Assembly (NCBI GenBank): GCA_014169315.1
Contig: AP022133.1
Span: 3,286,001-3,350,000 of the forward strand
From: Enterobacter cloacae
GTDB lineage: Bacteria > Pseudomonadota > Gammaproteobacteria > Enterobacterales > Enterobacteriaceae
Direction: 5' to 3'
Length of the DNA stretch: 64,000 bases
Positions within the stretch are counted from its first letter, which is position 1, and each line of letters begins with the position of its first letter. Below the pieces are notes generated by a model. It made no database searches and was not told where the DNA came from. It worked only from the letters and a program-made list of their open reading frames with translations. Below are positions 1 to 64,000 of this stretch, piece by piece. Position numbers and translations under genes: made by a program.

Positions 1-112
1 GGTTATTGCAGGTGACCTGCCAGTCAGAGAACGATTGCTGAGAAGGCGCAGCCCACACCCACGGCGTGGGGAGTACGCAAAATAAACAGAGAACAAAAAC
101 GCAGTGGCGCAT
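1..112 (-). CDS. ypfG: YpfG-like DUF1176 family exported protein, 5' end only (partial)
   Basis: The reverse strand from 112 opens with ATG and encodes a typical signal peptide: M-R-H, a hydrophobic Val/Leu/Phe/Cys stretch, then W-A-A-P before a mature start reading SQQSFSDWQVTCNN. The S-D-W-Q-V-x-C start resembles DUF1176 (YpfG) proteins. E. coli has ypfG in this place, downstream of nudK on the same strand. The gene leaves the window at position 1, so about 37 codons are visible. A GTG three codons upstream (121) is an alternative start. YpfG function is unknown; periplasmic location is inferred from the signal peptide. Confidence 0.6.
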   Translation of the reverse strand, partial: MRHCVFVLCLFCVLPTPWVWAAPSQQSFSDWQVTCNN

Positions 113-192
113 GAATGGCACAATCCCGGAAACAAAAACGCATATCTGGATAATATCTTCGTGTTCAAGCCTGGCGTGCTCAATCGGATTTA

Positions 193-789
193 TCAGATAG
201 AGTTGTCCGAAACATCGCCCATTAAGCCGGATGTTTGTAAATACTGCAGCAATATCACAGCCTTACCGTCTTTAACCTCCCCTGAATGGACCATCGCCAG
301 CGCCCGGGAAAAGGGAAGTTCCAGCACTTCAATATCTTCATCGTCTACGCCGCCGCCCCGGTGCGTTCGCTGGGCATCGCTGTATTCCGCAATGAAGAAA
401 TGGATGAGTTCCGTCACGCCGCCTGGCGACATAAACAGCTCGAAGACTTTTTTAACGTTCCCCACTTCAAAGCCCGTCTCTTCGATGGCCTCTTTGCGGA
501 TACACACTTCTGGCTCATCGTCGTCAAGAAGACCCGCGCAGGTTTCAATCAACCGTCCATCCGGGTTGCCATTGACCCATGTCGCCACCCGAAACTGGCG
601 AATCAACACCACACTTTGCTTTTCACGGTTGTAGAGCAGAATGGTTGCCCCGTTGCCACGGTCGTAGACCTCGCGTTTATGGCGGATAACTTCACCGTTA
701 TTACGCGTTAAATCATAGGTGATGTTACGCAGGACAAAGTAATTTTCAGATAGGATTTTGTCTTTGATAACGTCGATTTTCAGGGTCAT
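193..789 (-). CDS. nudK: GDP-mannose pyrophosphatase NudK (Nudix hydrolase)
   Basis: A 198-residue Nudix hydrolase. The family member in E. coli splits GDP-mannose into GMP and mannose-1-phosphate. The Nudix box is visible near residues 84-108: [21 protein letters not shown] fits G-x5-E-x7-RE-x2-EE-x-G. The start chosen is the ATG at 789, because GGAG lies about 6 bases upstream and the E. coli protein begins at the same place; an in-frame upstream codon would add nine unlikely residues. The C-terminus is about eight residues longer than in E. coli. The gene lies between ypfG and aegA on the same strand, as in E. coli. Confidence 0.93.
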
Positions 790-856
790 ACGGGCTCCAC
801 GGCATAATAAGTGCATTTATACTACGCCGTGAACCCCGCTTTGTCGCTCGCCGGAT

Positions 857-2833
857 TTAGTGCATTTTTGGCGCGTTTACTTCAAGCCAGTCGAGAATGC
901 CCTGCGCGGCATGACGTCCTTCTGCCATCGCAGTCACCACCAGATCCGCACCGCGTACCGCATCACCCCCGGCAAAAATTTGCGGGTTGGTGGTCTGGTA
1001 GCGATAGCGCCCCTCTACGGAGGCAATGATACGCCCCCAGTCATCCGTCTCGACACCCTGCGCCTGCAGCCACGGCATCGCGTGCGGATTAAAACCAAAC
1101 GCCATGATCACCGCATCAGCAGGCATAACAAACTCACTGCCCGCCACCGGAACAGGCCGACGGCGTCCCTGGGCATCCGCGTCACCCAGTTCGGTGCGCA
1201 GCATCCGAATGCCGTTAACCTGCCCGTCAGCGGCAAGCACTAGCTCAACGGGCTGGACGTTAAATTCAAATTCAGCGCCCTCTTCTTTTGCGTTCTTCAC
1301 CTCTTTTTTCGAGCCAGGCATGTTGGTTTCATCCCGACGGTAGGCGCAGGTGACCTTCGCCGCACCGTGACGTAACGCGGTACGCACGCAGTCCATCGCG
1401 GTATCTCCCCCACCGAGCACCACCACGTTCAGACCCCGGGTGTCGATAAACGGTTCTTTGACCGTCGATTCCAGCCCCATCACATGGCGCGTGTTCGCCA
1501 CCAGGAAAGGCAGCGCGTCATACACGCCCGGTGCGTCCTCGTGCGGTATACCGGCCTTCATGGAACGGTAGGTGCCGACACCAATAAACAGGGCATCGTA
1601 ATCGCTTCGTAGCTGAGACATCGACACGTCCTGGCCCACTTCACAGTTCAGTTCAAAATGGATCCCCATCGCAGTAAATATCTCTCTGCGCCGCGCGAGC
1701 AACGATTTATCCAGCTTGAAGGCCGGAATGCCAAACGTCAGCAGACCGCCAATTTCCGGGTGACGATCATAGACGGTGACGCTCACACCGCTGCGCACCA
1801 GCACATCAGCGCAGGCGAGCCCGGCAGGCCCTGCTCCGATAACGGCCACCCGTTTCCCCACCGGGGAAACATTACTCATATCCGGTTTCCAGCCCATCGC
1901 CAGCGCCTGGTCAGAGATATAGCGCTCGATGTTACCAATGGTCACTGAACCTGATTCATCACGCACTGTGCAGGCCCCTTCACATAATCTGTCCTGCGGA
2001 CAGACGCGGCCGGTAATTTCAGGTAAACAGTTGGTCTGGTGAGAGAGCGCCACGGCACCGGCGATATCTCCTGCGTTGACACGTTCAATCCACTGCGGGA
2101 TGTGGTTGTGCAGTGGGCACGTCCATTCGCAAATACTGTGTTCCCCGCATTTCAGGCAGCGCGAGGCTTCACGTTGAGCCTGTTCTGCCCGAAACGGCAG
2201 GGTGATTTCATTAAAATGGCCGGCGCGTTCCTGCGGGCTGAGCTTATCCGGCTCACCGCGTTGCGGCGTGTTTTGCATCTGCTGCAGTTTAGTTTGCACC
2301 ACGTCATGACCAACCGCTTCGCCATGCCAGGGTTGCGCTTCCAGACGAGCAGTGCGCTGACGACGCGATTTTGCCAGATTGTCGAGGACGGCGGGTGTCG
2401 CCAGCGTCAGGACATCCGCCGGGCAATTTTCGATACAGGCCGGGCCTTGCGGGCGCGTCAGGCAGAGGTCACATTTGTGTGCTTCGGCCTTCACGCTGTC
2501 GTTGTCGAGCGGCGTGACGATAATCTCCATCGTGCCAAATGGGCAGGCGACCACACAGGCTTTGCAACCAATGCATTTTTGTTGATTCACCTGTACGCTG
2601 TGGTCGTGTTTGCTGATGGCCCCGTTCGGACAGCTTTGTGCACAGGGCGCATTTTCGCAGTGGTGGCAGGTGACGGGGGTTTTCTTTTCGCCTGACCTGA
2701 GCACCGTAATGCGGGGATGAAAATGGCGCTCGCTCAGGACGTGCTCTTCACCGTTGTGCGCCATCACGCAGGCGACTTCGCAGGCACGACATCCAATACA
2801 GTGCTGGCTGTTGGCCATAATAAAACGATTCAT
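857..2833 (-). CDS. aegA: AegA, iron-sulfur/FAD oxidoreductase
   Basis: A 658-residue protein in two parts. The first 200 or so residues form a polyferredoxin region with several 4Fe-4S cysteine clusters (CIGCRACEVAC, CIGCKACVVACPFG and others). The rest is GltD-like, with another Cys cluster (CLKCGEHSICEWTC) and two dinucleotide-binding folds (VIGAGPAGLACA for FAD and VVLGGGDTAMDC). This is the AegA architecture. Its substrate is not firmly known; work in E. coli has linked it to anaerobic electron transfer and urate degradation. ATG 2833 is chosen because AGGTG precedes it and the homolog starts MNRFIMA. It is divergent from narQ, with a shared upstream region at 2834-2984. Confidence 0.9.
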   Translation of the reverse strand: MNRFIMANSQHCIGCRACEVACVMAHNGEEHVLSERHFHPRITVLRSGEKKTPVTCHHCENAPCAQSCPNGAISKHDHSVQVNQQKCIGCKACVVACPFGTMEIIVTPLDNDSVKAEAHKCDLCLTRPQGPACIENCPADVLTLATPAVLDNLAKSRRQRTARLEAQPWHGEAVGHDVVQTKLQQMQNTPQRGEPDKLSPQERAGHFNEITLPFRAEQAQREASRCLKCGEHSICEWTCPLHNHIPQWIERVNAGDIAGAVALSHQTNCLPEITGRVCPQDRLCEGACTVRDESGSVTIGNIERYISDQALAMGWKPDMSNVSPVGKRVAVIGAGPAGLACADVLVRSGVSVTVYDRHPEIGGLLTFGIPAFKLDKSLLARRREIFTAMGIHFELNCEVGQDVSMSQLRSDYDALFIGVGTYRSMKAGIPHEDAPGVYDALPFLVANTRHVMGLESTVKEPFIDTRGLNVVVLGGGDTAMDCVRTALRHGAAKVTCAYRRDETNMPGSKKEVKNAKEEGAEFEFNVQPVELVLAADGQVNGIRMLRTELGDADAQGRRRPVPVAGSEFVMPADAVIMAFGFNPHAMPWLQAQGVETDDWGRIIASVEGRYRYQTTNPQIFAGGDAVRGADLVVTAMAEGRHAAQGILDWLEVNAPKMH

Positions 2834-2984
2834 AACAACACCTGTTTTTGGTTCAATAACCTTATTCTTTATATAAGTACTGTATTTACCCACGGTGGCG
2901 CGATCAGGCAATATTCACATGCCCGGAAGCCAAACTATTTCCAGTGAACCTGTGGCAGATCAATTTTATTCAGGAAGCTGTTCT

Positions 2985-4679
2985 GTGACCGTTAAACGAC
3001 CCGTTTCCGGAAGCCTGGCCCGGGCTTTCTTTTCGATTATTGTGCTGTCGGTTCTGACCAGCACCATCGCCCTGCTGACGCTCGCCAGTAGCCAGCGTGA
3101 CGCCGAAGCCATCAATATTGCCGGTTCACTGCGCATGCAGAGTTACCGACTGGGCTACGAGATGCAGCGACACAGCCCCTCGCTGGTGGCGCATCGCGAG
3201 ATCTGGCAACAAACCCTGAGCGCGCCTGCCCTGCAGAAATTGAACCGCTGGTACGTACCGGACGATGTCAAACAGCGCTATCAGCAACTGCATCTTGCCT
3301 GGCAGGAGATGGATAAGCGTATCGCCAGCGGAGATACCGCGTGGTATCAGGATCACATTGAAGATTTTGTCGGCCACATCGATACCTTTGTGCTCACGCT
3401 CCAGCATTACACCGAACATAAAATACAGCTGGTCATCCTGATATCGCTGGCTGGCGGTCTTGGCATCCTGCTGCTGACGGCGTTAACCCTGCGACGGATC
3501 CGTCGCCAGGTGGTTTTGCCGCTGAACAATCTGGTGGCAGCAAGTGAACGCATTGAGCAGGGACAATTTGATACCCCCGCACCAGATACCGCTTTGCCGA
3601 ATGAACTGGGTCAACTTTCCCACGCGTTCAACCATATGTCGGCCGAGCTACACACGCTTTATCGCTCGCTTGAGCACTCCGTTGCGGAAAAGACGCAGCA
3701 TCTGAATGAAGCCCATCAACAGCTCGAAATGTTGTTCAAATGTTCTCAGGCACTGAATACCGGCCAGATAGACAGCCACAGTTTCAGACATATTTTGCAG
3801 ATTGTGCACGAATACACGCAGATGAATTACCTGGAGCTACGAACCAGCGACGACTGGCGGCTATGCGAAGGGAATGCGTCGAAAAGTGCCCCACTGCAAA
3901 GCCTGCCAGTGCTGATGCAGGATACCCTGTATGGTGAGTTGCGCTGGCAAAGCGAAACGGACACGGTGCCCCAAACGCTGATGCAAAGCGTGGCGACAAT
4001 GCTGGGGCGCGGGCTTTATTTCAACCAGGCACAAAAGCATTACCAGCAATTGCTGTTGATGGAAGAGCGCGCGACGATTGCCCGCGAGCTGCATGATTCG
4101 CTGGCGCAGGTGCTGTCGTATTTACGCATCCAGCTTACGCTCCTCCGTCATGCCATACCGGAGGAGAACACCCCGGCGCAAACCATCATCACGGACTTCT
4201 CCCGCGAATTAAACAACGCCTGGCATCAGCTACGTGAACTGCTCACGACGTTCCGTCTGACGCTTAACCACGCCAATCTTCCCGCCGCACTCCAGGAGTC
4301 GCTGGACGGGTTGCAGAGTCAAACACAGGCGAAGCTGTATCTTGACTGTCGTCTCTCTTCCCTGGCACTGGACGCACAAAAGCAGGTGCATTTATTACAG
4401 ATCGTGCGTGAAGCCGTGCTGAATGCCATTAAGCACGCCCAGGCCAGCGAGATCACCGTGAGCTGCGTGACCTCTGCGGATGGCACTCACATCGTGAACA
4501 TTCGCGATAACGGTATCGGCATTGGCGAGGCCAGCGAACCGCCGGGACATTACGGGCTAAACATTATGCGCGAACGCGCGGGGCGGCTCGGAGGAGCGCT
4601 GCACTTTTCACAGCCGCAAAACGGTGGAACGCAGGTGAGTGTAACATTCCGTTCTCCCTCCCCGCTTGCGGATAAATAA
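2985..4679 (+). CDS. narQ: Nitrate/nitrite sensor histidine kinase NarQ
   Basis: A 564-residue inner membrane sensor kinase that phosphorylates NarL and NarP in response to nitrate or nitrite. Visible parts: TM1 at about 14-34; the periplasmic P-box (NIAGSLRMQSYRLG) near residue 43; TM2 at about 147-167; a HAMP linker; a GAF-like central region; the HisKA_3 dimerisation helix with the phosphoacceptor His370 in RELHDSLAQ; and an HATPase domain with N-box (REAVLNAIKHA) and G-box (DNGIGIG). The start is GTG 2985, with AGGA about 9 bases upstream; it matches the homologous N-terminus V-x-VKRPVS. In-frame codons further upstream would add 30 unrelated residues. Confidence 0.93.
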   Translation: MTVKRPVSGSLARAFFSIIVLSVLTSTIALLTLASSQRDAEAINIAGSLRMQSYRLGYEMQRHSPSLVAHREIWQQTLSAPALQKLNRWYVPDDVKQRYQQLHLAWQEMDKRIASGDTAWYQDHIEDFVGHIDTFVLTLQHYTEHKIQLVILISLAGGLGILLLTALTLRRIRRQVVLPLNNLVAASERIEQGQFDTPAPDTALPNELGQLSHAFNHMSAELHTLYRSLEHSVAEKTQHLNEAHQQLEMLFKCSQALNTGQIDSHSFRHILQIVHEYTQMNYLELRTSDDWRLCEGNASKSAPLQSLPVLMQDTLYGELRWQSETDTVPQTLMQSVATMLGRGLYFNQAQKHYQQLLLMEERATIARELHDSLAQVLSYLRIQLTLLRHAIPEENTPAQTIITDFSRELNNAWHQLRELLTTFRLTLNHANLPAALQESLDGLQSQTQAKLYLDCRLSSLALDAQKQVHLLQIVREAVLNAIKHAQASEITVSCVTSADGTHIVNIRDNGIGIGEASEPPGHYGLNIMRERAGRLGGALHFSQPQNGGTQVSVTFRSPSPLADK

Positions 4680-4791
4680 CGGCAAAGTAAGGCGCTATAT
4701 CAACAGCCCGTCTTACGGATACGTGATATTTTCACCCGAGCCTGCGTGGGGGAGAAGGTAAAAAGGGAATGATAATTTACACTATCTCCTT

Positions 4792-4809
4792 TATTTCTCC
4801 ACGTTTGGC
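4792..4809 (+). promoter_or_regulatory. Candidate BaeR box upstream of acrD
   Basis: TATTTCTCCACGTTTGGC lies 71 bases before the acrD ATG. It resembles the published BaeR box (TTTTTCTCCATDATTGGC): TTTCTCCA and TTGGC match exactly. In E. coli, BaeSR activates acrD under envelope stress. The match is seen in the sequence; binding is inferred. Confidence 0.6.
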
Positions 4810-4880
4810 CTTTGTCTTGCCGTTACAGTGTTGCAGGCAATATACAATAATGACGTGCAGCAAAACGAGGTCACACTTTC

Positions 4881-7800
4881 ATGGCGAATTTTTTCATCGA
4901 TCGCCCCATTTTTGCCTGGGTACTTGCCATTCTGTTGTGTCTGACAGGTGTCCTGGCCATTACTTCACTTCCTGTTGAGCAATACCCCGATCTGGCTCCG
5001 CCAAACGTGCGCATCACGGCTAACTACCCTGGTGCTTCGGCGCAGACGCTGGAAAATACCGTGACGCAGGTTATCGAGCAGAACATGACAGGTCTGGATA
5101 ACCTGATGTACATGTCCTCACAAAGCAGCGCCACGGGCCAGGCCACGGTCACCCTGAGCTTCACGGCGGGTAGCAACCCGGACGAAGCGGTGCAACAGGT
5201 GCAAAACCAGTTACAGTCGGCCATGCGCAAGCTGCCTCAGGCGGTTCAGAACCAGGGCGTTACCGTGCGTAAAACCGGTGACACTAACATTTTGACCATC
5301 GCTTTTGTCTCTACCGACGGCTCAATGGATAAGCAGGATATTGCGGACTACGTTGCCAGTAATATTCAGGATCCGATCAGCCGTATTAACGGCGTCGGCG
5401 ATATCGACGCCTACGGCTCACAGTACTCCATGCGTATCTGGCTTGATCCCAACAAGCTGAACAGCTTCCAGATGACGGCAACCGACGTCACGAATGCCAT
5501 TAAATCCCAGAACGCTCAGATAGCCGTAGGGCAACTGGGGGGAACGCCTTCCGTCGATAAACAAGCGCTGAATGCCACCATTAACTCGCAGTCGCTGCTC
5601 CAGACACCCGATCAGTTCCGCGATATTACCCTGCGCGTGAATCAGGACGGTTCTGAAGTCCGCCTGGGCGATGTCGCCACGGTGGAAATGGGGGCGGAGA
5701 AGTATGACTACCTGAGCCGCTTTAACGGTAATCAGGCCTCCGGTCTGGGCATTAAGCTGGCCTCCGGTGCAAATGAAATGGCTACGGCGAAGCTGGTGTT
5801 AGACCGACTGGATGAGCTGTCGCAGTATTTCCCGCACGGTCTGGAGTACAAAGTCGCCTATGAAACCACCTCCTTCGTTAAAGCCTCGATTGAGGATGTG
5901 GTGAAGACCCTGCTGGAAGCCATCGCGCTGGTGTTCCTGGTGATGTACCTGTTCCTGCAAAACTTCCGCGCCACGCTGATCCCAACCATTGCCGTGCCAG
6001 TAGTGCTGCTTGGCACCTTTGCGGTGCTTTACGCGTTTGGTTACAGCATCAACACCCTGACCATGTTCGCAATGGTACTGGCTATCGGCCTTCTGGTGGA
6101 TGACGCCATCGTGGTGGTTGAAAACGTCGAGCGTATCATGAGCGAAGAGGGGCTTTCGCCGCGCGAGGCGACGCGTAAATCAATGGGGCAAATTCAGGGA
6201 GCATTAGTCGGCATCGCGATGGTGCTCTCGGCGGTCTTTATTCCGATGGCCTTCTTTGGCGGCACAACCGGTGCCATTTACCGTCAGTTCTCGATAACCA
6301 TCGTCTCCGCAATGGTGCTTTCCGTGCTGGTGGCGTTGATCCTCACCCCTGCCCTCTGTTCCACCCTCCTTAAGCCGCTGAATAAAGGTGAACACCACGG
6401 CCAGAAAGGCTTTTTCGGCTGGTTTAACCGTATGTTCAACCGCAATGCCGCACGTTATGAAATGGGCGTCGGTAAGGTGCTGCACCGCAGCCTGCGCTGG
6501 ATGATGATTTACGTTGTGCTGTTGGGCGGAATGGTCTGGCTGTTCCTGCACCTCCCCACCTCATTCCTGCCGATGGAAGACCGCGGCATGTTCACCACCT
6601 CGGTGCAACTACCGAGCGGCGCAACGCAACAGCAGACTCTGAAAGTGGTCGAAAAGGTGGAACAGTACTTCTTCACCAAAGAGAAAGATAACATCATTTC
6701 GGTATTTTCGACCGTCGGCTCAGGCCCGGGGGGTAACGGGCAGAACGTCGCCCGTATGTTTGTACGCCTGAAGGACTGGAACGAGCGCGACACAAAAACG
6801 GGCACGTCGTTTGCCATTATCGAGCGCGCGACAAAAGCCTTTGCACACATCAAGGAAGCGCGCGTCTTTGCCAGCAGCCCTCCGGCCATCAGCGGCCTCG
6901 GCAGCTCCGCCGGGTTTGATATGGAACTGCAGGATCACGCGGGCGCTGGCCACACGGCACTGATGGCGGCGCGCGATAAACTGTTAGAGCTGGCGGGAAA
7001 AAATCCTGACCTGACCCGCGTCCGACATAACGGTCTGGATGACAGCCCGCAGCTGCAGGTTGATATCGATCAGCGCAAAGCGCAGGCACTGGGGGTGTCC
7101 ATCGCCGATATTAACGACACCCTGCAGACGGCGTGGGGCTCCAGCTATGTGAATGATTTTATGGATCGTGGCCGCGTGAAAAAGGTGTATGTTCAGTCTG
7201 CCGCACCGTTCCGTATGTTACCGGACGATATCAACCGCTGGTTTGTGCGTAATAATTCAGGCGGCATGGTGCCGTTCTCAGCCTTTGCCTCTTCGCACTG
7301 GGAGAGCGGTTCACCACGTCTGGAACGCTATAACGGCTATTCTGCTGTTGAAATCATCGGTGAGGCCTCCCCGGGCGTCAGTACCGGTACCGCAATGGAC
7401 ACGATGGAAAAACTGGTGCAACAGTTACCCACCGGGTTTGGTCTGGAGTGGACGGCAATGTCTTACCAGGAGCGTCTCTCCGGGGCTCAGGCTCCTGCAC
7501 TGTATGCGCTGTCGCTGCTGGTGGTATTCCTTTGCCTTGCCGCGCTCTATGAGAGCTGGTCAGTGCCGTTCTCGGTCATGCTGGTGGTACCGCTTGGTGT
7601 GATCGGCGCACTGCTGGCAACCTGGATGCGCGGTCTGGAAAACGACGTTTACTTCCAGGTAGGGCTGCTCACCGTTATCGGTTTGTCGGCAAAAAACGCC
7701 ATTCTGATCGTCGAATTTGCCAACGAGATGAATGCCAAAGGGCATGAGCTAATGGCTGCCACGCTACACGCCTGCCGTCAGCGCTTACGCCCGATCCTGA

Positions 7801-7994
7801 TGACCTCTCTGGCGTTTGTCTTTGGCGTATTACCTATGGCAACCAGTTCAGGCGCAGGCTCCAGTAGCCAGCACGCGGTGGGTACGGGCGTCATGGGTGG
7901 CATGATTTCAGCCACAATCCTGGCCATTTATTTTGTTCCTCTGTTCTTTGTGCTGGTGCGTCGCCGCTTCCCTCTCAGGGAACGTTCTGAATAA
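4881..7994 (+). CDS. acrD: AcrD, RND-family aminoglycoside/multidrug efflux pump
   Basis: A 1037-residue RND inner membrane transporter, the same length as E. coli AcrD. It works with AcrA and TolC to expel aminoglycosides, bile acids, novobiocin and other anionic compounds. The N-terminus [17 protein letters not shown] is the usual RND TM1. The TM4 proton-relay aspartates are visible in [18 protein letters not shown] (about residues 401-418). The TM10 Lys region is in [14 protein letters not shown] (about 935-948). Two large periplasmic porter loops lie between TM1-2 and TM7-8. It follows narQ as in E. coli, and a strong hairpin terminator follows at 8018. Confidence 0.95.
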
Positions 7995-8017
7995 CCCAAT
8001 GAATTATTTAGGGTATA

Positions 8018-8047
8018 AAAAAAGGCGGCTCTTATAGCCGCCTTTTT
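8018..8047. terminator. Bidirectional terminator between acrD and ypfM
   Basis: Perfect stem AGGCGGCT / AGCCGCCT with the loop CTTAT, flanked by an A run on the left and a T run on the right. It can end acrD transcription on the + strand and the short ypfM transcript on the - strand. Confidence 0.85.
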
Positions 8048-8114
8048 ACTGTGTGATTAACTCACACTATGGTTATTTTACTTATTTTAGTGCTCTTGCA
8101 ATTCTTCCTGAATG

Positions 8115-8174
8115 TCATTTACGAAGCATGCCTTCGATAAAATCTTTCCAGTTCCCCAGTTCACGTTCAATCAT
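8115..8174 (-). CDS. ypfM: YpfM, 19-residue small protein
   Basis: A 19-codon ORF on the reverse strand encodes MIERELGNWKDFIEGMLRK, which as I recall it equals the E. coli small protein YpfM. It has its own ribosome binding site (GAGAGG, 7 bases before the ATG), a good promoter at 8200-8228 and a terminator at 8018-8047. It is highly charged, with an amphipathic-helix-like pattern and no membrane segment. Function is unknown. Position between acrD and yffB, opposite to both, is as in E. coli. Confidence 0.88.
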   Translation of the reverse strand: MIERELGNWKDFIEGMLRK

Positions 8175-8199
8175 AACAACCTCTCTTATTATTATGCGT

Positions 8200-8228
8200 A
8201 TTCTACGAAAACGTACCATCATTGTGAA
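8200..8228 (-). promoter_or_regulatory. Sigma-70 type promoter for ypfM
   Basis: On the reverse strand, TTCACA (8228-8223) and TAGAAT (8205-8200) are separated by exactly 17 bases; each matches the consensus hexamer at 5 of 6 positions. Transcription would begin near 8193, leaving a leader of about 20 bases before ypfM. Confidence 0.6.
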
Positions 8229-8561
8229 GACAATCTAACCAGATGCACCGATTGTACCCCGCTACCGTCCTGGATTTATGATAAATATGAACGCAGGGTC
8301 GTAAATTTTGTGTGACGTATAGCAATATTTTGAAATAACCTTACAGGCAGGTAAATTCTAAATTACTGACTGAGTTTATTAGAAATTTAACCCTTATGAA
8401 CATCTATGCTTAAATGATGAAAGAATATTCAGCTTACAGGTGTGAGTTGAATTAAGAAGAATTGTAAATTAATAGAATTCCCGAATGTGTTATATTCCAC
8501 TTAAGGATAAAAATTCGAAATTACTGAACATTTAATCATCATAAGAACAAAAGGATTCACC
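8229..8561. other. AT-rich intergenic region upstream of yffB
   Basis: About 330 bases with no convincing gene. A weak promoter for yffB-dapE may be TTGAAT (8447-8452) with TAATAG (8470-8475), 17 bases apart. No tRNA, riboswitch or strong hairpin was found by eye. The AT-rich composition contrasts with the surrounding genes. Confidence 0.4.
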
Positions 8562-8912
8562 ATGATTGTGATGTACGGCATTAAAAATTGTGACACCATC
8601 AAAAAGGCTCGCCGCTGGCTGGAAGCACACAATGTGCAGTATCGCTTCCACGACTACCGCGCCGATGGGCTTGATGCAGAATTTCTGCATACTGCCATCA
8701 GCGAACTGGGCTGGGAAGCGCTGCTCAATACCCGTGGAACCACCTGGCGTAAACTGGACGAATCACTGCGTGCCAGCATCAACAACGCCGACAGCGCAGC
8801 CAGTCTGATGCTCGAAATGCCAGCAATTATCAAACGCCCATTGCTCTGCGCGCCCGGGCAGCCTATGCTGCTGGGTTTCAGTGAAACCCTTTATTCTGAC
8901 TTTTTTCGTTGA
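8562..8912 (+). CDS. yffB: YffB, ArsC/Spx-family thioredoxin-fold protein
   Basis: A 116-residue ArsC-family protein (E. coli YffB has 118). The N-terminal thioredoxin-fold motif [12 protein letters not shown] carries a single Cys near residue 10, followed by the family signature RGTTWRKL and the C-terminal IKRPLL. True arsenate reductase activity has not been shown for this subgroup, and a glutathione-dependent thiol reductase role is only suggested. ATG 8562 has AAAGGA upstream. The stop is 10 bases from dapE, so the two are probably co-transcribed. Confidence 0.88.
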
Positions 8913-8922
8913 GGTGTAGTTT

Positions 8923-10050
8923 ATGTCATGCCCGGTCATTGAGCTGACTCAGCAGCTTATTCGCCGTCCTTCCCTTAGCCCGGACGACGCAGGTTGTCAG
9001 GCATTAATGATTGAGCGCCTGCGTGCCATCGGGTTTACCGTTGAACGTATGGATTTTGGCGACACGCAGAACTTCTGGGCATGGCGCGGCCAGGGTGAAA
9101 CGCTGGCCTTTGCTGGTCATACCGATGTGGTTCCCGCAGGTGATGCGGACCGCTGGATCAACCCACCGTTTGAACCCACCATCCGCGATGGCATGCTATT
9201 CGGCCGCGGTGCGGCAGATATGAAAGGCTCGCTGGCGGCGATGGTCGTGGCGGCGGAACGCTTTGTTGCCCAGCACCCGAACCATAAAAACCGCCTCGCG
9301 TTTCTGATCACCTCCGACGAAGAAGCCAGCGCTCATCACGGCACCGTGAAGGTGGTAGAGGCGCTGATGGCGCGCAACGAACGTCTGGACTACTGCCTGG
9401 TCGGCGAACCGTCCAGTACCGAAGTGGTGGGCGATGTGGTGAAAAACGGTCGTCGCGGATCGCTGACCTGTAACCTGACCATTCATGGGGTCCAGGGGCA
9501 CGTAGCTTATCCTCACCTGGCCGATAACCCCGTGCATCGCGCAGCACCGATGCTGAACGAGCTGGTAGGCATTGAGTGGGACAAAGGCAATGAGTTCTTC
9601 CCGCCTACCAGCATGCAAATTGCCAATGTGAAGGCCGGTACCGGCAGCAACAACGTGATCCCGGGTGATTTCTTCGTCCAGTTTAACTTCCGCTTCAGTA
9701 CGGAACTGACCGACGAGATGATCAAAGCGCGCGTGATCGCGCTGCTGGAAAAATATCAACTGCGCTATACCGTGGAGTGGTGGCTTTCCGGCCAGCCGTT
9801 CCTGACGCAGCGCGGGAAACTGGTGGATGCGGTAGTGAGTGCCATCGCACACTATAATGAAATTAAGCCACAACTGCTGACGACGGGCGGTACCTCAGAC
9901 GGACGCTTTATCGCCCGGATGGGCGCTCAGGTTGTCGAACTGGGGCCGGTGAACGCAACCATTCACAAAATAAATGAATGTGTAAATGCGGCAGATTTAC
10001 AACTACTGGCCCGTATGTATCAACGCATCATGGAGCAGCTCGTCGCCTGA
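8923..10050 (+). CDS. dapE: Succinyl-diaminopimelate desuccinylase DapE
   Basis: A 375-residue M20-family dinuclear zinc hydrolase. It removes succinate from N-succinyl-L,L-diaminopimelate in the lysine/peptidoglycan precursor pathway. The metal-binding and catalytic motifs are visible: [11 protein letters not shown] (His near 66), GRGAADMKG (bridging Asp), ITSDEEASA (catalytic Glu pair near 133-134), VGEPSS, and a late His in NATIHKINE. Length equals the E. coli enzyme. A ribosome binding site (GAGGTG) overlaps the end of yffB. dapA, for the same pathway, is 6 kb downstream on the other strand. Confidence 0.96.
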
Positions 10051-10075
10051 CGACTGTTCTGAGAAGGAATAGCAA

Positions 10076-10273
10076 ATGGATTGGCTTTCAAAGTACTGGT
10101 GGATTCTGGTGTTGGTGTTTCTGGTTGGCGTGGTGCTTAACGTAATTAAAGATCTTAAGCGCGTTGACCACAAAAAATTCCTCGCCAACAAGCCTGACCT
10201 TCCGCCACATCGTGATTTTAACGACAAGTGGGACGATGACGACAACTGGCCGAAGAAAGACCAGAAGAAGTAA
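10076..10273 (+). CDS. ypfN: YpfN, UPF0370 small membrane protein
   Basis: A 65-residue protein with one N-terminal transmembrane helix ([17 protein letters not shown], about residues 8-24). The hydrophilic tail has a conserved [16 protein letters not shown] segment. This is the UPF0370/YpfN family of unknown function. It follows dapE by 25 bases, with GAAGGA before its ATG, and is probably co-transcribed with dapE. It ends before a bidirectional terminator at 10296. Confidence 0.9.
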
Positions 10274-10295
10274 TTCGTTCATCCCCCTCGCACTA

Positions 10296-10326
10296 ACCCT
10301 CTCCCCACAAGGGGAGAGGGTCTTTT
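10296..10326. terminator. Bidirectional hairpin between convergent ypfN and ypfH
   Basis: Stem ACCCTCTCCCC / GGGGAGAGGGT with loop ACAA, followed by CTTTT. It sits between convergent genes. The CCCTCTCCCC/GGGGAGAGGG core recurs at 18042-18080 and 52737-52829, so it is also one copy of a dispersed intergenic repeat. Confidence 0.75.
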
Positions 10327-10327
10327 C

Positions 10328-11023
10328 TCACATAAACTCTACAATATCATCGTTATCCGGCTTACCGCCGCTGAGCGCTTCATCAAAGTAGTGCTTCGGT
10401 ACGGTATAACGCAGATGGTCGAGTGCAAACTGCATGCTGCGATCGTCAATCGCGTGACCCAAATCGTCAACGATATCCAGCGTGACATCCCCGCCTTCGC
10501 GGATCAGGGCTTCCTGCGCGGCAACCGCATGCGAAAGCTCAATCACCCGGTCGTCACCACCGTGGATCAAATGGATTGTGGTCTGCGTTGTTGCGCTTTG
10601 CGGTAGCGTCGCAAAACGGCCGTTAAAGGCAATAACACGTGAGACCAGACCCGGCTGCGCTTTTACACTCTCCAGCGACATGATGGCCCCTTGCGAGAAG
10701 CCAATCAGCGCCGTGGCATCCGCGCCTACGCCGCTTTGCTGCTGCCAGTAGCGTACCGTTTCGATAAAGGTCGGCATGATGGCATCAATCCGCGCCTGAC
10801 GATTTTCTTCCGTCACGCCCTGCACGGAGAACCACTGTCGCCCGTTCGGGCCACACGGCTCCACACCACCAATGCTGACAATCAGCGCCTGGGGAAAAAC
10901 AGGTGCAAACCAGCTGCCAATCTGCCCCATATTGACGGCGTTATCGCCAACACCATGAAACAGAAGCAGTAACTGTTTAGCCGGTTTGTCGGGACTTTGA
11001 ACAACAAAATGGTCGTGTTTCAT
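10328..11023 (-). CDS. ypfH: YpfH, alpha/beta-hydrolase esterase
   Basis: A 231-residue carboxylesterase-like alpha/beta hydrolase (E. coli YpfH has 232). The nucleophile elbow is visible in ALIGFSQGAIMS (GFSQG), the oxyanion region in LLLFHGVGDN, a probable acid in IHLIHGGDD and the catalytic His in DDLGHAID. The E. coli homolog shows weak esterase activity on short acyl esters; its natural substrate is unknown. ATG 11023 follows GGAGACC; an in-frame codon 20 residues upstream is not conserved. The gene lies 73 bases downstream of tmcA on the same strand. Confidence 0.9.
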   Translation of the reverse strand: MKHDHFVVQSPDKPAKQLLLLFHGVGDNAVNMGQIGSWFAPVFPQALIVSIGGVEPCGPNGRQWFSVQGVTEENRQARIDAIMPTFIETVRYWQQQSGVGADATALIGFSQGAIMSLESVKAQPGLVSRVIAFNGRFATLPQSATTQTTIHLIHGGDDRVIELSHAVAAQEALIREGGDVTLDIVDDLGHAIDDRSMQFALDHLRYTVPKHYFDEALSGGKPDNDDIVEFM

Positions 11024-11096
11024 GGCGGTCTCCTTAATTGATGACCTGGATCCTACACCTCCCGGAGTGAATGACCATGCCACTTTACTGAAGAAG

Positions 11097-13070
11097 TCAT
11101 TGAAAAAATTGCCATTGCAAAACCGTGTTCTTCAGCGTCTGACAGCGCGGATTATCAAGACATTCAAGCGCCTGTATCGCTTCGCTGCGAAGCCTTGCCA
11201 GCAGCGCTTTTCGCCCGGAGAGCGCCAGTTCAGCACTGAGTTGTGCGTCGTCTTTTTTCCCCTCAATTTTACCGCGCAGGGCCGGGAGCGGCATCTCCAC
11301 GGCGAGCAGCAAGCGTGTTAACGCGGCAACAGAGGTAGAAAACGCCCGGTGGGCAAAGGCAAACCCCGCCAGTTCCAGCCAGTCGTCATTATTAAGGGTA
11401 GCTTCCCAGCCATCCTCCACCGGGATCTTTTCGTCATTCCAGAACGACAGGATCCGCGCATCGCGACGCAGGCGTTGTTGCGCCTGTTCACACAGCCGAT
11501 GCCCCGCTTCGCTCTGTGGCAGTAACGCCATTGCGGTGTAGCAGCCACTGCTGGCTTCGCGATGGCTGCCCATTCGCACCAGCACAAAACCACATCGTTG
11601 CCAGAAACGCCACAGCTCGTCGGTATAACCAAAACTGACCGACAGATAATCCTGACCCCTTGCATTGTGGATCAGCGCCTGTCCGATACCTTCCCGTTGA
11701 CGCCAGGGATGAACGGCAATGCGGGTTATCCGCCGCCCCTTAAGCGTCGCCGCCAGAGGAGAGCAGCCATGTGCCGCCAGCGACTGCGCCACAAGGTTCC
11801 CACGAGGCCGACGAAAACCCGCCCACACCGCGCGGCTCAGTTCAGGGCTTAAACCGCCCTCATCCACCAGCCAGAGCGCGCCAGCAATGGCAGAGCCGGT
11901 TTGTGCGACAGCAAAGTGTTGGCCGGGCGCATCCATCATGCGGCGTAAATCCAGCGGTGATGTGCGGTAATGCGCGGCACACAGCAGTTCATAAACGCTC
12001 GCCACAAGCGCCGGGTTGCTTTCCCACGCCTGTGGCTCCAGTGAGGTTAAACATACTTCACCTTCCGGTTTTTGGTCGATGAGCGCATCGTCAAACAACA
12101 GCGCGCGGGCGACCACCCGTTCAAGTGGACACCCGGCAGCCCAGCGAACCGGTGTTGATAAGCTATAGCGTTGCAAGTCGCTGAAGCGGGTGCAGAATTT
12201 CAGCAAAAATCCTCGCCCCGTACCTTCATAGCCCTGAACCGTCGTCGTCAGCAGTACGCGAGGAAAACGCGCGGCCAGTTTCTCCAGAAGCGGGCCAGGA
12301 ATAGCCGCCGCCTCATCAACAACAAGCCAGTCAGCCTCCAGCGTGGACGCCAGCAGCGCATCCGGAGCCATAAAGTAAAAATGTTCCCCGGCAAAACGGG
12401 CTATCACATCCGTGGCCCCTTTTGTCGGAGCGGTGACAACGGCCCGGCCCGGTATGCGATTTAATAGCATCCCCGCCAGCGCCGACTTTCCGCGCCCGCG
12501 CGCAGCCGTGACGGCCACCACGCCGTTTTTCATTGCCAGGAGTACCGCCAGAATATCGGCCTGCTCGCGCTGCGGCGCACCGCTGGCAGGCAGCCAGTCA
12601 GGTTCATCAGAAAATGGAGGAAGTGATAAAGGCTGCTCTTGTTGCCACACGATCGCATCAGGATCGGCGATAATCGTCCGGCAAAAATGGTACACAAAAT
12701 GCGGAGTGGCAATCGGTTCGGCGGTGTCGCTCCAGCGAAGGGAATCGCTGTCCGGCGTCCTCGCCCAGCCAGAGAGAGGAGGAACCAGCAACACCAGCAG
12801 GCTCCCGGCACGCAGCGTCCCGCTCAGTGCTGCAAAGGCTGAAACATCAAACCCGGTACGGGCATCAAAAACCGCGTGCAGAAACTCGCGTCCCAACAGC
12901 CCACTGATGGCTTGTGAGTGGTTTTCATCCAGCCACAGCCAGTCGCCAGGCAGGGTATCTCGCAGAGCAACGGCCTGTGCCTGTGCCCACGGCGCATCGC
13001 CGCTGAGCACCACCAGCCGACGATGCCCTTTACGCTGGAGCTGGTTAATCAGACGTTCAAACGGCAACAT
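11097..13070 (-). CDS. tmcA: tRNA(Met) cytidine acetyltransferase TmcA
   Basis: A 657-residue enzyme that makes N4-acetylcytidine at the wobble position (C34) of elongator tRNA-Met, using acetyl-CoA and ATP. Visible: an N-terminal DUF1726 region; a RecA-like helicase module with Walker A (TAARGRGKSALAG) and a DEAA box (LVVDEAAAIP); a GNAT acetyltransferase domain (RITRIAVHPWRQREGIGQAL); and a C-terminal tRNA-binding tail. ATG 13070 is preferred because it overlaps the ypfJ stop as TGATG, which suggests translational coupling, and fits the E. coli N-terminus. A further upstream in-frame codon at 13097 would lie inside ypfJ. Confidence 0.92.
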   Translation of the reverse strand: MLPFERLINQLQRKGHRRLVVLSGDAPWAQAQAVALRDTLPGDWLWLDENHSQAISGLLGREFLHAVFDARTGFDVSAFAALSGTLRAGSLLVLLVPPLSGWARTPDSDSLRWSDTAEPIATPHFVYHFCRTIIADPDAIVWQQEQPLSLPPFSDEPDWLPASGAPQREQADILAVLLAMKNGVVAVTAARGRGKSALAGMLLNRIPGRAVVTAPTKGATDVIARFAGEHFYFMAPDALLASTLEADWLVVDEAAAIPGPLLEKLAARFPRVLLTTTVQGYEGTGRGFLLKFCTRFSDLQRYSLSTPVRWAAGCPLERVVARALLFDDALIDQKPEGEVCLTSLEPQAWESNPALVASVYELLCAAHYRTSPLDLRRMMDAPGQHFAVAQTGSAIAGALWLVDEGGLSPELSRAVWAGFRRPRGNLVAQSLAAHGCSPLAATLKGRRITRIAVHPWRQREGIGQALIHNARGQDYLSVSFGYTDELWRFWQRCGFVLVRMGSHREASSGCYTAMALLPQSEAGHRLCEQAQQRLRRDARILSFWNDEKIPVEDGWEATLNNDDWLELAGFAFAHRAFSTSVAALTRLLLAVEMPLPALRGKIEGKKDDAQLSAELALSGRKALLARLRSEAIQALECLDNPRCQTLKNTVLQWQFFQ

Positions 13071-13939
13071 CACATGGCTTTGCCAAAGGTATTGCACTGC
13101 GCCGGGTTGCCGCTGTCGAAACCGCGCTTGAACCAGCTGTAACGTTGTTCAGACGTACCGTGTGTGAAACTGTCCGGTACCACCCTCCCCTGGCTCTGCT
13201 GCTGAAGGCGATCGTCCCCAATGGCCTGCGCGGCATTTAACGCCTCTTCCAGGTCACCTGATTCAAGAACGCCCTGCTTCTGCATGGTATGGCCCCAGAC
13301 CCCCGCAAAGCAGTCTGCCTGTAGCTCCATACGCACAGAAAGACGATTCACCTCTGCCTGAGAGGCATTTTGCTGCAGCTGACGTACTTTAGGCTCAATA
13401 CCCAGCAATTTTTGCACGTGATGTCCGACTTCATGCGCAATCACATACCCCTGGGCAAAATCGCCGTCGGCACCCAGTTTGCGTTTCATATCATCGTAAA
13501 AAGAGAGATCGATATAGACAGTGCTGTCAGCCGGGCAGTAGAACGGCCCCATCACCGACTGCCCGGTTCCGCATCCGGTACGGGTCGCGCCACGGTACAT
13601 CACCAGCTTCGGCTGTTGGTAGGTTCGCCCCATTTTATCGAACAGCTGACCCCACGTGTCTTCTGTGGTGGCGAGGATAACGGAGGTAAATTTAGCCGCT
13701 TCATCTTCATTCGGGCTGATGGAGCGCTGAGAGTGTTGCTGCTGTTGAAGAGGTTGTCCGGTCATTAAACCGGTAAGATCGACACCGTAGTAACCCGCAA
13801 CCAGAACCACAATAAGCAGAATGATACCGCCCTTTCCGCTGGGTAGCCGGAAGCCGGGGCCGCCCATTGAAGGGCCACCGCCATCATTGCTGCGTCTGTC
13901 TTCTACATTGTCACTTTCACGACGCCCTTGCCAGCGCAT
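13070..13939 (-). CDS. ypfJ: YpfJ, neutral zinc metallopeptidase family protein
   Basis: A 289-residue protein of the YpfJ/neutral zinc metallopeptidase family. The N-terminus is cytoplasmic and Gly/Arg-rich, then comes one transmembrane helix ([17 protein letters not shown], about 37-53) and a C-terminal peptidase domain. The zinc motif HEVGHH is visible in [12 protein letters not shown] (about residue 167), with a downstream Glu/Asp-rich [14 protein letters not shown] that may hold the third ligand. Substrate is unknown. The stop overlaps the tmcA start by one base. Confidence 0.9.
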
Positions 13940-14022
13940 AACTACCTCGAACTATTCCATTTATAATAGTTATGATCGTAGGCGGTTAGCGGCAAGATTA
14001 CCATAGGAAACAACGGTAAGAA

Positions 14023-14048
14023 GCCAAAGGATGCGAACATCCTTTGGC
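14023..14048 (-). terminator. Terminator downstream of purC
   Basis: Perfect 11-bp stem GCCAAAGGATG / CATCCTTTGGC. On the reverse strand the loop is TTCG, a very stable tetraloop, and it is followed by TTCTT. It lies just after the purC stop. Confidence 0.75.
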
Positions 14049-14058
14049 GACAGAGGGG

Positions 14059-14772
14059 TTAGTCGAGCTTAACGCCTAAGCGGTGGGCAACCGCTTCATA
14101 GGCTTCAATCAGGCCACCCAGGCTCTGACGGAAACGGTCTTTGTCCATTTTATCCAGAGTTTCTTTGTCCCACAGACGGCTGCCATCCGGTGAGAATTCA
14201 TCACCCAGCACCACTTCGCCTTTGAACAGACCAAACTCCAGCTTGAAGTCGACCAGGATCAGACCCGCATCATCAAACAGTTTTTTCAGCACGTCGTTGG
14301 CTTTGTAGGTCAGCTCTTTCATGCGCGCCAGGTTCTCTTTGTTCACCCAGCCAAAGGTTTCACAGTAAGAGTCGTTGACCATTGGATCGTGCATGGCGTC
14401 GTTTTTCAGGAACAGGTCGAACAGCGGTGGGTTCAGTTCAATACCTTCTTCAATGCCAAGACGCTTCACCAGGGAGCCCGCGGCACGGTTACGAACGACA
14501 CACTCAACCGGAACCATATCCAGTTTTTTCACCAGACATTCCGTATCGGACAGCAACGCTTCCATCTGGGTCGGGATACCCGCTTCGGCCAGTTTGGTCA
14601 TAATGAAGTGGTTGAACTTGTTGTTCACCATGCCCTTACGATCGAACTGCTCAATGCGCGCGCCATCCCCTGCTGACGTATCATTGCGGAACTCGAGCAC
14701 CAACAGATCCGGGTTTTCCGTGCTGTATACGGTCTTCGCTTTGCCACGATACAACTCAGCTTGCTTCTGCAT
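14059..14772 (-). CDS. purC: Phosphoribosylaminoimidazole-succinocarboxamide synthase PurC (SAICAR synthetase)
   Basis: A 237-residue enzyme that joins aspartate to CAIR with ATP in de novo purine synthesis; the length equals E. coli PurC. Recognisable motifs: N-terminal [10 protein letters not shown] (ATP-binding loop), [28 protein letters not shown], and LVDFKLEFG near the metal-binding region. Two ATGs lie close together (14778 and 14772); the second has the better spacing to AGGAG and matches the E. coli start. A PurR box lies upstream at 14825. It is downstream of the dapA-bamC operon but separated from it by a terminator. Confidence 0.96.
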
Positions 14773-14824
14773 CTTCATTACTCCTGGTGTGATGATTTGT
14801 GTTCAAAACTGGGGATATTATGCC

Positions 14825-14840
14825 ACGCACACGTTTGCGT
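14825..14840. promoter_or_regulatory. PurR operator of purC
   Basis: ACGCACACGTTTGCGT differs from the PurR consensus ACGCAAACGTTTGCGT at one position. It lies 53 bases upstream of the purC start. PurR with hypoxanthine or guanine represses purC in E. coli, and the same is inferred here. Confidence 0.88.
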
Positions 14841-14849
14841 AGCACTAAA

Positions 14850-14875
14850 ATAAAAAGGGCTGGATTAACCAGCCC
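14850..14875 (-). terminator. Terminator after bamC
   Basis: On the reverse strand, the stem GGGCTGG / CCAGCCC with a TTAAT loop is followed by TTTTTATTT. It ends the dapA-bamC transcript before the purC promoter. Confidence 0.85.
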
Positions 14876-14881
14876 TCATAT

Positions 14882-15916
14882 TTATTTGCTGAATGCAGCC
14901 TGGAAGACCGCGACCAGCGCATCGTTCTGCGACTGGGTCAGCGTATGACCTTTCGGATCGATAAACTGCAGGCTACTGCGGTTATCGAGGTCGCCTACCT
15001 GAATCTTGTAGTCGCCGGAGGCCAGTTGCGGATCATGCGCACCCAGTTCCTGCCATGCGCTGTCAGACAGCGGTTTATATGTTGCCGTGACGCTACCCGT
15101 TGAACGCGTGCTGTCGGTCACTTTCATTCCCACTTTTTCCAGCGTCGCTGGCAGGCGCTGCCAGGTCTGGTTAAACGGCGCACGTACCACCAGCATTGGC
15201 AGACCGGTTTCGTCTGCAGCGCTCTGGACATCGAAGGTCACACCGTTGCGGCCCTGTGCAGAGTTCGCCGCGTCGGTCGCGTTCTTATCAAGACCTGCGG
15301 CAATCACGTTCAGCATTTCGGTGCTGTAACGCTGCATGGAGGCTGGGTCAGCAACCGGTTTACCCGCCTGCTCCAGGTTTAACAGCTTAACGGTAACCGC
15401 CTGCTGATAACCCTGTGGTTTAACGGAGACTTGATAACGACCACGGTACTGCTGATCTTCATCCAGACGGTTCCACTCAACCCAGTCGGTGGTTAAGCTC
15501 TGGCTGGCGTCATCGCGTTTTGCAATCGTGTAATTCTTCGACTGAATAACGCTAACAACCTGCGGCCACAGCGTACTGTTACGACTGTTTTCAACCATCA
15601 GAGACGCCGTATCACCGGTAAACTGGGTACGCGCCCCGTTCACCAGAGCCAGGGGCTGAGCTGGTGGACGAATATCAAGTGCTTTACCAACCAGACCGCT
15701 GCCGTTAGCCACGGGGATATTATAATCGCCGTTCTGAATCGGCAGGATCATGCCAGCCGGTGCGTGAAGTTCAGCAAGCGGTGTCGCATCCAGATAGGAT
15801 TCATCACCGCTCACCTGGCGCTTGTAGCGCGAGTCTGAACTACAGGCAGCGAGCAGCATAACAAGCGAAACACTCGCAACCTTCGCCAGGCGCGACTTCT
15901 GTACTGAATAAGCCAT
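14882..15916 (-). CDS. bamC: Outer membrane protein assembly factor BamC
   Basis: A 344-residue outer membrane lipoprotein, a subunit of the Bam complex (BamABCDE) that folds beta-barrel proteins. The signal peptide ends in a lipobox, LLAAC, with lipidated Cys25. The next segment ([19 protein letters not shown]) is the unstructured BamD-binding region, followed by two helix-grip domains. ATG 15916 fits E. coli; the TTG one codon upstream is not needed. It follows dapA by 16 bases and is co-transcribed with it, as in E. coli. Confidence 0.95.
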
Positions 15917-15932
15917 CAAATCTCCCTAAACT

Positions 15933-16811
15933 TTACAGCAAACCGGCATGCTTCAGCGCAGCAGTGACGATTTCACGACCGTGGTCGGTAATCGGTGTCA
16001 TTGGCAGACGCAGCGTATCGGTTGCTACAAGTCCCAACTCCTTACAGGCCCATTTCACTGGGATCGGATTGGGTTCGACAAATAATTTATTGTGCAATGG
16101 CATCAGACGATGATTGATCACGCGAGCTTCATTAAAGTGACCCGCTGCCGCCAGCTTGCACATTTCAGCCATATCACGCGCCGCAACGTTCGCCGTTACG
16201 GAAATCACGCCGTGACCACCGAGCTGCATAAAGTCCAGCGCGGTCGCATCATCACCGCTCAACAGGATAAAGTCATCTGAAACCAGCTCTTTGATCTGAT
16301 GAACGCGGCTTAAGTTCCCTGTGGCCTCTTTAATCCCGATAATATTTTTTACTTCCGCGAGACGACCAACGGTTTCCGGCAGCATATCGCAGCCAGTACG
16401 GGACGGCACATTATACAGAATTTGTGGCAAGTCAGTATGTTCAGCGATGGCGCTGAAATGCTGGAACAAACCTTCCTGAGTAGGACGGTTGTAGTATGGT
16501 GTCACCGTCAGACAACCCACGATGCCACTGTCGTTAAAACGTTTGGTCAGGCTAATTGCCTCTGCGGTTGCATTGGCTCCCGTACCTGCGATGACCGGAA
16601 TACGCCCATCAGCCAGTTCAAGGGTCAGCATAACCACATCGCCGTGCTCTTCGTGGCTCAGCGTTGCAGATTCACCGGTAGTCCCTACCGAAACGATCGC
16701 CGAGGTTCCATTGGCGACATGGTAATCAATGAGCTTCTTCATGCTTGACCGGCAGACATTACCTTTTTCATCCATCGGTGTAACAAGCGCGACAATACTT
16801 CCCGTGAACAT
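15933..16811 (-). CDS. dapA: 4-hydroxy-tetrahydrodipicolinate synthase DapA
   Basis: A 292-residue class I aldolase (TIM barrel) that condenses pyruvate with aspartate semialdehyde, the first step committed to diaminopimelate and lysine. Visible: the N-terminal [23 protein letters not shown]; the catalytic Tyr in YYNRPTQEG; and the Schiff-base Lys near residue 161 in GIKEATGNL. The allosteric lysine-binding region is of E. coli type. It is divergent from gcvR, with a 145-base shared upstream region. Confidence 0.96.
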
Positions 16812-16956
16812 GGGCCATCCTCTGTGCGAACAAGAGTCTCAATGGTACGTTTGGAACTGTAATAAAAGCAAGCGACCTGAGGCCTTCAGGCGGTTGTATG
16901 CATGTTTTTTTTATGCTTTCCTTAGGAAGACTTAACCAAGCAAAGGAAGAACGGGT

Positions 16957-17526
16957 TTGACAACCTCATCACAACATTACCTGGTTATCACTGCGCTGGG
17001 TGCTGACAGGCCGGGGATAGTGAATACCATCACCCGCCACGTAAGCAGCTGCGGCTGTAATATCGAAGACAGTCGTCTGGCGATGCTGGGCGAAGAGTTC
17101 ACATTTATTATGCTGCTTTCCGGGACATGGAATGCCATTACGCTTATCGAATCGACCCTGCCGCTCAAAGGCGCAGAGCTGGATTTGCTGATCGTGATGA
17201 AACGCACCACCGCACGTCCACGTCCGGCAATGCCTGCAACCGTCTGGGTGCAGGTTGAAGTCCCTGATTCACCGCATCTGATTGAACGTTTTACAGCGCT
17301 TTTTGACAGCCATCAGATGAACATTGCTGAACTGGTCTCCCGCACACAGCCAGGGGATGACAGTGCCGTTCCCACGCTCTTTATTCAAATTACCGCGCAT
17401 AGCCCTGCCTCGCAGGATGCGTCAAATATCGAGCAAGCGTTCAAAGCCCTCTGTACAGAGTTAAACGCGCAAGGCAGTATAAGCGTCGTCAATTATTCGC
17501 AGCATGAACAGGATGGAGTTGAGTAA
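16957..17526 (+). CDS. gcvR: Glycine cleavage system transcriptional repressor GcvR
   Basis: A 189-residue protein with two ACT domains (about residues 1-85 and 92-175). In E. coli it binds glycine and antagonises the activator GcvA, so repressing gcvTHP when glycine is low. The N-terminus YLVITALGADRPGIVNTIT is the ACT glycine-binding start. The start codon is TTG 16957, as in E. coli, with AAGGAAG upstream. The stop overlaps the bcp ATG as TAATG, so bcp is translationally coupled. Confidence 0.93.
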   Translation: MTTSSQHYLVITALGADRPGIVNTITRHVSSCGCNIEDSRLAMLGEEFTFIMLLSGTWNAITLIESTLPLKGAELDLLIVMKRTTARPRPAMPATVWVQVEVPDSPHLIERFTALFDSHQMNIAELVSRTQPGDDSAVPTLFIQITAHSPASQDASNIEQAFKALCTELNAQGSISVVNYSQHEQDGVE

Positions 17527-17996
17527 TGAATCCACTGAAAGCCGGTGACATCGCACCGAAATTTAGCTTACCGGATCAAGACGGTGAGCAAGTAAATTTG
17601 ACCGACTTCCAGGGACAGCGTGTTCTGGTCTATTTTTACCCGAAAGCCATGACGCCTGGCTGTACCGTGCAGGCTTGTGGGTTACGCGACAACATGGATG
17701 AGTTGAAAAAAGTCGGCGTGGAAGTGCTGGGCATCAGCACCGATAAACCAGAGAAGCTGTCACGTTTTGCGGAAAAAGAGCTGCTGAACTTCACGCTGCT
17801 TTCCGACGAAGACCACCAGACATGCGAGCAGTTTGGCGTCTGGGGTGAGAAGTCCTTTATGGGCAAAACTTACGACGGTATTCACCGCATCAGCTTCCTG
17901 ATTGATGCCGACGGTAAAGTTGAACACGTGTTCGATGACTTCAAAACCAGCAATCACCACGACGTGGTGTTGAACTGGCTGAAAGCGAGCGCCTGA
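17526..17996 (+). CDS. bcp: Thioredoxin-dependent thiol peroxidase Bcp
   Basis: A 156-residue peroxiredoxin of the BCP/PrxQ class that reduces hydrogen peroxide and organic peroxides with thioredoxin. The peroxidatic Cys is in MTPGCTVQACGLRD (Cys46), and the second Cys five residues later is the resolving Cys typical of alpha2-type PrxQ. The catalytic Thr/Pro precede it. It starts within the gcvR stop codon (TAATG). A terminator follows at 18005. Confidence 0.95.
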   Translation: MNPLKAGDIAPKFSLPDQDGEQVNLTDFQGQRVLVYFYPKAMTPGCTVQACGLRDNMDELKKVGVEVLGISTDKPEKLSRFAEKELLNFTLLSDEDHQTCEQFGVWGEKSFMGKTYDGIHRISFLIDADGKVEHVFDDFKTSNHHDVVLNWLKASA

Positions 17997-18004
17997 TAAA
18001 CAGT

Positions 18005-18031
18005 AAAACGGTAACCCCGGTTGCCGTTTTT
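18005..18031 (+). terminator. Terminator of the gcvR-bcp operon
   Basis: Stem AAAACGGTAACC / GGTTGCCGTTTT with a short loop and a T run, directly after the bcp stop. One G-T mismatch lies inside the stem. Confidence 0.8.
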
Positions 18032-18041
18032 AGTGTTTACG

Positions 18042-18080
18042 CCCTCTCCCGTCGGAGAGGGTTGGGGCGAGGGTATCAGG
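18042..18080. repeat. CCCTCTCC-type intergenic repeat between bcp and perM
   Basis: CCCTCTCCC-GTC-GGAGAGGG followed by a G-rich GTTGGGGCGAGGG tail. It is a member of the palindromic repeat family also seen at 10296, 25942 and 52737. It sits between convergent genes and may act as a second terminator for perM. Confidence 0.65.
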
Positions 18081-18091
18081 CCCCACTATCT

Positions 18092-19156
18092 CTACGTTTT
18101 GTCAACCGCAGGCGCATCCGGCCACGCATGGACTACGGCTTTAATCAGCGTTGCCAGCGGAATAGCAAAGAACACGCCCCAGAATCCCCACAGACCACCG
18201 AAAATCACCACGGATAAAATAATCACCAGCGGATGCAGGTTCACCGCTTCCGAGAACAGCACCGGCACCAGCAGGTTTCCATCCAGCCCCTGAATGATCA
18301 GGTACACCGCGAAGCAACTCCAGAACTCGGTACCCAGGCCAAACTGGAACAGCGCGACACCCACCACCGGGATAGTCACCACAAACGCACCGATGTACGG
18401 AATCAGTACTGAAAACCCCACCAGCACGGCTAACAGCAAGGAGTAGTTCAGACCAAAGATCAGGAATCCAATCCAGGTCGCGACGCCCACGACAATCATC
18501 TCCAGTACCTTGCCGCGAATGTAGTTGGTGATTTGTTGGTTCATCTCCTCCCAGACCTGCCCGGCCAGACCACGGTTGCGCGGCAGAATACGGCGAACGG
18601 CATTCAGCATCTGGTCCTTATCTTTGACCAGGAAGAAAACCATTAACGGAACGAGCACAAGGTATACAGCCAGAGTGAGCAGCCCCACCAGCGACGCCAG
18701 AGAGTACTTCACCACCGAATCCCCCATCGTCATGATGCGGGCACGCATGTTTTCCGCCATCGCATCAATAATCCCGGCATCCATCAGCGCAGGATAACGA
18801 CGCGGCAGCGTGGCGGCGAAATCAGAAAGCTTATTCAACATACCGGGCATATCGCGGATAAGGTTGATCCCCTGCTGCCAGGCAACAGGCATTACCACAA
18901 ATGACATCAGCAGCAATATGCCGACAAACAGTACCAGCACGATACTGGTCGCCCAGCGGCGCGAACAGCCGATATTTTCCAGGCGCGCCGTTGGCCACTC
19001 CAGCAGGTACGCCAGTACAATCGCCACCAGCAGCGGAGCCAGAAGACCACTAAAGAAGAACAGAATACCGAACCCGGCAACCAGGATAACCAGCAAAGCA
19101 ATGGCTTCCGGGTCACTAAACCGACGCCGATACCACTGCATTAACATTTCGAGCAT
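18092..19156 (-). CDS. perM: PerM, AI-2E family inner membrane protein
   Basis: A 354-residue membrane protein of the AI-2 exporter-like (PerM/TqsA) family with about eight transmembrane helices: two close together at about 19-60, one near 70, then 150-175 and five towards the C-terminus. The family motif GLLAPLLVAIVLAYLLEWP is present. E. coli PerM is a putative permease of unknown substrate, so AI-2 export should not be assumed. ATG 19156 matches the homolog. It is divergent from bepA. Confidence 0.88.
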   Translation of the reverse strand: MLEMLMQWYRRRFSDPEAIALLVILVAGFGILFFFSGLLAPLLVAIVLAYLLEWPTARLENIGCSRRWATSIVLVLFVGILLLMSFVVMPVAWQQGINLIRDMPGMLNKLSDFAATLPRRYPALMDAGIIDAMAENMRARIMTMGDSVVKYSLASLVGLLTLAVYLVLVPLMVFFLVKDKDQMLNAVRRILPRNRGLAGQVWEEMNQQITNYIRGKVLEMIVVGVATWIGFLIFGLNYSLLLAVLVGFSVLIPYIGAFVVTIPVVGVALFQFGLGTEFWSCFAVYLIIQGLDGNLLVPVLFSEAVNLHPLVIILSVVIFGGLWGFWGVFFAIPLATLIKAVVHAWPDAPAVDKT

Positions 19157-19376
19157 ACAACCCTTCCCTGAATCGGATGGCGGGAGTGAGAATGTGAATT
19201 GTATCTAACTGCCACAAAAAAGACTTTCCTTTTTGACGCACTGTCACGAATTGCAAAACCCTGATGAATGGGATTTTCTTCATGCTTCAACACGGCTACA
19301 CTCGCAGGGCAGTGGAGATGAACGATATGCCGGTTCATCGGTCAAATTAGCACATCCAAAATACAGGACAGTGGTT

Positions 19377-20840
19377 ATGTTCAGGCAGTTGAGAAAAACA
19401 CTGGTTGCGACACTGATTGCCGCACTGACGGTCGGTCAGGTGTTGCCAGCTTTCGCTGACTCGGCCGATTCATTGCCGGATATGGGCACCTCAGCAGCAA
19501 GCACGCTCTCCATTGGGCAGGAGATGCAAATGGGTGATTACTATGTCCGCCAGCTTCGCGGCAGCGCCCCACTGATTAATGACCCTTTACTGGTACAGTA
19601 CATCAACGGTCTGGGGATGCGCCTGGTTGCACATGCCAATTCAGTCAAAACCCCCTTCCACTTCTATTTAATTAATAACGACGAAATCAACGCCTTCGCC
19701 TTCTTTGGCGGTAACGTGGTGCTGCATTCGGCGTTATTCCGTTACTCTGATAACGAAAGCCAGCTGGCTTCGGTCATGGCGCACGAAATTTCACACGTCA
19801 CCCAGCGCCATCTGGCGCGTGCAATGGAAGACCAGAAACGTAACGCCCCGCTGACCTGGGTCGGCGCGCTGGGTTCTATTCTGCTGGCCATGGCCAGCCC
19901 GCAGGCCGGGATGGCAGCGTTAACCGGTACGCTGGCGGGAACGCGTCAGGGGATGATCAGCTTCACCCAGCAAAACGAACAGGAAGCAGACCGTATCGGG
20001 ATTCAGGTATTGCAGCGTGCGGGTTTTGATCCCCAGGCCATGCCAACCTTCCTGGAAAAACTGCTCGATCAGGCGCGCTATTCCACGCGTCCTCCTGAAA
20101 TTCTGCTGACTCACCCGCTGCCAGAAAGCCGCCTGTCGGACGCGCGTAACCGCGCCAACCAGATGCGTCCGGTGGTCGTACAGTCTTCACAAGACTTCTA
20201 CATGGCGAAAGTCAGAACGCTGGGTATGTACAACTCCGGGCGAAACCAGCTCACCAGCGACCTGCTGGATGCCCTGGCAAAAGGCAACGTGCGCGAGAAA
20301 AATGCCGCGCAGTATGGTCAGGCACTACAGGCGATGGGAGCCAGCAAATACGATGACGCACGTAAAATGCTGCAACCACTGCTGGCCGCCGAACCGGGCA
20401 ACCCATGGTATCTCGATCTCGCGACCGATATCGATCTGGGACAGAAAAAAACCACCGATGCGATTAACCGCCTGAAGGGAGCAAAAGATGTACGTACCAA
20501 CCCGGTACTGCAGCTTAACCTGGCGAATGCTTACTTACAGGGCGGTCAGCCGGGTGAAGCGGCGACCATTCTGAACCGCTACACCTTTAACAATAAAGAC
20601 GATCAAAACGGCTGGGACTTGCTCGCCCAGGCCGAAGCGCAGCTCGGTAACCGCGATCAGGAGCTGGCTGCGCGTGCTGAAGGCTTTGCGCTGGTAGGCC
20701 GTCTTGATCAGGCCATTTCCATGCTCAGTAACGCCAGCTCGCAGGTCAAGCTCGGCAGCCTGCAACAGGCCCGTTACGATGCGCGCATCGATCAGCTGCG
20801 CGATCTGCAACAGCGCTTCAAGCCGTACGCGAAGATGTAA
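19377..20840 (+). CDS. bepA: BepA, periplasmic beta-barrel assembly-enhancing metalloprotease
   Basis: A 487-residue M48-family zinc protease and chaperone. It acts in the periplasm on outer membrane proteins such as LptD, either helping assembly or degrading stalled forms. The signal peptide ends AFA at about residue 27. HExxH is visible in [13 protein letters not shown], with the third ligand region [12 protein letters not shown]. The C-terminal half is TPR repeats (about 310-480). ATG 19377 gives the E. coli length; in-frame codons back to 19233 would add 48 unrelated residues. yfgD follows 18 bases after its stop. Confidence 0.94.
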
Positions 20841-20858
20841 TACAGGAGAATTCAGGAC

Positions 20859-21215
20859 ATGACAGACGCGGTAAAAATTTATCACAACCCTCGCTGCTCC
20901 AAGAGCCGTGACACCCTCAGCCTGTTGAAGGCTAACGGTGTTGACCCGGAAGTGGTGTTGTACCTGGAGACTCCGCCAGACGCACAAACCCTTCGCCAGC
21001 TGCTGCACATGCTGGGCATGGGCAGTGCAAGAGCCTTGATGCGCCAGAAAGAAGACCTTTATAAGTCGCTCAGCCTGGATGACACTCGTCTCACTGAGGC
21101 TGAGCTGATCCAGGCGATGGTCGAAAATCCGAAGCTGATTGAACGTCCAATCGTGGTGGCAAATGGCCAGGCCCGCATCGGGCGGCCACCGGAAGACGTA
21201 CTCGAGATCCTCTAA
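20859..21215 (+). CDS. yfgD: YfgD, ArsC-family (glutaredoxin-type arsenate reductase-like) protein
   Basis: A 118-residue ArsC-family protein with the N-terminal Cys motif HNPRCSKSRDTL and the conserved IERPIVV strand before the C-terminus. The ArsC arginine pattern is present, but no ars operon is nearby, so arsenate reduction is uncertain. CAGGA precedes ATG 20859. It follows bepA as in E. coli. Its last four bases overlap the convergent accessory gene at 21212, which marks the junction where this genome departs from the E. coli yfgD-hda order. Confidence 0.9.
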   Translation: MTDAVKIYHNPRCSKSRDTLSLLKANGVDPEVVLYLETPPDAQTLRQLLHMLGMGSARALMRQKEDLYKSLSLDDTRLTEAELIQAMVENPKLIERPIVVANGQARIGRPPEDVLEIL

Positions 21216-22036
21216 TCCTGACGCCGCAGCGCTTCAAGAAAGGCCTGCGGCGTACTCTCTCCCAGTTTTTTCTGCGCTTTTCCCCGGTTGTAAAATTCAC
21301 ACATTTCGATCAGCACCCTTCCAACAGGTTCACGCTGCACGCGCGGAATGATCTCCCCTAACGGAAGGGTCACCTGAACGGCTTTGTGTTTTTGCGGATG
21401 CGCTTTTACAGCGATATTCCGCTCCGGCAATACCACCTCAAAACCAAAAGTCTCAAGAGATTGTATACAGGCCGGACAGACATCAAGCAGCTCACGCGTC
21501 CAGTTAACCAGCAACTGAGGCGATAACCCCGCATAGAGTCGGGCGTAGCACCAGCCGCTCACCGGTTCACGCGCCCACAGCAGATGTTGCTCTCCACCAT
21601 CCTCCATATGCAACGACAGCGGCAGATGGTGCATCACCAGTTGATGCGGCACGACGCCTGCCTTCAGCGCCTTTTTCCCCTGCAATGGCACCGCCTTTTG
21701 TTTCGCAGGCGCGGGTCTGAGATAGCGGTTCAGGGTCGCCCGGGAAACGGCGATCCCCAGCCCTTCATTAACCAGAAGCAACAGCTCATCCAGCGGCGCA
21801 CCGATGGCCTCACGCAGGACATTCACCAGAACCACCTGCTCTTGTCTCATTGCTTTGTGTATCACTTTTGGCGTGGTCTGGTTATCCGAAACCTGGTCAC
21901 GGTTGCGCCAGCGCCGGACGGTAGTAACGGAGATCCCAAGTTCGATAGCCAGCTCTCTGTCGCTTTTATCAGACTGCTGGAGGTAGCGCCGGATCCGTGG
22001 CGTGGTGGTGGCATTGGCATGCAGTTTGATTTCCAT
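21212..22036 (-). CDS. Transposase-derived helix-turn-helix protein, probable local regulator
   Basis: A 274-residue protein that resembles IS481-type transposases but looks catalytically dead. The N-terminus (about 1-50) follows the IS481 pattern: a HANATTTPRIRRYL start and a helix-turn-helix in ELAIELGISVTTVRRWRNRD. A second segment (about 65-108) matches the linker LDELLLLVNEGLGIAVSRATLNRYLR. The C-terminal YNRGKAQKKLGESTPQAFL recalls the integrase-core end. Where the first catalytic Asp normally sits (LHIDVK-like), it reads LVMHHL. No flanking inverted repeats were seen. It is divergent from the PTS operon at 22184, so local transcriptional control is inferred. I know of no functional study. 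Confidence 0.7.
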   Translation of the reverse strand: MEIKLHANATTTPRIRRYLQQSDKSDRELAIELGISVTTVRRWRNRDQVSDNQTTPKVIHKAMRQEQVVLVNVLREAIGAPLDELLLLVNEGLGIAVSRATLNRYLRPAPAKQKAVPLQGKKALKAGVVPHQLVMHHLPLSLHMEDGGEQHLLWAREPVSGWCYARLYAGLSPQLLVNWTRELLDVCPACIQSLETFGFEVVLPERNIAVKAHPQKHKAVQVTLPLGEIIPRVQREPVGRVLIEMCEFYNRGKAQKKLGESTPQAFLEALRRQD

Positions 22037-22183
22037 CGCAATGATCCCATTAACTAATCTTGTGAGATTTATATTAAACGGGCGAATGCTTTGTGACCGA
22101 TTTCACCTTTCGCTCGCCACGCTTCACTGATAATCCACAGACATAACATAAACAACACCACTCAATCTTGTACGGAGTTCACA
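22037..22183. promoter_or_regulatory. Divergent promoter region of the accessory PTS block
   Basis: 147 bases between the transposase-like gene and the EIIC gene. It should hold both promoters and any operator. I could not assign clear -35/-10 pairs or a strong palindrome by eye. Confidence 0.4.
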
Positions 22184-23503
22184 ATGAACAATGTTCTGGG
22201 ATTTCTTGAAGCAAAACTGATGCCGCTGGCGGCCAAAACGGCGCAGCAGCGCCATCTGTGTGCCATTCGCGGAGCCTACGTCTCATTCATGCCGTTTATC
22301 ATCGTCGGCTCCATTCTGCTGGTGATCTCCTCCTTCCCGAACCAAACCTATCAGCACTTTATGTCTCAGGCCTTTGGTGAAAGCTGGAGCGCCATTATAG
22401 AAATTCCGTTCAATGCGGTGTTCTCGACCATGTCTCTGTTCATTAGTTTCCTGGTGGCGTTCCGCCTGGCGGAACACTATGGGGAAGACCGCATCTCCTG
22501 CGGCATTCTGGCGCTGGTCGCGTTTCTGATCCTGACCCCGTTTATCAAAGTGGCCGAAAACGGCGGCATTACCGTGATACCCGTAGAGTGGATTGGCAGT
22601 AAAGGACTGTTCGTCGCCATGATCGGTTCGCTACTGTGGACGGAGCTGTTCTGCTGGCTGAAGCGCAAGAATCTGGTCATCAAAATGCCTGACGGTGTAC
22701 CGCCTGCAGTGCAGGAGTCTTTCGCCGCACTGATCCCTGCCCTGCTGGTGATGATTCTGGTGCTGGGTATTCGTATCGTCTTTGAAAACACCCACTACAA
22801 CACCATTCATCAATTTATTTACGAAGTGGTCGCCACGCCGGTACGCCACTACGGCACCTCTTACTTTGGCGCGCTGATGACCGTGTTCAGCATCACCATT
22901 CTGTGGTCAGTGGGTATTAACTCCGGTTCGATGATCAACGGCATTATCCGTCCGCTGTGGATGGAGAACCAGACCGACAATATTGCCGCCATTCAGGCCG
23001 GTATCACGCCGCCACATATTATTACCGAACAGTTTTTTGACATGATCTGGATGGGCGGCGCGGGCGCAACGCTGTCGCTGGTGATTGCGATGCTGATTTT
23101 TGCCCGCAGTAAAAACATGCGTGAAGTGGCGCGGCTGGGTGCGGGTGCTTCGGTGTTCAACATCAACGAACCGATTCTGTTTGGCCTGCCGGTGATCATG
23201 AACCCGATCATGCTCATCCCGTTCAACCTGGTACCGCTGGTGCTGGTCACCGTGCAATATGCCGCCATGAAAATTGGTGCGGTCGCCGTCACAACCGGGG
23301 TCTTTATCCCCTGGACGCTGCCGCCTGTCATCAGCGGCTTTATCGTCACGGGACATCTTAGCGGCAGCGTCATGCAGCTTATCAATCTGCTGATTGGTGC
23401 CATGCTGTACCTGCCTTTCATGCGTATTGTGGATAAACAATACCGCGCAGCGGAAATTGCCACCGTTACGCAAACCGACACGACACTTGCAAAACAGGAG
23501 TAA
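22184..23503 (+). CDS. PTS EIIC permease, lactose/cellobiose (ChbC/CelB) family
   Basis: A 439-residue membrane protein of the PTS lactose/cellobiose EIIC family with about ten transmembrane helices. The conserved EIIC substrate motif is visible as FNINEPILFGLPVIMNP (Glu near residue 331). ATG 22184 has a modest upstream purine stretch. No EIIA or EIIB gene lies next to it, so the EIIB/EIIA partners would have to come from another locus, such as the chitobiose system. The asparaginase gene follows after 3 bases. The substrate is unknown; a glycoside linked to GlcNAc or Asn is inferred from the next gene only. Confidence 0.85.
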   Translation: MNNVLGFLEAKLMPLAAKTAQQRHLCAIRGAYVSFMPFIIVGSILLVISSFPNQTYQHFMSQAFGESWSAIIEIPFNAVFSTMSLFISFLVAFRLAEHYGEDRISCGILALVAFLILTPFIKVAENGGITVIPVEWIGSKGLFVAMIGSLLWTELFCWLKRKNLVIKMPDGVPPAVQESFAALIPALLVMILVLGIRIVFENTHYNTIHQFIYEVVATPVRHYGTSYFGALMTVFSITILWSVGINSGSMINGIIRPLWMENQTDNIAAIQAGITPPHIITEQFFDMIWMGGAGATLSLVIAMLIFARSKNMREVARLGAGASVFNINEPILFGLPVIMNPIMLIPFNLVPLVLVTVQYAAMKIGAVAVTTGVFIPWTLPPVISGFIVTGHLSGSVMQLINLLIGAMLYLPFMRIVDKQYRAAEIATVTQTDTTLAKQE

Positions 23504-23506
23504 AGC

Positions 23507-24466
23507 ATGTGGGGAATTATCGCAACCTGGCGAATGGCGCTGGAGGGAGTCACAGAGTCTGCGTCTGCGCTGGCTGCGGGGAAACCGGTCGCCGCCGCAG
23601 TGGTCGATGCCGTTGCTACCGTAGAGGACTTCCCGTTTTATAAATCCGTCGGCTACGGCGGGCTGCCTACCGAGAATGGCGAAGTCGAACTGGACGCAGC
23701 TTACATGGATGGCGACACGCTGGCTTTTGGTGCCGTGGGCAACCTGGTGGATATTGCCAACCCGGTACGTGTGGCCCACGCGCTGAGTCGCCAGCGCTAT
23801 AACAGCCTGCTGGTTGGCCAGGGCGCACGCGAATGGGCGCTGAGCCAGGGCTTTACCGACAAAACCATGCTGACCGACCGCGCAATGCAACATTACCGCA
23901 AGCGCTGCCGTGAAACGCTGGATAAAGGTTTAAGCCCGTACGATGGCCACGACACGGTCGGGATTATTGGCCTCGACAAGCAGGGGTCGATGAGCGTGGC
24001 GACCTCCACCAGCGGCCTGTTTATGAAAAAACGTGGTCGTATTGGCGACTCACCGATTATTGGCTCCGGGTTTTACTGCGACAGCGAAACCGGTGCCGCC
24101 ACCGCCACTGGCGTTGGCGAAGACCTGATGAAAGGCTGCACCAGCTACGAAATCGTCCGCCGCATGGCTCAGGGCATGTCACCGCAGCAGGCAGCAGACT
24201 CGGTAGTGTTTGAACTGGAAGACAAGCTGATGTCACGTTTTGGCCGCGCGGGCGATCTCTCGGTGGTATGCATGAACAACAAAGGCGAATTCGGGGCGGC
24301 GACTAACATCAAAACCTTTTCGTTTGTGGTAGCCACGGCCCGTCAGCCACTCACCGTATTTCGCACCGAGCGCCAGCGCGAGAAGACCCATTATCAGGCC
24401 GTCGATGATGAATGGATGCAGGCCTATGCCGAGCGTATCCGCGCGCCGATTGAGGAACAATCATGA
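23507..24466 (+). CDS. N4-(beta-N-acetylglucosaminyl)-L-asparaginase family Ntn-hydrolase (glycosylasparaginase/isoaspartyl peptidase)
   Basis: A 319-residue Ntn-hydrolase precursor of the asparaginase-2 family. The autoproteolysis site and nucleophile are visible as the Asp-Thr pair in GHDTVGIIGLD; Thr150 becomes the new N-terminus, giving alpha and beta subunits. Downstream GRIGDSPIIGSGFY and the Gly-rich GAATATGVGEDL form the substrate pocket seen in glycosylasparaginases. The expected reaction is hydrolysis of GlcNAc-Asn to aspartate and GlcNAc-amine; isoaspartyl or plain asparaginase activity is possible. There is no clear signal peptide, so it is probably cytoplasmic. AGGAG precedes the ATG and the stop overlaps the next gene (ATGA). 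Confidence 0.85.
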   Translation: MWGIIATWRMALEGVTESASALAAGKPVAAAVVDAVATVEDFPFYKSVGYGGLPTENGEVELDAAYMDGDTLAFGAVGNLVDIANPVRVAHALSRQRYNSLLVGQGAREWALSQGFTDKTMLTDRAMQHYRKRCRETLDKGLSPYDGHDTVGIIGLDKQGSMSVATSTSGLFMKKRGRIGDSPIIGSGFYCDSETGAATATGVGEDLMKGCTSYEIVRRMAQGMSPQQAADSVVFELEDKLMSRFGRAGDLSVVCMNNKGEFGAATNIKTFSFVVATARQPLTVFRTERQREKTHYQAVDDEWMQAYAERIRAPIEEQS

Positions 24467-25887
24467 TTACCTGGCAACTCATCACGACACTTTCAGATGC
24501 TCAACCGCAAAGTCATTTAATTGCCCGCACCACCAGCACGTTGCTGCCGGAGACGGCACTCATTGCTGAAATGCGGGAGCAGAAAACCGTCGCCGATACC
24601 CGGTTCGGCTGCGCCCCCTTTGCCCGAGTCACGCTGCTGCCGGATACGCTCTGGCAGGACAGCCTGACCGAAGGTTTACTGACCGCGCTGCGTCCGCTGC
24701 TTGCCTCACCCGTGAGTGCGAACGTCGTGCTGGATGCCACAGAAATCGACGACGTTGTTCTGACACAGGTGCTGCGTTTTCTCTTTAATCAGGCGCACAG
24801 GCTCAGCGATCTGCAGCTAAAGAAAAGCGATGAAACGGCAGTGCGCCTGCGCCACATTACCGCCCTTTGCCGCCCGGAACAGCAACAAAAGCTGGAAACA
24901 ATCTTCCACCAGCAGCAGGTTATTGCCCGTGGCATGGTCGCCGCACGGCGTCTGGCAGATACACCTTCCGATCGGTGTACTCCACAGTTTGTGGTGGAAG
25001 AGGCGAAAAAATTGTGCGGAGCCTTCCCTGCTCTGCAATGTGAAATCCTCGATGAGAAGCAGATCGTCGCGCAGGGGTTAGGGTTACTGCATGCCGTTGG
25101 CAAAGGGGCCTCCAGCCCGCCGCGGCTGCTGGCCATTCACTACAACGGCGTGGATGACGGCCCGGTGCGCTGCTATGTAGGCAAAGGCATTACCTTTGAT
25201 ACCGGCGGTCTGTGGCTGAAAGAGGGTGCGGGCATGTACACCATGAAATATGACATGTGTGGTGCGGCAAACGTGCTGGGGCTGATGCTTACCGTCGCAG
25301 AGCTGGGCCTGCCCGTTCGCATAATGGGCGTGCTGGCGCTGGCGGAAAATGCCATCGGGCCGGATGCCATGCAGCCGGGAACGGTTGCTCGCGCCTGTAA
25401 CGGCCTGACGGTAGAAATCAACAATACTGATGCCGAAGGGCGACTGGTGCTGGCGGACGCCATTGCCTGGGCCAGTCAGCGTCACCCGGATGCACATTTT
25501 ATTATTGATATGGCGACCCTGACAGGTGCAGTAGTGAAAGCGCTGGGGTATGAGCTGAGCGGATTGATGACGCAGGATGAACCGTTACGTCAGGCGCTAA
25601 CATCGGCAGGTCAACAGAGCGGTGATGAAGTGTGGTCCCTGCCACTGGATGCACGGCTGAAAAAGCAGACCGACAGCGCCATCGCCGATTTGTGCAACAC
25701 GCCGACCAATAATGCGGCAATCAGCGCGTCGGCGGCCTGGCTGCTCCACCATTTCTGCCCACCAGACATTCCGTGGGCGCATCTGGATATTAGCGGGACG
25801 GCATTGTGGCGCGAGAGTGGCAGAAGCGTGGCATCAGGCAGGCCGATTCCACTGCTGATTGAGCACTTACTGGGGGATATTGCCTGA
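24463..25887 (+). CDS. M17 leucyl aminopeptidase family protein
   Basis: A 474-residue M17 zinc/manganese aminopeptidase. The C-terminal catalytic domain shows all the usual motifs: VGKGITFDTGGLWLKEG (metal Lys and Asp), MKYDMCGAANVLG, and the signature NTDAEGRLVLADA (about residues 325-337). The N-terminal domain is divergent from PepA. Its start overlaps the asparaginase stop by four bases (ATGA), so the two are coupled. The family removes N-terminal amino acids from short peptides. Next to a glycosylasparaginase, a role in stripping residues around a glycosylated Asn is a reasonable inference but not shown. Confidence 0.85.
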   Translation: MITWQLITTLSDAQPQSHLIARTTSTLLPETALIAEMREQKTVADTRFGCAPFARVTLLPDTLWQDSLTEGLLTALRPLLASPVSANVVLDATEIDDVVLTQVLRFLFNQAHRLSDLQLKKSDETAVRLRHITALCRPEQQQKLETIFHQQQVIARGMVAARRLADTPSDRCTPQFVVEEAKKLCGAFPALQCEILDEKQIVAQGLGLLHAVGKGASSPPRLLAIHYNGVDDGPVRCYVGKGITFDTGGLWLKEGAGMYTMKYDMCGAANVLGLMLTVAELGLPVRIMGVLALAENAIGPDAMQPGTVARACNGLTVEINNTDAEGRLVLADAIAWASQRHPDAHFIIDMATLTGAVVKALGYELSGLMTQDEPLRQALTSAGQQSGDEVWSLPLDARLKKQTDSAIADLCNTPTNNAAISASAAWLLHHFCPPDIPWAHLDISGTALWRESGRSVASGRPIPLLIEHLLGDIA

Positions 25888-25894
25888 GTTTTTT

Positions 25895-25980
25895 GCCGGG
25901 TGGCGCTGCGCTTACCCGGCCTACGGTTATGCGCACGCGGGTACCCTCACCCCGGCCCTCCCCCAAAAAGCTGAGGGAGA
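25895..25980. repeat. REP-like palindrome plus CCCTC-type repeat between the aminopeptidase gene and hda
   Basis: 25895-25920 is a 26-base REP unit with arms GCCGGGT / ACCCGGC and a central GCGCTGCGC. A near-identical unit lies at 32477-32502. 25942-25980 holds a degenerate CCCTCACCCCGGCCCTCCC / GAGGGAG palindrome. Both lie between convergent genes and may work as terminators. Confidence 0.7.
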
Positions 25981-25988
25981 AAGGCACA

Positions 25989-26705
25989 TCAAAGCTTCAG
26001 AATGTCTTTCACAAACGGAATGGTCAGCTTACGCTGGGCGGTAATAGAGGCGCGATCGAGTTGGTCAAGCGTATCAAACAGCGTGCGCATTTCCCGGTCA
26101 AGACGCTTCAGCAGGAAACGCCCCACGTCTTCCGGCAGTTCAAACCCGCGCAGTCTTGCCCGCAGCTGTAGCGCCTGAAGTTTGTCTTCATCAGACAGCG
26201 GTTGCAGCTTATAAATTTGCCCCCAGTCCAGACGAGAAGCCAGATCCGGCAACCCCAGATTGAGCTGGCGCGGCGGACGATCGCCGGTGATCAGCAACCG
26301 GGTTTTCCCCGATTCCAGAATACGGTTATAGAGGTTGAAGATCGCCATTTCCCACGGTTCATCCCCCGCCATACATTCGATATTATCGATGCAGACCAGT
26401 GAGAGATGTTCCATTCCCTCCAGCACTTCAGGCACAAACCAGGTACGTTTATCCAGCGGCACATAGCCTACTGCATCACCCCGCGCAGAAAGTTCTGCAC
26501 AGGCGGCATGCAACAGGTGGCTGCGCCCCGCGCCTTCGCGTGACCAGATATAGATGTATCCGCTGTGTTCCTGGCGCAGCACGTTTTGCAGTGCAGCCAG
26601 TAAAGAGGGGTTATCACCCGGCCAGAAACTCGCGAAAGTTTCATCGTCAGGTAAATAGAGTGGCAGAGAAAGCTGTGCCGGTCCGTTCAGAAGTACCTCA
26701 ACCAG
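25989..26705 (-). CDS. hda: DnaA inactivator Hda (CTG start)
   Basis: A 238-residue AAA+ protein that, with the DNA-loaded beta clamp, promotes DnaA-ATP hydrolysis and so limits replication initiation. The clamp-binding motif QLSLPL is at about residues 11-16. The AAA+ core shows Walker A-like [12 protein letters not shown], Walker B LVCIDNIE, sensor 1 LLITGDRPP and an R-finger region ASRLDWG. The start is CTG 26705: an in-frame TAA lies two codons upstream, and no ATG, GTG or TTG occurs before GTG at residue 42. That GTG would lose the clamp-binding motif. A second CTG at 26690, in line with the E. coli 233-residue form, is the other candidate. Confidence 0.9.
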
Positions 26706-26755
26706 ATCTTACATAAAATCGGCAACGAGTTTAGCACGGAACCTGCAAGGTGAGA

Positions 26756-26781
26756 ACCGGGCGGATCGTCCGCCCGGTTTT
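26756..26781 (-). terminator. Strong GC hairpin between uraA and hda
   Basis: Stem AACCGGGCGGA / TCCGCCCGGTT with a 3-base loop. On the + strand it is followed by TT. On the reverse strand a short run of T is missing, so termination of uraA is likely but not certain. Confidence 0.6.
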
Positions 26782-26788
26782 ACACGTC

Positions 26789-26895
26789 ATCCTTCAGGCT
26801 ACCGAGGCAAAGGTAGCGTCTGCTCACCCCAGTCACTTACTTGAGTAAGCGCCTGGGGATCCTCAGGCTTGCCGCCTTGATGCAACTTGAAAGAT
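26789..26895. repeat. IRU-like intergenic inverted-repeat element, about 107 bp
   Basis: The two ends are inverted copies: left end ATCCTTCAGGCTAC..., right end on the reverse strand ATCTTTCAAGTTGC.... Inside is a second hairpin (CCCAG...TACTTGAGTA...CTGGG). Size and structure fit a small non-coding mobile repeat of the enterobacterial IRU/MITE type. It lies just downstream of the uraA stop. I recall similar repeats in enterics, but family membership was not checked. Confidence 0.6.
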
Positions 26896-26910
26896 TTTGT
26901 GCATATACGA

Positions 26911-28200
26911 TCAATGTGATGCTTTTTCGCTGTCGTCAGCATCCAGCACCACTTCTTCCGGGCGCAGAACGGAGATCAGCTTGAAGATCAGGCTCAGGGC
27001 CACACCCACGATGGTTGCCAGCGCCATCCCTTTCAGCTCTGCCGCACCGATGTGTACCTTCGCACCGCTCACGCCGATGATCAGGATAACGGAGGTCAGG
27101 ATCAGGTTTTGCGCTTTGCTGTAATCCACTTTGGACTCGATCAGCACGCGGATACCGGAAGCACCGATTACCCCGTACAGCAGCAGAGAGACACCGCCCA
27201 TCACCGGTACCGGGATAATCTGGATAGCCGCTGCCAGCTTGCCAACGCAAGAGAGCAGGATAGCAATAATAGCTGCGCCACCAATAACCCAGGTACTGTA
27301 GACGCGGGTAATCGCCATTACGCCGATATTCTCACCATAGGTGGTGTTTGGCGTAGAGCCAAAGAAGCCGGAGATAATAGTAGACAGGCCATTAGCAAAC
27401 ATGGAACGGTGCAGACCCGGGTCGCGGATCAGGTCGCGTTTCACAATGTTCGCCGTGACCACCAGGTGGCCCACGTGTTCAGCAATGACCACCAGCGCAG
27501 CGGGCAGAATGGTGAAGATAGCAAACCATTCGAAGCGAGGAGTGTAGAAGGTTGGCAGCGCGAACCAGTGTGCCTGAGCTATTGGGGTGGTATCGACGAC
27601 ACCCATTACAAAGGAGAGCGCATAGCCCGCCAGCACGCCGATCAGGATCGGGATAATCGCCATAAAACCACGGAACAGCACGGAACCAAATACCGTCACA
27701 CCCAGCGTGACCAGCGAGATGATAATGGTTTTGGAGTCCGGTGACTGACCGTCAGCAGGCAACAGACCGGCCATGTTCGCCGCCACACCCGCCAGTTCGA
27801 GACCAATGACGGCAACGATTGCGCCCATTGCCGCAGGCGGGAACATCACGTCCAGCCAGCCCGTACCGGCTTTCTTCACAATGAAAGAAACCAGACAGAA
27901 CAGCACACCACACATGATAAAGCCGCCCAGTGCGACTTCATAACCCAACGGCAGCAACAGTAAAACCGGAGAGATAAAAGCAAAGCTCGACCCCAGATAT
28001 GCCGGGATTTTACCTTTACAGATGAAGAGGTAAAGCAGCGTACCGACGCCATTAAACAGCAGAACAGTAGCCGGGTTAATGTGAAACAGGATTGGCACCA
28101 GCACGGTTGCGCCAAACATGGCGAACAGGTGCTGCAAACTAAGCGGGATTGTCTGTAAAAGCGGCGGTCTTTCACTCACCCCGATAGCACGGCGCGTCAT
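26911..28200 (-). CDS. uraA: Uracil:H+ symporter UraA
   Basis: A 429-residue NCS2-family inner membrane transporter with 14 segments, the same length as E. coli UraA. The NCS2 signature is visible in SFFGSTPNTTYGENIGVMAITRV-type residues around 280-300, and the substrate Glu near 241 in VVIAEHVGHL. It imports uracil with a proton, and works with Upp for uracil salvage. It lies downstream of upp on the same strand, with a hairpin in the 95-base gap. AGGAAAA precedes ATG 28200. Confidence 0.95.
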   Translation of the reverse strand: MTRRAIGVSERPPLLQTIPLSLQHLFAMFGATVLVPILFHINPATVLLFNGVGTLLYLFICKGKIPAYLGSSFAFISPVLLLLPLGYEVALGGFIMCGVLFCLVSFIVKKAGTGWLDVMFPPAAMGAIVAVIGLELAGVAANMAGLLPADGQSPDSKTIIISLVTLGVTVFGSVLFRGFMAIIPILIGVLAGYALSFVMGVVDTTPIAQAHWFALPTFYTPRFEWFAIFTILPAALVVIAEHVGHLVVTANIVKRDLIRDPGLHRSMFANGLSTIISGFFGSTPNTTYGENIGVMAITRVYSTWVIGGAAIIAILLSCVGKLAAAIQIIPVPVMGGVSLLLYGVIGASGIRVLIESKVDYSKAQNLILTSVILIIGVSGAKVHIGAAELKGMALATIVGVALSLIFKLISVLRPEEVVLDADDSEKASH

Positions 28201-28250
28201 AGTGTTTTCCTCACGTGTTGTTTGTTGTTAGCGGTTGGGTCGTTTTATTC

Positions 28251-28282
28251 AAAAAAAAGCCGACTATCAAAGTCGGCTTTTC
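28251..28282 (-). terminator. Terminator-like hairpin between upp and uraA
   Basis: On the reverse strand, stem AAAAGCCGACT / AGTCGGCTTTT with loop TTGAT is followed by a T run. It sits between upp (stop at 28296) and uraA (start at 28200), so it would reduce or control read-through into uraA. A similar stem is present between these genes in related enterics, as I recall. Confidence 0.75.
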
Positions 28283-28295
28283 ATTTGTTATTCGA

Positions 28296-28922
28296 TTATT
28301 TAGTACCAAAAATCTTATCGCCGGCATCACCAAGCCCCGGGATAATGTACCCGTGCTCGTTCAGCCCCTGGTCGATAGACGCGGTATACAGCTCAACGTC
28401 CGGGTGTGCTTTTTCCAGCGCCGCGAGCCCTTCCGGTGCAGCGACCAGAACCAGCACCTTAATGCTGCTGCAGCCCGCTTTTTTCAGCAGGTCGATGGTG
28501 GCAATCATGGAACCACCGGTTGCCAGCATCGGGTCAACCACCAGCGCCATGCGCTCGTCAATGTTAGACACCAGCTTCTGGAAGTAAGGAACCGGCTCCA
28601 GAGTTTCTTCGTTACGGTAGATACCGACCACGCTGATACGCGCGCTAGGCACGTGCTCCAGCACCCCTTCCATCATGCCGAGGCCAGCACGCAGGATTGG
28701 CACAACGGTAATTTTCTTACCCTTGATCTGCTCAACCTGTACCGGGCCGTTCCAGCCTTCGATGGTCACTTTTTCCGTTTCCAGATCAGAGGTCGCTTCA
28801 TAAGTCAGTAAGCTGCCAACTTCAGAGGCCAGTTCGCGAAAACGTTTCGTGCTGATGTCATGCTCACGCATCAGGCCCAGCTTGTGTTTTACCAGCGGGT
28901 GTTTCACTTCAACAATCTTCAT
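28296..28922 (-). CDS. upp: Uracil phosphoribosyltransferase Upp
   Basis: A 208-residue type I phosphoribosyltransferase that makes UMP from uracil and PRPP. The PRPP-binding motif is visible as [13 protein letters not shown] (about residues 126-138), and the uracil-binding C-terminus as [11 protein letters not shown]. The length equals E. coli Upp. GAAGGAG precedes ATG 28922, with TATAAT nearby as a likely -10 at about 28970. A 22-bp palindrome lies further upstream at 29003. Confidence 0.96.
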
Positions 28923-29002
28923 ACTTTTTCTCCTTCGGGGGTGGCAGCCACAAAAAAAATCGCCGGATTATACCGCTTTTTTCGGATTACGCCATACCCA
29001 AC

Positions 29003-29024
29003 TTGCTTGACGTACATCAAGCAA
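29003..29024. promoter_or_regulatory. 22-bp near-perfect palindrome upstream of upp
   Basis: Arms TTGCTTGA / TCAAGCAA around CGTACA, with one mismatch pair. It lies about 35 bases upstream of the probable upp -10 element. It is not a PurR box. It could be the operator of an unknown regulator, or part of a CRP/FNR-type site (TTGA-N-TCAA). Confidence 0.5.
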
Positions 29025-29037
29025 AGTGGTTAAGAGA

Positions 29038-29066
29038 CAAAAAAAGCCGGAGGGAAGCTCCGGCTG
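29038..29066 (-). terminator. Terminator of the GH1 gene
   Basis: On the reverse strand, stem AGCCGGAG / CTCCGGCT with a CTTCC loop is followed by a run of seven T. It ends the GH1 transcript before the upp promoter. Confidence 0.85.
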
Positions 29067-29095
29067 CGATACAAGATTTTGCCCAGTGGCGCTGA

Positions 29096-30565
<1,470 letters not shown>

Positions 30566-30570
30566 TTACA

Positions 30571-30582
30571 GAAACCGGTTTC
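30571..30582. promoter_or_regulatory. LacI/AscG-type operator 1 upstream of the GH1 gene
   Basis: Perfect 12-bp palindrome GAAACCGGTTTC, 45 bases before the GH1 ATG. It matches the AscG operator TGAAACCGGTTTCA (A and T flanks differ at one end). A second identical copy lies at 30628. Confidence 0.75.
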
Positions 30583-30627
30583 AGTTCGATGATGTGCAAA
30601 GCGGATCCGGGTTGCAAGCAGATTACC

Positions 30628-30639
30628 GAAACCGGTTTC
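30628..30639. promoter_or_regulatory. LacI/AscG-type operator 2 upstream of the GH1 gene
   Basis: A second perfect GAAACCGGTTTC, exactly 57 bases from the first. A possible promoter on the reverse strand, TTGCAA (30617-30612) with CATCAT 17 bases on, lies between the two. Looping repression by a LacI-family protein is inferred. The regulator gene is not in this window. Confidence 0.7.
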
Positions 30640-30715
30640 ATTTTCGTGAACAGAGTCAAGTTTGGCTGCATTCACAGGCCGCACAGAAAAAAAAATCCTC
30701 TCACCGAGAATAGGC

Positions 30716-30731
30716 TCGCAAACGTTTGCCT
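30716..30731. promoter_or_regulatory. PurR operator of purMN
   Basis: The core GCAAACGTTTGC is a perfect PurR half-site pair, 62 bases upstream of the purM start. PurR represses purMN in E. coli. Confidence 0.82.
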
Positions 30732-30789
30732 GGACTGTTAGAATTGCGCCGATTTTTCTTACTAGCTATGCAATCGCGTGGGGATTTAA

Positions 30790-32468
<1,679 letters not shown>

Positions 32469-32476
32469 TTTGTTAT

Positions 32477-32502
32477 GTCGGGTAGCGCTGCGCTTACCCG
32501 AC
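32477..32502. repeat. REP-like palindrome after purN
   Basis: Arms GTCGGGT / ACCCGAC with central GCGCTGCGC. It differs at only a few positions from the unit at 25895-25920. It is followed by a pyrimidine-rich tract with a run of eight C (to about 32544) that resembles the tail of the CCCTC repeats. It may end the purMN transcript. Confidence 0.7.
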
Positions 32503-32567
32503 CAACACATCGCCCCCCCCGACACGCCCTTCCCCCAACCCTCTAAAATCCCCCAGAAAAAAAATAA

Positions 32568-32587
32568 CTGTCATACTTTTCTGGCAC
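32568..32587 (+). promoter_or_regulatory. Candidate Pho box upstream of ppk
   Basis: CTGTCATACTTTTCTGGCAC holds two Pho-box-like half-sites, CTGTCAT and CTGGCAC. Their spacing is 13 bases rather than the usual 11, so the match is imperfect. PhoB control of ppk-ppx is reported in enterics. A CATAAT -10-like hexamer lies downstream near 32614. Confidence 0.45.
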
Positions 32588-32673
32588 TGTTGGACATATC
32601 GTGGAAATGCTCGCCATAATAAGGACGAGACGGATTTACCACGTCCTGTGATTGAACTGGAGTGTGAGCTGTA

Positions 32674-34734
32674 ATGGGTCAGGAAAAGTTATATATCGAG
32701 AAAGAGCTAAGCTGGTTAGCATTCAACGAGCGTGTACTCCAGGAAGCGGCAGACAAAAGTAACCCGCTGATTGAGCGTATGCGTTTTTTGGGTATTTATT
32801 CCAATAACCTGGATGAGTTCTACAAGGTTCGCTTTGCCGAGCTGAAACGGCGAATCATCATCAGCGAAGAGCAGGGCTTAAACTCTCACTCGCGCCATCT
32901 GCTGGGAAAAATCCAGGCCCGCGTGTTGAAAGCCGATCAGGAATTTGACAGCCTGTATAACGAACTGCTGCTGGAAATGGCACGCAACCAAATCTTCCTG
33001 ATTAACGAACGCCAGCTCTCTGTTAACCAACAAAACTGGCTGCGACATTACTTCAAACAGTATCTGCGCCAGCACATTACCCCGATTCTGATTAACCGCG
33101 AAACCGACCTGGTGCAGTTCCTGAAAGATGATTACACCTATCTGGCGGTGGAAATCATTCGCGGCGACACCATCCGCTACGCACTGCTGGAGATCCCGTC
33201 CGATAAGGTTCCACGCTTTGTGAACCTGCCGCCGGAAACCCCGCGCAGACGTAAGCCAATGATCCTGCTGGACAACATTCTGCGCTACTGTCTGGACGAC
33301 ATCTTTAAAGGCTTCTTCGATTATGACGCGTTAAACGCCTACTCAATGAAGATGACCCGTGACGCCGAATATGACCTGGTACACGAGATGGAAGCCAGTC
33401 TGATGGAGCTGATGTCCTCCAGCCTCAAGCAACGCCTGACGGCAGAGCCAGTGCGCTTTGTCTATCAGCGCGATATGCCAGACGCGATGGTGGAAATGCT
33501 GCGCGAGAAGTTGACCATTTCGCGCTATGACTCCATTGTGCCGGGTGGCCGTTACCACAACTTTAAAGACTTTATTGGCTTCCCGAACGTCGGCAAAACC
33601 AATCTGGTGAACAAACCGCTGCCGCGCCTGCGTCATCTCTGGTTTGATAAATTCCGCAACGGATTCGACGCCATTCGCGAACGCGATGTCCTGCTTTACT
33701 ATCCGTATCACACCTTTGAGCACGTGCTGGAACTGCTGCGTCAGGCCTCCTTCGACCCCAGCGTGCTGGCGATTAAAATCAACATCTACCGTGTGGCAAA
33801 AGATTCGCGCATCATCGACGCGATGATCCACGCGGCGCACAACGGTAAGAAAGTCACCGTGGTGGTTGAGCTGCAGGCGCGTTTCGACGAAGAGGCAAAC
33901 ATTCACTGGGCGCGCCGTCTGACGGAAGCGGGCGTACACGTTATCTTCTCCGCACCGGGGCTGAAAATTCACGCCAAGCTGTTCCTCGTATCCCGTAAAG
34001 AGGGAGACGATGTGGTGCGTTATGCCCATATCGGTACCGGTAACTTTAACGAGAAAACCGCGCGTATTTATACTGACTACTCGCTGCTGACCGCCGATGC
34101 GCGCATCACCAACGAAGTGCGTCGGGTGTTTAACTTCATCGAGAACCCGTACCGTCCGGTGAGCTTCGACTATCTGCTGGTGTCACCGCAGAACTCGCGC
34201 CGCCTGCTGTACGAGATGATCGACAAAGAGATCGCCAACGCGCAGAAAGGATTGTCGTCCGGCATCACGCTGAAGCTCAATAACCTGGTGGATAAAGGGC
34301 TGGTAGACAGGCTGTATGCGGCATCCAGTTCAGGTGTACCGGTCAATTTGTTGATCCGTGGTATGTGTTCGTTGATCCCGGAGCTGGAAGGTATCAGCGA
34401 AAATATTCGCGTTATTAGCATCGTTGACCGCTATCTGGAACACGACAGGATCTATATTTTCGATAATGCGGGTGATAAACAGGTTTATCTTTCCTCTGCG
34501 GACTGGATGACGCGCAATATTGATTACCGCATTGAAGTTGCGGCTCCGCTGCTTGATCCACGTCTGAAGCAGCAGATCCTCGACATTATCGAGATTTTGT
34601 TTAGCGATACGGTGAAAGCACGCCATATCGACAAAGAACTCAGTAACCGCTATGTACCGCGCGGCAACCGCCGCAAAGTGCGGTCGCAACTGGCGATTTA
34701 CGACTATATCAAATCACTCGAGCAACCCGATTAA
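32674..34734 (+). CDS. ppk: Polyphosphate kinase Ppk1
   Basis: A 686-residue enzyme that polymerises the gamma phosphate of ATP into polyphosphate, a peripheral membrane protein. The phospholipase D-like folds carry the autophosphorylated His near residue 433 in [10 protein letters not shown] (HxK) and a second catalytic His in [11 protein letters not shown] (about 590). The N-terminal [20 protein letters not shown] is the family start. The length is close to E. coli Ppk (688). ppx follows after 3 bases. Confidence 0.97.
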
Positions 34735-34737
34735 CCT

Positions 34738-36276
34738 ATGCCGATAAATGATAAGACCCCACGACCGCAGGAATTCGCCGCAGTCGATCTTGGTTCTAAC
34801 AGTTTCCACATGGTCATCGCCCGTGAGGTGGATGGCGCGATGCAGATCATCGGCCGTCTGAAGCAGAGGGTACACCTGGCGGATGGTCTTGACGAGCGCA
34901 GCATGCTCAGCGAAGAGGCAATGGAGCGCGGCCTGAACTGCCTGTCGCTGTTTGCTGAACGCCTGCAGGGATTCTCACCGTCCAGCGTTTGTATCGTAGG
35001 TACGCATACGTTACGCCAGGCGCTGAACGCACCTGAATTTCTCAAGCGTGCGGAAAAAGTCATCCCCTACCCGATTGAGATAATCTCCGGCAATGAAGAA
35101 GCGCGTCTGATTTTCATGGGCGTGGAGCATACGCAGCCAGAAAAAGGCCGCAAGCTGGTCATTGATATCGGCGGTGGCTCAACGGAATTGGTGATTGGCG
35201 AAGACTTTGAGCCTCGTCTGGTGGAGAGCCGCCGTATGGGCTGCGTCAGCTTCGCGCAGATGTATTTCCAGGGTGGAACCATCACTCGCGAGAATTTCCA
35301 GCGGGCGCGCATGGCGGCGATCCAGAAACTGGAAAACCTGGCCTGGCAGTACCGCATTCAGGGCTGGAACGTGGCGCTGGGCGCATCGGGTACCATCAAG
35401 GCGGCGCATGAAGTGCTGCTGGCAATGGGTGAAAAAGACGGTTTTATCACTCCTGAACGCCTGACGCTGCTGGCCGACGAGGTGATTAAGCATAAAAGTT
35501 TTGACGCCTTAAGCCTGCCGGGTCTGTCCGAAGAACGTAAAGCGGTATTTGTACCGGGTCTTGCGATCCTGTGCGGTGTGTTTGATTCGCTGGCCATTAA
35601 GGAACTGCGTCTCTCCGACGGTGCGCTGCGTGAAGGCGTGCTGTATGAAATGGAAGGCCGCTTCCGCCACCAGGATATTCGCAGCCGCACCGCGCAAAGT
35701 CTGGCAAATCAGTACAACATCGACCGCGAGCAGGCGAAGCGCGTCCTGGAAACGACCATTCAGATATACGATCAATGGCAGGAACAGAATCCTAAGCTGG
35801 CGCACCCGCAGCTTGCTGCCCTGCTGAAATGGGCGGCGATGCTACACGAAGTGGGGCTGAATATTAACCACAGCGGAATGCATCGCCATTCGGCCTATAT
35901 TCTGCAAAACAGCGACCTGCCTGGCTTCAACCAGGAGCAGCAAACCATGATGGCCACGCTGGTTCGTTACCATCGTAAAGTCATCAAGCTCGATGATTTG
36001 CCGCGCTTCACGCTGTTTAAGAAAAAGCAGTTCCTGCCGCTGATTCAACTGCTGCGTCTGGGGGTGTTGCTCAATAACCAGCGCCAGGCCACCACCACGC
36101 CGCCGACGCTGAAACTCAAAACGGATGATCACCACTGGACGCTGAGCTTCCCGCACGACTGGTTTAGTCAGAATGCGCTGGTATTGCTGGATCTGGAAAA
36201 AGAGCAACAGTACTGGGAAGCGGTCACCGGCTGGCTGCTTAAAATCGAAGAAGAAAGCGCCGACGTCGCAGCGTAA
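34738..36276 (+). CDS. ppx: Exopolyphosphatase Ppx
   Basis: A 512-residue ASKHA-fold phosphatase that removes terminal phosphates from polyphosphate; the family also degrades pppGpp. Visible: [15 protein letters not shown] (phosphate-binding loop 1), the catalytic Glu in [14 protein letters not shown] (about 121), [12 protein letters not shown], and a C-terminal HD-like domain with [18 protein letters not shown]. It lies 3 bases after ppk, with translation likely coupled. Confidence 0.96.
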
Positions 36277-36280
36277 TGGC

Positions 36281-38522
36281 TCAGGCGTCCACCTGCGACG
36301 CCCCGGCTTGCGACAGCGACTCAAGGGCAACCGGTTTGCCTATCAAATATCCTTGTACATAGTCGATACCTAGCGCGTGAACCGCGCTATGTATCTCTTC
36401 AGTTTCCACATACTCTGCCACCACCAGCATTTTCTTCATGCGCGCCAGATGGCAAATGGACGCGACTATCTGATAATCCAGGCTGTTACTGACGATATTG
36501 CGAATAAAGCTGCCGTCTATCTTGAGAATATCGGCATCCACGCTTTTCAGCCGGGCATAGCTCGCATAGCCGGTACCAAAATCATCGATCGCAATGCGTA
36601 CGCCCATTTTTTGCAGTTGCCTGAGTGTCTGTATTGCCTGCTCCGCACTCCCGAACGAGCTGCACTCGGTCACTTCGAATATCAGTTGCCAGGCCTCCAC
36701 GCCATATTTTGCCAACAGACGGCTCACCTCGAGCGGGAACTGCGCCCGACACACGGTTGGCGGTGCCAGATTAATGGCAAAACGCTGACCAGGCAGCCTG
36801 TCACGGTGTTCAGCCAGGAAGCGTAAGGTGCGCTCCAGTACCCACAGGTCAACGCGCGACGACAAACCAAACTCCTGGGCTACGGGCAGGAACCGATCGG
36901 GAGAGAGCAAAGTGCCGTCCGTATCCGGCATCCGCAGCAATACTTCGTGATAACAATCGCCACGCAGCCCCCGGACAGGCTGAACCATCAGGGTAAAGGC
37001 ATTTCGGTCGAGCGCGCTTTGCAGACGCCCCATCATCGCCACTTTATCCTTCAGGGTGCGCTGCAAATGGGTGACACCACGCTGCTGCAGGTTCTCCGGG
37101 TGGTTGGTCGAGAGCGACAGATCGGCAATCACGCTCAGCTCACCCAGCATCAGGTGGAGATGGTTTACCGGCGAGCGTACATAGCAATAGCTCACCCCCA
37201 CCTGAGGCTGCAGTGGTATCCCATCCCAGATAAAGCGGAATTCCTTGATATGCGCATCCAGGGCATCAATGCGCTGCTGGTGCGATTCCACATTGAGCCG
37301 CACAGCAAGATCATAACCGGTCAGGTGATAAACCCGTTCATTGGGCTGGAGCGTACCGTTAATCCATTGCGCCAGCTGCTGTTTATACTGAATACGCAAC
37401 ATCACGCCGTAGTTCCGCCCCAGAACTTCCAGCTCAGGAATACGTAATAAGCAGAGCGCTGACCACGGTGATTTAGCCAGATCGCGCGAGAGCGCCCGCA
37501 GGTTCGGCATGTGTACCACCGGGTCGAGAAGCGCCAGCCTGCGGGAACGCATATTAATGGCGCGCTGCCGTGTTGCCAGCATCGACATGTAAATCACCAC
37601 AAACGAAAACACCAGATAGCTGGATGAGGTGATCGCCAGCTGAATGTCATACCCCTGCTGCAGCGGAATGTAACGGTAGAAATAGTGAATCGACACCAGC
37701 AGAACCGGCGTCCAGATTATTGACATCAGCTTATAACCACAGCGCATCGCGCCCCAGAGCATCACTGGCATCAGCAACGACAGGGTGTAGTTGGTACTGA
37801 AAATAGAGCTGTTTTCATTCATCGGGATCAGGAGCAGCGAAAGCAGCCCGCCCATCACCGTAACCCAAAGCAGAGATTCGATAACCGTGACTTTTTTGTC
37901 TATCTGCAAACGGATCTGGGAAATAAATCCCCTGATATACCGTGGATGACGGATCAGCCGGATAAGCAAGTAGCTCAGCGGCACACCGGTAAGCCCACTG
38001 ACTAACAGCGCCTGATAGTTAATGAGCGTACAAATATTGAGAGGGTTCAGCCCCGCCAGGCTCTGACGGCTCTCATAGATACCAAGATAGGCCGCAAACT
38101 GAAACAACAGCAGGAACAGCGTCGCCGGGCAAAAGACCTGCCAGAAGAGACGCTGAGCCATCAGGCGCACATCGCCATAAGCGGTCATATTGCGTCCGGG
38201 AGCAAACACGCGGTAGCCGCCCCAGCAGAGCACTAAGGGGACAATAAAATGAAATATGCTGGCGACGGTTTCAAACAGCCCAACCGACGCGTAGTAGCGG
38301 AACAACAGCGACAACACGATCCCGGGGAGCGCTTCCAGACCAAAGAACATCATCAGTGAAAGCAGGAACGAGAGCGGCAAATAATACAGTGCCACAATAC
38401 CGTCGCCCATTTGCGTAAATGGTATTCGCCACGCTAATCGCGGGCAACAGAACGACGGGTAAAATAAGAGGGAGCGCCCACCAGCGATCTTTATTGTGAT
38501 TCAGGAAGGGGATAATTTTCAT
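36281..38522 (-). pseudogene. pdeF: PdeF (YfgF) cyclic-di-GMP phosphodiesterase, split by a one-base frameshift
   Basis: The family protein is a membrane c-di-GMP phosphodiesterase with an N-terminal MASE1-like membrane region, a degenerate GGDEF domain and an EAL domain. Here the first 40 residues (ATG 38522, MKIIPFLNHNKDRWWALP...) are in one frame and the rest (36281-38410, 709 codons) in the next. The shift is at GGG 38406-38408. Removing one G gives the reading ANGDGIVALYYLPL, which aligns residue for residue in length with E. coli (NTFAHISSGEVFLFYLPL). The later part is intact: degenerate GGDEF (HLTGYDLAV), EVL in place of EAL, DDFGTGYAS and KIDGSFIRN. An ATG sits at the shift (38410), so a product lacking the first membrane segment could be made. 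A real mutation or a sequencing error are both possible. Confidence 0.75.
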
Positions 38523-38873
38523 AGATGCCCGGTTAAACCCCTTTCGCTCCAGAGGGAAAATGAAGACAGGCATCCGACCTGACATACATGCCGCCCGAAA
38601 GAGTACAGAGCGAATATCGTGGAGGATGGATTTTAGTTATCGGGGCCGGGAACCCGTTGACTTAAATCAAACTATTTAATCTGAACACCCCTTATTTACG
38701 TTTTTTTTGGTTACTTTCTTTGTTGTTATCAACGTAATAAATGCATACGTTACGTTCAATAACATTAACAAATGTAAATGTTGACGGTTTTTTACACATC
38801 ACAGAATTGACCCCGTCTTCCCACTGTGCCTTAATAACCGTATCGCCCAAAAGGGTATGCCCAGGAAAACACA
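38523..38873. promoter_or_regulatory. Intergenic region between pdeF and yfgG, with an FNR-like site
   Basis: 351 AT-rich bases between divergent genes. TTGACTTAAATCAA at 38657-38670 matches the FNR consensus TTGAT-N4-ATCAA at all but one position. E. coli pdeF is reported to be an anaerobically active, FNR-linked gene. Nothing else of note was seen; no small ORF or tRNA. Confidence 0.5.
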
Positions 38874-39062
38874 GTGAGTCAGGCCACGCGTATGCACAAA
38901 CGACATCGGTTTAACACTCGGATGACCCGCATCATACTGCTCATCAGCTTCCTGTTTTTCTTTGGCCGCTTTGTTTACTCCTCCATTGGTGCCTGGTATC
39001 ACCACCAGGATAAAATGCAATCTCAGCAAACCAGTCTGTCCGTCGACACTGCCGATCGCTAA
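38874..39062 (+). CDS. yfgG: YfgG, small membrane protein
   Basis: A 62-residue protein with a basic N-terminus (HKRHRFNTRMTR) and one transmembrane helix (IILLISFLFFFGRFVYSSIGAW, about 19-40). It matches E. coli YfgG (63 residues), which has been linked to nickel/cobalt stress; the mechanism is not known. The start is GTG 38874 with CCAGGA upstream. Its last four bases overlap the convergent LysR gene. This is the left boundary of the large accessory region. Confidence 0.88.
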   Translation: MSQATRMHKRHRFNTRMTRIILLISFLFFFGRFVYSSIGAWYHHQDKMQSQQTSLSVDTADR

Positions 39063-39949
39063 GCCAGCGGCGTATTTTGCAGCATCCGTATAATGGCAGA
39101 GATCCCTTTGCTCAGGATTTTGTCCTGACGCATTACAACAGCCAGTTGGCGCTGCAAAACCGGTGTCAGTGAATGCACACTTAACCCTTCACGATCGTCC
39201 AGGTTTTCCACCGCCATTCGCGGCACGATGCTGTAGCCAAGCCCTGCACGCACCATACGTTTGATAGCCTCAATGCTTCCAAGCTGCATCACGGGCGCTA
39301 TCGCGATCCCGCAGGCCTCAAACCAGCCGTCAATTAGCGCACGCGTGCCACTTCCCGATTCGAACGCAATCAAGGGCTGAGCGTGCAAGACCTCTGGCGT
39401 CAGCAGATCCCACGGGCCGGGCTGCTCCTGCGAAACAATAAAGACGAACTCTTCATTCATCACCGGCATGACATCCAGCGTGCGCCCGCTGACAGGCAGC
39501 GTGACCAGCCCCATGTCCAGACGATTCTCTTCAATCGCCCGAACAATATCGAGCGTGTTCCCGGTCGTGACGCCCACCTTTAATAACGGGTAATCGTTTC
39601 GTAGCTGTTGCAACAGCGGGGGCAAAAGATGGATACAGGCTGTTGCCCCCGTCCCGAGCGTGATTGTGCCGCTGACCTCGCGGTTAAACTCGCTGACGGA
39701 ACGAATAGCCTCATCCACTACCTGTTCAATACGCTCCCCGTGGCTTAACAGTGCCAGCCCGGCAGCGGTGGCTTTAATGCCGCGCCCTGTACGTTCAATC
39801 AATCGCGTCTGAAGAAATTGCTCAAGCTGGCGGATTTGCAGGCTAACCGCAGGCTGAGAAAGGCCAAGCACATCCGCTGCGGCTGAAAAGCTGCCCCGCT
39901 GTACCACCAGGCGAAAAGTCGCCAGATTGCCCAGATTTAGCGTCGTCAT
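39059..39949 (-). CDS. LysR-family transcriptional regulator
   Basis: A 296-residue LysR-type regulator. The N-terminal winged helix-turn-helix is clear (residues 3-63: TFRLVVQRGSFSAAADVLGLSQPAVSLQIRQLE). The C-terminal substrate-binding domain covers about 90-290. It is divergent from an MFS gene at 40048, so it probably controls that transporter and itself. The effector is unknown. A T-N11-A-like palindrome lies in the intergenic gap. Confidence 0.85.
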   Translation of the reverse strand: MTTLNLGNLATFRLVVQRGSFSAAADVLGLSQPAVSLQIRQLEQFLQTRLIERTGRGIKATAAGLALLSHGERIEQVVDEAIRSVSEFNREVSGTITLGTGATACIHLLPPLLQQLRNDYPLLKVGVTTGNTLDIVRAIEENRLDMGLVTLPVSGRTLDVMPVMNEEFVFIVSQEQPGPWDLLTPEVLHAQPLIAFESGSGTRALIDGWFEACGIAIAPVMQLGSIEAIKRMVRAGLGYSIVPRMAVENLDDREGLSVHSLTPVLQRQLAVVMRQDKILSKGISAIIRMLQNTPLA

Positions 39950-39960
39950 TCAAAGTTTCT

Positions 39961-39977
39961 CTTATACAGGTCATAAG
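39961..39977. promoter_or_regulatory. Candidate LysR-type operator
   Basis: CTTATACAGGTCATAAG: arms CTTAT / ATAAG with a 7-base centre, 11 bases upstream of the LysR gene start, between the divergent genes. The size and place fit an LTTR recognition site. Confidence 0.5.
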
Positions 39978-40047
39978 GTCACGAGCCTGCCAGCACAATA
40001 CCGCGCCCGTTATGCTGAGGACAACTGCATTAACGGAATGAAAAATA

Positions 40048-41253
40048 ATGGAAACACCTGCACTTCCCCGGTGCCTCTCTCTGACTGCCGGTTGCAATCA
40101 GCTCATCAACTGGGGTATCTCTTTTTACATGCCGGGTACCTTTGCACAGGCAATTGCCCACGACCGGGGATGGTCATCACCCGACATCTATCTCGGCCTG
40201 ACTCTCGCCATGCTGATGATGGCCGCCGTCTCCCCTTTTGTCGCCCGCTTGCTGGCTCGCTTTGGCGGGCAACGTGTCGTGATGGGCGGAACCTTACTGA
40301 TTGCCGCAAGCTGTGTAGTAATGACGTATACCTCTACGTTAACGGGCTGGTACGGCATCTGGCTCATCACCGGCATTGGCATGCGTCTTTCGCTGTATGA
40401 CGCGCTTTTCGCCTCTCTGGTAAATCTCTACGGCCAACAGGCCCGACGTACGATTTCCCGTGTAACGCTGGCAGGTGGCCTGGCATCTGCCGTATTTTGG
40501 CCATTGGGCGATGCGTTACTCAAGGTGATGCACTGGCAGGATGCGCTTCTGATTTACGCCCTTTTTGGCCTGCTGAGTGCTGTGCTTATCTGCCAACTGC
40601 CTCACCACAAGCCTCCCGTCATTGTAAAAACAGAAGCGTCTGTATCGAAAGATGACCCGCATAACGGATGGCTCTATGCGGCATTTATCGCTCTCATCAC
40701 CTTTGTCTCTAACGGTACGTCTACACATCTGCCGGAATTTATCGCCAGCTTTGGCCTTCCGGTTGGCATCGGGATGCTATGGGGATTTGGTCAAACTGGC
40801 GCAAGGCTGATGGAAGTGATGGCAGGTACGCGCCTGACACCGCTCAGGCTGACGCTACTGACCTCGCTTGCCATGCCGCTCTGTTTTCTGGTCGGGCTGG
40901 GCGGGTCGAAATTTGTGTGGCTCGCCGCCGGATTTGTGCTGGGGTATGGTGCGATAAACGGGTTGGTGACAATAGTCAAAGCCACGCTGCCGCTGGAGTT
41001 GTTCAGCGCTGAAAGCTATGCCAGACGCACCGGGGTATTGCTTATCCCGGGACAGCTGATGGCGGCGGCATCTCCGTTTGCCTATGCGTGGCTGAATAAC
41101 ATGCTCGGGATTGCCGGAGCGCAATGGTTTTCCCTGAGCCTGACGCTGGTCATCGCTGCGCTGGCGGTCGTTATTGTGCGTCGTAACAGGCACATCCGCC
41201 CAGAATCTGTCAGCAAAATGTATCCCACCGTATCCCGGCAGCCTCGCGGATAA
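40048..41253 (+). CDS. MFS transporter
   Basis: A 401-residue major facilitator protein with about 12 predicted membrane segments and a cytoplasmic loop near residue 190. The A-loop motif is RLLARFGGQRVV (after TM2). Substrate unknown. There is a modest ribosome binding site (ACGGAATG) upstream, 11 to 17 bases before the start. Its neighbour and probable regulator is the divergent LysR gene. Confidence 0.82.
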   Translation: METPALPRCLSLTAGCNQLINWGISFYMPGTFAQAIAHDRGWSSPDIYLGLTLAMLMMAAVSPFVARLLARFGGQRVVMGGTLLIAASCVVMTYTSTLTGWYGIWLITGIGMRLSLYDALFASLVNLYGQQARRTISRVTLAGGLASAVFWPLGDALLKVMHWQDALLIYALFGLLSAVLICQLPHHKPPVIVKTEASVSKDDPHNGWLYAAFIALITFVSNGTSTHLPEFIASFGLPVGIGMLWGFGQTGARLMEVMAGTRLTPLRLTLLTSLAMPLCFLVGLGGSKFVWLAAGFVLGYGAINGLVTIVKATLPLELFSAESYARRTGVLLIPGQLMAAASPFAYAWLNNMLGIAGAQWFSLSLTLVIAALAVVIVRRNRHIRPESVSKMYPTVSRQPRG

Positions 41254-41343
41254 CCCGATACAAAAAACCATCAGGAGCAAACATAAAGACGATAACATAC
41301 GCCCGCATTCAGCGGAGCTGAATGACAAAGGAGAAACCGGGCT

Positions 41344-41790
41344 TCACTCTACCTTTTTCACCCGGGTACCGACCGCTGTCAGTACCGTGCCGTCCTGCGC
41401 TGTCAGGGCCATAAATGGAACCGGCTTTCCGGTACGGTTATCAACCAACAATGAATGGCGTTCTCCTGGTTCGAACAAATGTTGTTCCCCCCATTGCCGC
41501 AGCGCCACGACGATGGGGAACAGGCTTTCCCCCTTCGTCGTCAGGACATACTCCTGATACGCCGTACCATCTGAAGCGCCCTGCATGGCCAGAATGTCCG
41601 CATCAACCAGCTTTTTCAGTCGATCGGACAGAATGTTTCGCGCGACGCCCAGGCTGCGCTGAAAATCGCCGAACCGACGCATTCCATCAAAGGCATCACG
41701 CACGATAAGCAGCGACCAGCGATCTCCGATAAGATCGACACAGCGAAGCACGGGACAAAATTCATTTGTTGTCGGTTTACGGGTCGACAT
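41344..41790 (-). CDS. HxlR-family winged-helix regulator
   Basis: A 148-residue HxlR/MarR-like protein. The family start CPVLRCVDLIGDRWSLLIVRDAFDGMRRFGDFQRSLGVARNILSDRLKKL is present, with two Cys at residues 12 and 17 that might sense redox or electrophiles. The last 45 residues form an extension. It is divergent from an MFS gene at 41899; twin palindromes in the gap are candidate operators. Confidence 0.85.
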   Translation of the reverse strand: MSTRKPTTNEFCPVLRCVDLIGDRWSLLIVRDAFDGMRRFGDFQRSLGVARNILSDRLKKLVDADILAMQGASDGTAYQEYVLTTKGESLFPIVVALRQWGEQHLFEPGERHSLLVDNRTGKPVPFMALTAQDGTVLTAVGTRVKKVE

Positions 41791-41824
41791 AGATTTCCTC
41801 GCTAGCGTCAGATTGCGATAACCA

Positions 41825-41839
41825 GTTGCATTTTAAAAC
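41825..41839. promoter_or_regulatory. Candidate HxlR operator 1
   Basis: GTTGCATTTTAAAAC, an imperfect version of the palindrome at 41862, 34 bases from the HxlR start. The two are 37 bases apart and both carry the CCAGTT...AAACC surround. Confidence 0.5.
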
Positions 41840-41861
41840 CACATACCCTAGCATTCAACCA

Positions 41862-41876
41862 GTTTCATTTTGAAAC
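41862..41876. promoter_or_regulatory. Candidate HxlR operator 2
   Basis: GTTTCATTTTGAAAC: perfect 6-base arms around TTT. The flanks AACCA and CAGGTT extend the symmetry. It lies 22 bases before the MFS start. Confidence 0.6.
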
Positions 41877-41898
41877 CAGGTTGCATGAGGCCGGGATC

Positions 41899-43119
41899 GT
41901 GAAAACATCGCTAACATCGCCACTACCGTCAGACAGACAGAACACCACTGACATGCCCCGCAGCCTGATATGGCTGTTTTCCATCGCCAGCGGATTAAGC
42001 GTCGCTAACGTCTATTACGCACAGCCTTTGCTTGATGCGCTGGCCGGGGACTTCGGTATCAGTCACGCGGCTGTTGGCGGCGTTGTTACCGCCACGCAAC
42101 TCGGCTGCGCGCTGGCTTTGCTGTTCGTTGTTCCATTGGGGGACAACGTGGATCGCAAACGCCTGATGGCAATACAACTGTTGGCTCTTGTGGCCGCGCT
42201 GATATCCGTCGGCATAGCGCAGACTTCCTCAACCCTTTTGGCAGGCATGCTCGCCACCGGCATGTTGGGTACCGCAATGACGCAGGGGTTAATTGCTTAT
42301 GCCGCCAGCGCCGCGTCGCCCCATGAACAAGGGCGCGTCATTGGTGCGGCACAAGGTGGCGTGTTTATTGGCCTGTTACTCGCCAGAGTGTTCTCCGGCG
42401 GCATAAGTGACATAGCAGGCTGGCGCGGAGTATATCTCTGTGCCGCCGTGCTTATGGTCATCATCGCATTTCCACTGTGGTGGAAACTCCCCCGTCTGCC
42501 AGACGTTCCCACTGTAATGAGCTATCCGCAACTTATTGGCTCAATGCTGACCCTGCTACGGAAAGAAAAAGTGCTGCAAGTACGCGGCATACTGGCCTTG
42601 CTGATGTTTGCTGCGTTCAATATTTTCTGGAGCGCACTGGTGCTTCCACTGAGTTCGCCACCCTATAACTTCTCACATACCGCGATTGGGGCGTTTGGTC
42701 TGGCTGGCGTGGTGGGAGCACTTGCCGCTACCCGTGCAGGGCAATGGGCCGATCGGGGATATGCCCGGAACACCAGCGCGGCAGCGCTGGTCATCTTACT
42801 GTTAGCATGGTGGCCATTGTCGCTGATGGACCGCTCGCTCGGCATCCTGCTCATCGGCATCGTGTTGCTCGATTTGGGAGGACAAGCGCTGCACGTAACC
42901 AACCAAAGCCTGATCTTCCGCACCCGCCCCGAGGCACATAGCCGGCTGGTTGGCCTTTATATGCTTTTCTATGCCACCGGCAGCGGGTTTGGGGCGATAG
43001 GCACGACAATAACCTATGCCGCCGTTGGCTGGCAGGGTGTGTGCCTGCTCGGCGGAACGGTCAGCCTGCTCGCGCTACTGTTCTGGTGGATAACGCAAAA
43101 ATCCGTAGATCAGGCATAA
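41899..43119 (+). CDS. MFS transporter (DHA1-like)
   Basis: A 406-residue major facilitator protein with about 12 membrane segments. It has the motif VVPLGDNVDRKRLM between TM2 and TM3 (antiporter-type A-loop) and YYAQPLLDALAGDFG near the N-terminus, typical of drug/metabolite antiporters. The start chosen is GTG 41899, which has GAGG 8 bases upstream. TTG 41881 would add six residues, and ATG 41953 has no clear ribosome binding site. Its partner regulator is the divergent HxlR gene. Substrate unknown. Confidence 0.8.
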   Translation: MKTSLTSPLPSDRQNTTDMPRSLIWLFSIASGLSVANVYYAQPLLDALAGDFGISHAAVGGVVTATQLGCALALLFVVPLGDNVDRKRLMAIQLLALVAALISVGIAQTSSTLLAGMLATGMLGTAMTQGLIAYAASAASPHEQGRVIGAAQGGVFIGLLLARVFSGGISDIAGWRGVYLCAAVLMVIIAFPLWWKLPRLPDVPTVMSYPQLIGSMLTLLRKEKVLQVRGILALLMFAAFNIFWSALVLPLSSPPYNFSHTAIGAFGLAGVVGALAATRAGQWADRGYARNTSAAALVILLLAWWPLSLMDRSLGILLIGIVLLDLGGQALHVTNQSLIFRTRPEAHSRLVGLYMLFYATGSGFGAIGTTITYAAVGWQGVCLLGGTVSLLALLFWWITQKSVDQA

Positions 43120-43120
43120 A

Positions 43121-43176
43121 AAAACCCGCATTGATGAAAAGGCCCCATACAGCAGGTCACTCCATCTTGCGGGTTT
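43121..43176. terminator. Bidirectional terminator between the MFS gene and iolB
   Basis: Arms AAACCCGCA / TGCGGGTTT are separated by a 35-base centre that can form a smaller GATG/CATC hairpin. An A run on the left and TTT on the right suit termination from either side. Confidence 0.6.
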
Positions 43177-43184
43177 AACACGTA

Positions 43185-44009
43185 TCAGGACCGGTTGTGC
43201 GCGGGATAATCCTTGTTAATCCACGCGTGGTCATCCTCCCACGTGAACATCCATTTGCGCACCGGGCCTGCCATCACATTGAGATAATAGCTGTCATACC
43301 CGGCCATCGTCGCCACCGGGTGATAGCCCTTCGGCACCATGACCACGTCACGGTTATAGACCGCCATGCACTCATCCAGCGTTCTGTCGTCGGTGTAGAC
43401 GCGCTGCATGCAGAAACCCTGCTCCGGGTTGAGACGATGATAGTACGTCTCCTCCAGATAAGTTTCGTTTGGCGGATTATCCGTGTCGTGCTTGTGGCTC
43501 GGATACGAACTGGTACAGCCTTCGTTGGTCCAGACCTCCACCACCAGCAAACTGTCGGCAGGCTTATCTTCCGGCAGAATATTATGCACATAGCGCTGGT
43601 TATGGCCTTTTCCGCGCGCTTCACCGCCAATATCCTGTGGCGCGATCAGTCGCGTCGGGTACGTCCCTTTACCCGGTGCAGAACAGACCGCCAGCTCCAG
43701 CTTTGTCAACGCCTTCACCTGCACCGCTTCGTTCGGCGTAACGTAAACCGCCCAGGGTTTGATCCGCTCGAACGGGCTCATCCGCTCACCGATATCGCTA
43801 AACTGCGCCGTGGGAGTGCTGATGGCAGCGCGTCCGGCCACCAGCACCAGACAGCGCTCTTCACCGACAGCGGGCAGCGTCAGCGCCTGCCCCTCCTCCA
43901 GCTCATAAACGTCAAAGCCAACGAGCCCCCAGCCTGCACGTTCCGGCGTGACTGACTGCGTACAACCTTCCGCGTTGGGCTGCTGCCAGCGTGATAACAG
44001 ACGTGACAT
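43185..44009 (-). CDS. iolB: 5-deoxy-glucuronate isomerase IolB
   Basis: A 274-residue double-cupin enzyme that converts 5-deoxy-D-glucuronate to 2-deoxy-5-keto-D-gluconate in myo-inositol breakdown. The N-terminal ERAGWGLVGFDVYELEEGQ and the metal-site pattern SYPSHKHDTDNPP with YYHRLNPEQGFCMQRVY are visible. It is the last gene of the iol transcript, 9 bases after iolE. Confidence 0.93.
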   Translation of the reverse strand: MSRLLSRWQQPNAEGCTQSVTPERAGWGLVGFDVYELEEGQALTLPAVGEERCLVLVAGRAAISTPTAQFSDIGERMSPFERIKPWAVYVTPNEAVQVKALTKLELAVCSAPGKGTYPTRLIAPQDIGGEARGKGHNQRYVHNILPEDKPADSLLVVEVWTNEGCTSSYPSHKHDTDNPPNETYLEETYYHRLNPEQGFCMQRVYTDDRTLDECMAVYNRDVVMVPKGYHPVATMAGYDSYYLNVMAGPVRKWMFTWEDDHAWINKDYPAHNRS

Positions 44010-44018
44010 GTCACCTCC

Positions 44019-44909
44019 TCAGATAAGCCCGGCGTCACGCGCCAGGCGGCTCAGATTGTTATATCCCAGACGGGCATACGTGAGCGGGTGTGCGATAGCC
44101 GGATCCTGCTCAGCTTCCACCACCAGCCAGCCCTGATACTGGTTCGCTTTCAGCAATGCCATAATCGGCGGGTAGTTCACGCTGCCGTCGCCCGGCACGG
44201 TGAAAACGCCGCTCAGCACCGCATCCAGGAAGCTGGTTTTGCGATTTTTGACGTCGGCCAGCACGTCGGCACGGACATCTTTGCAGTGAACATGATTAAT
44301 GCGGGATGCCCAGCGCTGCGCGACCACCAGCGGATCGACGCCGGCAAAGGTCAGATGACCGGTATCCAGCAGTAGCCCAACCTCTTCACCAGTGTGAATC
44401 ATCAGGTTATCCACGTCTTCAGCGGACTCAATCACCGTCCCCATATGGTGATGATAGGCAATCTGAACGCCCTGCTGTTGCGTATAGCGGGCAAACGCGG
44501 TGAGCTTTTCTCCGTACTCTTTCCAGCGTTCCTGCGGGAAGCGGGGACGCAGGTGAACCGGGGTCTGCTGCTCGCCATGAATGCAGCCGCTCACTTCAGC
44601 GAAAACCAGCACCTTCGCGCCCAGTTCACGCAGTAACGTGAGGTGCGATTGCACGGCGGCAATCTCCTCCTCCACGCTGCGCTCCAGTAAACGACCGGAA
44701 TACCAGCCGGAGACCAGTTGTAAATCATGACGCTGCAGAATGGGGCCAAGCAGTCGCGCTTCACGCGGGAATTTGTTGCCCAGTTCGAAACCGGCAAACC
44801 CGGCCTCTTTTCCTTCGCTCAGACAGGTATCCAGTGGCGTCTCCGCGCCAAGAGAAGGCAAATCGTCGTTGGTCCATGTCAGCGGGTTAATGCCTAATTG
44901 CACAGTCAT
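44019..44909 (-). CDS. iolE: myo-inosose-2 dehydratase IolE
   Basis: A 296-residue xylose isomerase-like TIM barrel that dehydrates 2-keto-myo-inositol (scyllo-inosose). The N-terminus GINPLTWTNDDLPSLG is typical of IolE, and the metal-binding pocket shows AYHHHMGTVIE, LLLDTGHL and HVHCKDVR. Gap to iolC is 14 bases. Together with iolB it forms the end of the operon. Confidence 0.92.
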   Translation of the reverse strand: MTVQLGINPLTWTNDDLPSLGAETPLDTCLSEGKEAGFAGFELGNKFPREARLLGPILQRHDLQLVSGWYSGRLLERSVEEEIAAVQSHLTLLRELGAKVLVFAEVSGCIHGEQQTPVHLRPRFPQERWKEYGEKLTAFARYTQQQGVQIAYHHHMGTVIESAEDVDNLMIHTGEEVGLLLDTGHLTFAGVDPLVVAQRWASRINHVHCKDVRADVLADVKNRKTSFLDAVLSGVFTVPGDGSVNYPPIMALLKANQYQGWLVVEAEQDPAIAHPLTYARLGYNNLSRLARDAGLI

Positions 44910-44923
44910 CTTTGTCTCCTGAA

Positions 44924-46828
44924 TTATGCTTGTCCGCGCTCACGCCACCAGGCGATAAGCTGCAGGTAGTTGTCCCGGATGCGCGCGACCAGCTGCGCAT
45001 CATCAATATCGTGTTTCAGCCACGCGCGGGAGGCATCGCCAAACAGCGTGCGCCCCACGGCAAACCCTTTCACCAGCGCCTGACCGGCGGCGGCTTTGAA
45101 ATCGGCACGCAGTTGCTCTGCCGGCGCATCAAGCCCGAGGATCACCACGCCGCGACAGTGCGGGTCACGGCGTTCAATGATCTCGCCCAGCGCCGTCCAG
45201 CCAGCGGAAGAGAGCGGCGGCAGTTTCCACCAGTCGGGGTAAATCCCCAGGTTGTAGAAGCGGGAAATGGCACGCAGATACAGCTCGTCACTGCGCGGCA
45301 TGCTGGCAGGCAGGATCACCTCCAGCAGCAGCTCATGCCCGGACTGGCAGCAGGCGTGGTACACCTCGGCGATTTTCTGCTCCTGCTCCAGACGCAGGCC
45401 ATGCGCATCTTCCGGATGGAAAAAGACCAGGCATTTCACCACATGTTCCTGCGGCCAGCTGATGAGCTGGGTACCGATATTGCCGTGCTCCATCTCCAGT
45501 GGACGGGAACCTGGCAGCTCAATCGGACGGCCAATCCACCAGCCTTCACCGGTAATCGAATTCAGCGCGTCCTGACCAAAGGTACCGTCACACAGCAACC
45601 CGGCTTTACCTTCCAGCCCGGCGCAGTTTGCCGCCTCGCGGCTGGCCTGCAGGATCAGCTGCTTCAGCGCCGGAATACGCTTCAGAGACGCACCGCACTG
45701 CATCGCCATTTCTTCAAGCTGGCTACGGTGATCGAAGGCCATGACGCACAGCTCCGGCCATTGACGCCGACGGGTCGTGACGCGGTGCAGATGGTTGAGA
45801 TGCGGGTCGAGGTCGGGACGCGGTACCTGCGCTGCACGGGAAAGGTAATCATCCAGCTCAATTTTGCCCGGCATTGCGGGGGCACAACCGTGGCGCGACA
45901 CCACCAGCGCCCCACAGGCGTTAGCATAGCGGCACGCCTGCTCCCAGCCCTCATCGTTAAGATAACCACGCAGCAGGCCAGACATAAATGCATCCCCCGC
46001 GCCGAGCACATTCAGCACTTCAACGCGCACGCCGGTCACCGTCAGGCCATCATCCAGACGTGGCGGAATGGCATCGGTATAAACCGAGCAACCCAGCGCG
46101 CCGCGTTTGCAGACCAGCGTAGCCTTACTTACCGCGCGAACCTGTACCAGCGCCTGCAACGTATCGGTGCTGCCGCCCGCGATATGGAACTCCTCTTCGG
46201 TGCCGACAATCACGTCAAACAGATGCAGCACCTCCTGCAGCTCGCGGGTCACCTTATCGGCAGCAATAAAGCGCGTTTCGCCGTCACCTAATGAGGTCAG
46301 CCCCCACAGTACCGGGCGATAGTCGATATCCAGTACCGTGCGCAGACCGTGCCGACGGGCGTAGTTCAGCGCCGTCAGTACCGCTTCGCGCGTTTGCGGA
46401 TGAGAAAGATGCGTCCCGGTGATGGCAAGACAACGTGCGGAAGCGATGTACTGTTCATCTACATCGCTGGCGGTAATCGCCATATCCGCGCAGTTATCGC
46501 GGTAAAAAATCAGTGGAAAGGTGTCCCGGTCTTTAATGCCGAGTAGCACCAGCGCCGTCAGGCGTTCTTTATCGGTAATCAGATGGCTGGTATCGCAGCC
46601 CACCTGGTTTAACTCTTCGCGCAGGAAGCGCCCCATATGTTCATCGCCGACGCGCGCCAGCATCGACGAGCGTAAGCCCTGGCGCGCCGTGCCGTACGCC
46701 ACGTTGCCGGACGAACCGCCGAGATATTTCGCAAAGCTCGACACATCCTCCAGCCGCGCGCCAATCTGCTGGCTGTAGAGGTCAACCGCCACGCGGCCCA
46801 TGCATATCACATCAAACTGCTTTTCCAC
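44924..46828 (-). CDS. iolC: IolC: 5-dehydro-2-deoxygluconokinase fused to a DUF2090 aldolase-like domain
   Basis: A 634-residue fusion. Residues about 1-325 are a PfkB kinase: CMGRVAVDLYSQQIG, GGSSGNVAYG and the catalytic loop NVLGAGDAFMSG. The rest (about 335-634) is a DUF2090 domain (WPELCVMAFDHRSQLEEMA..., WWKLPPL). This fusion is annotated in enterics as bifunctional kinase and 2-deoxy-5-keto-6-phosphogluconate aldolase, so it would give DHAP and malonate semialdehyde and replace IolJ. That second role is inferred; no separate iolJ is in the window. Length is about twice the B. subtilis IolC. Confidence 0.92.
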   Translation of the reverse strand: MEKQFDVICMGRVAVDLYSQQIGARLEDVSSFAKYLGGSSGNVAYGTARQGLRSSMLARVGDEHMGRFLREELNQVGCDTSHLITDKERLTALVLLGIKDRDTFPLIFYRDNCADMAITASDVDEQYIASARCLAITGTHLSHPQTREAVLTALNYARRHGLRTVLDIDYRPVLWGLTSLGDGETRFIAADKVTRELQEVLHLFDVIVGTEEEFHIAGGSTDTLQALVQVRAVSKATLVCKRGALGCSVYTDAIPPRLDDGLTVTGVRVEVLNVLGAGDAFMSGLLRGYLNDEGWEQACRYANACGALVVSRHGCAPAMPGKIELDDYLSRAAQVPRPDLDPHLNHLHRVTTRRRQWPELCVMAFDHRSQLEEMAMQCGASLKRIPALKQLILQASREAANCAGLEGKAGLLCDGTFGQDALNSITGEGWWIGRPIELPGSRPLEMEHGNIGTQLISWPQEHVVKCLVFFHPEDAHGLRLEQEQKIAEVYHACCQSGHELLLEVILPASMPRSDELYLRAISRFYNLGIYPDWWKLPPLSSAGWTALGEIIERRDPHCRGVVILGLDAPAEQLRADFKAAAGQALVKGFAVGRTLFGDASRAWLKHDIDDAQLVARIRDNYLQLIAWWRERGQA

Positions 46829-46840
46829 GTTGATACCTCT

Positions 46841-47974
46841 TCAGACAATGTCGTTCACGTTCAGCCAGCGGCCTTGCTGGTGTGAGAGTGCAATGGCGTC
46901 AAGTACGCGTGACACCTTCCAGCCCTCTTCGAAGTCCGGCCACATCGGCGTACCGGTGGCAATGCCGTCCACCAGGTCACGCACTTCCACGGTTTTTTGA
47001 TCGTTAAAACCGATACCATGCCCTGCCCCCATACAAAATGCGCCATAGTCCGGGTGCGACGGGCCAACGAGCAACGTGCGGAACCCCTGGCGGTTGACCG
47101 GATCGTCATGCAGGTAAAGTTTCAGTTCCGCCATCCGCTCCTGGGTAAAACTGATGGCTCCTTTGGTACCGGTGATCACATACGACAGCCCCATCTTGCG
47201 GCCACAGGCGACACGGGAGGTTTCAATGACCCCCTGCGCCCCGCCCGCGAAACGCACCATCGCATGAGCCTGATCCTCGTTTTCCACCGCGATCATTTCC
47301 GCCGAACCGACCTTCGCCGGGCGCTCCGGCACCACAATCTTCAGGTCACCACAGACCTGCTCAATATCACCGACCAGATAGTGCGCCATGTTGACAATAT
47401 GCGCCGCCAGATCGCCCAGCGCCCCCAGCCCTGCCGTCTCTTTAAAACAGTGCCAGTGAATGGGGGAAAGCGGGTCGGCCATGTAGTCTTCGTTGTGCGT
47501 GCCGTAGAAGTGGATCACCTCGCCAATTTCTCCGCGCGCAATAATCTCTTTCGCCAGCTGTGCCGTCGGGTTTTTCATGTAGTTGAAACCCACCAGCGTT
47601 TTCACCCCTGCCCGTTCGGCGGCCTCGACCATTTCACGCGCATCGTGGGCATTCAGCGCCAGCGGCTTTTCCGAATAAACGTGTTTGCCGTGGCGAATCG
47701 CTTCCAGCGCCATCTCCTTATGCAGATGGTTGGGCGAGCAAATGTCCACCACGTCGATGGCCGGATCCGCCACCAGCGCGCGCCAGTCACCGGTAGAGCG
47801 GTTAAAGCCAAACGCCTGCGCCCGTTCGGCCGCCAGTTCCGGGGTCACTTCCGCCACCATTTCGCGTACCAGTTTGCCGCGCAGGTTAAACACCGTCGGT
47901 GCCTGGGCATAGGCAATGGCATGTGCCTTGCCGATATACCCGGTACCGATGAGTCCAATGCGTACTTCTTTCAT
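46841..47974 (-). CDS. Gfo/Idh/MocA family oxidoreductase of the iol locus
   Basis: A 377-residue NAD(P)-dependent dehydrogenase. Rossmann motif IGLIGTGYIGKAHA, the dinucleotide/substrate Lys motif YSEKPLAL (about residue 98), and a later Asp-His pair in GDLAAHIVNMAHYL. It is distinct from the IolG-type gene at 51585. It could act on scyllo-inositol or another inositol isomer, or a related sugar, as IolU/IolW/IolX do; which one is not visible from sequence. The spacing to both neighbours is 10-12 bases. Confidence 0.85.
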   Translation of the reverse strand: MKEVRIGLIGTGYIGKAHAIAYAQAPTVFNLRGKLVREMVAEVTPELAAERAQAFGFNRSTGDWRALVADPAIDVVDICSPNHLHKEMALEAIRHGKHVYSEKPLALNAHDAREMVEAAERAGVKTLVGFNYMKNPTAQLAKEIIARGEIGEVIHFYGTHNEDYMADPLSPIHWHCFKETAGLGALGDLAAHIVNMAHYLVGDIEQVCGDLKIVVPERPAKVGSAEMIAVENEDQAHAMVRFAGGAQGVIETSRVACGRKMGLSYVITGTKGAISFTQERMAELKLYLHDDPVNRQGFRTLLVGPSHPDYGAFCMGAGHGIGFNDQKTVEVRDLVDGIATGTPMWPDFEEGWKVSRVLDAIALSHQQGRWLNVNDIV

Positions 47975-47984
47975 TATTTATCCC

Positions 47985-49013
47985 TCACAATGCGCCGCGA
48001 CGGCTCTTGGCATAGGTATCAAATGCCACAGCCAGAACGATAATTAACCCGGTAATAATTTGCTGGTAGTAGGCCGAGACGTTCATCAGTACCAGGCCGT
48101 TAATCAGAATGCCCATAATGATCGAGCCGATGATGGTGCCGCCGATACGTCCGTAGCCGCCCATCAGCGAAGTCCCGCCGATCACCACCGAGGCAATGAC
48201 GCGCAGCTCAAATGAGATCCCGGCCACCGCTTCCGCACTCCCCAGACGCGCGCTGAGGATAAAGCCCGCCAGCCCCGCCAGACAGCCAATCAGCACGTAG
48301 ACGCTCACCAACACCCGCTTCACATTGACCCCGGCCAGGCGCGCCGCCTCCGGGTTGCCACCGATGGCGTACACAAAGCGCCCCCAGCGGGTTTTATGCA
48401 GTGCCAGATAACCGCCAATGGCGACCAGAGCAAAGATCCAGATTGGAATCGAAATGCCGAGCAGCTCGCCACGCCCCCACCAGCGGTAGCCCGGGTCGAA
48501 ACCGGCAATCGGTGCGCCGTCGTTAATCACCAGCGTCAGACCACGCCAGATGGTCATCCCGCCGAGAGTGACGATAAACGGCGGCAGACGCAGGCGCGTC
48601 ACGCCAAGACCGTGCAGGAAGCCAATGGCAGTCCCCATTGCCAGACAAATCCCCAGCCCAATCAGCCAGCTCATGCCGCCCCAGGCGTTGGGATCGACGG
48701 TGGTGAAGTTGTCACCCTTAATCACATACGCGGCAGTCATGGCGCAGACCGCCAGAATGGACCCCACGGACAGGTCAATCCCGGCGGTCAGAATGACGAA
48801 GGTCATCCCCACGGCCATGATCCCGTAGATAGACACTTCGGTCAGGATATTGAAAATATTGCGTTCAGAGAGAAAATTGCTGTTCTGCAACTGAAAGAAA
48901 ATCAGCAGCAGGATCATGAAAATCAACACCCCGAAGCGCTCAAAAAAGGCGATGGGATCGATGCGCCCGGCGCGTTTAACCGGAACCTGCGTTTTAGAAA
49001 TCATTTGCGTCAT
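47985..49013 (-). CDS. Sugar/inositol ABC transporter permease
   Basis: A 342-residue RbsC/XylH-type (BPD_transp_2) permease with about nine membrane segments. Motifs: [19 protein letters not shown] and [16 protein letters not shown], the coupling region. It forms an importer with the ATPase and binding protein genes upstream. myo-Inositol is the likely substrate, from context and similarity to inositol IatP proteins. Confidence 0.9.
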
Positions 49014-49024
49014 GAGAAACTCCG

Positions 49025-50572
49025 TTATGCCGCGTTCAGGGCGTTGTGGTTGATGGCCATCATCGTCATAAGCCGCTCTTCACTGGCGTCGTCGCCGTGG
49101 ATCTCGCCGGTAACCCGGCCTTCACTCAGGGTGATGATCCGGTCAGAAACCGCCATCACCTCAGGCAGATCGGAGGAGATCACGATCACCGCCACGCCTT
49201 TTTTTGCCATATCAAACAGCACCTGATGCACTTCCGATTTGGTGCCAACGTCAATGCCTCGCGTCGGCTCATCAACGATCAGCACGCGCGGGTTCAGCGC
49301 CATGCAGCGTGCGAGGATCACTTTTTGTTGATTCCCGCCGGAGAGCTTACGTACCTCCTGCTCGCTGTTGACCATCTTGATTTGCAACGCCTGACGGTAA
49401 GACTCAATCAGGTCGTCCTCTTTGCGGGTGTTGACGAACCAGCGCCAGTGCAGCAATGAAGAGAGGCAGGAGAGTGACAGGTTGTCGCGAATTGACAGGC
49501 CCAGCACCGCGCCCTCTTTTTTACGATCTTCCGGCACCAGCGCCACGCCCTGATCCAGTGCGTAAAGCGGGTCGCGCGGCTGATACGGTACGCCGTCCAG
49601 TTCAAACACACCGGAGGTAAAGGCGTCGGCACCAAACAGGCAGCGCGCCACTTCGGTTCGCCCGGCCCCCACCAGCCCGGCAATCCCCAGCACTTCGCCA
49701 GCATGAACGTGGAAGCTGATGTCATGCAGCGCAATGCCATGTGGATCCAGCGGCGGCTTTTCACGGCTCAGCCCCTTCACCGCCAGACGAATGGGTTTGT
49801 CTTCATGATGCGTTTCGCTGGAAGGGCGACGGTTAAAGGCCACGTCGCGTCCTACCATCAGGCGGATCAACTGCTCTACGGTGGTATCCGCGACCGCCCC
49901 GGAGCCAGTGAAGCGGCCATCCTGGAAAACGGTAAACCGATCGCAAAGCTGAAAGACTTCGTGCAGACGGTGAGTGACATAAATAATGCTCACGCCACGG
50001 CTTTTAAGCTCCCGCACCACGCGGTGCAGGCTCTCCACCTCGCTGTCACTCAGGGCTGCGGAAGGCTCGTCCATAATGATCAGTCTGGCGTTCAGCGTCA
50101 GCGCCCGGGCGATTTCCACCATCTGCTGCTGGGCCACGCTCAGACGAGCAACAGGCGTAGTCGGCGCAACGTTCAGCTGCAGGTAATCGAGAATGACCTG
50201 CGCTTCCTGATTTACCGCCTTCTCGTCGACAATCAGGTTACGCTTGCGCGGCTCGCGGCCCAGGAACATATTTTCCGCGACGGTCATATTGGGCAGCAGG
50301 TTAAATTCCTGATAGATAGTGATAATGCCCTTGTTCTGCCGCGCCACCGGAGAATCATCCACTGGCAGCGTTTCGCCGTTGAACCAGATATCCCCGCGCG
50401 TTTGCGGCTGTGCGCCCGCAAGTGCTTTCAACAGCGTGGACTTTCCCGCTCCGTTTTCACCCAGCAGAGCGTGAATTTCTCCGCTGCCGACGGTCAACTG
50501 AGCGCTGCTCAGCGCCCAGACGCCGGAAAAGCTTTTTGCCAGGTCGGTCACTTTCAGTAAGGGTTGCGACAT
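49025..50572 (-). CDS. Sugar/inositol ABC transporter ATP-binding protein
   Basis: A 515-residue duplicated ATPase of the RbsA/MglA type. First half: Walker A GENGAGKSTLLK, signature LSVAQQQMVEIARAL, Walker B LIIMDEPSAAL. Second half: degenerate Walker A GLVGAGRTEVAR, signature LSGGNQQKVILARC, Walker B VLIVDEPTRGID. ATG 50572 follows GAGGAG 8-11 bases upstream; codons further up are unlikely. A 9-bp stem hairpin sits in the gap to the binding-protein gene. Confidence 0.92.
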   Translation of the reverse strand: MSQPLLKVTDLAKSFSGVWALSSAQLTVGSGEIHALLGENGAGKSTLLKALAGAQPQTRGDIWFNGETLPVDDSPVARQNKGIITIYQEFNLLPNMTVAENMFLGREPRKRNLIVDEKAVNQEAQVILDYLQLNVAPTTPVARLSVAQQQMVEIARALTLNARLIIMDEPSAALSDSEVESLHRVVRELKSRGVSIIYVTHRLHEVFQLCDRFTVFQDGRFTGSGAVADTTVEQLIRLMVGRDVAFNRRPSSETHHEDKPIRLAVKGLSREKPPLDPHGIALHDISFHVHAGEVLGIAGLVGAGRTEVARCLFGADAFTSGVFELDGVPYQPRDPLYALDQGVALVPEDRKKEGAVLGLSIRDNLSLSCLSSLLHWRWFVNTRKEDDLIESYRQALQIKMVNSEQEVRKLSGGNQQKVILARCMALNPRVLIVDEPTRGIDVGTKSEVHQVLFDMAKKGVAVIVISSDLPEVMAVSDRIITLSEGRVTGEIHGDDASEERLMTMMAINHNALNAA

Positions 50573-50592
50573 CAGTCTGCTCCTCCTCATAA

Positions 50593-50615
50593 GGAGCCGC
50601 CGCTGGGGCGGCTCC
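50593..50615 (-). terminator. Hairpin between the binding protein and ATPase genes
   Basis: Perfect 9-bp stem GGAGCCGCC / GGCGGCTCC with a 5-base loop and no T run. Such stem-loops often raise the level of the upstream binding-protein message relative to the ATPase and permease by protecting its 3' end, so it is probably not a full terminator. Confidence 0.65.
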
Positions 50616-50622
50616 GAATATG

Positions 50623-51552
50623 TTAGTTACCGGCCTCACCGATACGCTCAGCCTGCTGCAGGTTCTCTTTGGTGATAAGCGTTGGTGGGTAGTCAGCACC
50701 GGTGATCGCTTTCTTCTCACGCACGTTCGCCACCAGCTGGCTCATCGCCGTTTGTACCGCGAAACCCGGACGCTGATCGGCTGTCACCGCCAGCCAACCG
50801 TCGCGCACGCGGGCCAGCGCTTCAGGCACCGCATCAAAGCCGGTGACAAGAATTTCACCCGGCTTCACGCCCTGCCCTTGCAGGGCTTCAATCGCGCCCA
50901 GCGCCATATCGTCGTTCGCAGAGAGGATCACCTGAGGGCGTTTTGGCAGCGACGGCAGTACGCTTTCCACAATGCGCATGCCTTCAGAGCGCATCCAGTT
51001 ACCGGTCTGATCGGCGACGATCTTGTACTTATCGCCCCCCGCTTTCAGGCTGTCGCGAATGCCTTTGGTGCGCTCGATGTTAGAGGAGGAACCTGGCTGA
51101 CCGGTCAGCAGAATGATGTCTGCCCCGTTGGGGAATTTGGTTTTGACGAAGTCGCCAATCGCCTGCCCCCCTTTATAGTTGTTAGCGCCAAAGTGCGGCA
51201 CTTTCTTCTGGCTGTCGACGGAGCGGTCGAGCGTGACGATAGGCAGTTTCGCATCCTGAATTTCATCTACCGCGCTGGAAACGGCGTTCACGTCATTCGG
51301 GGAGACGATGAATCCCTGCGCCCCACGGGTGATGGCATTTTCCAGGTCAGCCACCTGCTTCGGCGAACTTCCCTGACCATCCAGCACCTGCAGGTTCACC
51401 CCCATTTCTTTCGCCGCTTTCACTGCCGTGCGCTGCATGTGGACTTCAAACGGCATGGCCAGGTTTGGCGTACTGAATACGATTTGCTCGCTTTCGGCCA
51501 TTGCTGCCCCGGATGTCATGGCGATGAGGGCGGCTAAGATCAGTTTTTTCAT
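50623..51552 (-). CDS. Periplasmic inositol/sugar-binding protein of the ABC importer
   Basis: A 309-residue substrate-binding protein of the ribose-binding class (Peripla_BP_4). The signal peptide MKKLILAALIAMTSGAAMA is cut before ESEQIVFS. It has the type I fold: LAMPFEVHMQRT, VTLDRSVD, and ILVTGFDAVPEAL. Inositol is inferred from the setting in the iol operon and from IbpA/IatB homologs. The spacing to iolG is 32 bases. Confidence 0.9.
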   Translation of the reverse strand: MKKLILAALIAMTSGAAMAESEQIVFSTPNLAMPFEVHMQRTAVKAAKEMGVNLQVLDGQGSSPKQVADLENAITRGAQGFIVSPNDVNAVSSAVDEIQDAKLPIVTLDRSVDSQKKVPHFGANNYKGGQAIGDFVKTKFPNGADIILLTGQPGSSSNIERTKGIRDSLKAGGDKYKIVADQTGNWMRSEGMRIVESVLPSLPKRPQVILSANDDMALGAIEALQGQGVKPGEILVTGFDAVPEALARVRDGWLAVTADQRPGFAVQTAMSQLVANVREKKAITGADYPPTLITKENLQQAERIGEAGN

Positions 51553-51584
51553 TATTATGTCTCTCTGTGTAGGGTTGTTGTGGT

Positions 51585-52571
51585 TTAGAGGACGATCTCA
51601 CGCTGGCTACGCAGTGATTCCAGCGCTTTATCCGCAAGGTACAGCGCACGTTCACCATCATCGCCGCTGCAATCAGGAACCGTTTCGCCGCGCAGTACCG
51701 CAACGAAGTGTTCCCATTCCGCGGCATAGGCGGATTTGTAGCGTTGCAGGAAGAAGTGTTCCGGCAGCGCACTGGTGCAGCCCTGTTTGCCGTAATGCTG
51801 CACCTGGTTTTCAAGGATATTGCCCGCGCACAGCAGCCCTTCAGAGCCGTGCAGCTCAAGACGCTGGTCGTAGCCGTAGGCAGAGCGACGGCTGTTAACG
51901 ATGGTTGCCATCGCGCCGGAGGCATATTTCAGGACAATAAACGCGGTGTCGATATCGCCCGCCTCACCAATCGCCGGGTCAACCAGATTGCTGCCCTGGG
52001 CAAACACCGACACTGGCTCTTCACCCATGATGAAGCGCGCCATATCAAAATCATGGATGGTCATATCACGGAACATGCCGCCGGAAACGCGCACATATTC
52101 TGCAGGCGGAGGAGACGGATCGCGCGAGATGATCAGCAGCGATTCCGGCTTACCGATACGCCCGGCCAGCACGTCGGTTTTCACACGACGAAACTGCGGG
52201 TCAAAACGACGGTTAAAGCCGATGAACAGCGGTACGTCATACTCTTTGACCACTTTCAGACAGTCGCGCACGCGGGCAAGATCCAGGTGTACGGGCTTTT
52301 CACAGAAGATGGCTTTGCCATGACGGGCAGCCATTTCAATCAGATCCGCGTGGGTATCCGTGGCGGAGGCAATCAGCACGGCATGAACATTAGGGTCGTT
52401 CATCGCTTCATCCAGGCTCTGTTGGCGCGCCTGATAGTGTGTCGCGAGACGAGTGGCAAATTCCTGATTCGGGTCGACCACGGACCAGAGCGTGGTCGCG
52501 TTGTGGCTGGCGATGTTAGCTGCATGTACCTGGCCAATTCGGCCAGCGCCCAGTAAAGCAATGTTAAACAT
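51585..52571 (-). CDS. iolG: Inositol 2-dehydrogenase IolG
   Basis: A 328-residue NAD-dependent Gfo/Idh/MocA enzyme that oxidises myo-inositol to scyllo-inosose, the first pathway step. Motifs: ALLGAGRIGQVHAANI, the catalytic Lys in IFCEKPVHLDL (about residue 95), and the Asp/His pair in MTIHDFDMARF (about 170-178). It is first in its transcript, with a promoter region, a candidate IolR operator at 52616 and a possible CRP site at 52704 upstream. Confidence 0.92.
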   Translation of the reverse strand: MFNIALLGAGRIGQVHAANIASHNATTLWSVVDPNQEFATRLATHYQARQQSLDEAMNDPNVHAVLIASATDTHADLIEMAARHGKAIFCEKPVHLDLARVRDCLKVVKEYDVPLFIGFNRRFDPQFRRVKTDVLAGRIGKPESLLIISRDPSPPPAEYVRVSGGMFRDMTIHDFDMARFIMGEEPVSVFAQGSNLVDPAIGEAGDIDTAFIVLKYASGAMATIVNSRRSAYGYDQRLELHGSEGLLCAGNILENQVQHYGKQGCTSALPEHFFLQRYKSAYAAEWEHFVAVLRGETVPDCSGDDGERALYLADKALESLRSQREIVL

Positions 52572-52615
52572 AACGGCTCCCGGTGTTGGTGAATGCTGTG
52601 AACTAACGACCCTAT

Positions 52616-52634
52616 AAATAAAACATTTATTTCA
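52616..52634. promoter_or_regulatory. Candidate IolR operator upstream of iolG
   Basis: Read on the reverse strand, TGAAATAAATGTTTTATTT lies 45 bases before the iolG ATG. It matches the site at 56380 at 15 of 19 positions, with all four differences being transitions. The arms AAATAAA / TTTATTT are inverted repeats, as expected for an RpiR dimer site. Confidence 0.6.
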
Positions 52635-52703
52635 TTTTTATAAATAGTGAAAATTATGTTTTTGAGTGCGGGTTAACACTTTTGAGATGAATGAGATAAA
52701 TTT

Positions 52704-52719
52704 TGTTATCAATCTCACA
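52704..52719. promoter_or_regulatory. Candidate CRP site upstream of iolG
   Basis: TGTTATCAATCTCACA fits the CRP consensus TGTGA-N6-TCACA with one mismatch. It lies about 140 bases upstream of the iolG start. Catabolite control of inositol genes would be expected. Confidence 0.5.
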
Positions 52720-52736
52720 ACATCGTGGACGATATG

Positions 52737-52829
52737 CCCCTCACCATAACCCTCTTCCCAAAGGGAAGAGGGAACGGTACAGAGCCGTCTTTTCTCCCTC
52801 TCCCCTGTGGGGAGAGGGTCCGGGTGAGG
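52737..52829. repeat. BIME-like inverted pair between iolD and iolG
   Basis: Two palindromic units in opposite orientation. 52737-52773 reads CCCCTCACCATAACCCTC then TTCCCAAAGGGAAGAGGG, and 52797-52829 reads CCCTCTCCCC-TGT-GGGGAGAGGG with a CCGGGTGAGGG tail, so the tails mirror each other. The spacer contains GAGCCGTCTTTTCT. It should end iolA-iolD transcription and separate it from the iolG transcript. Confidence 0.7.
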
Positions 52830-52872
52830 GAAAAAAGAAAATGAAATGAAAATTTCGTTACGGTGGGAAAAC

Positions 52873-54798
52873 TTAATACTGACGGGCTTTTTTCAGCATC
52901 TCCTGGGTTTGCTCAGCCGCGTGACGAACCGCAAGTGATTCAGCCACCTGCGCATCACCGGTTCGCCACCAGGACGCATAATCATGGGTCATGGTTTTCG
53001 GCAGCACTTTGATATCCAGTAGCGTTGGCCCGGGATGCGCACGGGACGCTTCCAGCGCCGTCAGAAGACTTTGCTCATCATGCACCCGCCATGCGCGACA
53101 GCCATAGCTTTCGGCATTTTTGGCAAAATCGACCTTCACCAGTGGCCCGTCCAGCCGCCCGGTAAGCGGGTTGCGGTGGCGGTTTTCCGTGCCAAAGCTG
53201 CCCATTCCGTGCCCCATCTGCAGGTTGTTAATACAGCCGAAGCTGGCGTTATCAAACAGCAGAATGGTGACTTTTATCCCCTCCTGCACCGCCGTTTGCA
53301 GCTCGGAGTGCAGCATCATGTATGAGCCGTCTCCCACTGCGGCGTAAACCGGCTGCTGTGGTTTCGCCAGCTTCGCCCCGATGGCGGCGGCAATCTCGTA
53401 TCCCATACAGGAATAGCCGTACTCCAGATGGTAGCTGTCCGGCGTTTTGACCTGCCAGAGCCGCTGTAGATCCCCCGGCAGCGAACCGGCGGCCCCCACC
53501 ACGATGGCGTTATCTTCAATATGCTGGTTAATAAGCCCCAGCACCCGCGTCTGGGTCAACCGGGTGTTGAGCGTGTCGCCGTACTCTGCCAGCTGTGCAT
53601 CAAGATGCCCCGCCACTTCGGGCGCATCATCAGGGTGCCAGTCCCGCATCCACAGACGGCGGCACTCGTCGTGCCAGGCTTCCCGCGCCAGTGAGATCTC
53701 ATCACCCCAGCGGCTGCGGTAATGCTTAAGCGCCTGGGTTAATGCCGTCAGCCCGGTGTGGGCATCGGCAATCAGCGCGGTGGCGTCCAGCTTCAGGGCA
53801 TCAAACTCCGCTACGTTCAGCAGCAGAAACTCAACATCCGGATGGGAAAACAGCGCTTTTGAGCCCGTCGTAAAGTCCGTCAGGCGTGTCCCGATGCCAA
53901 TCACCAGATCGGCCTGCGGGGCGAGCTGATTCGCCGCCATCCCGCCCGTCACTCCAATCCCCCCCATGTTCAGCGGGTGATCGCTGACCAGCGCCCCCTT
54001 TCCGGCCTGGGTTTCGGCAAACGGCAGTTGCAGCGTCTCGACAAACTCGCGAAACGCATCATGCGCACCGGAATAGCGCACCCCACCACCGCATACCACC
54101 AGCGGACGGTGTTTGCGGGCAATCAGATCCTGAGCCCGTGCCAGACGCTGTGGGTCAGGCGGTCGACGCTCTATGTGATGCACGCGACGCGCAAAGAAGC
54201 TCAGCGGATAATCCCACGCCTCGCCCTGCACATCCTGCGGCAGGCAAATAGTCACCGCCCCCGTGTTTGCGGGGTCAGTCAGCGTTCGCATCGCACTTAA
54301 CATCGCACTCATTAACTGTTCCGGCCGGTTGATACGATCCCAGTAGCGGGAAACCGGACGGAAGCAATCATTGGTGCTGATACTGAGATCGTGATACTGC
54401 TCAATTTGCTGCAACACCGGGTCTGGCTGGCGACTGGCATAAACATCACCCGGTAGCAGAAGCAGCGGGATGCGGTTCGCCGTGGCGGTCGCTGCCGCCG
54501 TCACCATGTTAGCCGCCCCCGGCCCGACGGATGACGTCACGGCAAAAATACGCTGGCGACGGTGCTGTTTGGCGAATCCTGTCGCCATATGGGCAATGCC
54601 CTGCTCGTTACATCCCTGCATCACTTTCAGATGGCCGGCATCCTGCTCCAGCGCCTGACCGATGCCAAGCACATTACCATGACCAAAGATGGTCGCCACG
54701 CCCTCCACGAAGGGCGTTTCTTGTCCATCGACACAGACATATTGTTGATTCAGGAACCTGACCAGCGCCTGGGCCATAGTCATACGTTCGGTTTGCAT
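52873..54798 (-). CDS. iolD: 3D-(3,5/4)-trihydroxycyclohexane-1,2-dione hydrolase IolD
   Basis: A 641-residue thiamine-diphosphate enzyme that opens the ring of trihydroxycyclohexane-1,2-dione to 5-deoxy-glucuronate. The TPP fold is clear: N-terminal [18 protein letters not shown], the glutamate-type region in [13 protein letters not shown], and the Mg/TPP motif [20 protein letters not shown]...[13 protein letters not shown] 54798 has AGGAGGTGTT directly upstream, a very strong ribosome binding site. It follows iolA by 11 bases. Confidence 0.94.
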
Positions 54799-54809
54799 AA
54801 CACCTCCTG

Positions 54810-56315
54810 TCAGCCCAGCGTCGGCATGGAGAATGCAGCGCCGGTGTCTTGCTGCATTTCAGGCCAGCGCGCAGTGACGGTTTTCATTCGGGTGTAGAAA
54901 CGCACGCCGTCATTGCCGTGGACGTTAAGTGCGCCAAAAATGGAACGCTTCCAGCCGCCAAAGCTATGGAACGCCATCGGTACCGGGATCGGCACGTTTA
55001 CACCAACCATACCGGCCTGTACCTCTTCGCAGAAGCGCCGCGCGCAGCCGCCGTCACGGGTGAAAATCGCCGTGCCATTACCATATTCATGACGGTTAAT
55101 CAGTTCCACTGCGCTGTTGTAATCTGCTACGCGCACCACAGAAAGCACCGGCCCGAAAATCTCTTCTTTATAGATGGTCATCTCTGGAGTGACGTTATCG
55201 AACAGGGTCGGCCCGACAAAGTAACCCTTCTCATGGCCTTTAACACTGAAACCACGCCCGTCGACGCGCAGGTTCGCCCCCTGTGATTCTCCGCTGTCGA
55301 TATAGCCCAGCACTTTGCTACGGTGTACTGAGGAGATCAGTGGCCCCATCTCGTTTTCCGGCGTCTGATCCAGACCTGGCCCAACGCGCAGTACGGCGAT
55401 CTGTTTTTCCAGCCGCGCACAGAGGTCATCTGCTGCTTTATCACCGACCGCCAGCACCACAGAGAGCGCCATACAGCGTTCACCCGCCGCACCATAGGCT
55501 GCGCCCATAATGGCATTCGTCGCCATATCCATGTCGGCGTCTGGCATAAGAATGCAGTGGTTTTTCGCCCCACCCAGCGCCTGACAGCGTTTACCGTGGG
55601 CGGATGCAGTCTGGTAAATGTATTCCGCAATTGGCGTTGAGCCGACAAAACTCACCGCCTGCACGCGCGGGTCAGTCAGCAGCACGTCAACGGACTCTTT
55701 ATCGCCCTGCACGACGTTGAATACACCGTCCGGCAGCCCGGCCTCTTTCAGCAGTTTTGCCAGTGCGAGTGCCAAGGAAGGATCTTTTTCCGACGGTTTC
55801 AGCACGAAGGTATTACCCGTCGCCAGCGCAATCGGGAACATCCACATCGGCACCATCGCCGGGAAGTTAAACGGTGTGATCCCGACACAAACTCCGAGCG
55901 GCTGCATCAGCGAGTGGCTATCGACGCCGGTACCGACGTTGGCAGAGTGCTCACCTTTTTGCAGATGCGGAATACCGCAGGCGAACTCCACCACTTCCAG
56001 TCCACGGGTCAGTTCACCGACCGCGTCGGAAAACACTTTGCCATGCTCTTCGCTAATTAAGCGGGCAAGCCTCTCGGTGTTCTCCTCCAGCAACGCTTTG
56101 AAGCGGAACATCACTCGTGCGCGTTTAAGCGGAGAATGACGTGACCACGCCGGAAACGCCTGCTGCGCGGCCGCAATGGCCTGCCCGGTTTCCTGTGCCG
56201 TACTCATCACCACCTGGCGGATCTGTTCGCCAGTGGCCGGGTTGAAGATTGCCTGAACGCGCTGGCCTGAACCGGTGACACATTCGCCGTGAATAAAATT
56301 CGCTACCGTCTCCAT
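54810..56315 (-). CDS. iolA: Methylmalonate-semialdehyde dehydrogenase (acylating) IolA
   Basis: A 501-residue aldehyde dehydrogenase that makes acetyl-CoA from malonate semialdehyde, the last step of inositol catabolism. The catalytic Cys is in [11 protein letters not shown] (about residue 281), with the NAD region [15 protein letters not shown] and the [16 protein letters not shown] motif typical of the MmsA family. It is the first gene of its transcript, divergent from iolR. Confidence 0.94.
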
Positions 56316-56379
56316 CCTTAACCTCTCGCTGTTGATACGTGATTGTTACCTGAACACTGTGTTTACTGAACACTATATA

Positions 56380-56398
56380 TGAAACAAATATTCCATTT
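56380..56398. promoter_or_regulatory. Candidate IolR operator between iolA and iolR
   Basis: TGAAACAAATATTCCATTT, 65 bases upstream of the iolA ATG. It matches 15 of 19 positions of the site at 52616, read in the opposite orientation. A second TGAAATAAA half-site lies at 56404-56412. The iolR start is about 210 bases away. Confidence 0.6.
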
Positions 56399-56609
56399 TA
56401 AGTTGAAATAAAATAAATGATGATTATTGTGATCAAGGATGGATTTTTATGTTAACGACCAACATCACTGGCACAGCCTGCGCTATTAAGGAATTTCACA
56501 CGAGTCAATGGCTGAAGCTTCTGTTTCATTTTTGATGCCAGATGGATGGCCGACATTTAAAAGACGCGGTTTTGCGTTTAGAATCATAAAACTGTATTTG
56601 GGGGACAAA

Positions 56610-57440
56610 ATGACAACAGCAACCAGCCTGAACGAACTGCAGCAGCAAATCCGCGATCGCTACGATAACCTGAGTAAGAGGCTGCAGCAGGTCTCCCGCT
56701 ATGTGCTGGATAACACGAACAGCGTGGCCTTTGATACGGTCGCCGTCATTGCTGAACGCGCCGATGTTCCACCGTCGACGTTGATCCGCTTTGCTAACGC
56801 GTTTGACTTCACCGGCTTCAACGAAATGAAACAGCTGTTTCGAATGAACCTGGTTGAAGAGACCGCCAGCTACAGCGACCGCGCGCGGATGTTCCGCGAA
56901 ATGGAGAGCGAAGCCGTCCCGGAAACGCCGCTGGATATCCTGCAGGAGTTTGCGCGTTCCAATGCGCAGGCACTTCAGCAGCTGGCCGCCCGTGCCGAAC
57001 CGGAAATGCTCGAACGCGCGGTACAGCTACTGGCTGAAGCCGATACCATCTACATTGCTGGCCTGCGCCGTTCTTTTAGCGTGGCAGCCTATCTGACCTA
57101 CGCCCTGAGCCATCTGGAGTGCCGCCCTGTTCTGCTCGACGGGATGGGCGGAATGCTGCGCGAACAGATCAACCGCATTAAGGCACGCGACATTGTGGTG
57201 TCGATTAGCTTCTCGCCGTACGCGGAAGAGACGGTGATGGTCAGCGAAACCGCCGCCAGCGTTGGCGCACGGCAGATTGTGATCACCGACAGCCAGATAA
57301 GCCCGCTGGCGACATTTAGCGATCTCTGCTTTGTGGTGAAAGAGGCGCAGGTGGATGCGTTCCGCTCTCAGTCAGCAACGCTATGCCTGGTGCAGTCACT
57401 GGTGGTGGCGCTGGCGTATCAGTTGGGTGGCGGGAAGTGA
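56610..57440 (+). CDS. iolR: RpiR-family regulator, probable IolR
   Basis: A 276-residue RpiR-type regulator. N-terminal HTH_6 (about 1-75: RYVLDNTNSVAFDTVAVIAERADVPPSTLIRFANAFDFTGF) and C-terminal SIS domain (about 115-255: IYIAGLRRSFSVAAYL...). Divergent from iolA, as in the Salmonella iol locus, where the RpiR-type IolR represses iol genes until an inositol metabolite lifts it. ATG 56610 follows GGGGGAC; the upstream in-frame codons to 56508 give unlikely residues. It ends 5 bases before the convergent toxin gene. Confidence 0.88.
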   Translation: MTTATSLNELQQQIRDRYDNLSKRLQQVSRYVLDNTNSVAFDTVAVIAERADVPPSTLIRFANAFDFTGFNEMKQLFRMNLVEETASYSDRARMFREMESEAVPETPLDILQEFARSNAQALQQLAARAEPEMLERAVQLLAEADTIYIAGLRRSFSVAAYLTYALSHLECRPVLLDGMGGMLREQINRIKARDIVVSISFSPYAEETVMVSETAASVGARQIVITDSQISPLATFSDLCFVVKEAQVDAFRSQSATLCLVQSLVVALAYQLGGGK

Positions 57441-57445
57441 GGTCA

Positions 57446-57778
57446 TTACATGGTTATCAGACGCTTAAAAAGTAACTGCTGGATATCCTGTCGATGTGCC
57501 AGGATCACATGTGCTGTCACTAACGTTCCGTCTACTGAGTACAAAACCCGGTAGCCTTCAGCGTGGTTAAACTCCCGGTATTTGGCACAGCCAATTTTCA
57601 GTAGCTCAGGGCAAATCTGGCACCCCTGCGGGAACTGACCAACGGTACTCTCAAACTGTGTGAGAATATCTGCGATAACCGGGCGTGGCTCAACATCAAT
57701 ACGGCGCAGGAAACCCGTTATTGTGTCGAGGCAGTGCTTTACCGTAAGCGTGTACTCAAAGGTCACCCGCTGTTCCAT
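57446..57778 (-). CDS. RelE/ParE-family toxin
   Basis: A 110-residue protein with the RelE/ParE fold ending: the C-terminal part reads EGYRVLYSVDGTLVTAHVILAHRQDIQQLL, the strand pattern of mRNA-interferase or gyrase-poison toxins. It is downstream of an antitoxin with a 29-base gap. The target is not known. Confidence 0.78.
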   Translation of the reverse strand: MEQRVTFEYTLTVKHCLDTITGFLRRIDVEPRPVIADILTQFESTVGQFPQGCQICPELLKIGCAKYREFNHAEGYRVLYSVDGTLVTAHVILAHRQDIQQLLFKRLITM

Positions 57779-57807
57779 GAAAGTCCCTTAACGTTAAGCA
57801 CTCTGCA

Positions 57808-58041
57808 TTAATCCGCAAGCCCATCCAGCAACTGGTCTTTGGAGAACACGCGCCCTTCCGCTTTATCTTTTTCTGACAGGGTAAGAAGCTTCAGCAAAGC
57901 AATGGCATTTTCCCGTTCCTGCTGCTGGTCATAGGATTCTATAACATAAGCAGGTACACCATTTTGTGTAACCAGGATGGGTTCTGACAGATCGAGCGTT
58001 GCCGCGTTCTTTTTAACGTAGCTGATTGTCTCTACTTTCAT
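57808..58041 (-). CDS. Phd/YefM-family antitoxin
   Basis: A 77-residue protein with the Phd/YefM pattern: [34 protein letters not shown]. The C-terminal half is acidic and probably unfolds to wrap the toxin. It is first in the pair. The 11-bp repeats just upstream are likely its own binding sites. Confidence 0.8.
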
Positions 58042-58078
58042 GATGCGTCCACCTGATGGTCATGCCTTAGTTTTAATA

Positions 58079-58096
58079 TAGACCATATTTAGACCA
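58079..58096. promoter_or_regulatory. Direct repeats at the toxin-antitoxin promoter
   Basis: TAGACCA occurs at 58079-58085 and 58090-58096, an 11-base period (one helix turn). On the reverse strand TATATT at 58080-58075, overlapping the first repeat, is a likely -10. Autorepression by the antitoxin is inferred. Confidence 0.55.
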
Positions 58097-58144
58097 CCAA
58101 CAATAGCCGATTGACGTTTCCTAAGGTCAGCATCGCCGTAAATA

Positions 58145-58175
58145 AAAAAACCCTCTGTAATAACAGAGGGTTTTG
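58145..58175 (-). terminator. Terminator of the guaBA operon
   Basis: On the reverse strand, stem AAAACCCTCTGT / ACAGAGGGTTTT with loop TATT, then a T run. It lies just after guaA. Confidence 0.85.
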
Positions 58176-58197
58176 TTCACTGACTAACGGGGGAAAC

Positions 58198-59775
58198 TTA
58201 TTCCCACTCGATCGTAGCTGGTGGCTTACCGCTGATGTCATAAACGACACGGGAAATGCCGTTAACTTCGTTGATGATGCGGTTGGACACACGTCCCAGG
58301 AAGTCGTACGGCAGGTGCGCCCAGTGCGCGGTCATAAAGTCGATGGTTTCTACCGCACGCAGGGAGACAACCCAGTCGTATTTGCGGCCATCGCCCATTA
58401 CGCCAACGGAGCGAACCGGCAGGAACACGGTAAACGCCTGACTCACTTTGTTGTACAGGTCGGCTTTGTGCAGCTCTTCGATGAAGATAGCGTCCGCGCG
58501 ACGCAGCAGGTCGCAGTACTCTTTCTTCACTTCGCCCAGCACGCGCACGCCAAGACCCGGGCCCGGGAACGGGTGACGGTAGAGCATGTCGTACGGCAGA
58601 CCCAGCTCCAGACCAATCTTACGCACTTCGTCTTTGAACAGCTCACGCAGTGGTTCAACCAGGCCCATCTTCATCTCTTTCGGCAGGCCGCCCACGTTGT
58701 GGTGAGATTTGATGACGTGTGCTTTACCGGTTGCGGATGCCGCAGATTCGATAACGTCCGGGTAGATAGTCCCCTGCGCCAGCCACTTCACGTCTTCCAG
58801 CTTCAGCGCTTCTTCGTCGAACACTTCCACGAACACGCGACCAATGATTTTACGTTTGGCTTCCGGGTCATTTTCACCCGCCAGCGCATCCAGGAAACGC
58901 TTCTCGCCTTCCACGTGAACGATGTTCAGACCGAAGTGGTCACCGAACATGTCCATCACCTGCTGCGCTTCATTCAGGCGCAGCAGACCGTTATCCACGA
59001 AGACGCAGGTCAGGTTTTTGCCGATAGCACGATGCAGCAGCATTGCGGTGACGGAGGAGTCAACGCCGCCGGACAGGCCGAGGATCACTTTGTCATCGCC
59101 AACCTGCTGACGGATACGCTCAATGGCGTCGTCGATGATTTTTGCTGGCGTCCACAGCGCTTCGCACTGGCAGATGTCACGCACGAAGCGCTCCAGCATG
59201 CGCATGCCCTGACGGGTGTGGGTCACTTCCGGGTGGAACTGCACGCCGTAGAAGCGTTTTTCTTCGTTCGCCATAATTGCGAACGGGCAGCTTTCGGTGC
59301 TGGCAACGGTCACGAAATCAGACGGGATAGCGGTCACTTTATCGCCGTGGCTCATCCACACGTCCAGCAGCGGTTTGCCTTCTGCGGTCAGGGAGTCTTC
59401 AATACCGCGCACCAGCGCGCTATCGGTAACCACTTCAACCTGCGCATAGCCGAACTCACGCTCGTTAGAACCTTCTACGTGGCCGCCCAGCTGCATTGCC
59501 ATCGTCTGCATGCCGTAGCAAACGCCGAATACCGGCACGCCTGCTTCGAACACGTACTGCGGTGCGCGCGGGCTGTTGTCTTCAGTGGTGCTTTCCGGGC
59601 CGCCGGAAAGGATGATGCCGCTTGGATTGAATTCGCGGATCTGTGCTTCCGTAACATCCCACGCCCACAGCTCACAGTAAACGCCCAGTTCACGCACGCG
59701 ACGCGCTACCAGCTGAGTGTACTGAGAACCGAAGTCCAGGATGAGAATGCGATGTTTATGAATGTTTTCCGTCAT
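58198..59775 (-). CDS. guaA: GMP synthase (glutamine-hydrolysing) GuaA
   Basis: A 525-residue enzyme, same length as E. coli GuaA, that converts XMP to GMP with glutamine and ATP. The class I glutaminase domain (1-205) has Cys in FGVCYGMQ (about 86) and His/Glu in FHPEVTHT (about 181-183). The ATP-PPase has the P-loop [10 protein letters not shown] (about 235). The C-terminal dimerisation domain ends in PPATIEWE. It follows guaB by 68 bases. Confidence 0.97.
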
Positions 59776-59814
59776 TGACGCTAATTCCGAGGCAAGTGAA
59801 ACAGATTAAATAAA

Positions 59815-59837
59815 TCGCCCGACGCGAAGTCGGGCGA
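59815..59837 (-). other. Hairpin between guaB and guaA
   Basis: Arms TCGCCCGAC / GTCGGGCGA with loop TTCGC; on the reverse strand it is followed by TTTATTTAATC. It may weaken read-through from guaB to guaA or process the message. The genes are normally one operon, so full termination is unlikely. Confidence 0.6.
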
Positions 59838-59843
59838 AGAAAA

Positions 59844-61310
59844 TCAGGAGCCCAGACGGTAGTTCGGGGACTCTTTGGTGATCGTCACGTCGTGAACGTG
59901 GCTTTCCTGGATACCCGCACCGCTGATACGTACGAATTCCGCTTTAGTACGCAGCAGGTCGATGGTACCACAGCCGGTCAGACCCATACAGGAACGCAGG
60001 CCGCCCATCTGCTGGTGAATGATCTCTTTCAGACGGCCTTTATAGGCAACGCGACCTTCGATACCTTCCGGTACCAGTTTGTCCGCTGCGTTGTCGGTCT
60101 GGAAGTAACGGTCAGAGGAACCTTTGGACATCGCGCCCAGGGAGCCCATGCCACGGTAAGATTTGTAAGAACGCCCCTGATACAGCTCGATTTCACCCGG
60201 AGATTCTTCAGTACCGGCCAGCATGGAGCCAACCATCACTGCAGCCGCACCGGCCGCAATGGCTTTAGCGATGTCACCAGAGAAACGAATACCGCCGTCA
60301 GCGATAACCGGGATCCCGGTACCTTCCAGTGCTTCAACCGCGTCAGACACGGCGGTAATCTGTGGAACGCCCACACCGGTGACGATACGGGTAGTACAGA
60401 TGGAGCCAGGGCCGATACCCACCTTCACCGCGCTGCAACCCGCGTCAGCCAGGGCGCGAGCGCCTGCACCAGTCGCGACGTTACCGCCGATGATCTGCAG
60501 ATTAGGGTATTTCGCACGGGTGTCACGAATACGTTGCAGAACGCCTTCGGAGTGGCCGTGGGAGGAGTCAATCAGCAGTACGTCAACGCCAGCAGCAACC
60601 AGCGCGTCAACACGCTCTTCATTGCCCGCACCAGCACCCACCGCAGCGCCCACGCGCAGACGGCCATGCTCGTCTTTACAGGCGTTAGGTTTACGCTCTG
60701 CTTTCTGGAAATCTTTAACGGTGATCATGCCGCGCAGGTGGAAGTTTGCATCCACAACCAGCGCTTTCTCAACGCGTTTTTCGTGCATCTTCGCGAACAC
60801 AACGTCACGGGATTCGCCTTCACGAACGGTCACCAGACGCTCTTTCGGCGTCATGTAAACGCTGACAGGCTGGTTCAGGTCGGTGACGAAACGCACGTCA
60901 CGGCCGGTGATAATACCGACCAGTTCGTTAGCTTCAGTCACGACCGGGTAACCGGCAAAACCGTTACGTTCGGTCAGGGCTTTCACTTCGTGCAGGGTCG
61001 TGGTTGGCAGAACGGTCTGTGGGTCAGACACGATCCCGGATTCATGTTTCTTCACGCGGCGAACTTCTTCCGCCTGACGCTCAATAGACATGTTTTTGTG
61101 AATAAAGCCAATGCCACCTTCCTGTGCCAGGGCGATTGCCAGGCGCGCTTCAGTCACGGTGTCCATTGCCGCAGAGAGCATAGGAATGTTCAGGCGAATG
61201 GTTTTGGTCAACTGCGTGCTGAGATCGGCAGTATTCGGCAGAACGGTGGAGTGAGCGGGAACAAGGAGGACGTCGTCAAACGTCAGGGCTTCTTTAGCGA
61301 TACGTAGCAT
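59844..61310 (-). CDS. guaB: Inosine-5'-monophosphate dehydrogenase GuaB
   Basis: A 488-residue enzyme that oxidises IMP to XMP with NAD, the first step to GMP. Visible: N-terminal barrel, two CBS domains (about 95-205), the catalytic Cys in [12 protein letters not shown] (about 305), and the flap [13 protein letters not shown] 61310 is preferred to the TTG two codons upstream. A PurR-like box and a TATAAT -10 lie upstream. It is divergent from xseA. Confidence 0.97.
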
Positions 61311-61351
61311 GGGCAATATCTCTGACCTGGGTGGTTAAATATTGCCGTGGC

Positions 61352-61377
61352 ATTATACAGAGCGTAACCGATTGCAT
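61352..61377 (-). promoter_or_regulatory. guaB promoter with PurR-like box
   Basis: TATAAT on the reverse strand at 61357-61352. Just upstream, 61377-61362 reads ATGCAATCGGTTACGC, matching 11 of 16 PurR consensus positions and lying over the -35 zone. PurR control of guaBA is known in E. coli. Confidence 0.6.
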
Positions 61378-61439
61378 CCACACTTTTTTATAAAAAAAAC
61401 TTGCACTCCCCTCTCAGCAGGTTACTATCGACTGAATAA

Positions 61440-63055
<1,616 letters not shown>

Positions 63056-63107
63056 GGTGACTCCTTTAAAAGACATTCAATTTTGAGTGGATTTTACCAC
63101 GATGCGC

Positions 63108-64000
63108 TCAGTGTGGACCACGCAACTGTTGCTGTAGAGTCAACAACAGTTCGACTTCCTCAAGCCTGCGCTGTGTCGTACGGCTCACCTCTTGCGGATC
63201 GCGTTCAAACAAACTGTACTCACCCAGAATATGCTCAGCCAGACAGTGTTCGTAAATCGTGCCGGGAATGTGCCAGTGCTGAATATCATCGCCATCAATA
63301 CGCTCCAGCACATCTTCTGCACCGCGCCGATCGTGGCTGATAATCCGCCCGTCACGCAAATACAGCCGCAGCCCTTTTTGCCCACCGGCGGGGCCTGCAT
63401 ATTTGTTGAGCCAGATATCCACCGGCACGCCGCTAATGTGCCCCTGAAGATGCGCTTCACCTTCAGCCGTGGTCAGATCGCCTTTTATAATATCGCGTCC
63501 CAGCCGATCTTTGGCCGTTACCACCCGTAACGCCATTTCATCACGCCCGCCCAGATAACGTACCGTCTCACGCAGCATCGCCAGCACATGAGTCCCGATA
63601 TCCAGAATCACGCCATCGGGGTGATGCAGTGTACGCGTGTCCGGTTCACCGGTAGCAAAGTTGAGCGCAATGGGTTCCCCTGCGGGGTTATAGCCGCTCG
63701 GCTCCTGCAGAAAACCTTCAATTCTGACGACATCAGAAAACGTACTGACCAGCGTCTGCTTCACCGTTTCGAGACGCGCCATCCAGTGATCGAGCGCCAG
63801 CACGCGGGACGCGACGCCGGGCAGTTCCAGCAGTGATTTGAGTTTTTCAATCTGGGGAAGCGTGGCGACAATCGGTTTTTCGACCACAATACGCGACACG
63901 GGTGAGGCAATTGCCTGCTCAAGCACCTCAAGATGGTTCAGGGAGGCGGTGGTAATAAACAGAGTATCAAGAGGTTGGGAGAGCAGTTCAGCGAGTGATG
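63108..64000 (-). CDS. Gfo/Idh/MocA family oxidoreductase, N-terminus beyond the window (partial)
   Basis: The frame runs from the stop at 63108 to the window edge without interruption, at least 297 residues, so the true start lies beyond 64000. Visible: VEKPIVATLPQIEKL (the EKP motif near the cofactor site), and GVILDIGTHVLAMLRETVRYLGG (Asp/His pair). Substrate unknown. In E. coli the gene after yfgJ is der, so this is an accessory insertion. Confidence 0.8.
   Translation of the reverse strand, partial: SLAELLSQPLDTLFITTASLNHLEVLEQAIASPVSRIVVEKPIVATLPQIEKLKSLLELPGVASRVLALDHWMARLETVKQTLVSTFSDVVRIEGFLQEPSGYNPAGEPIALNFATGEPDTRTLHHPDGVILDIGTHVLAMLRETVRYLGGRDEMALRVVTAKDRLGRDIIKGDLTTAEGEAHLQGHISGVPVDIWLNKYAGPAGGQKGLRLYLRDGRIISHDRRGAEDVLERIDGDDIQHWHIPGTIYEHCLAEHILGEYSLFERDPQEVSRTTQRRLEEVELLLTLQQQLRGPH

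Follow-up and report, generated by a model that had tools for sequence, protein, structure and literature searches.

A conserved EIIC-glycosylasparaginase-M17 aminopeptidase operon in Enterobacter cloacae as a candidate PTS system for GlcNAc-asparagine

A window of 64,000 nt from Enterobacter cloacae (assembly GCA_014169315.1, contig AP022133.1, positions 3,286,001-3,350,000) was found to contain a four-gene unit that is conserved among relatives beyond chance. It consists of an operon for a Lac-family PTS permease (EIIC), a glycosylasparaginase-type Ntn-hydrolase (AGA) and an M17 aminopeptidase, and of a divergent gene for a helix-turn-helix (HTH) protein (Table 1). Judged from sequence, namely from gene content, linkage, co-occurrence, catalytic residues, a CRP-like site and an asparagine signature in EIIC, this unit is probably, though with appreciable doubt, a CRP-controlled PTS system for GlcNAc-Asn, and probably for short GlcNAc-Asn peptides too, which M17 and AGA would cleave.

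Table 1. Features of the unit and its flanks (window coordinates)
Feature	Positions	Strand	Basis
yfgD	20859-21215	+	flanking gene, ORF call
HTH gene, transposase-derived regulator candidate, 274 aa	21212-22036	-	N-terminal HTH and RNase H-like integrase core
CRP-like site TGTGA-N6-TCACC	22092-22107	+	conserved in divergent intergenic regions
GATAAT, -10-like hexamer of the putative operon promoter	22129-22134	+	conserved block in intergenic alignment
Lac-family PTS EIIC, 439 aa	22184-23503	+	profile matches; 3qnq, E 1.7e-110
EIIC Asn246 codon, replaces conserved His	22919-22921	+	EIIC alignments
EIIC Glu329 codon, NINEP motif, conserved	23168-23170	+	EIIC alignments
AGA, glycosylasparaginase-type Ntn-hydrolase, 319 aa	23507-24466	+	family profile, 1p4k alignment
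AGA Thr150 codon, predicted autocleavage/catalytic Thr (HDT)	23954-23956	+	1p4k alignment
M17 leucyl-aminopeptidase family protein, 474 aa	24463-25887	+	family profile, motifs kept
hda	25989-26582	-	flanking gene, ORF call

The open reading frames and profile matches agree with the initial annotation, which had placed an operon of these three genes between yfgD and hda. A gap of 3 bases separates EIIC from AGA, and AGA and M17 overlap by ATGA. As had also been claimed, neither EIIA nor EIIB lies beside the operon, and the block is missing from E. coli: a search of 20,395 E. coli records at megablast sensitivity gave zero matches.

Conserved linkage, whose absence the initial annotation had named as a refutation of its proposal and which it had left to a search across Enterobacterales, was confirmed. 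Orthologues of EIIC, AGA and the HTH protein occurred in an identical set of 32 of the 295 family genomes, M17 adjoined AGA in 32/32 block-bearing genomes, and in relatives the unit was also found at other chromosomal sites. The linkage of AGA, a Lac-type PTS and a peptidase recurs in a second phylum, since some clostridia and lactic acid bacteria carry the same AGA family with a Lac-type PTS and other peptidases. EIIC was present at 6 of the 11 Firmicute AGA loci, some of which also have M20 or M42 peptidases; it was absent from the fetched stretch at the remaining five, namely L082 and, on four contigs of a single strain, L075-L078.

The hydrolase matched PF01112 (Asparaginase_2; E 9.8e-64), a family that covers both glycosylasparaginases and isoaspartyl peptidases. 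The operon could thus be a chance grouping, in which M17 and an isoaspartyl peptidase/asparaginase jointly process damaged peptides while EIIC transports some unrelated beta-glucoside. The best NCBIfam match, a beta-aspartyl-peptidase model, points in that direction, yet its score of 116 bits is far below the cut-off of 567. The protein clearly scores as a glycosylasparaginase rather than an isoaspartyl peptidase by sequence comparison, with 189 bits to 1p4k, whereas no isoaspartyl-peptidase-type entry exceeded 120.5 bits. Moreover, a second PF01112 gene in the same genome scores better and is of the isoaspartyl-peptidase type; the window AGA is 31% identical to its product. Given also the linkage of EIIC and AGA in two phyla and their identical genome sets, a chance operon is considered very improbable.

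The autocleavage Thr of Ntn-hydrolases and the ligand residues have known roles in glycosylasparaginase, and an N-terminal pocket Trp marks glycosylasparaginases and is lacking in isoaspartyl peptidases. The window AGA has the Thr (HDT) and the ligand residues, and its Trp8 aligns with the Trp of 1p4k, which the isoaspartyl-peptidase-type protein of the same genome lacks. HDT and TWRM were each kept in 81/81 aligned AGAs. The window AGA has no extra N-terminal residues ahead of its AGA-like start. For the L. curvatus AGA, a second basic residue after FMK, a conceivable phosphate ligand, was seen in 118 of 120 homologues among the matches listed. The M17 protein matched PF00883 (Peptidase_M17; E 2.3e-104) and keeps GKGITFDTGG, KYDMCGAA and NTDAEGR, which we take to be the metal-ligand and catalytic positions of the family.

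The permease matched PF02378 (PTS_EIIC) with E 7.4e-60 and 203.1 bits against a cut-off of 30.7. Its 440.5 bits exceeded the cut-off of TIGR00410 (236) and narrowly that of the cellobiose model TIGR00359 (434.45). Its structural match, 3qnq, is a PTS cellobiose-type IIC, presumably B. cereus ChbC. The essential Glu of the NEP/GITEP motif is present as Glu329, and INEP was found in 76/76 AGA-linked EIICs. The HP1b His, the hallmark of an ordinary phosphorylating EIIC, is replaced by Asn246, which aligns with GLH of the Glc-family EIICs of the same genome (probability 73%). This His has been implicated in phosphotransfer (PMC12900739). Asn occupied its position in 78/78 AGA-linked EIICs; in 79 other EIICs it was His in 75, Asn in 3 and a gap in 1. 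Many of these sequences are close relatives, and independent cases are few. The comparison set comprised the top 30 of 98 matches, a partial second reading frame found among them, 45 of 50 non-block matches (5 short or multi-domain ones were left out) and three EIICs of the same genome; 15 of 94 initial rows, block EIICs fetched again (L120, L193-L206), had been removed beforehand. No AGA relatives were found near comparison EIICs in 82 loci, the stretches spanning 1.4-13 kb and many being short. At L074, EIIC and AGA lie about 5 kb apart with an opposite-strand gene between them. The signature is not exclusive, as the three Asn-bearing EIICs (L218, L244 and L249, all of one Peptostreptococcaceae subfamily) are not known to be linked to AGA. 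In the EIIC tree, two His/Asn changes were needed in all 200 bootstrap trees, and the strongly supported branches by themselves are compatible with a single origin of Asn; the exchange in the glyco-asparagine EIICs apparently happened twice.

Because Asn246 stands in place of the phosphotransfer His, phosphorylation by this EIIC is not certain; the residue weakens the claim of standard phosphorylation and leaves the profile-based family membership as it is. EIIC might instead be a non-phosphorylating facilitator that works without EIIB and EIIA, the His-to-Asn exchange having uncoupled transport and a kinase phosphorylating the free GlcNAc later. With an uncoupled EIIC, EIIB and EIIA could be lost from the operon, and the operon of the window's lineage indeed has neither, nor does the L. 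curvatus locus, where EIIC stands beside AGA; the invariance of Asn in the AGA-linked EIICs fits as well. However, Asn-type EIICs keep adjacent EIIB and EIIA in Vibrionaceae, in Hafnia/Serratia/Providencia-type loci, in some clostridia and in Enterococcus gilvus, and every genome whose operon lacks EIIA or both carries the EIIB of an orphan pair, as described below. A facilitator is therefore regarded as quite unlikely. Comparably improbable is the fuller scenario in which AGA-linked EIICs swapped His for Asn, apparently twice, the EIIC of the window's lineage imports GlcNAc-Asn unphosphorylated and the regulator is a domesticated, catalytically dead transposase.

The favoured PTS reading would need EIIB and EIIA from elsewhere. 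Relatives show the arrangement EIIC-AGA-M17-EIIB-EIIA at 7 of 80 loci, and four Vibrionaceae loci have EIIC-AGA-EIIB-EIIA. In the window's own genome, an orphan EIIB-EIIA pair lies between rpoC and thiH; the search of other genomes was for its EIIB, and the EIIA and the rpoC-thiH position were observed in this genome alone. Operons missing EIIA, or EIIA and EIIB together, were always accompanied by the orphan-pair EIIB (23/23 and 5/5 genomes). Among the genomes reached through loci, all 15 with an operon short of EIIA, or of both, had it, as against 1 of the 10 whose operon is complete (L050). The pair was rejected as a firmly dedicated partner: at an identity of at least 86%, its EIIB occurred in 66/295 genomes, 38 of them without the block, and the association is confounded by ancestry, which alone could produce these counts. 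Orphan-pair and operon-borne EIIBs share only 42-49% identity.

The chb PTS of the same genome, whose EIIA, EIIC and GH4 genes are grouped, shares the EIIC family and fold (3qnq match), but its own ChbC has His where the window EIIC has Asn, and the window operon includes no phospho-glycosidase or deacetylase gene. The chitobiose/cellobiose class of EIIC, together with this chb-type gene group, raises the question of whether chitobiosyl-Asn (GlcNAc2-Asn) or its peptides might be the substrate; the outer GlcNAc would be phosphorylated, and AGA would release chitobiose-6-P, to be finished by chromosomal ChbG and ChbF. A ChbF-type GH4 and a ChbG-type YdjC do share the AGA cluster in L073 and L079, but relatives of those from L073 were found in only these 2 of 80 clusters, and the paper on a described enterococcal locus names GlcNAc-Asn itself in its title. 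Chitobiosyl-Asn is thus an unlikely substrate.

The HTH gene had been described as divergent from the operon, which is correct; it proved, in addition, to be part of the unit and no chance neighbour. Matches of its product to HTH profiles were all below their cut-offs, those to IS481/IS21 transposase profiles were weak and far below cut-offs (2.3e-7 and 2.5e-5), and a PDB sequence search gave zero matches. These weak matches and the fold suggest an HTH and an integrase-like core, as in IS481/IS21-type DDE transposases (IstA); unlike those, the gene gave one match per genome (E 1e-15), confined to the 32 operon-bearing genomes. A passing transposon remnant was rejected, because the gene occurs in exactly the same 32/295 genomes as EIIC and AGA and adjoins the operon also at other chromosomal sites. 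The presumed DDE acidic positions vary among 28 aligned relatives, and the HTH protein of the window lacks them, the column mapping between the two subgroups being uncertain. The protein is likely a local regulator of the operon.

In the divergent intergenic regions, the CRP-like site (at most 2 mismatches) was found in 51 of 54 (the window and 53 loci), compared with 5.9% of base-shuffled versions of the region in the window. Its centre lies at about -41.5 from the start deduced from the -10-like hexamer. A generic sigma-70 scan did not recover this hexamer, and a generic promoter/terminator scan gave no more sites than in shuffles.

The initial annotation knew of no described pathway of this make-up; similar Gram-positive ones do exist. 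The enterococcal glycosylasparaginase locus ega of Enterococcus faecalis concerns, according to its title, GlcNAc-Asn use (Combret et al. 2024 Res Microbiol 175:104169). The ega locus comprises glycosylasparaginase, EIIB, EIIC, dipeptidase and GntR genes, together with a putative oxidoreductase gene that is now a pseudogene (PMC11160706). Like the window, it links a glycosylasparaginase to a Lac/cellobiose-type EIIC and a peptidase, but it has EIIB beside EIIC, and a dipeptidase and GntR where the window has M17, a transposase-derived HTH protein and a CRP-like site. The E. faecalis EIIC P0258, which may be the ega permease, shares 82% identity and the same Asn with the EIIC that is linked to AGA in E. 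gilvus. The alf-2 cluster of Lactobacillus casei likewise pairs AsnA2, a glycosylasparaginase of the cytoplasm, with a peptidase encoded by the linked pepV gene, but uses the MFS permease AlfH, the fucosidase AlfC, the GlcNAc kinase SugK and the regulator AlfR2 (PMC6960285). Becerra et al. 2020 (PMC6960285) report that its substrate is fucosylated, that L. casei does not grow on plain GlcNAc-Asn and that it does not need PepV for the glycoamino acid. By profile search, no MFS permease, alpha-fucosidase or kinase was found among the four genes of the window block; a PTS route predicts the lack of kinase and fucosidase, both of which L. casei, with its MFS permease, needs. No enterobacterial description of such a unit was recognised among the papers listed in literature that covers few subscription journals. 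Most likely, the window unit is a variant of a pathway type already described in enterococci.

The initial proposal of glyco-asparagine uptake and breakdown is supported by the AGA scores and the conserved linkage, and the substrate, the enzyme activity, the phosphorylation, the supply of EIIB and EIIA in trans, the role of the regulator and the order of steps are put forward here as a model. Breakdown of N-glycoproteins by endoglycosidases and proteases would leave a GlcNAc-Asn stub, which the chitobiose-like EIIC (Asn246) would import while phosphorylating GlcNAc at C6, with EIIB and EIIA probably provided by the orphan rpoC-thiH pair, or by ChbB/ChbA. M17 would strip N-terminal residues to leave Asn with a free amino group, and cytoplasmic AGA would cut the sugar-Asn amide to give aspartate and 1-amino-GlcNAc-6-P. 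The latter would break down to ammonia and GlcNAc-6-P for NagA, whose gene is present in the genome, and the divergent transposase-derived protein would regulate the operon locally.

These findings point to a proteobacterial salvage route for the sugar-asparagine stub of N-glycoproteins, which in the literature searched was met in lactobacilli and enterococci only. The unit is also an example of a PTS operon that may have given up its EIIB and EIIA step by step, and of a relative of DDE transposases that has been retained, probably to regulate a sugar operon locally. The Asn-for-His exchange in EIIC provides a one-residue marker by which this transport specificity may be predicted for PTS permeases annotated as 'cellobiose', and the position offers a clear mutational test of the role of that His.

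The initial annotation had placed three genes and a divergent HTH gene between yfgD at one end and hda at the other, and ORF reading gave the same positions and flanks (table). The packing was as tight as claimed, with a gap of 3 bases between EIIC and AGA and an overlap of 4 bases (ATGA) between AGA and M17, and profile matches confirmed the EIIC, glycosylasparaginase and M17 family assignments. The block had also been described as absent from E. coli, and megablast against 20,395 E. coli records indeed gave no match. A GC-rich palindromic sequence, REP/BIME-like by eye, lies directly 3' of the M17 stop. In the intergenic alignment, a further block of conservation (AACTAATC.TATGAGAT.TATAT-like) lies between the CRP-like site and the start of the HTH gene and could be an operator to which the HTH protein binds.

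Positions of the features discussed (C1, contig of the E. cloacae genome; L and number, fetched locus stretches)
Feature	Source	Position	Strand	Remark
HTH gene	window	21212-22036	-	divergent from operon
Conserved block	window	22054-22085
EIIC	window	22184-23503	+
AGA	window	23507-24466	+
M17	window	24463-25887	+
REP/BIME-like sequence	window	25888-25990
Orphan EIIB-EIIA pair	C1	202776-203381		L114 1480-2106
Second PF01112 gene	C1	1409466
GRDB-like protein	L073	5062-5586
GRDB-like protein	L080	7444-7968
GRDB-like protein	L192	8695-9219
CutC-family gene near AGA	L070	8954-9694
CutC-family gene near AGA	L072, L073, L075-L079, L081, L082

The solved structures closest to AGA were bacterial glycosylasparaginases (1p4k, 189 bits, residues 4-275), whereas isoaspartyl-peptidase-type entries reached at most 120.5 bits. 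AGA keeps the pocket Trp and the autocleavage HDT, GR.GDS and ATGxGE motifs, and TWRM and HDT were present in all 81 aligned AGA rows. The second PF01112 gene of the E. cloacae genome is of the isoaspartyl-peptidase kind, and its product is 31% identical to AGA. Because AGA begins directly at an AGA-like N-terminus, it is predicted to be cytoplasmic.

A scan of genome contigs yielded 346 relatives, the best 80 loci were retained, and their architectures were obtained by chaining features within 1.5 kb. The HTH gene was divergent from EIIC-AGA-M17 in 46 of the 80 loci, and in 7 others this arrangement also included EIIB-EIIA. EIIC-AGA-M17 with HTH downstream was found in 7 loci, EIIC-AGA-M17-EIIB in 4, EIIC-AGA-EIIB-EIIA in 4 (Vibrionaceae) and M17-EIIC-AGA-CutC in 1; 11 loci were from Firmicutes. 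An HTH relative was found in 68/80 loci and was missing in L070 and the 11 Firmicute loci. Relatives of yfgD and hda bordered the unit in 40/80 loci, and the unit occupied other sites in the Klebsiella oxytoca group, Hafnia, Serratia, Providencia and other loci. Among 295 Enterobacteriaceae genomes, orthologues of AGA (at least 65% identity), EIIC (at least 72%) and HTH (E 1e-15) formed three identical sets of 32 genomes, a count that leaves out G264, whose AGA-like match had only 47% identity. M17 adjoined AGA in all 32. Operon groups, read from fetched DNA at each site, were divergent HTH with EIIC-AGA-M17 in 23 genomes (including G134, whose EIIC reads as two pieces), the same with EIIB-EIIA as well in 4, EIIC-AGA-M17 with HTH downstream in 3 and EIIC-AGA-M17-EIIB with HTH downstream in 2.

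The observation that EIIC has no EIIA or EIIB next to it was correct for the operon of the window; in some relatives, the operon carries them. In the E. cloacae genome, an orphan Lac-type EIIA and EIIB pair with no adjoining EIIC lies between rpoC and thiH (both neighbours identified by eye). Its EIIB has orthologues (at least 86%) in 66/295 genomes. They include 23/23 block genomes whose divergent-HTH operon has neither EIIB nor EIIA, 5/5 that have HTH downstream but lack EIIA, 0/4 of those whose operon is full, and 38 that do not carry the block. Among the 25 block genomes reached by locus, this EIIB accompanied 15/15 incomplete operons and 1/10 full ones. It is plausible that the orphan pair serves the window EIIC in trans; ChbB and ChbA are alternative partners. 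Because another EIIC lies within a few hundred bases of the EIIB orthologue in some genomes (e.g., G262, G056 and G186), the pair may have originated from another PTS.

Asn246 of EIIC sits opposite the His of the GIH motif in the solved EIIC 3qnq. Asn was found in 76/76 AGA-linked EIICs (the window and 75 loci) and in both plasmid-borne ones (78/78 in total); 79 other EIIC rows had His in 75, Asn in 3 and a gap in 1. These comparison rows comprised 30 of 98 matches (24 genomes), one partial frame, 45 of 50 non-block matches (14 genomes) and 3 EIICs of the E. cloacae genome. Among the 120 listed matches to the Enterococcus gilvus EIIC, 119 had Asn and 1 had no motif; one of these homologues, P0258, is named E. 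faecalis. In a profile-profile alignment to the Glc-family EIICs of the E. cloacae genome (probability 73%, E 3.2e-5), Asn was opposite GLH and Glu329 of the NEP motif was opposite GITEP. On the basis of this alignment, we take the published HP1b/PtsG His to be equivalent to the Asn position. Phosphotransfer has been linked to an HP1b His that shows high conservation across the superfamily (excerpt of PMC12900739), and in PtsG simulations, glucose OH-6 contacts H211, H212 and E298 (excerpt of PMC11393339). In the EIIC tree, Asn fell in two separate clades, with long-branch warnings. A Peptostreptococcaceae EIIC subfamily (L218, L244, L249), located beside a conserved protein of ~205 aa, shares the Asn; no AGA relative was found in its neighbourhoods (L256-L258), and it may carry another unusual substrate.

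EIIC was present in 6 of the 11 Firmicute AGA loci; in L075-L078 (one strain) and L082, AGA occurred with CutC, and no EIIC was found within the fetched stretch. The EIIC-bearing set comprised EIIA and/or EIIB, EIIC, a GRDB-like 174-aa protein, AGA, an M20 peptidase and mostly CutC. GH4 and YdjC were seen in 2/80 loci, L073 (together with two M42 peptidases) and L079. The order was GntR - Sapep dipeptidase - AGA - EIIB - EIIC - EIIA in E. gilvus and AGA - GntR - GRDB-like - EIIC - dipeptidase in Latilactobacillus curvatus, where neither EIIB nor EIIA adjoins the cluster. The GRDB-like protein accompanies AGA in clostridia and L. curvatus, and that of L073 matches the first half of the PF07355 profile. 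In several Firmicute loci and one locus from Oceanospirillales, AGA or its peptidase is followed by a CutC-family gene; CutC may take part in the metabolism of glyco-asparagine or amino sugars. Since each lineage pairs the same hydrolase with a different peptidase family, gene content speaks for a peptide step in the function of AGA systems, although in L. casei the glycoamino acid did not require pepV (excerpt of PMC6960285).

Uptake by the PTS would yield GlcNAc-6-P-Asn inside the cell, which would account for the absence of both a kinase and a fucosidase; core alpha-1,6-fucose would presumably block C6 of GlcNAc. The AGA product, 1-amino-GlcNAc, breaks down without an enzyme (excerpt of PMC6960285). 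NagA is encoded in the E. cloacae genome. The nearest described system is the E. faecalis ega locus, reportedly, by its title, the subject of a study by Combret et al. in 2024; the alf-2 cluster of L. casei (PMC6960285) is another known system. In the literature searched, with most subscription journals outside its reach, no published account of the unit in enterobacteria was recognised. The ega locus is described in PMC11160706, used here in excerpt. Because ega is the nearest system and no enterobacterial description was recognised, the window unit is regarded as a variant of a known system type.
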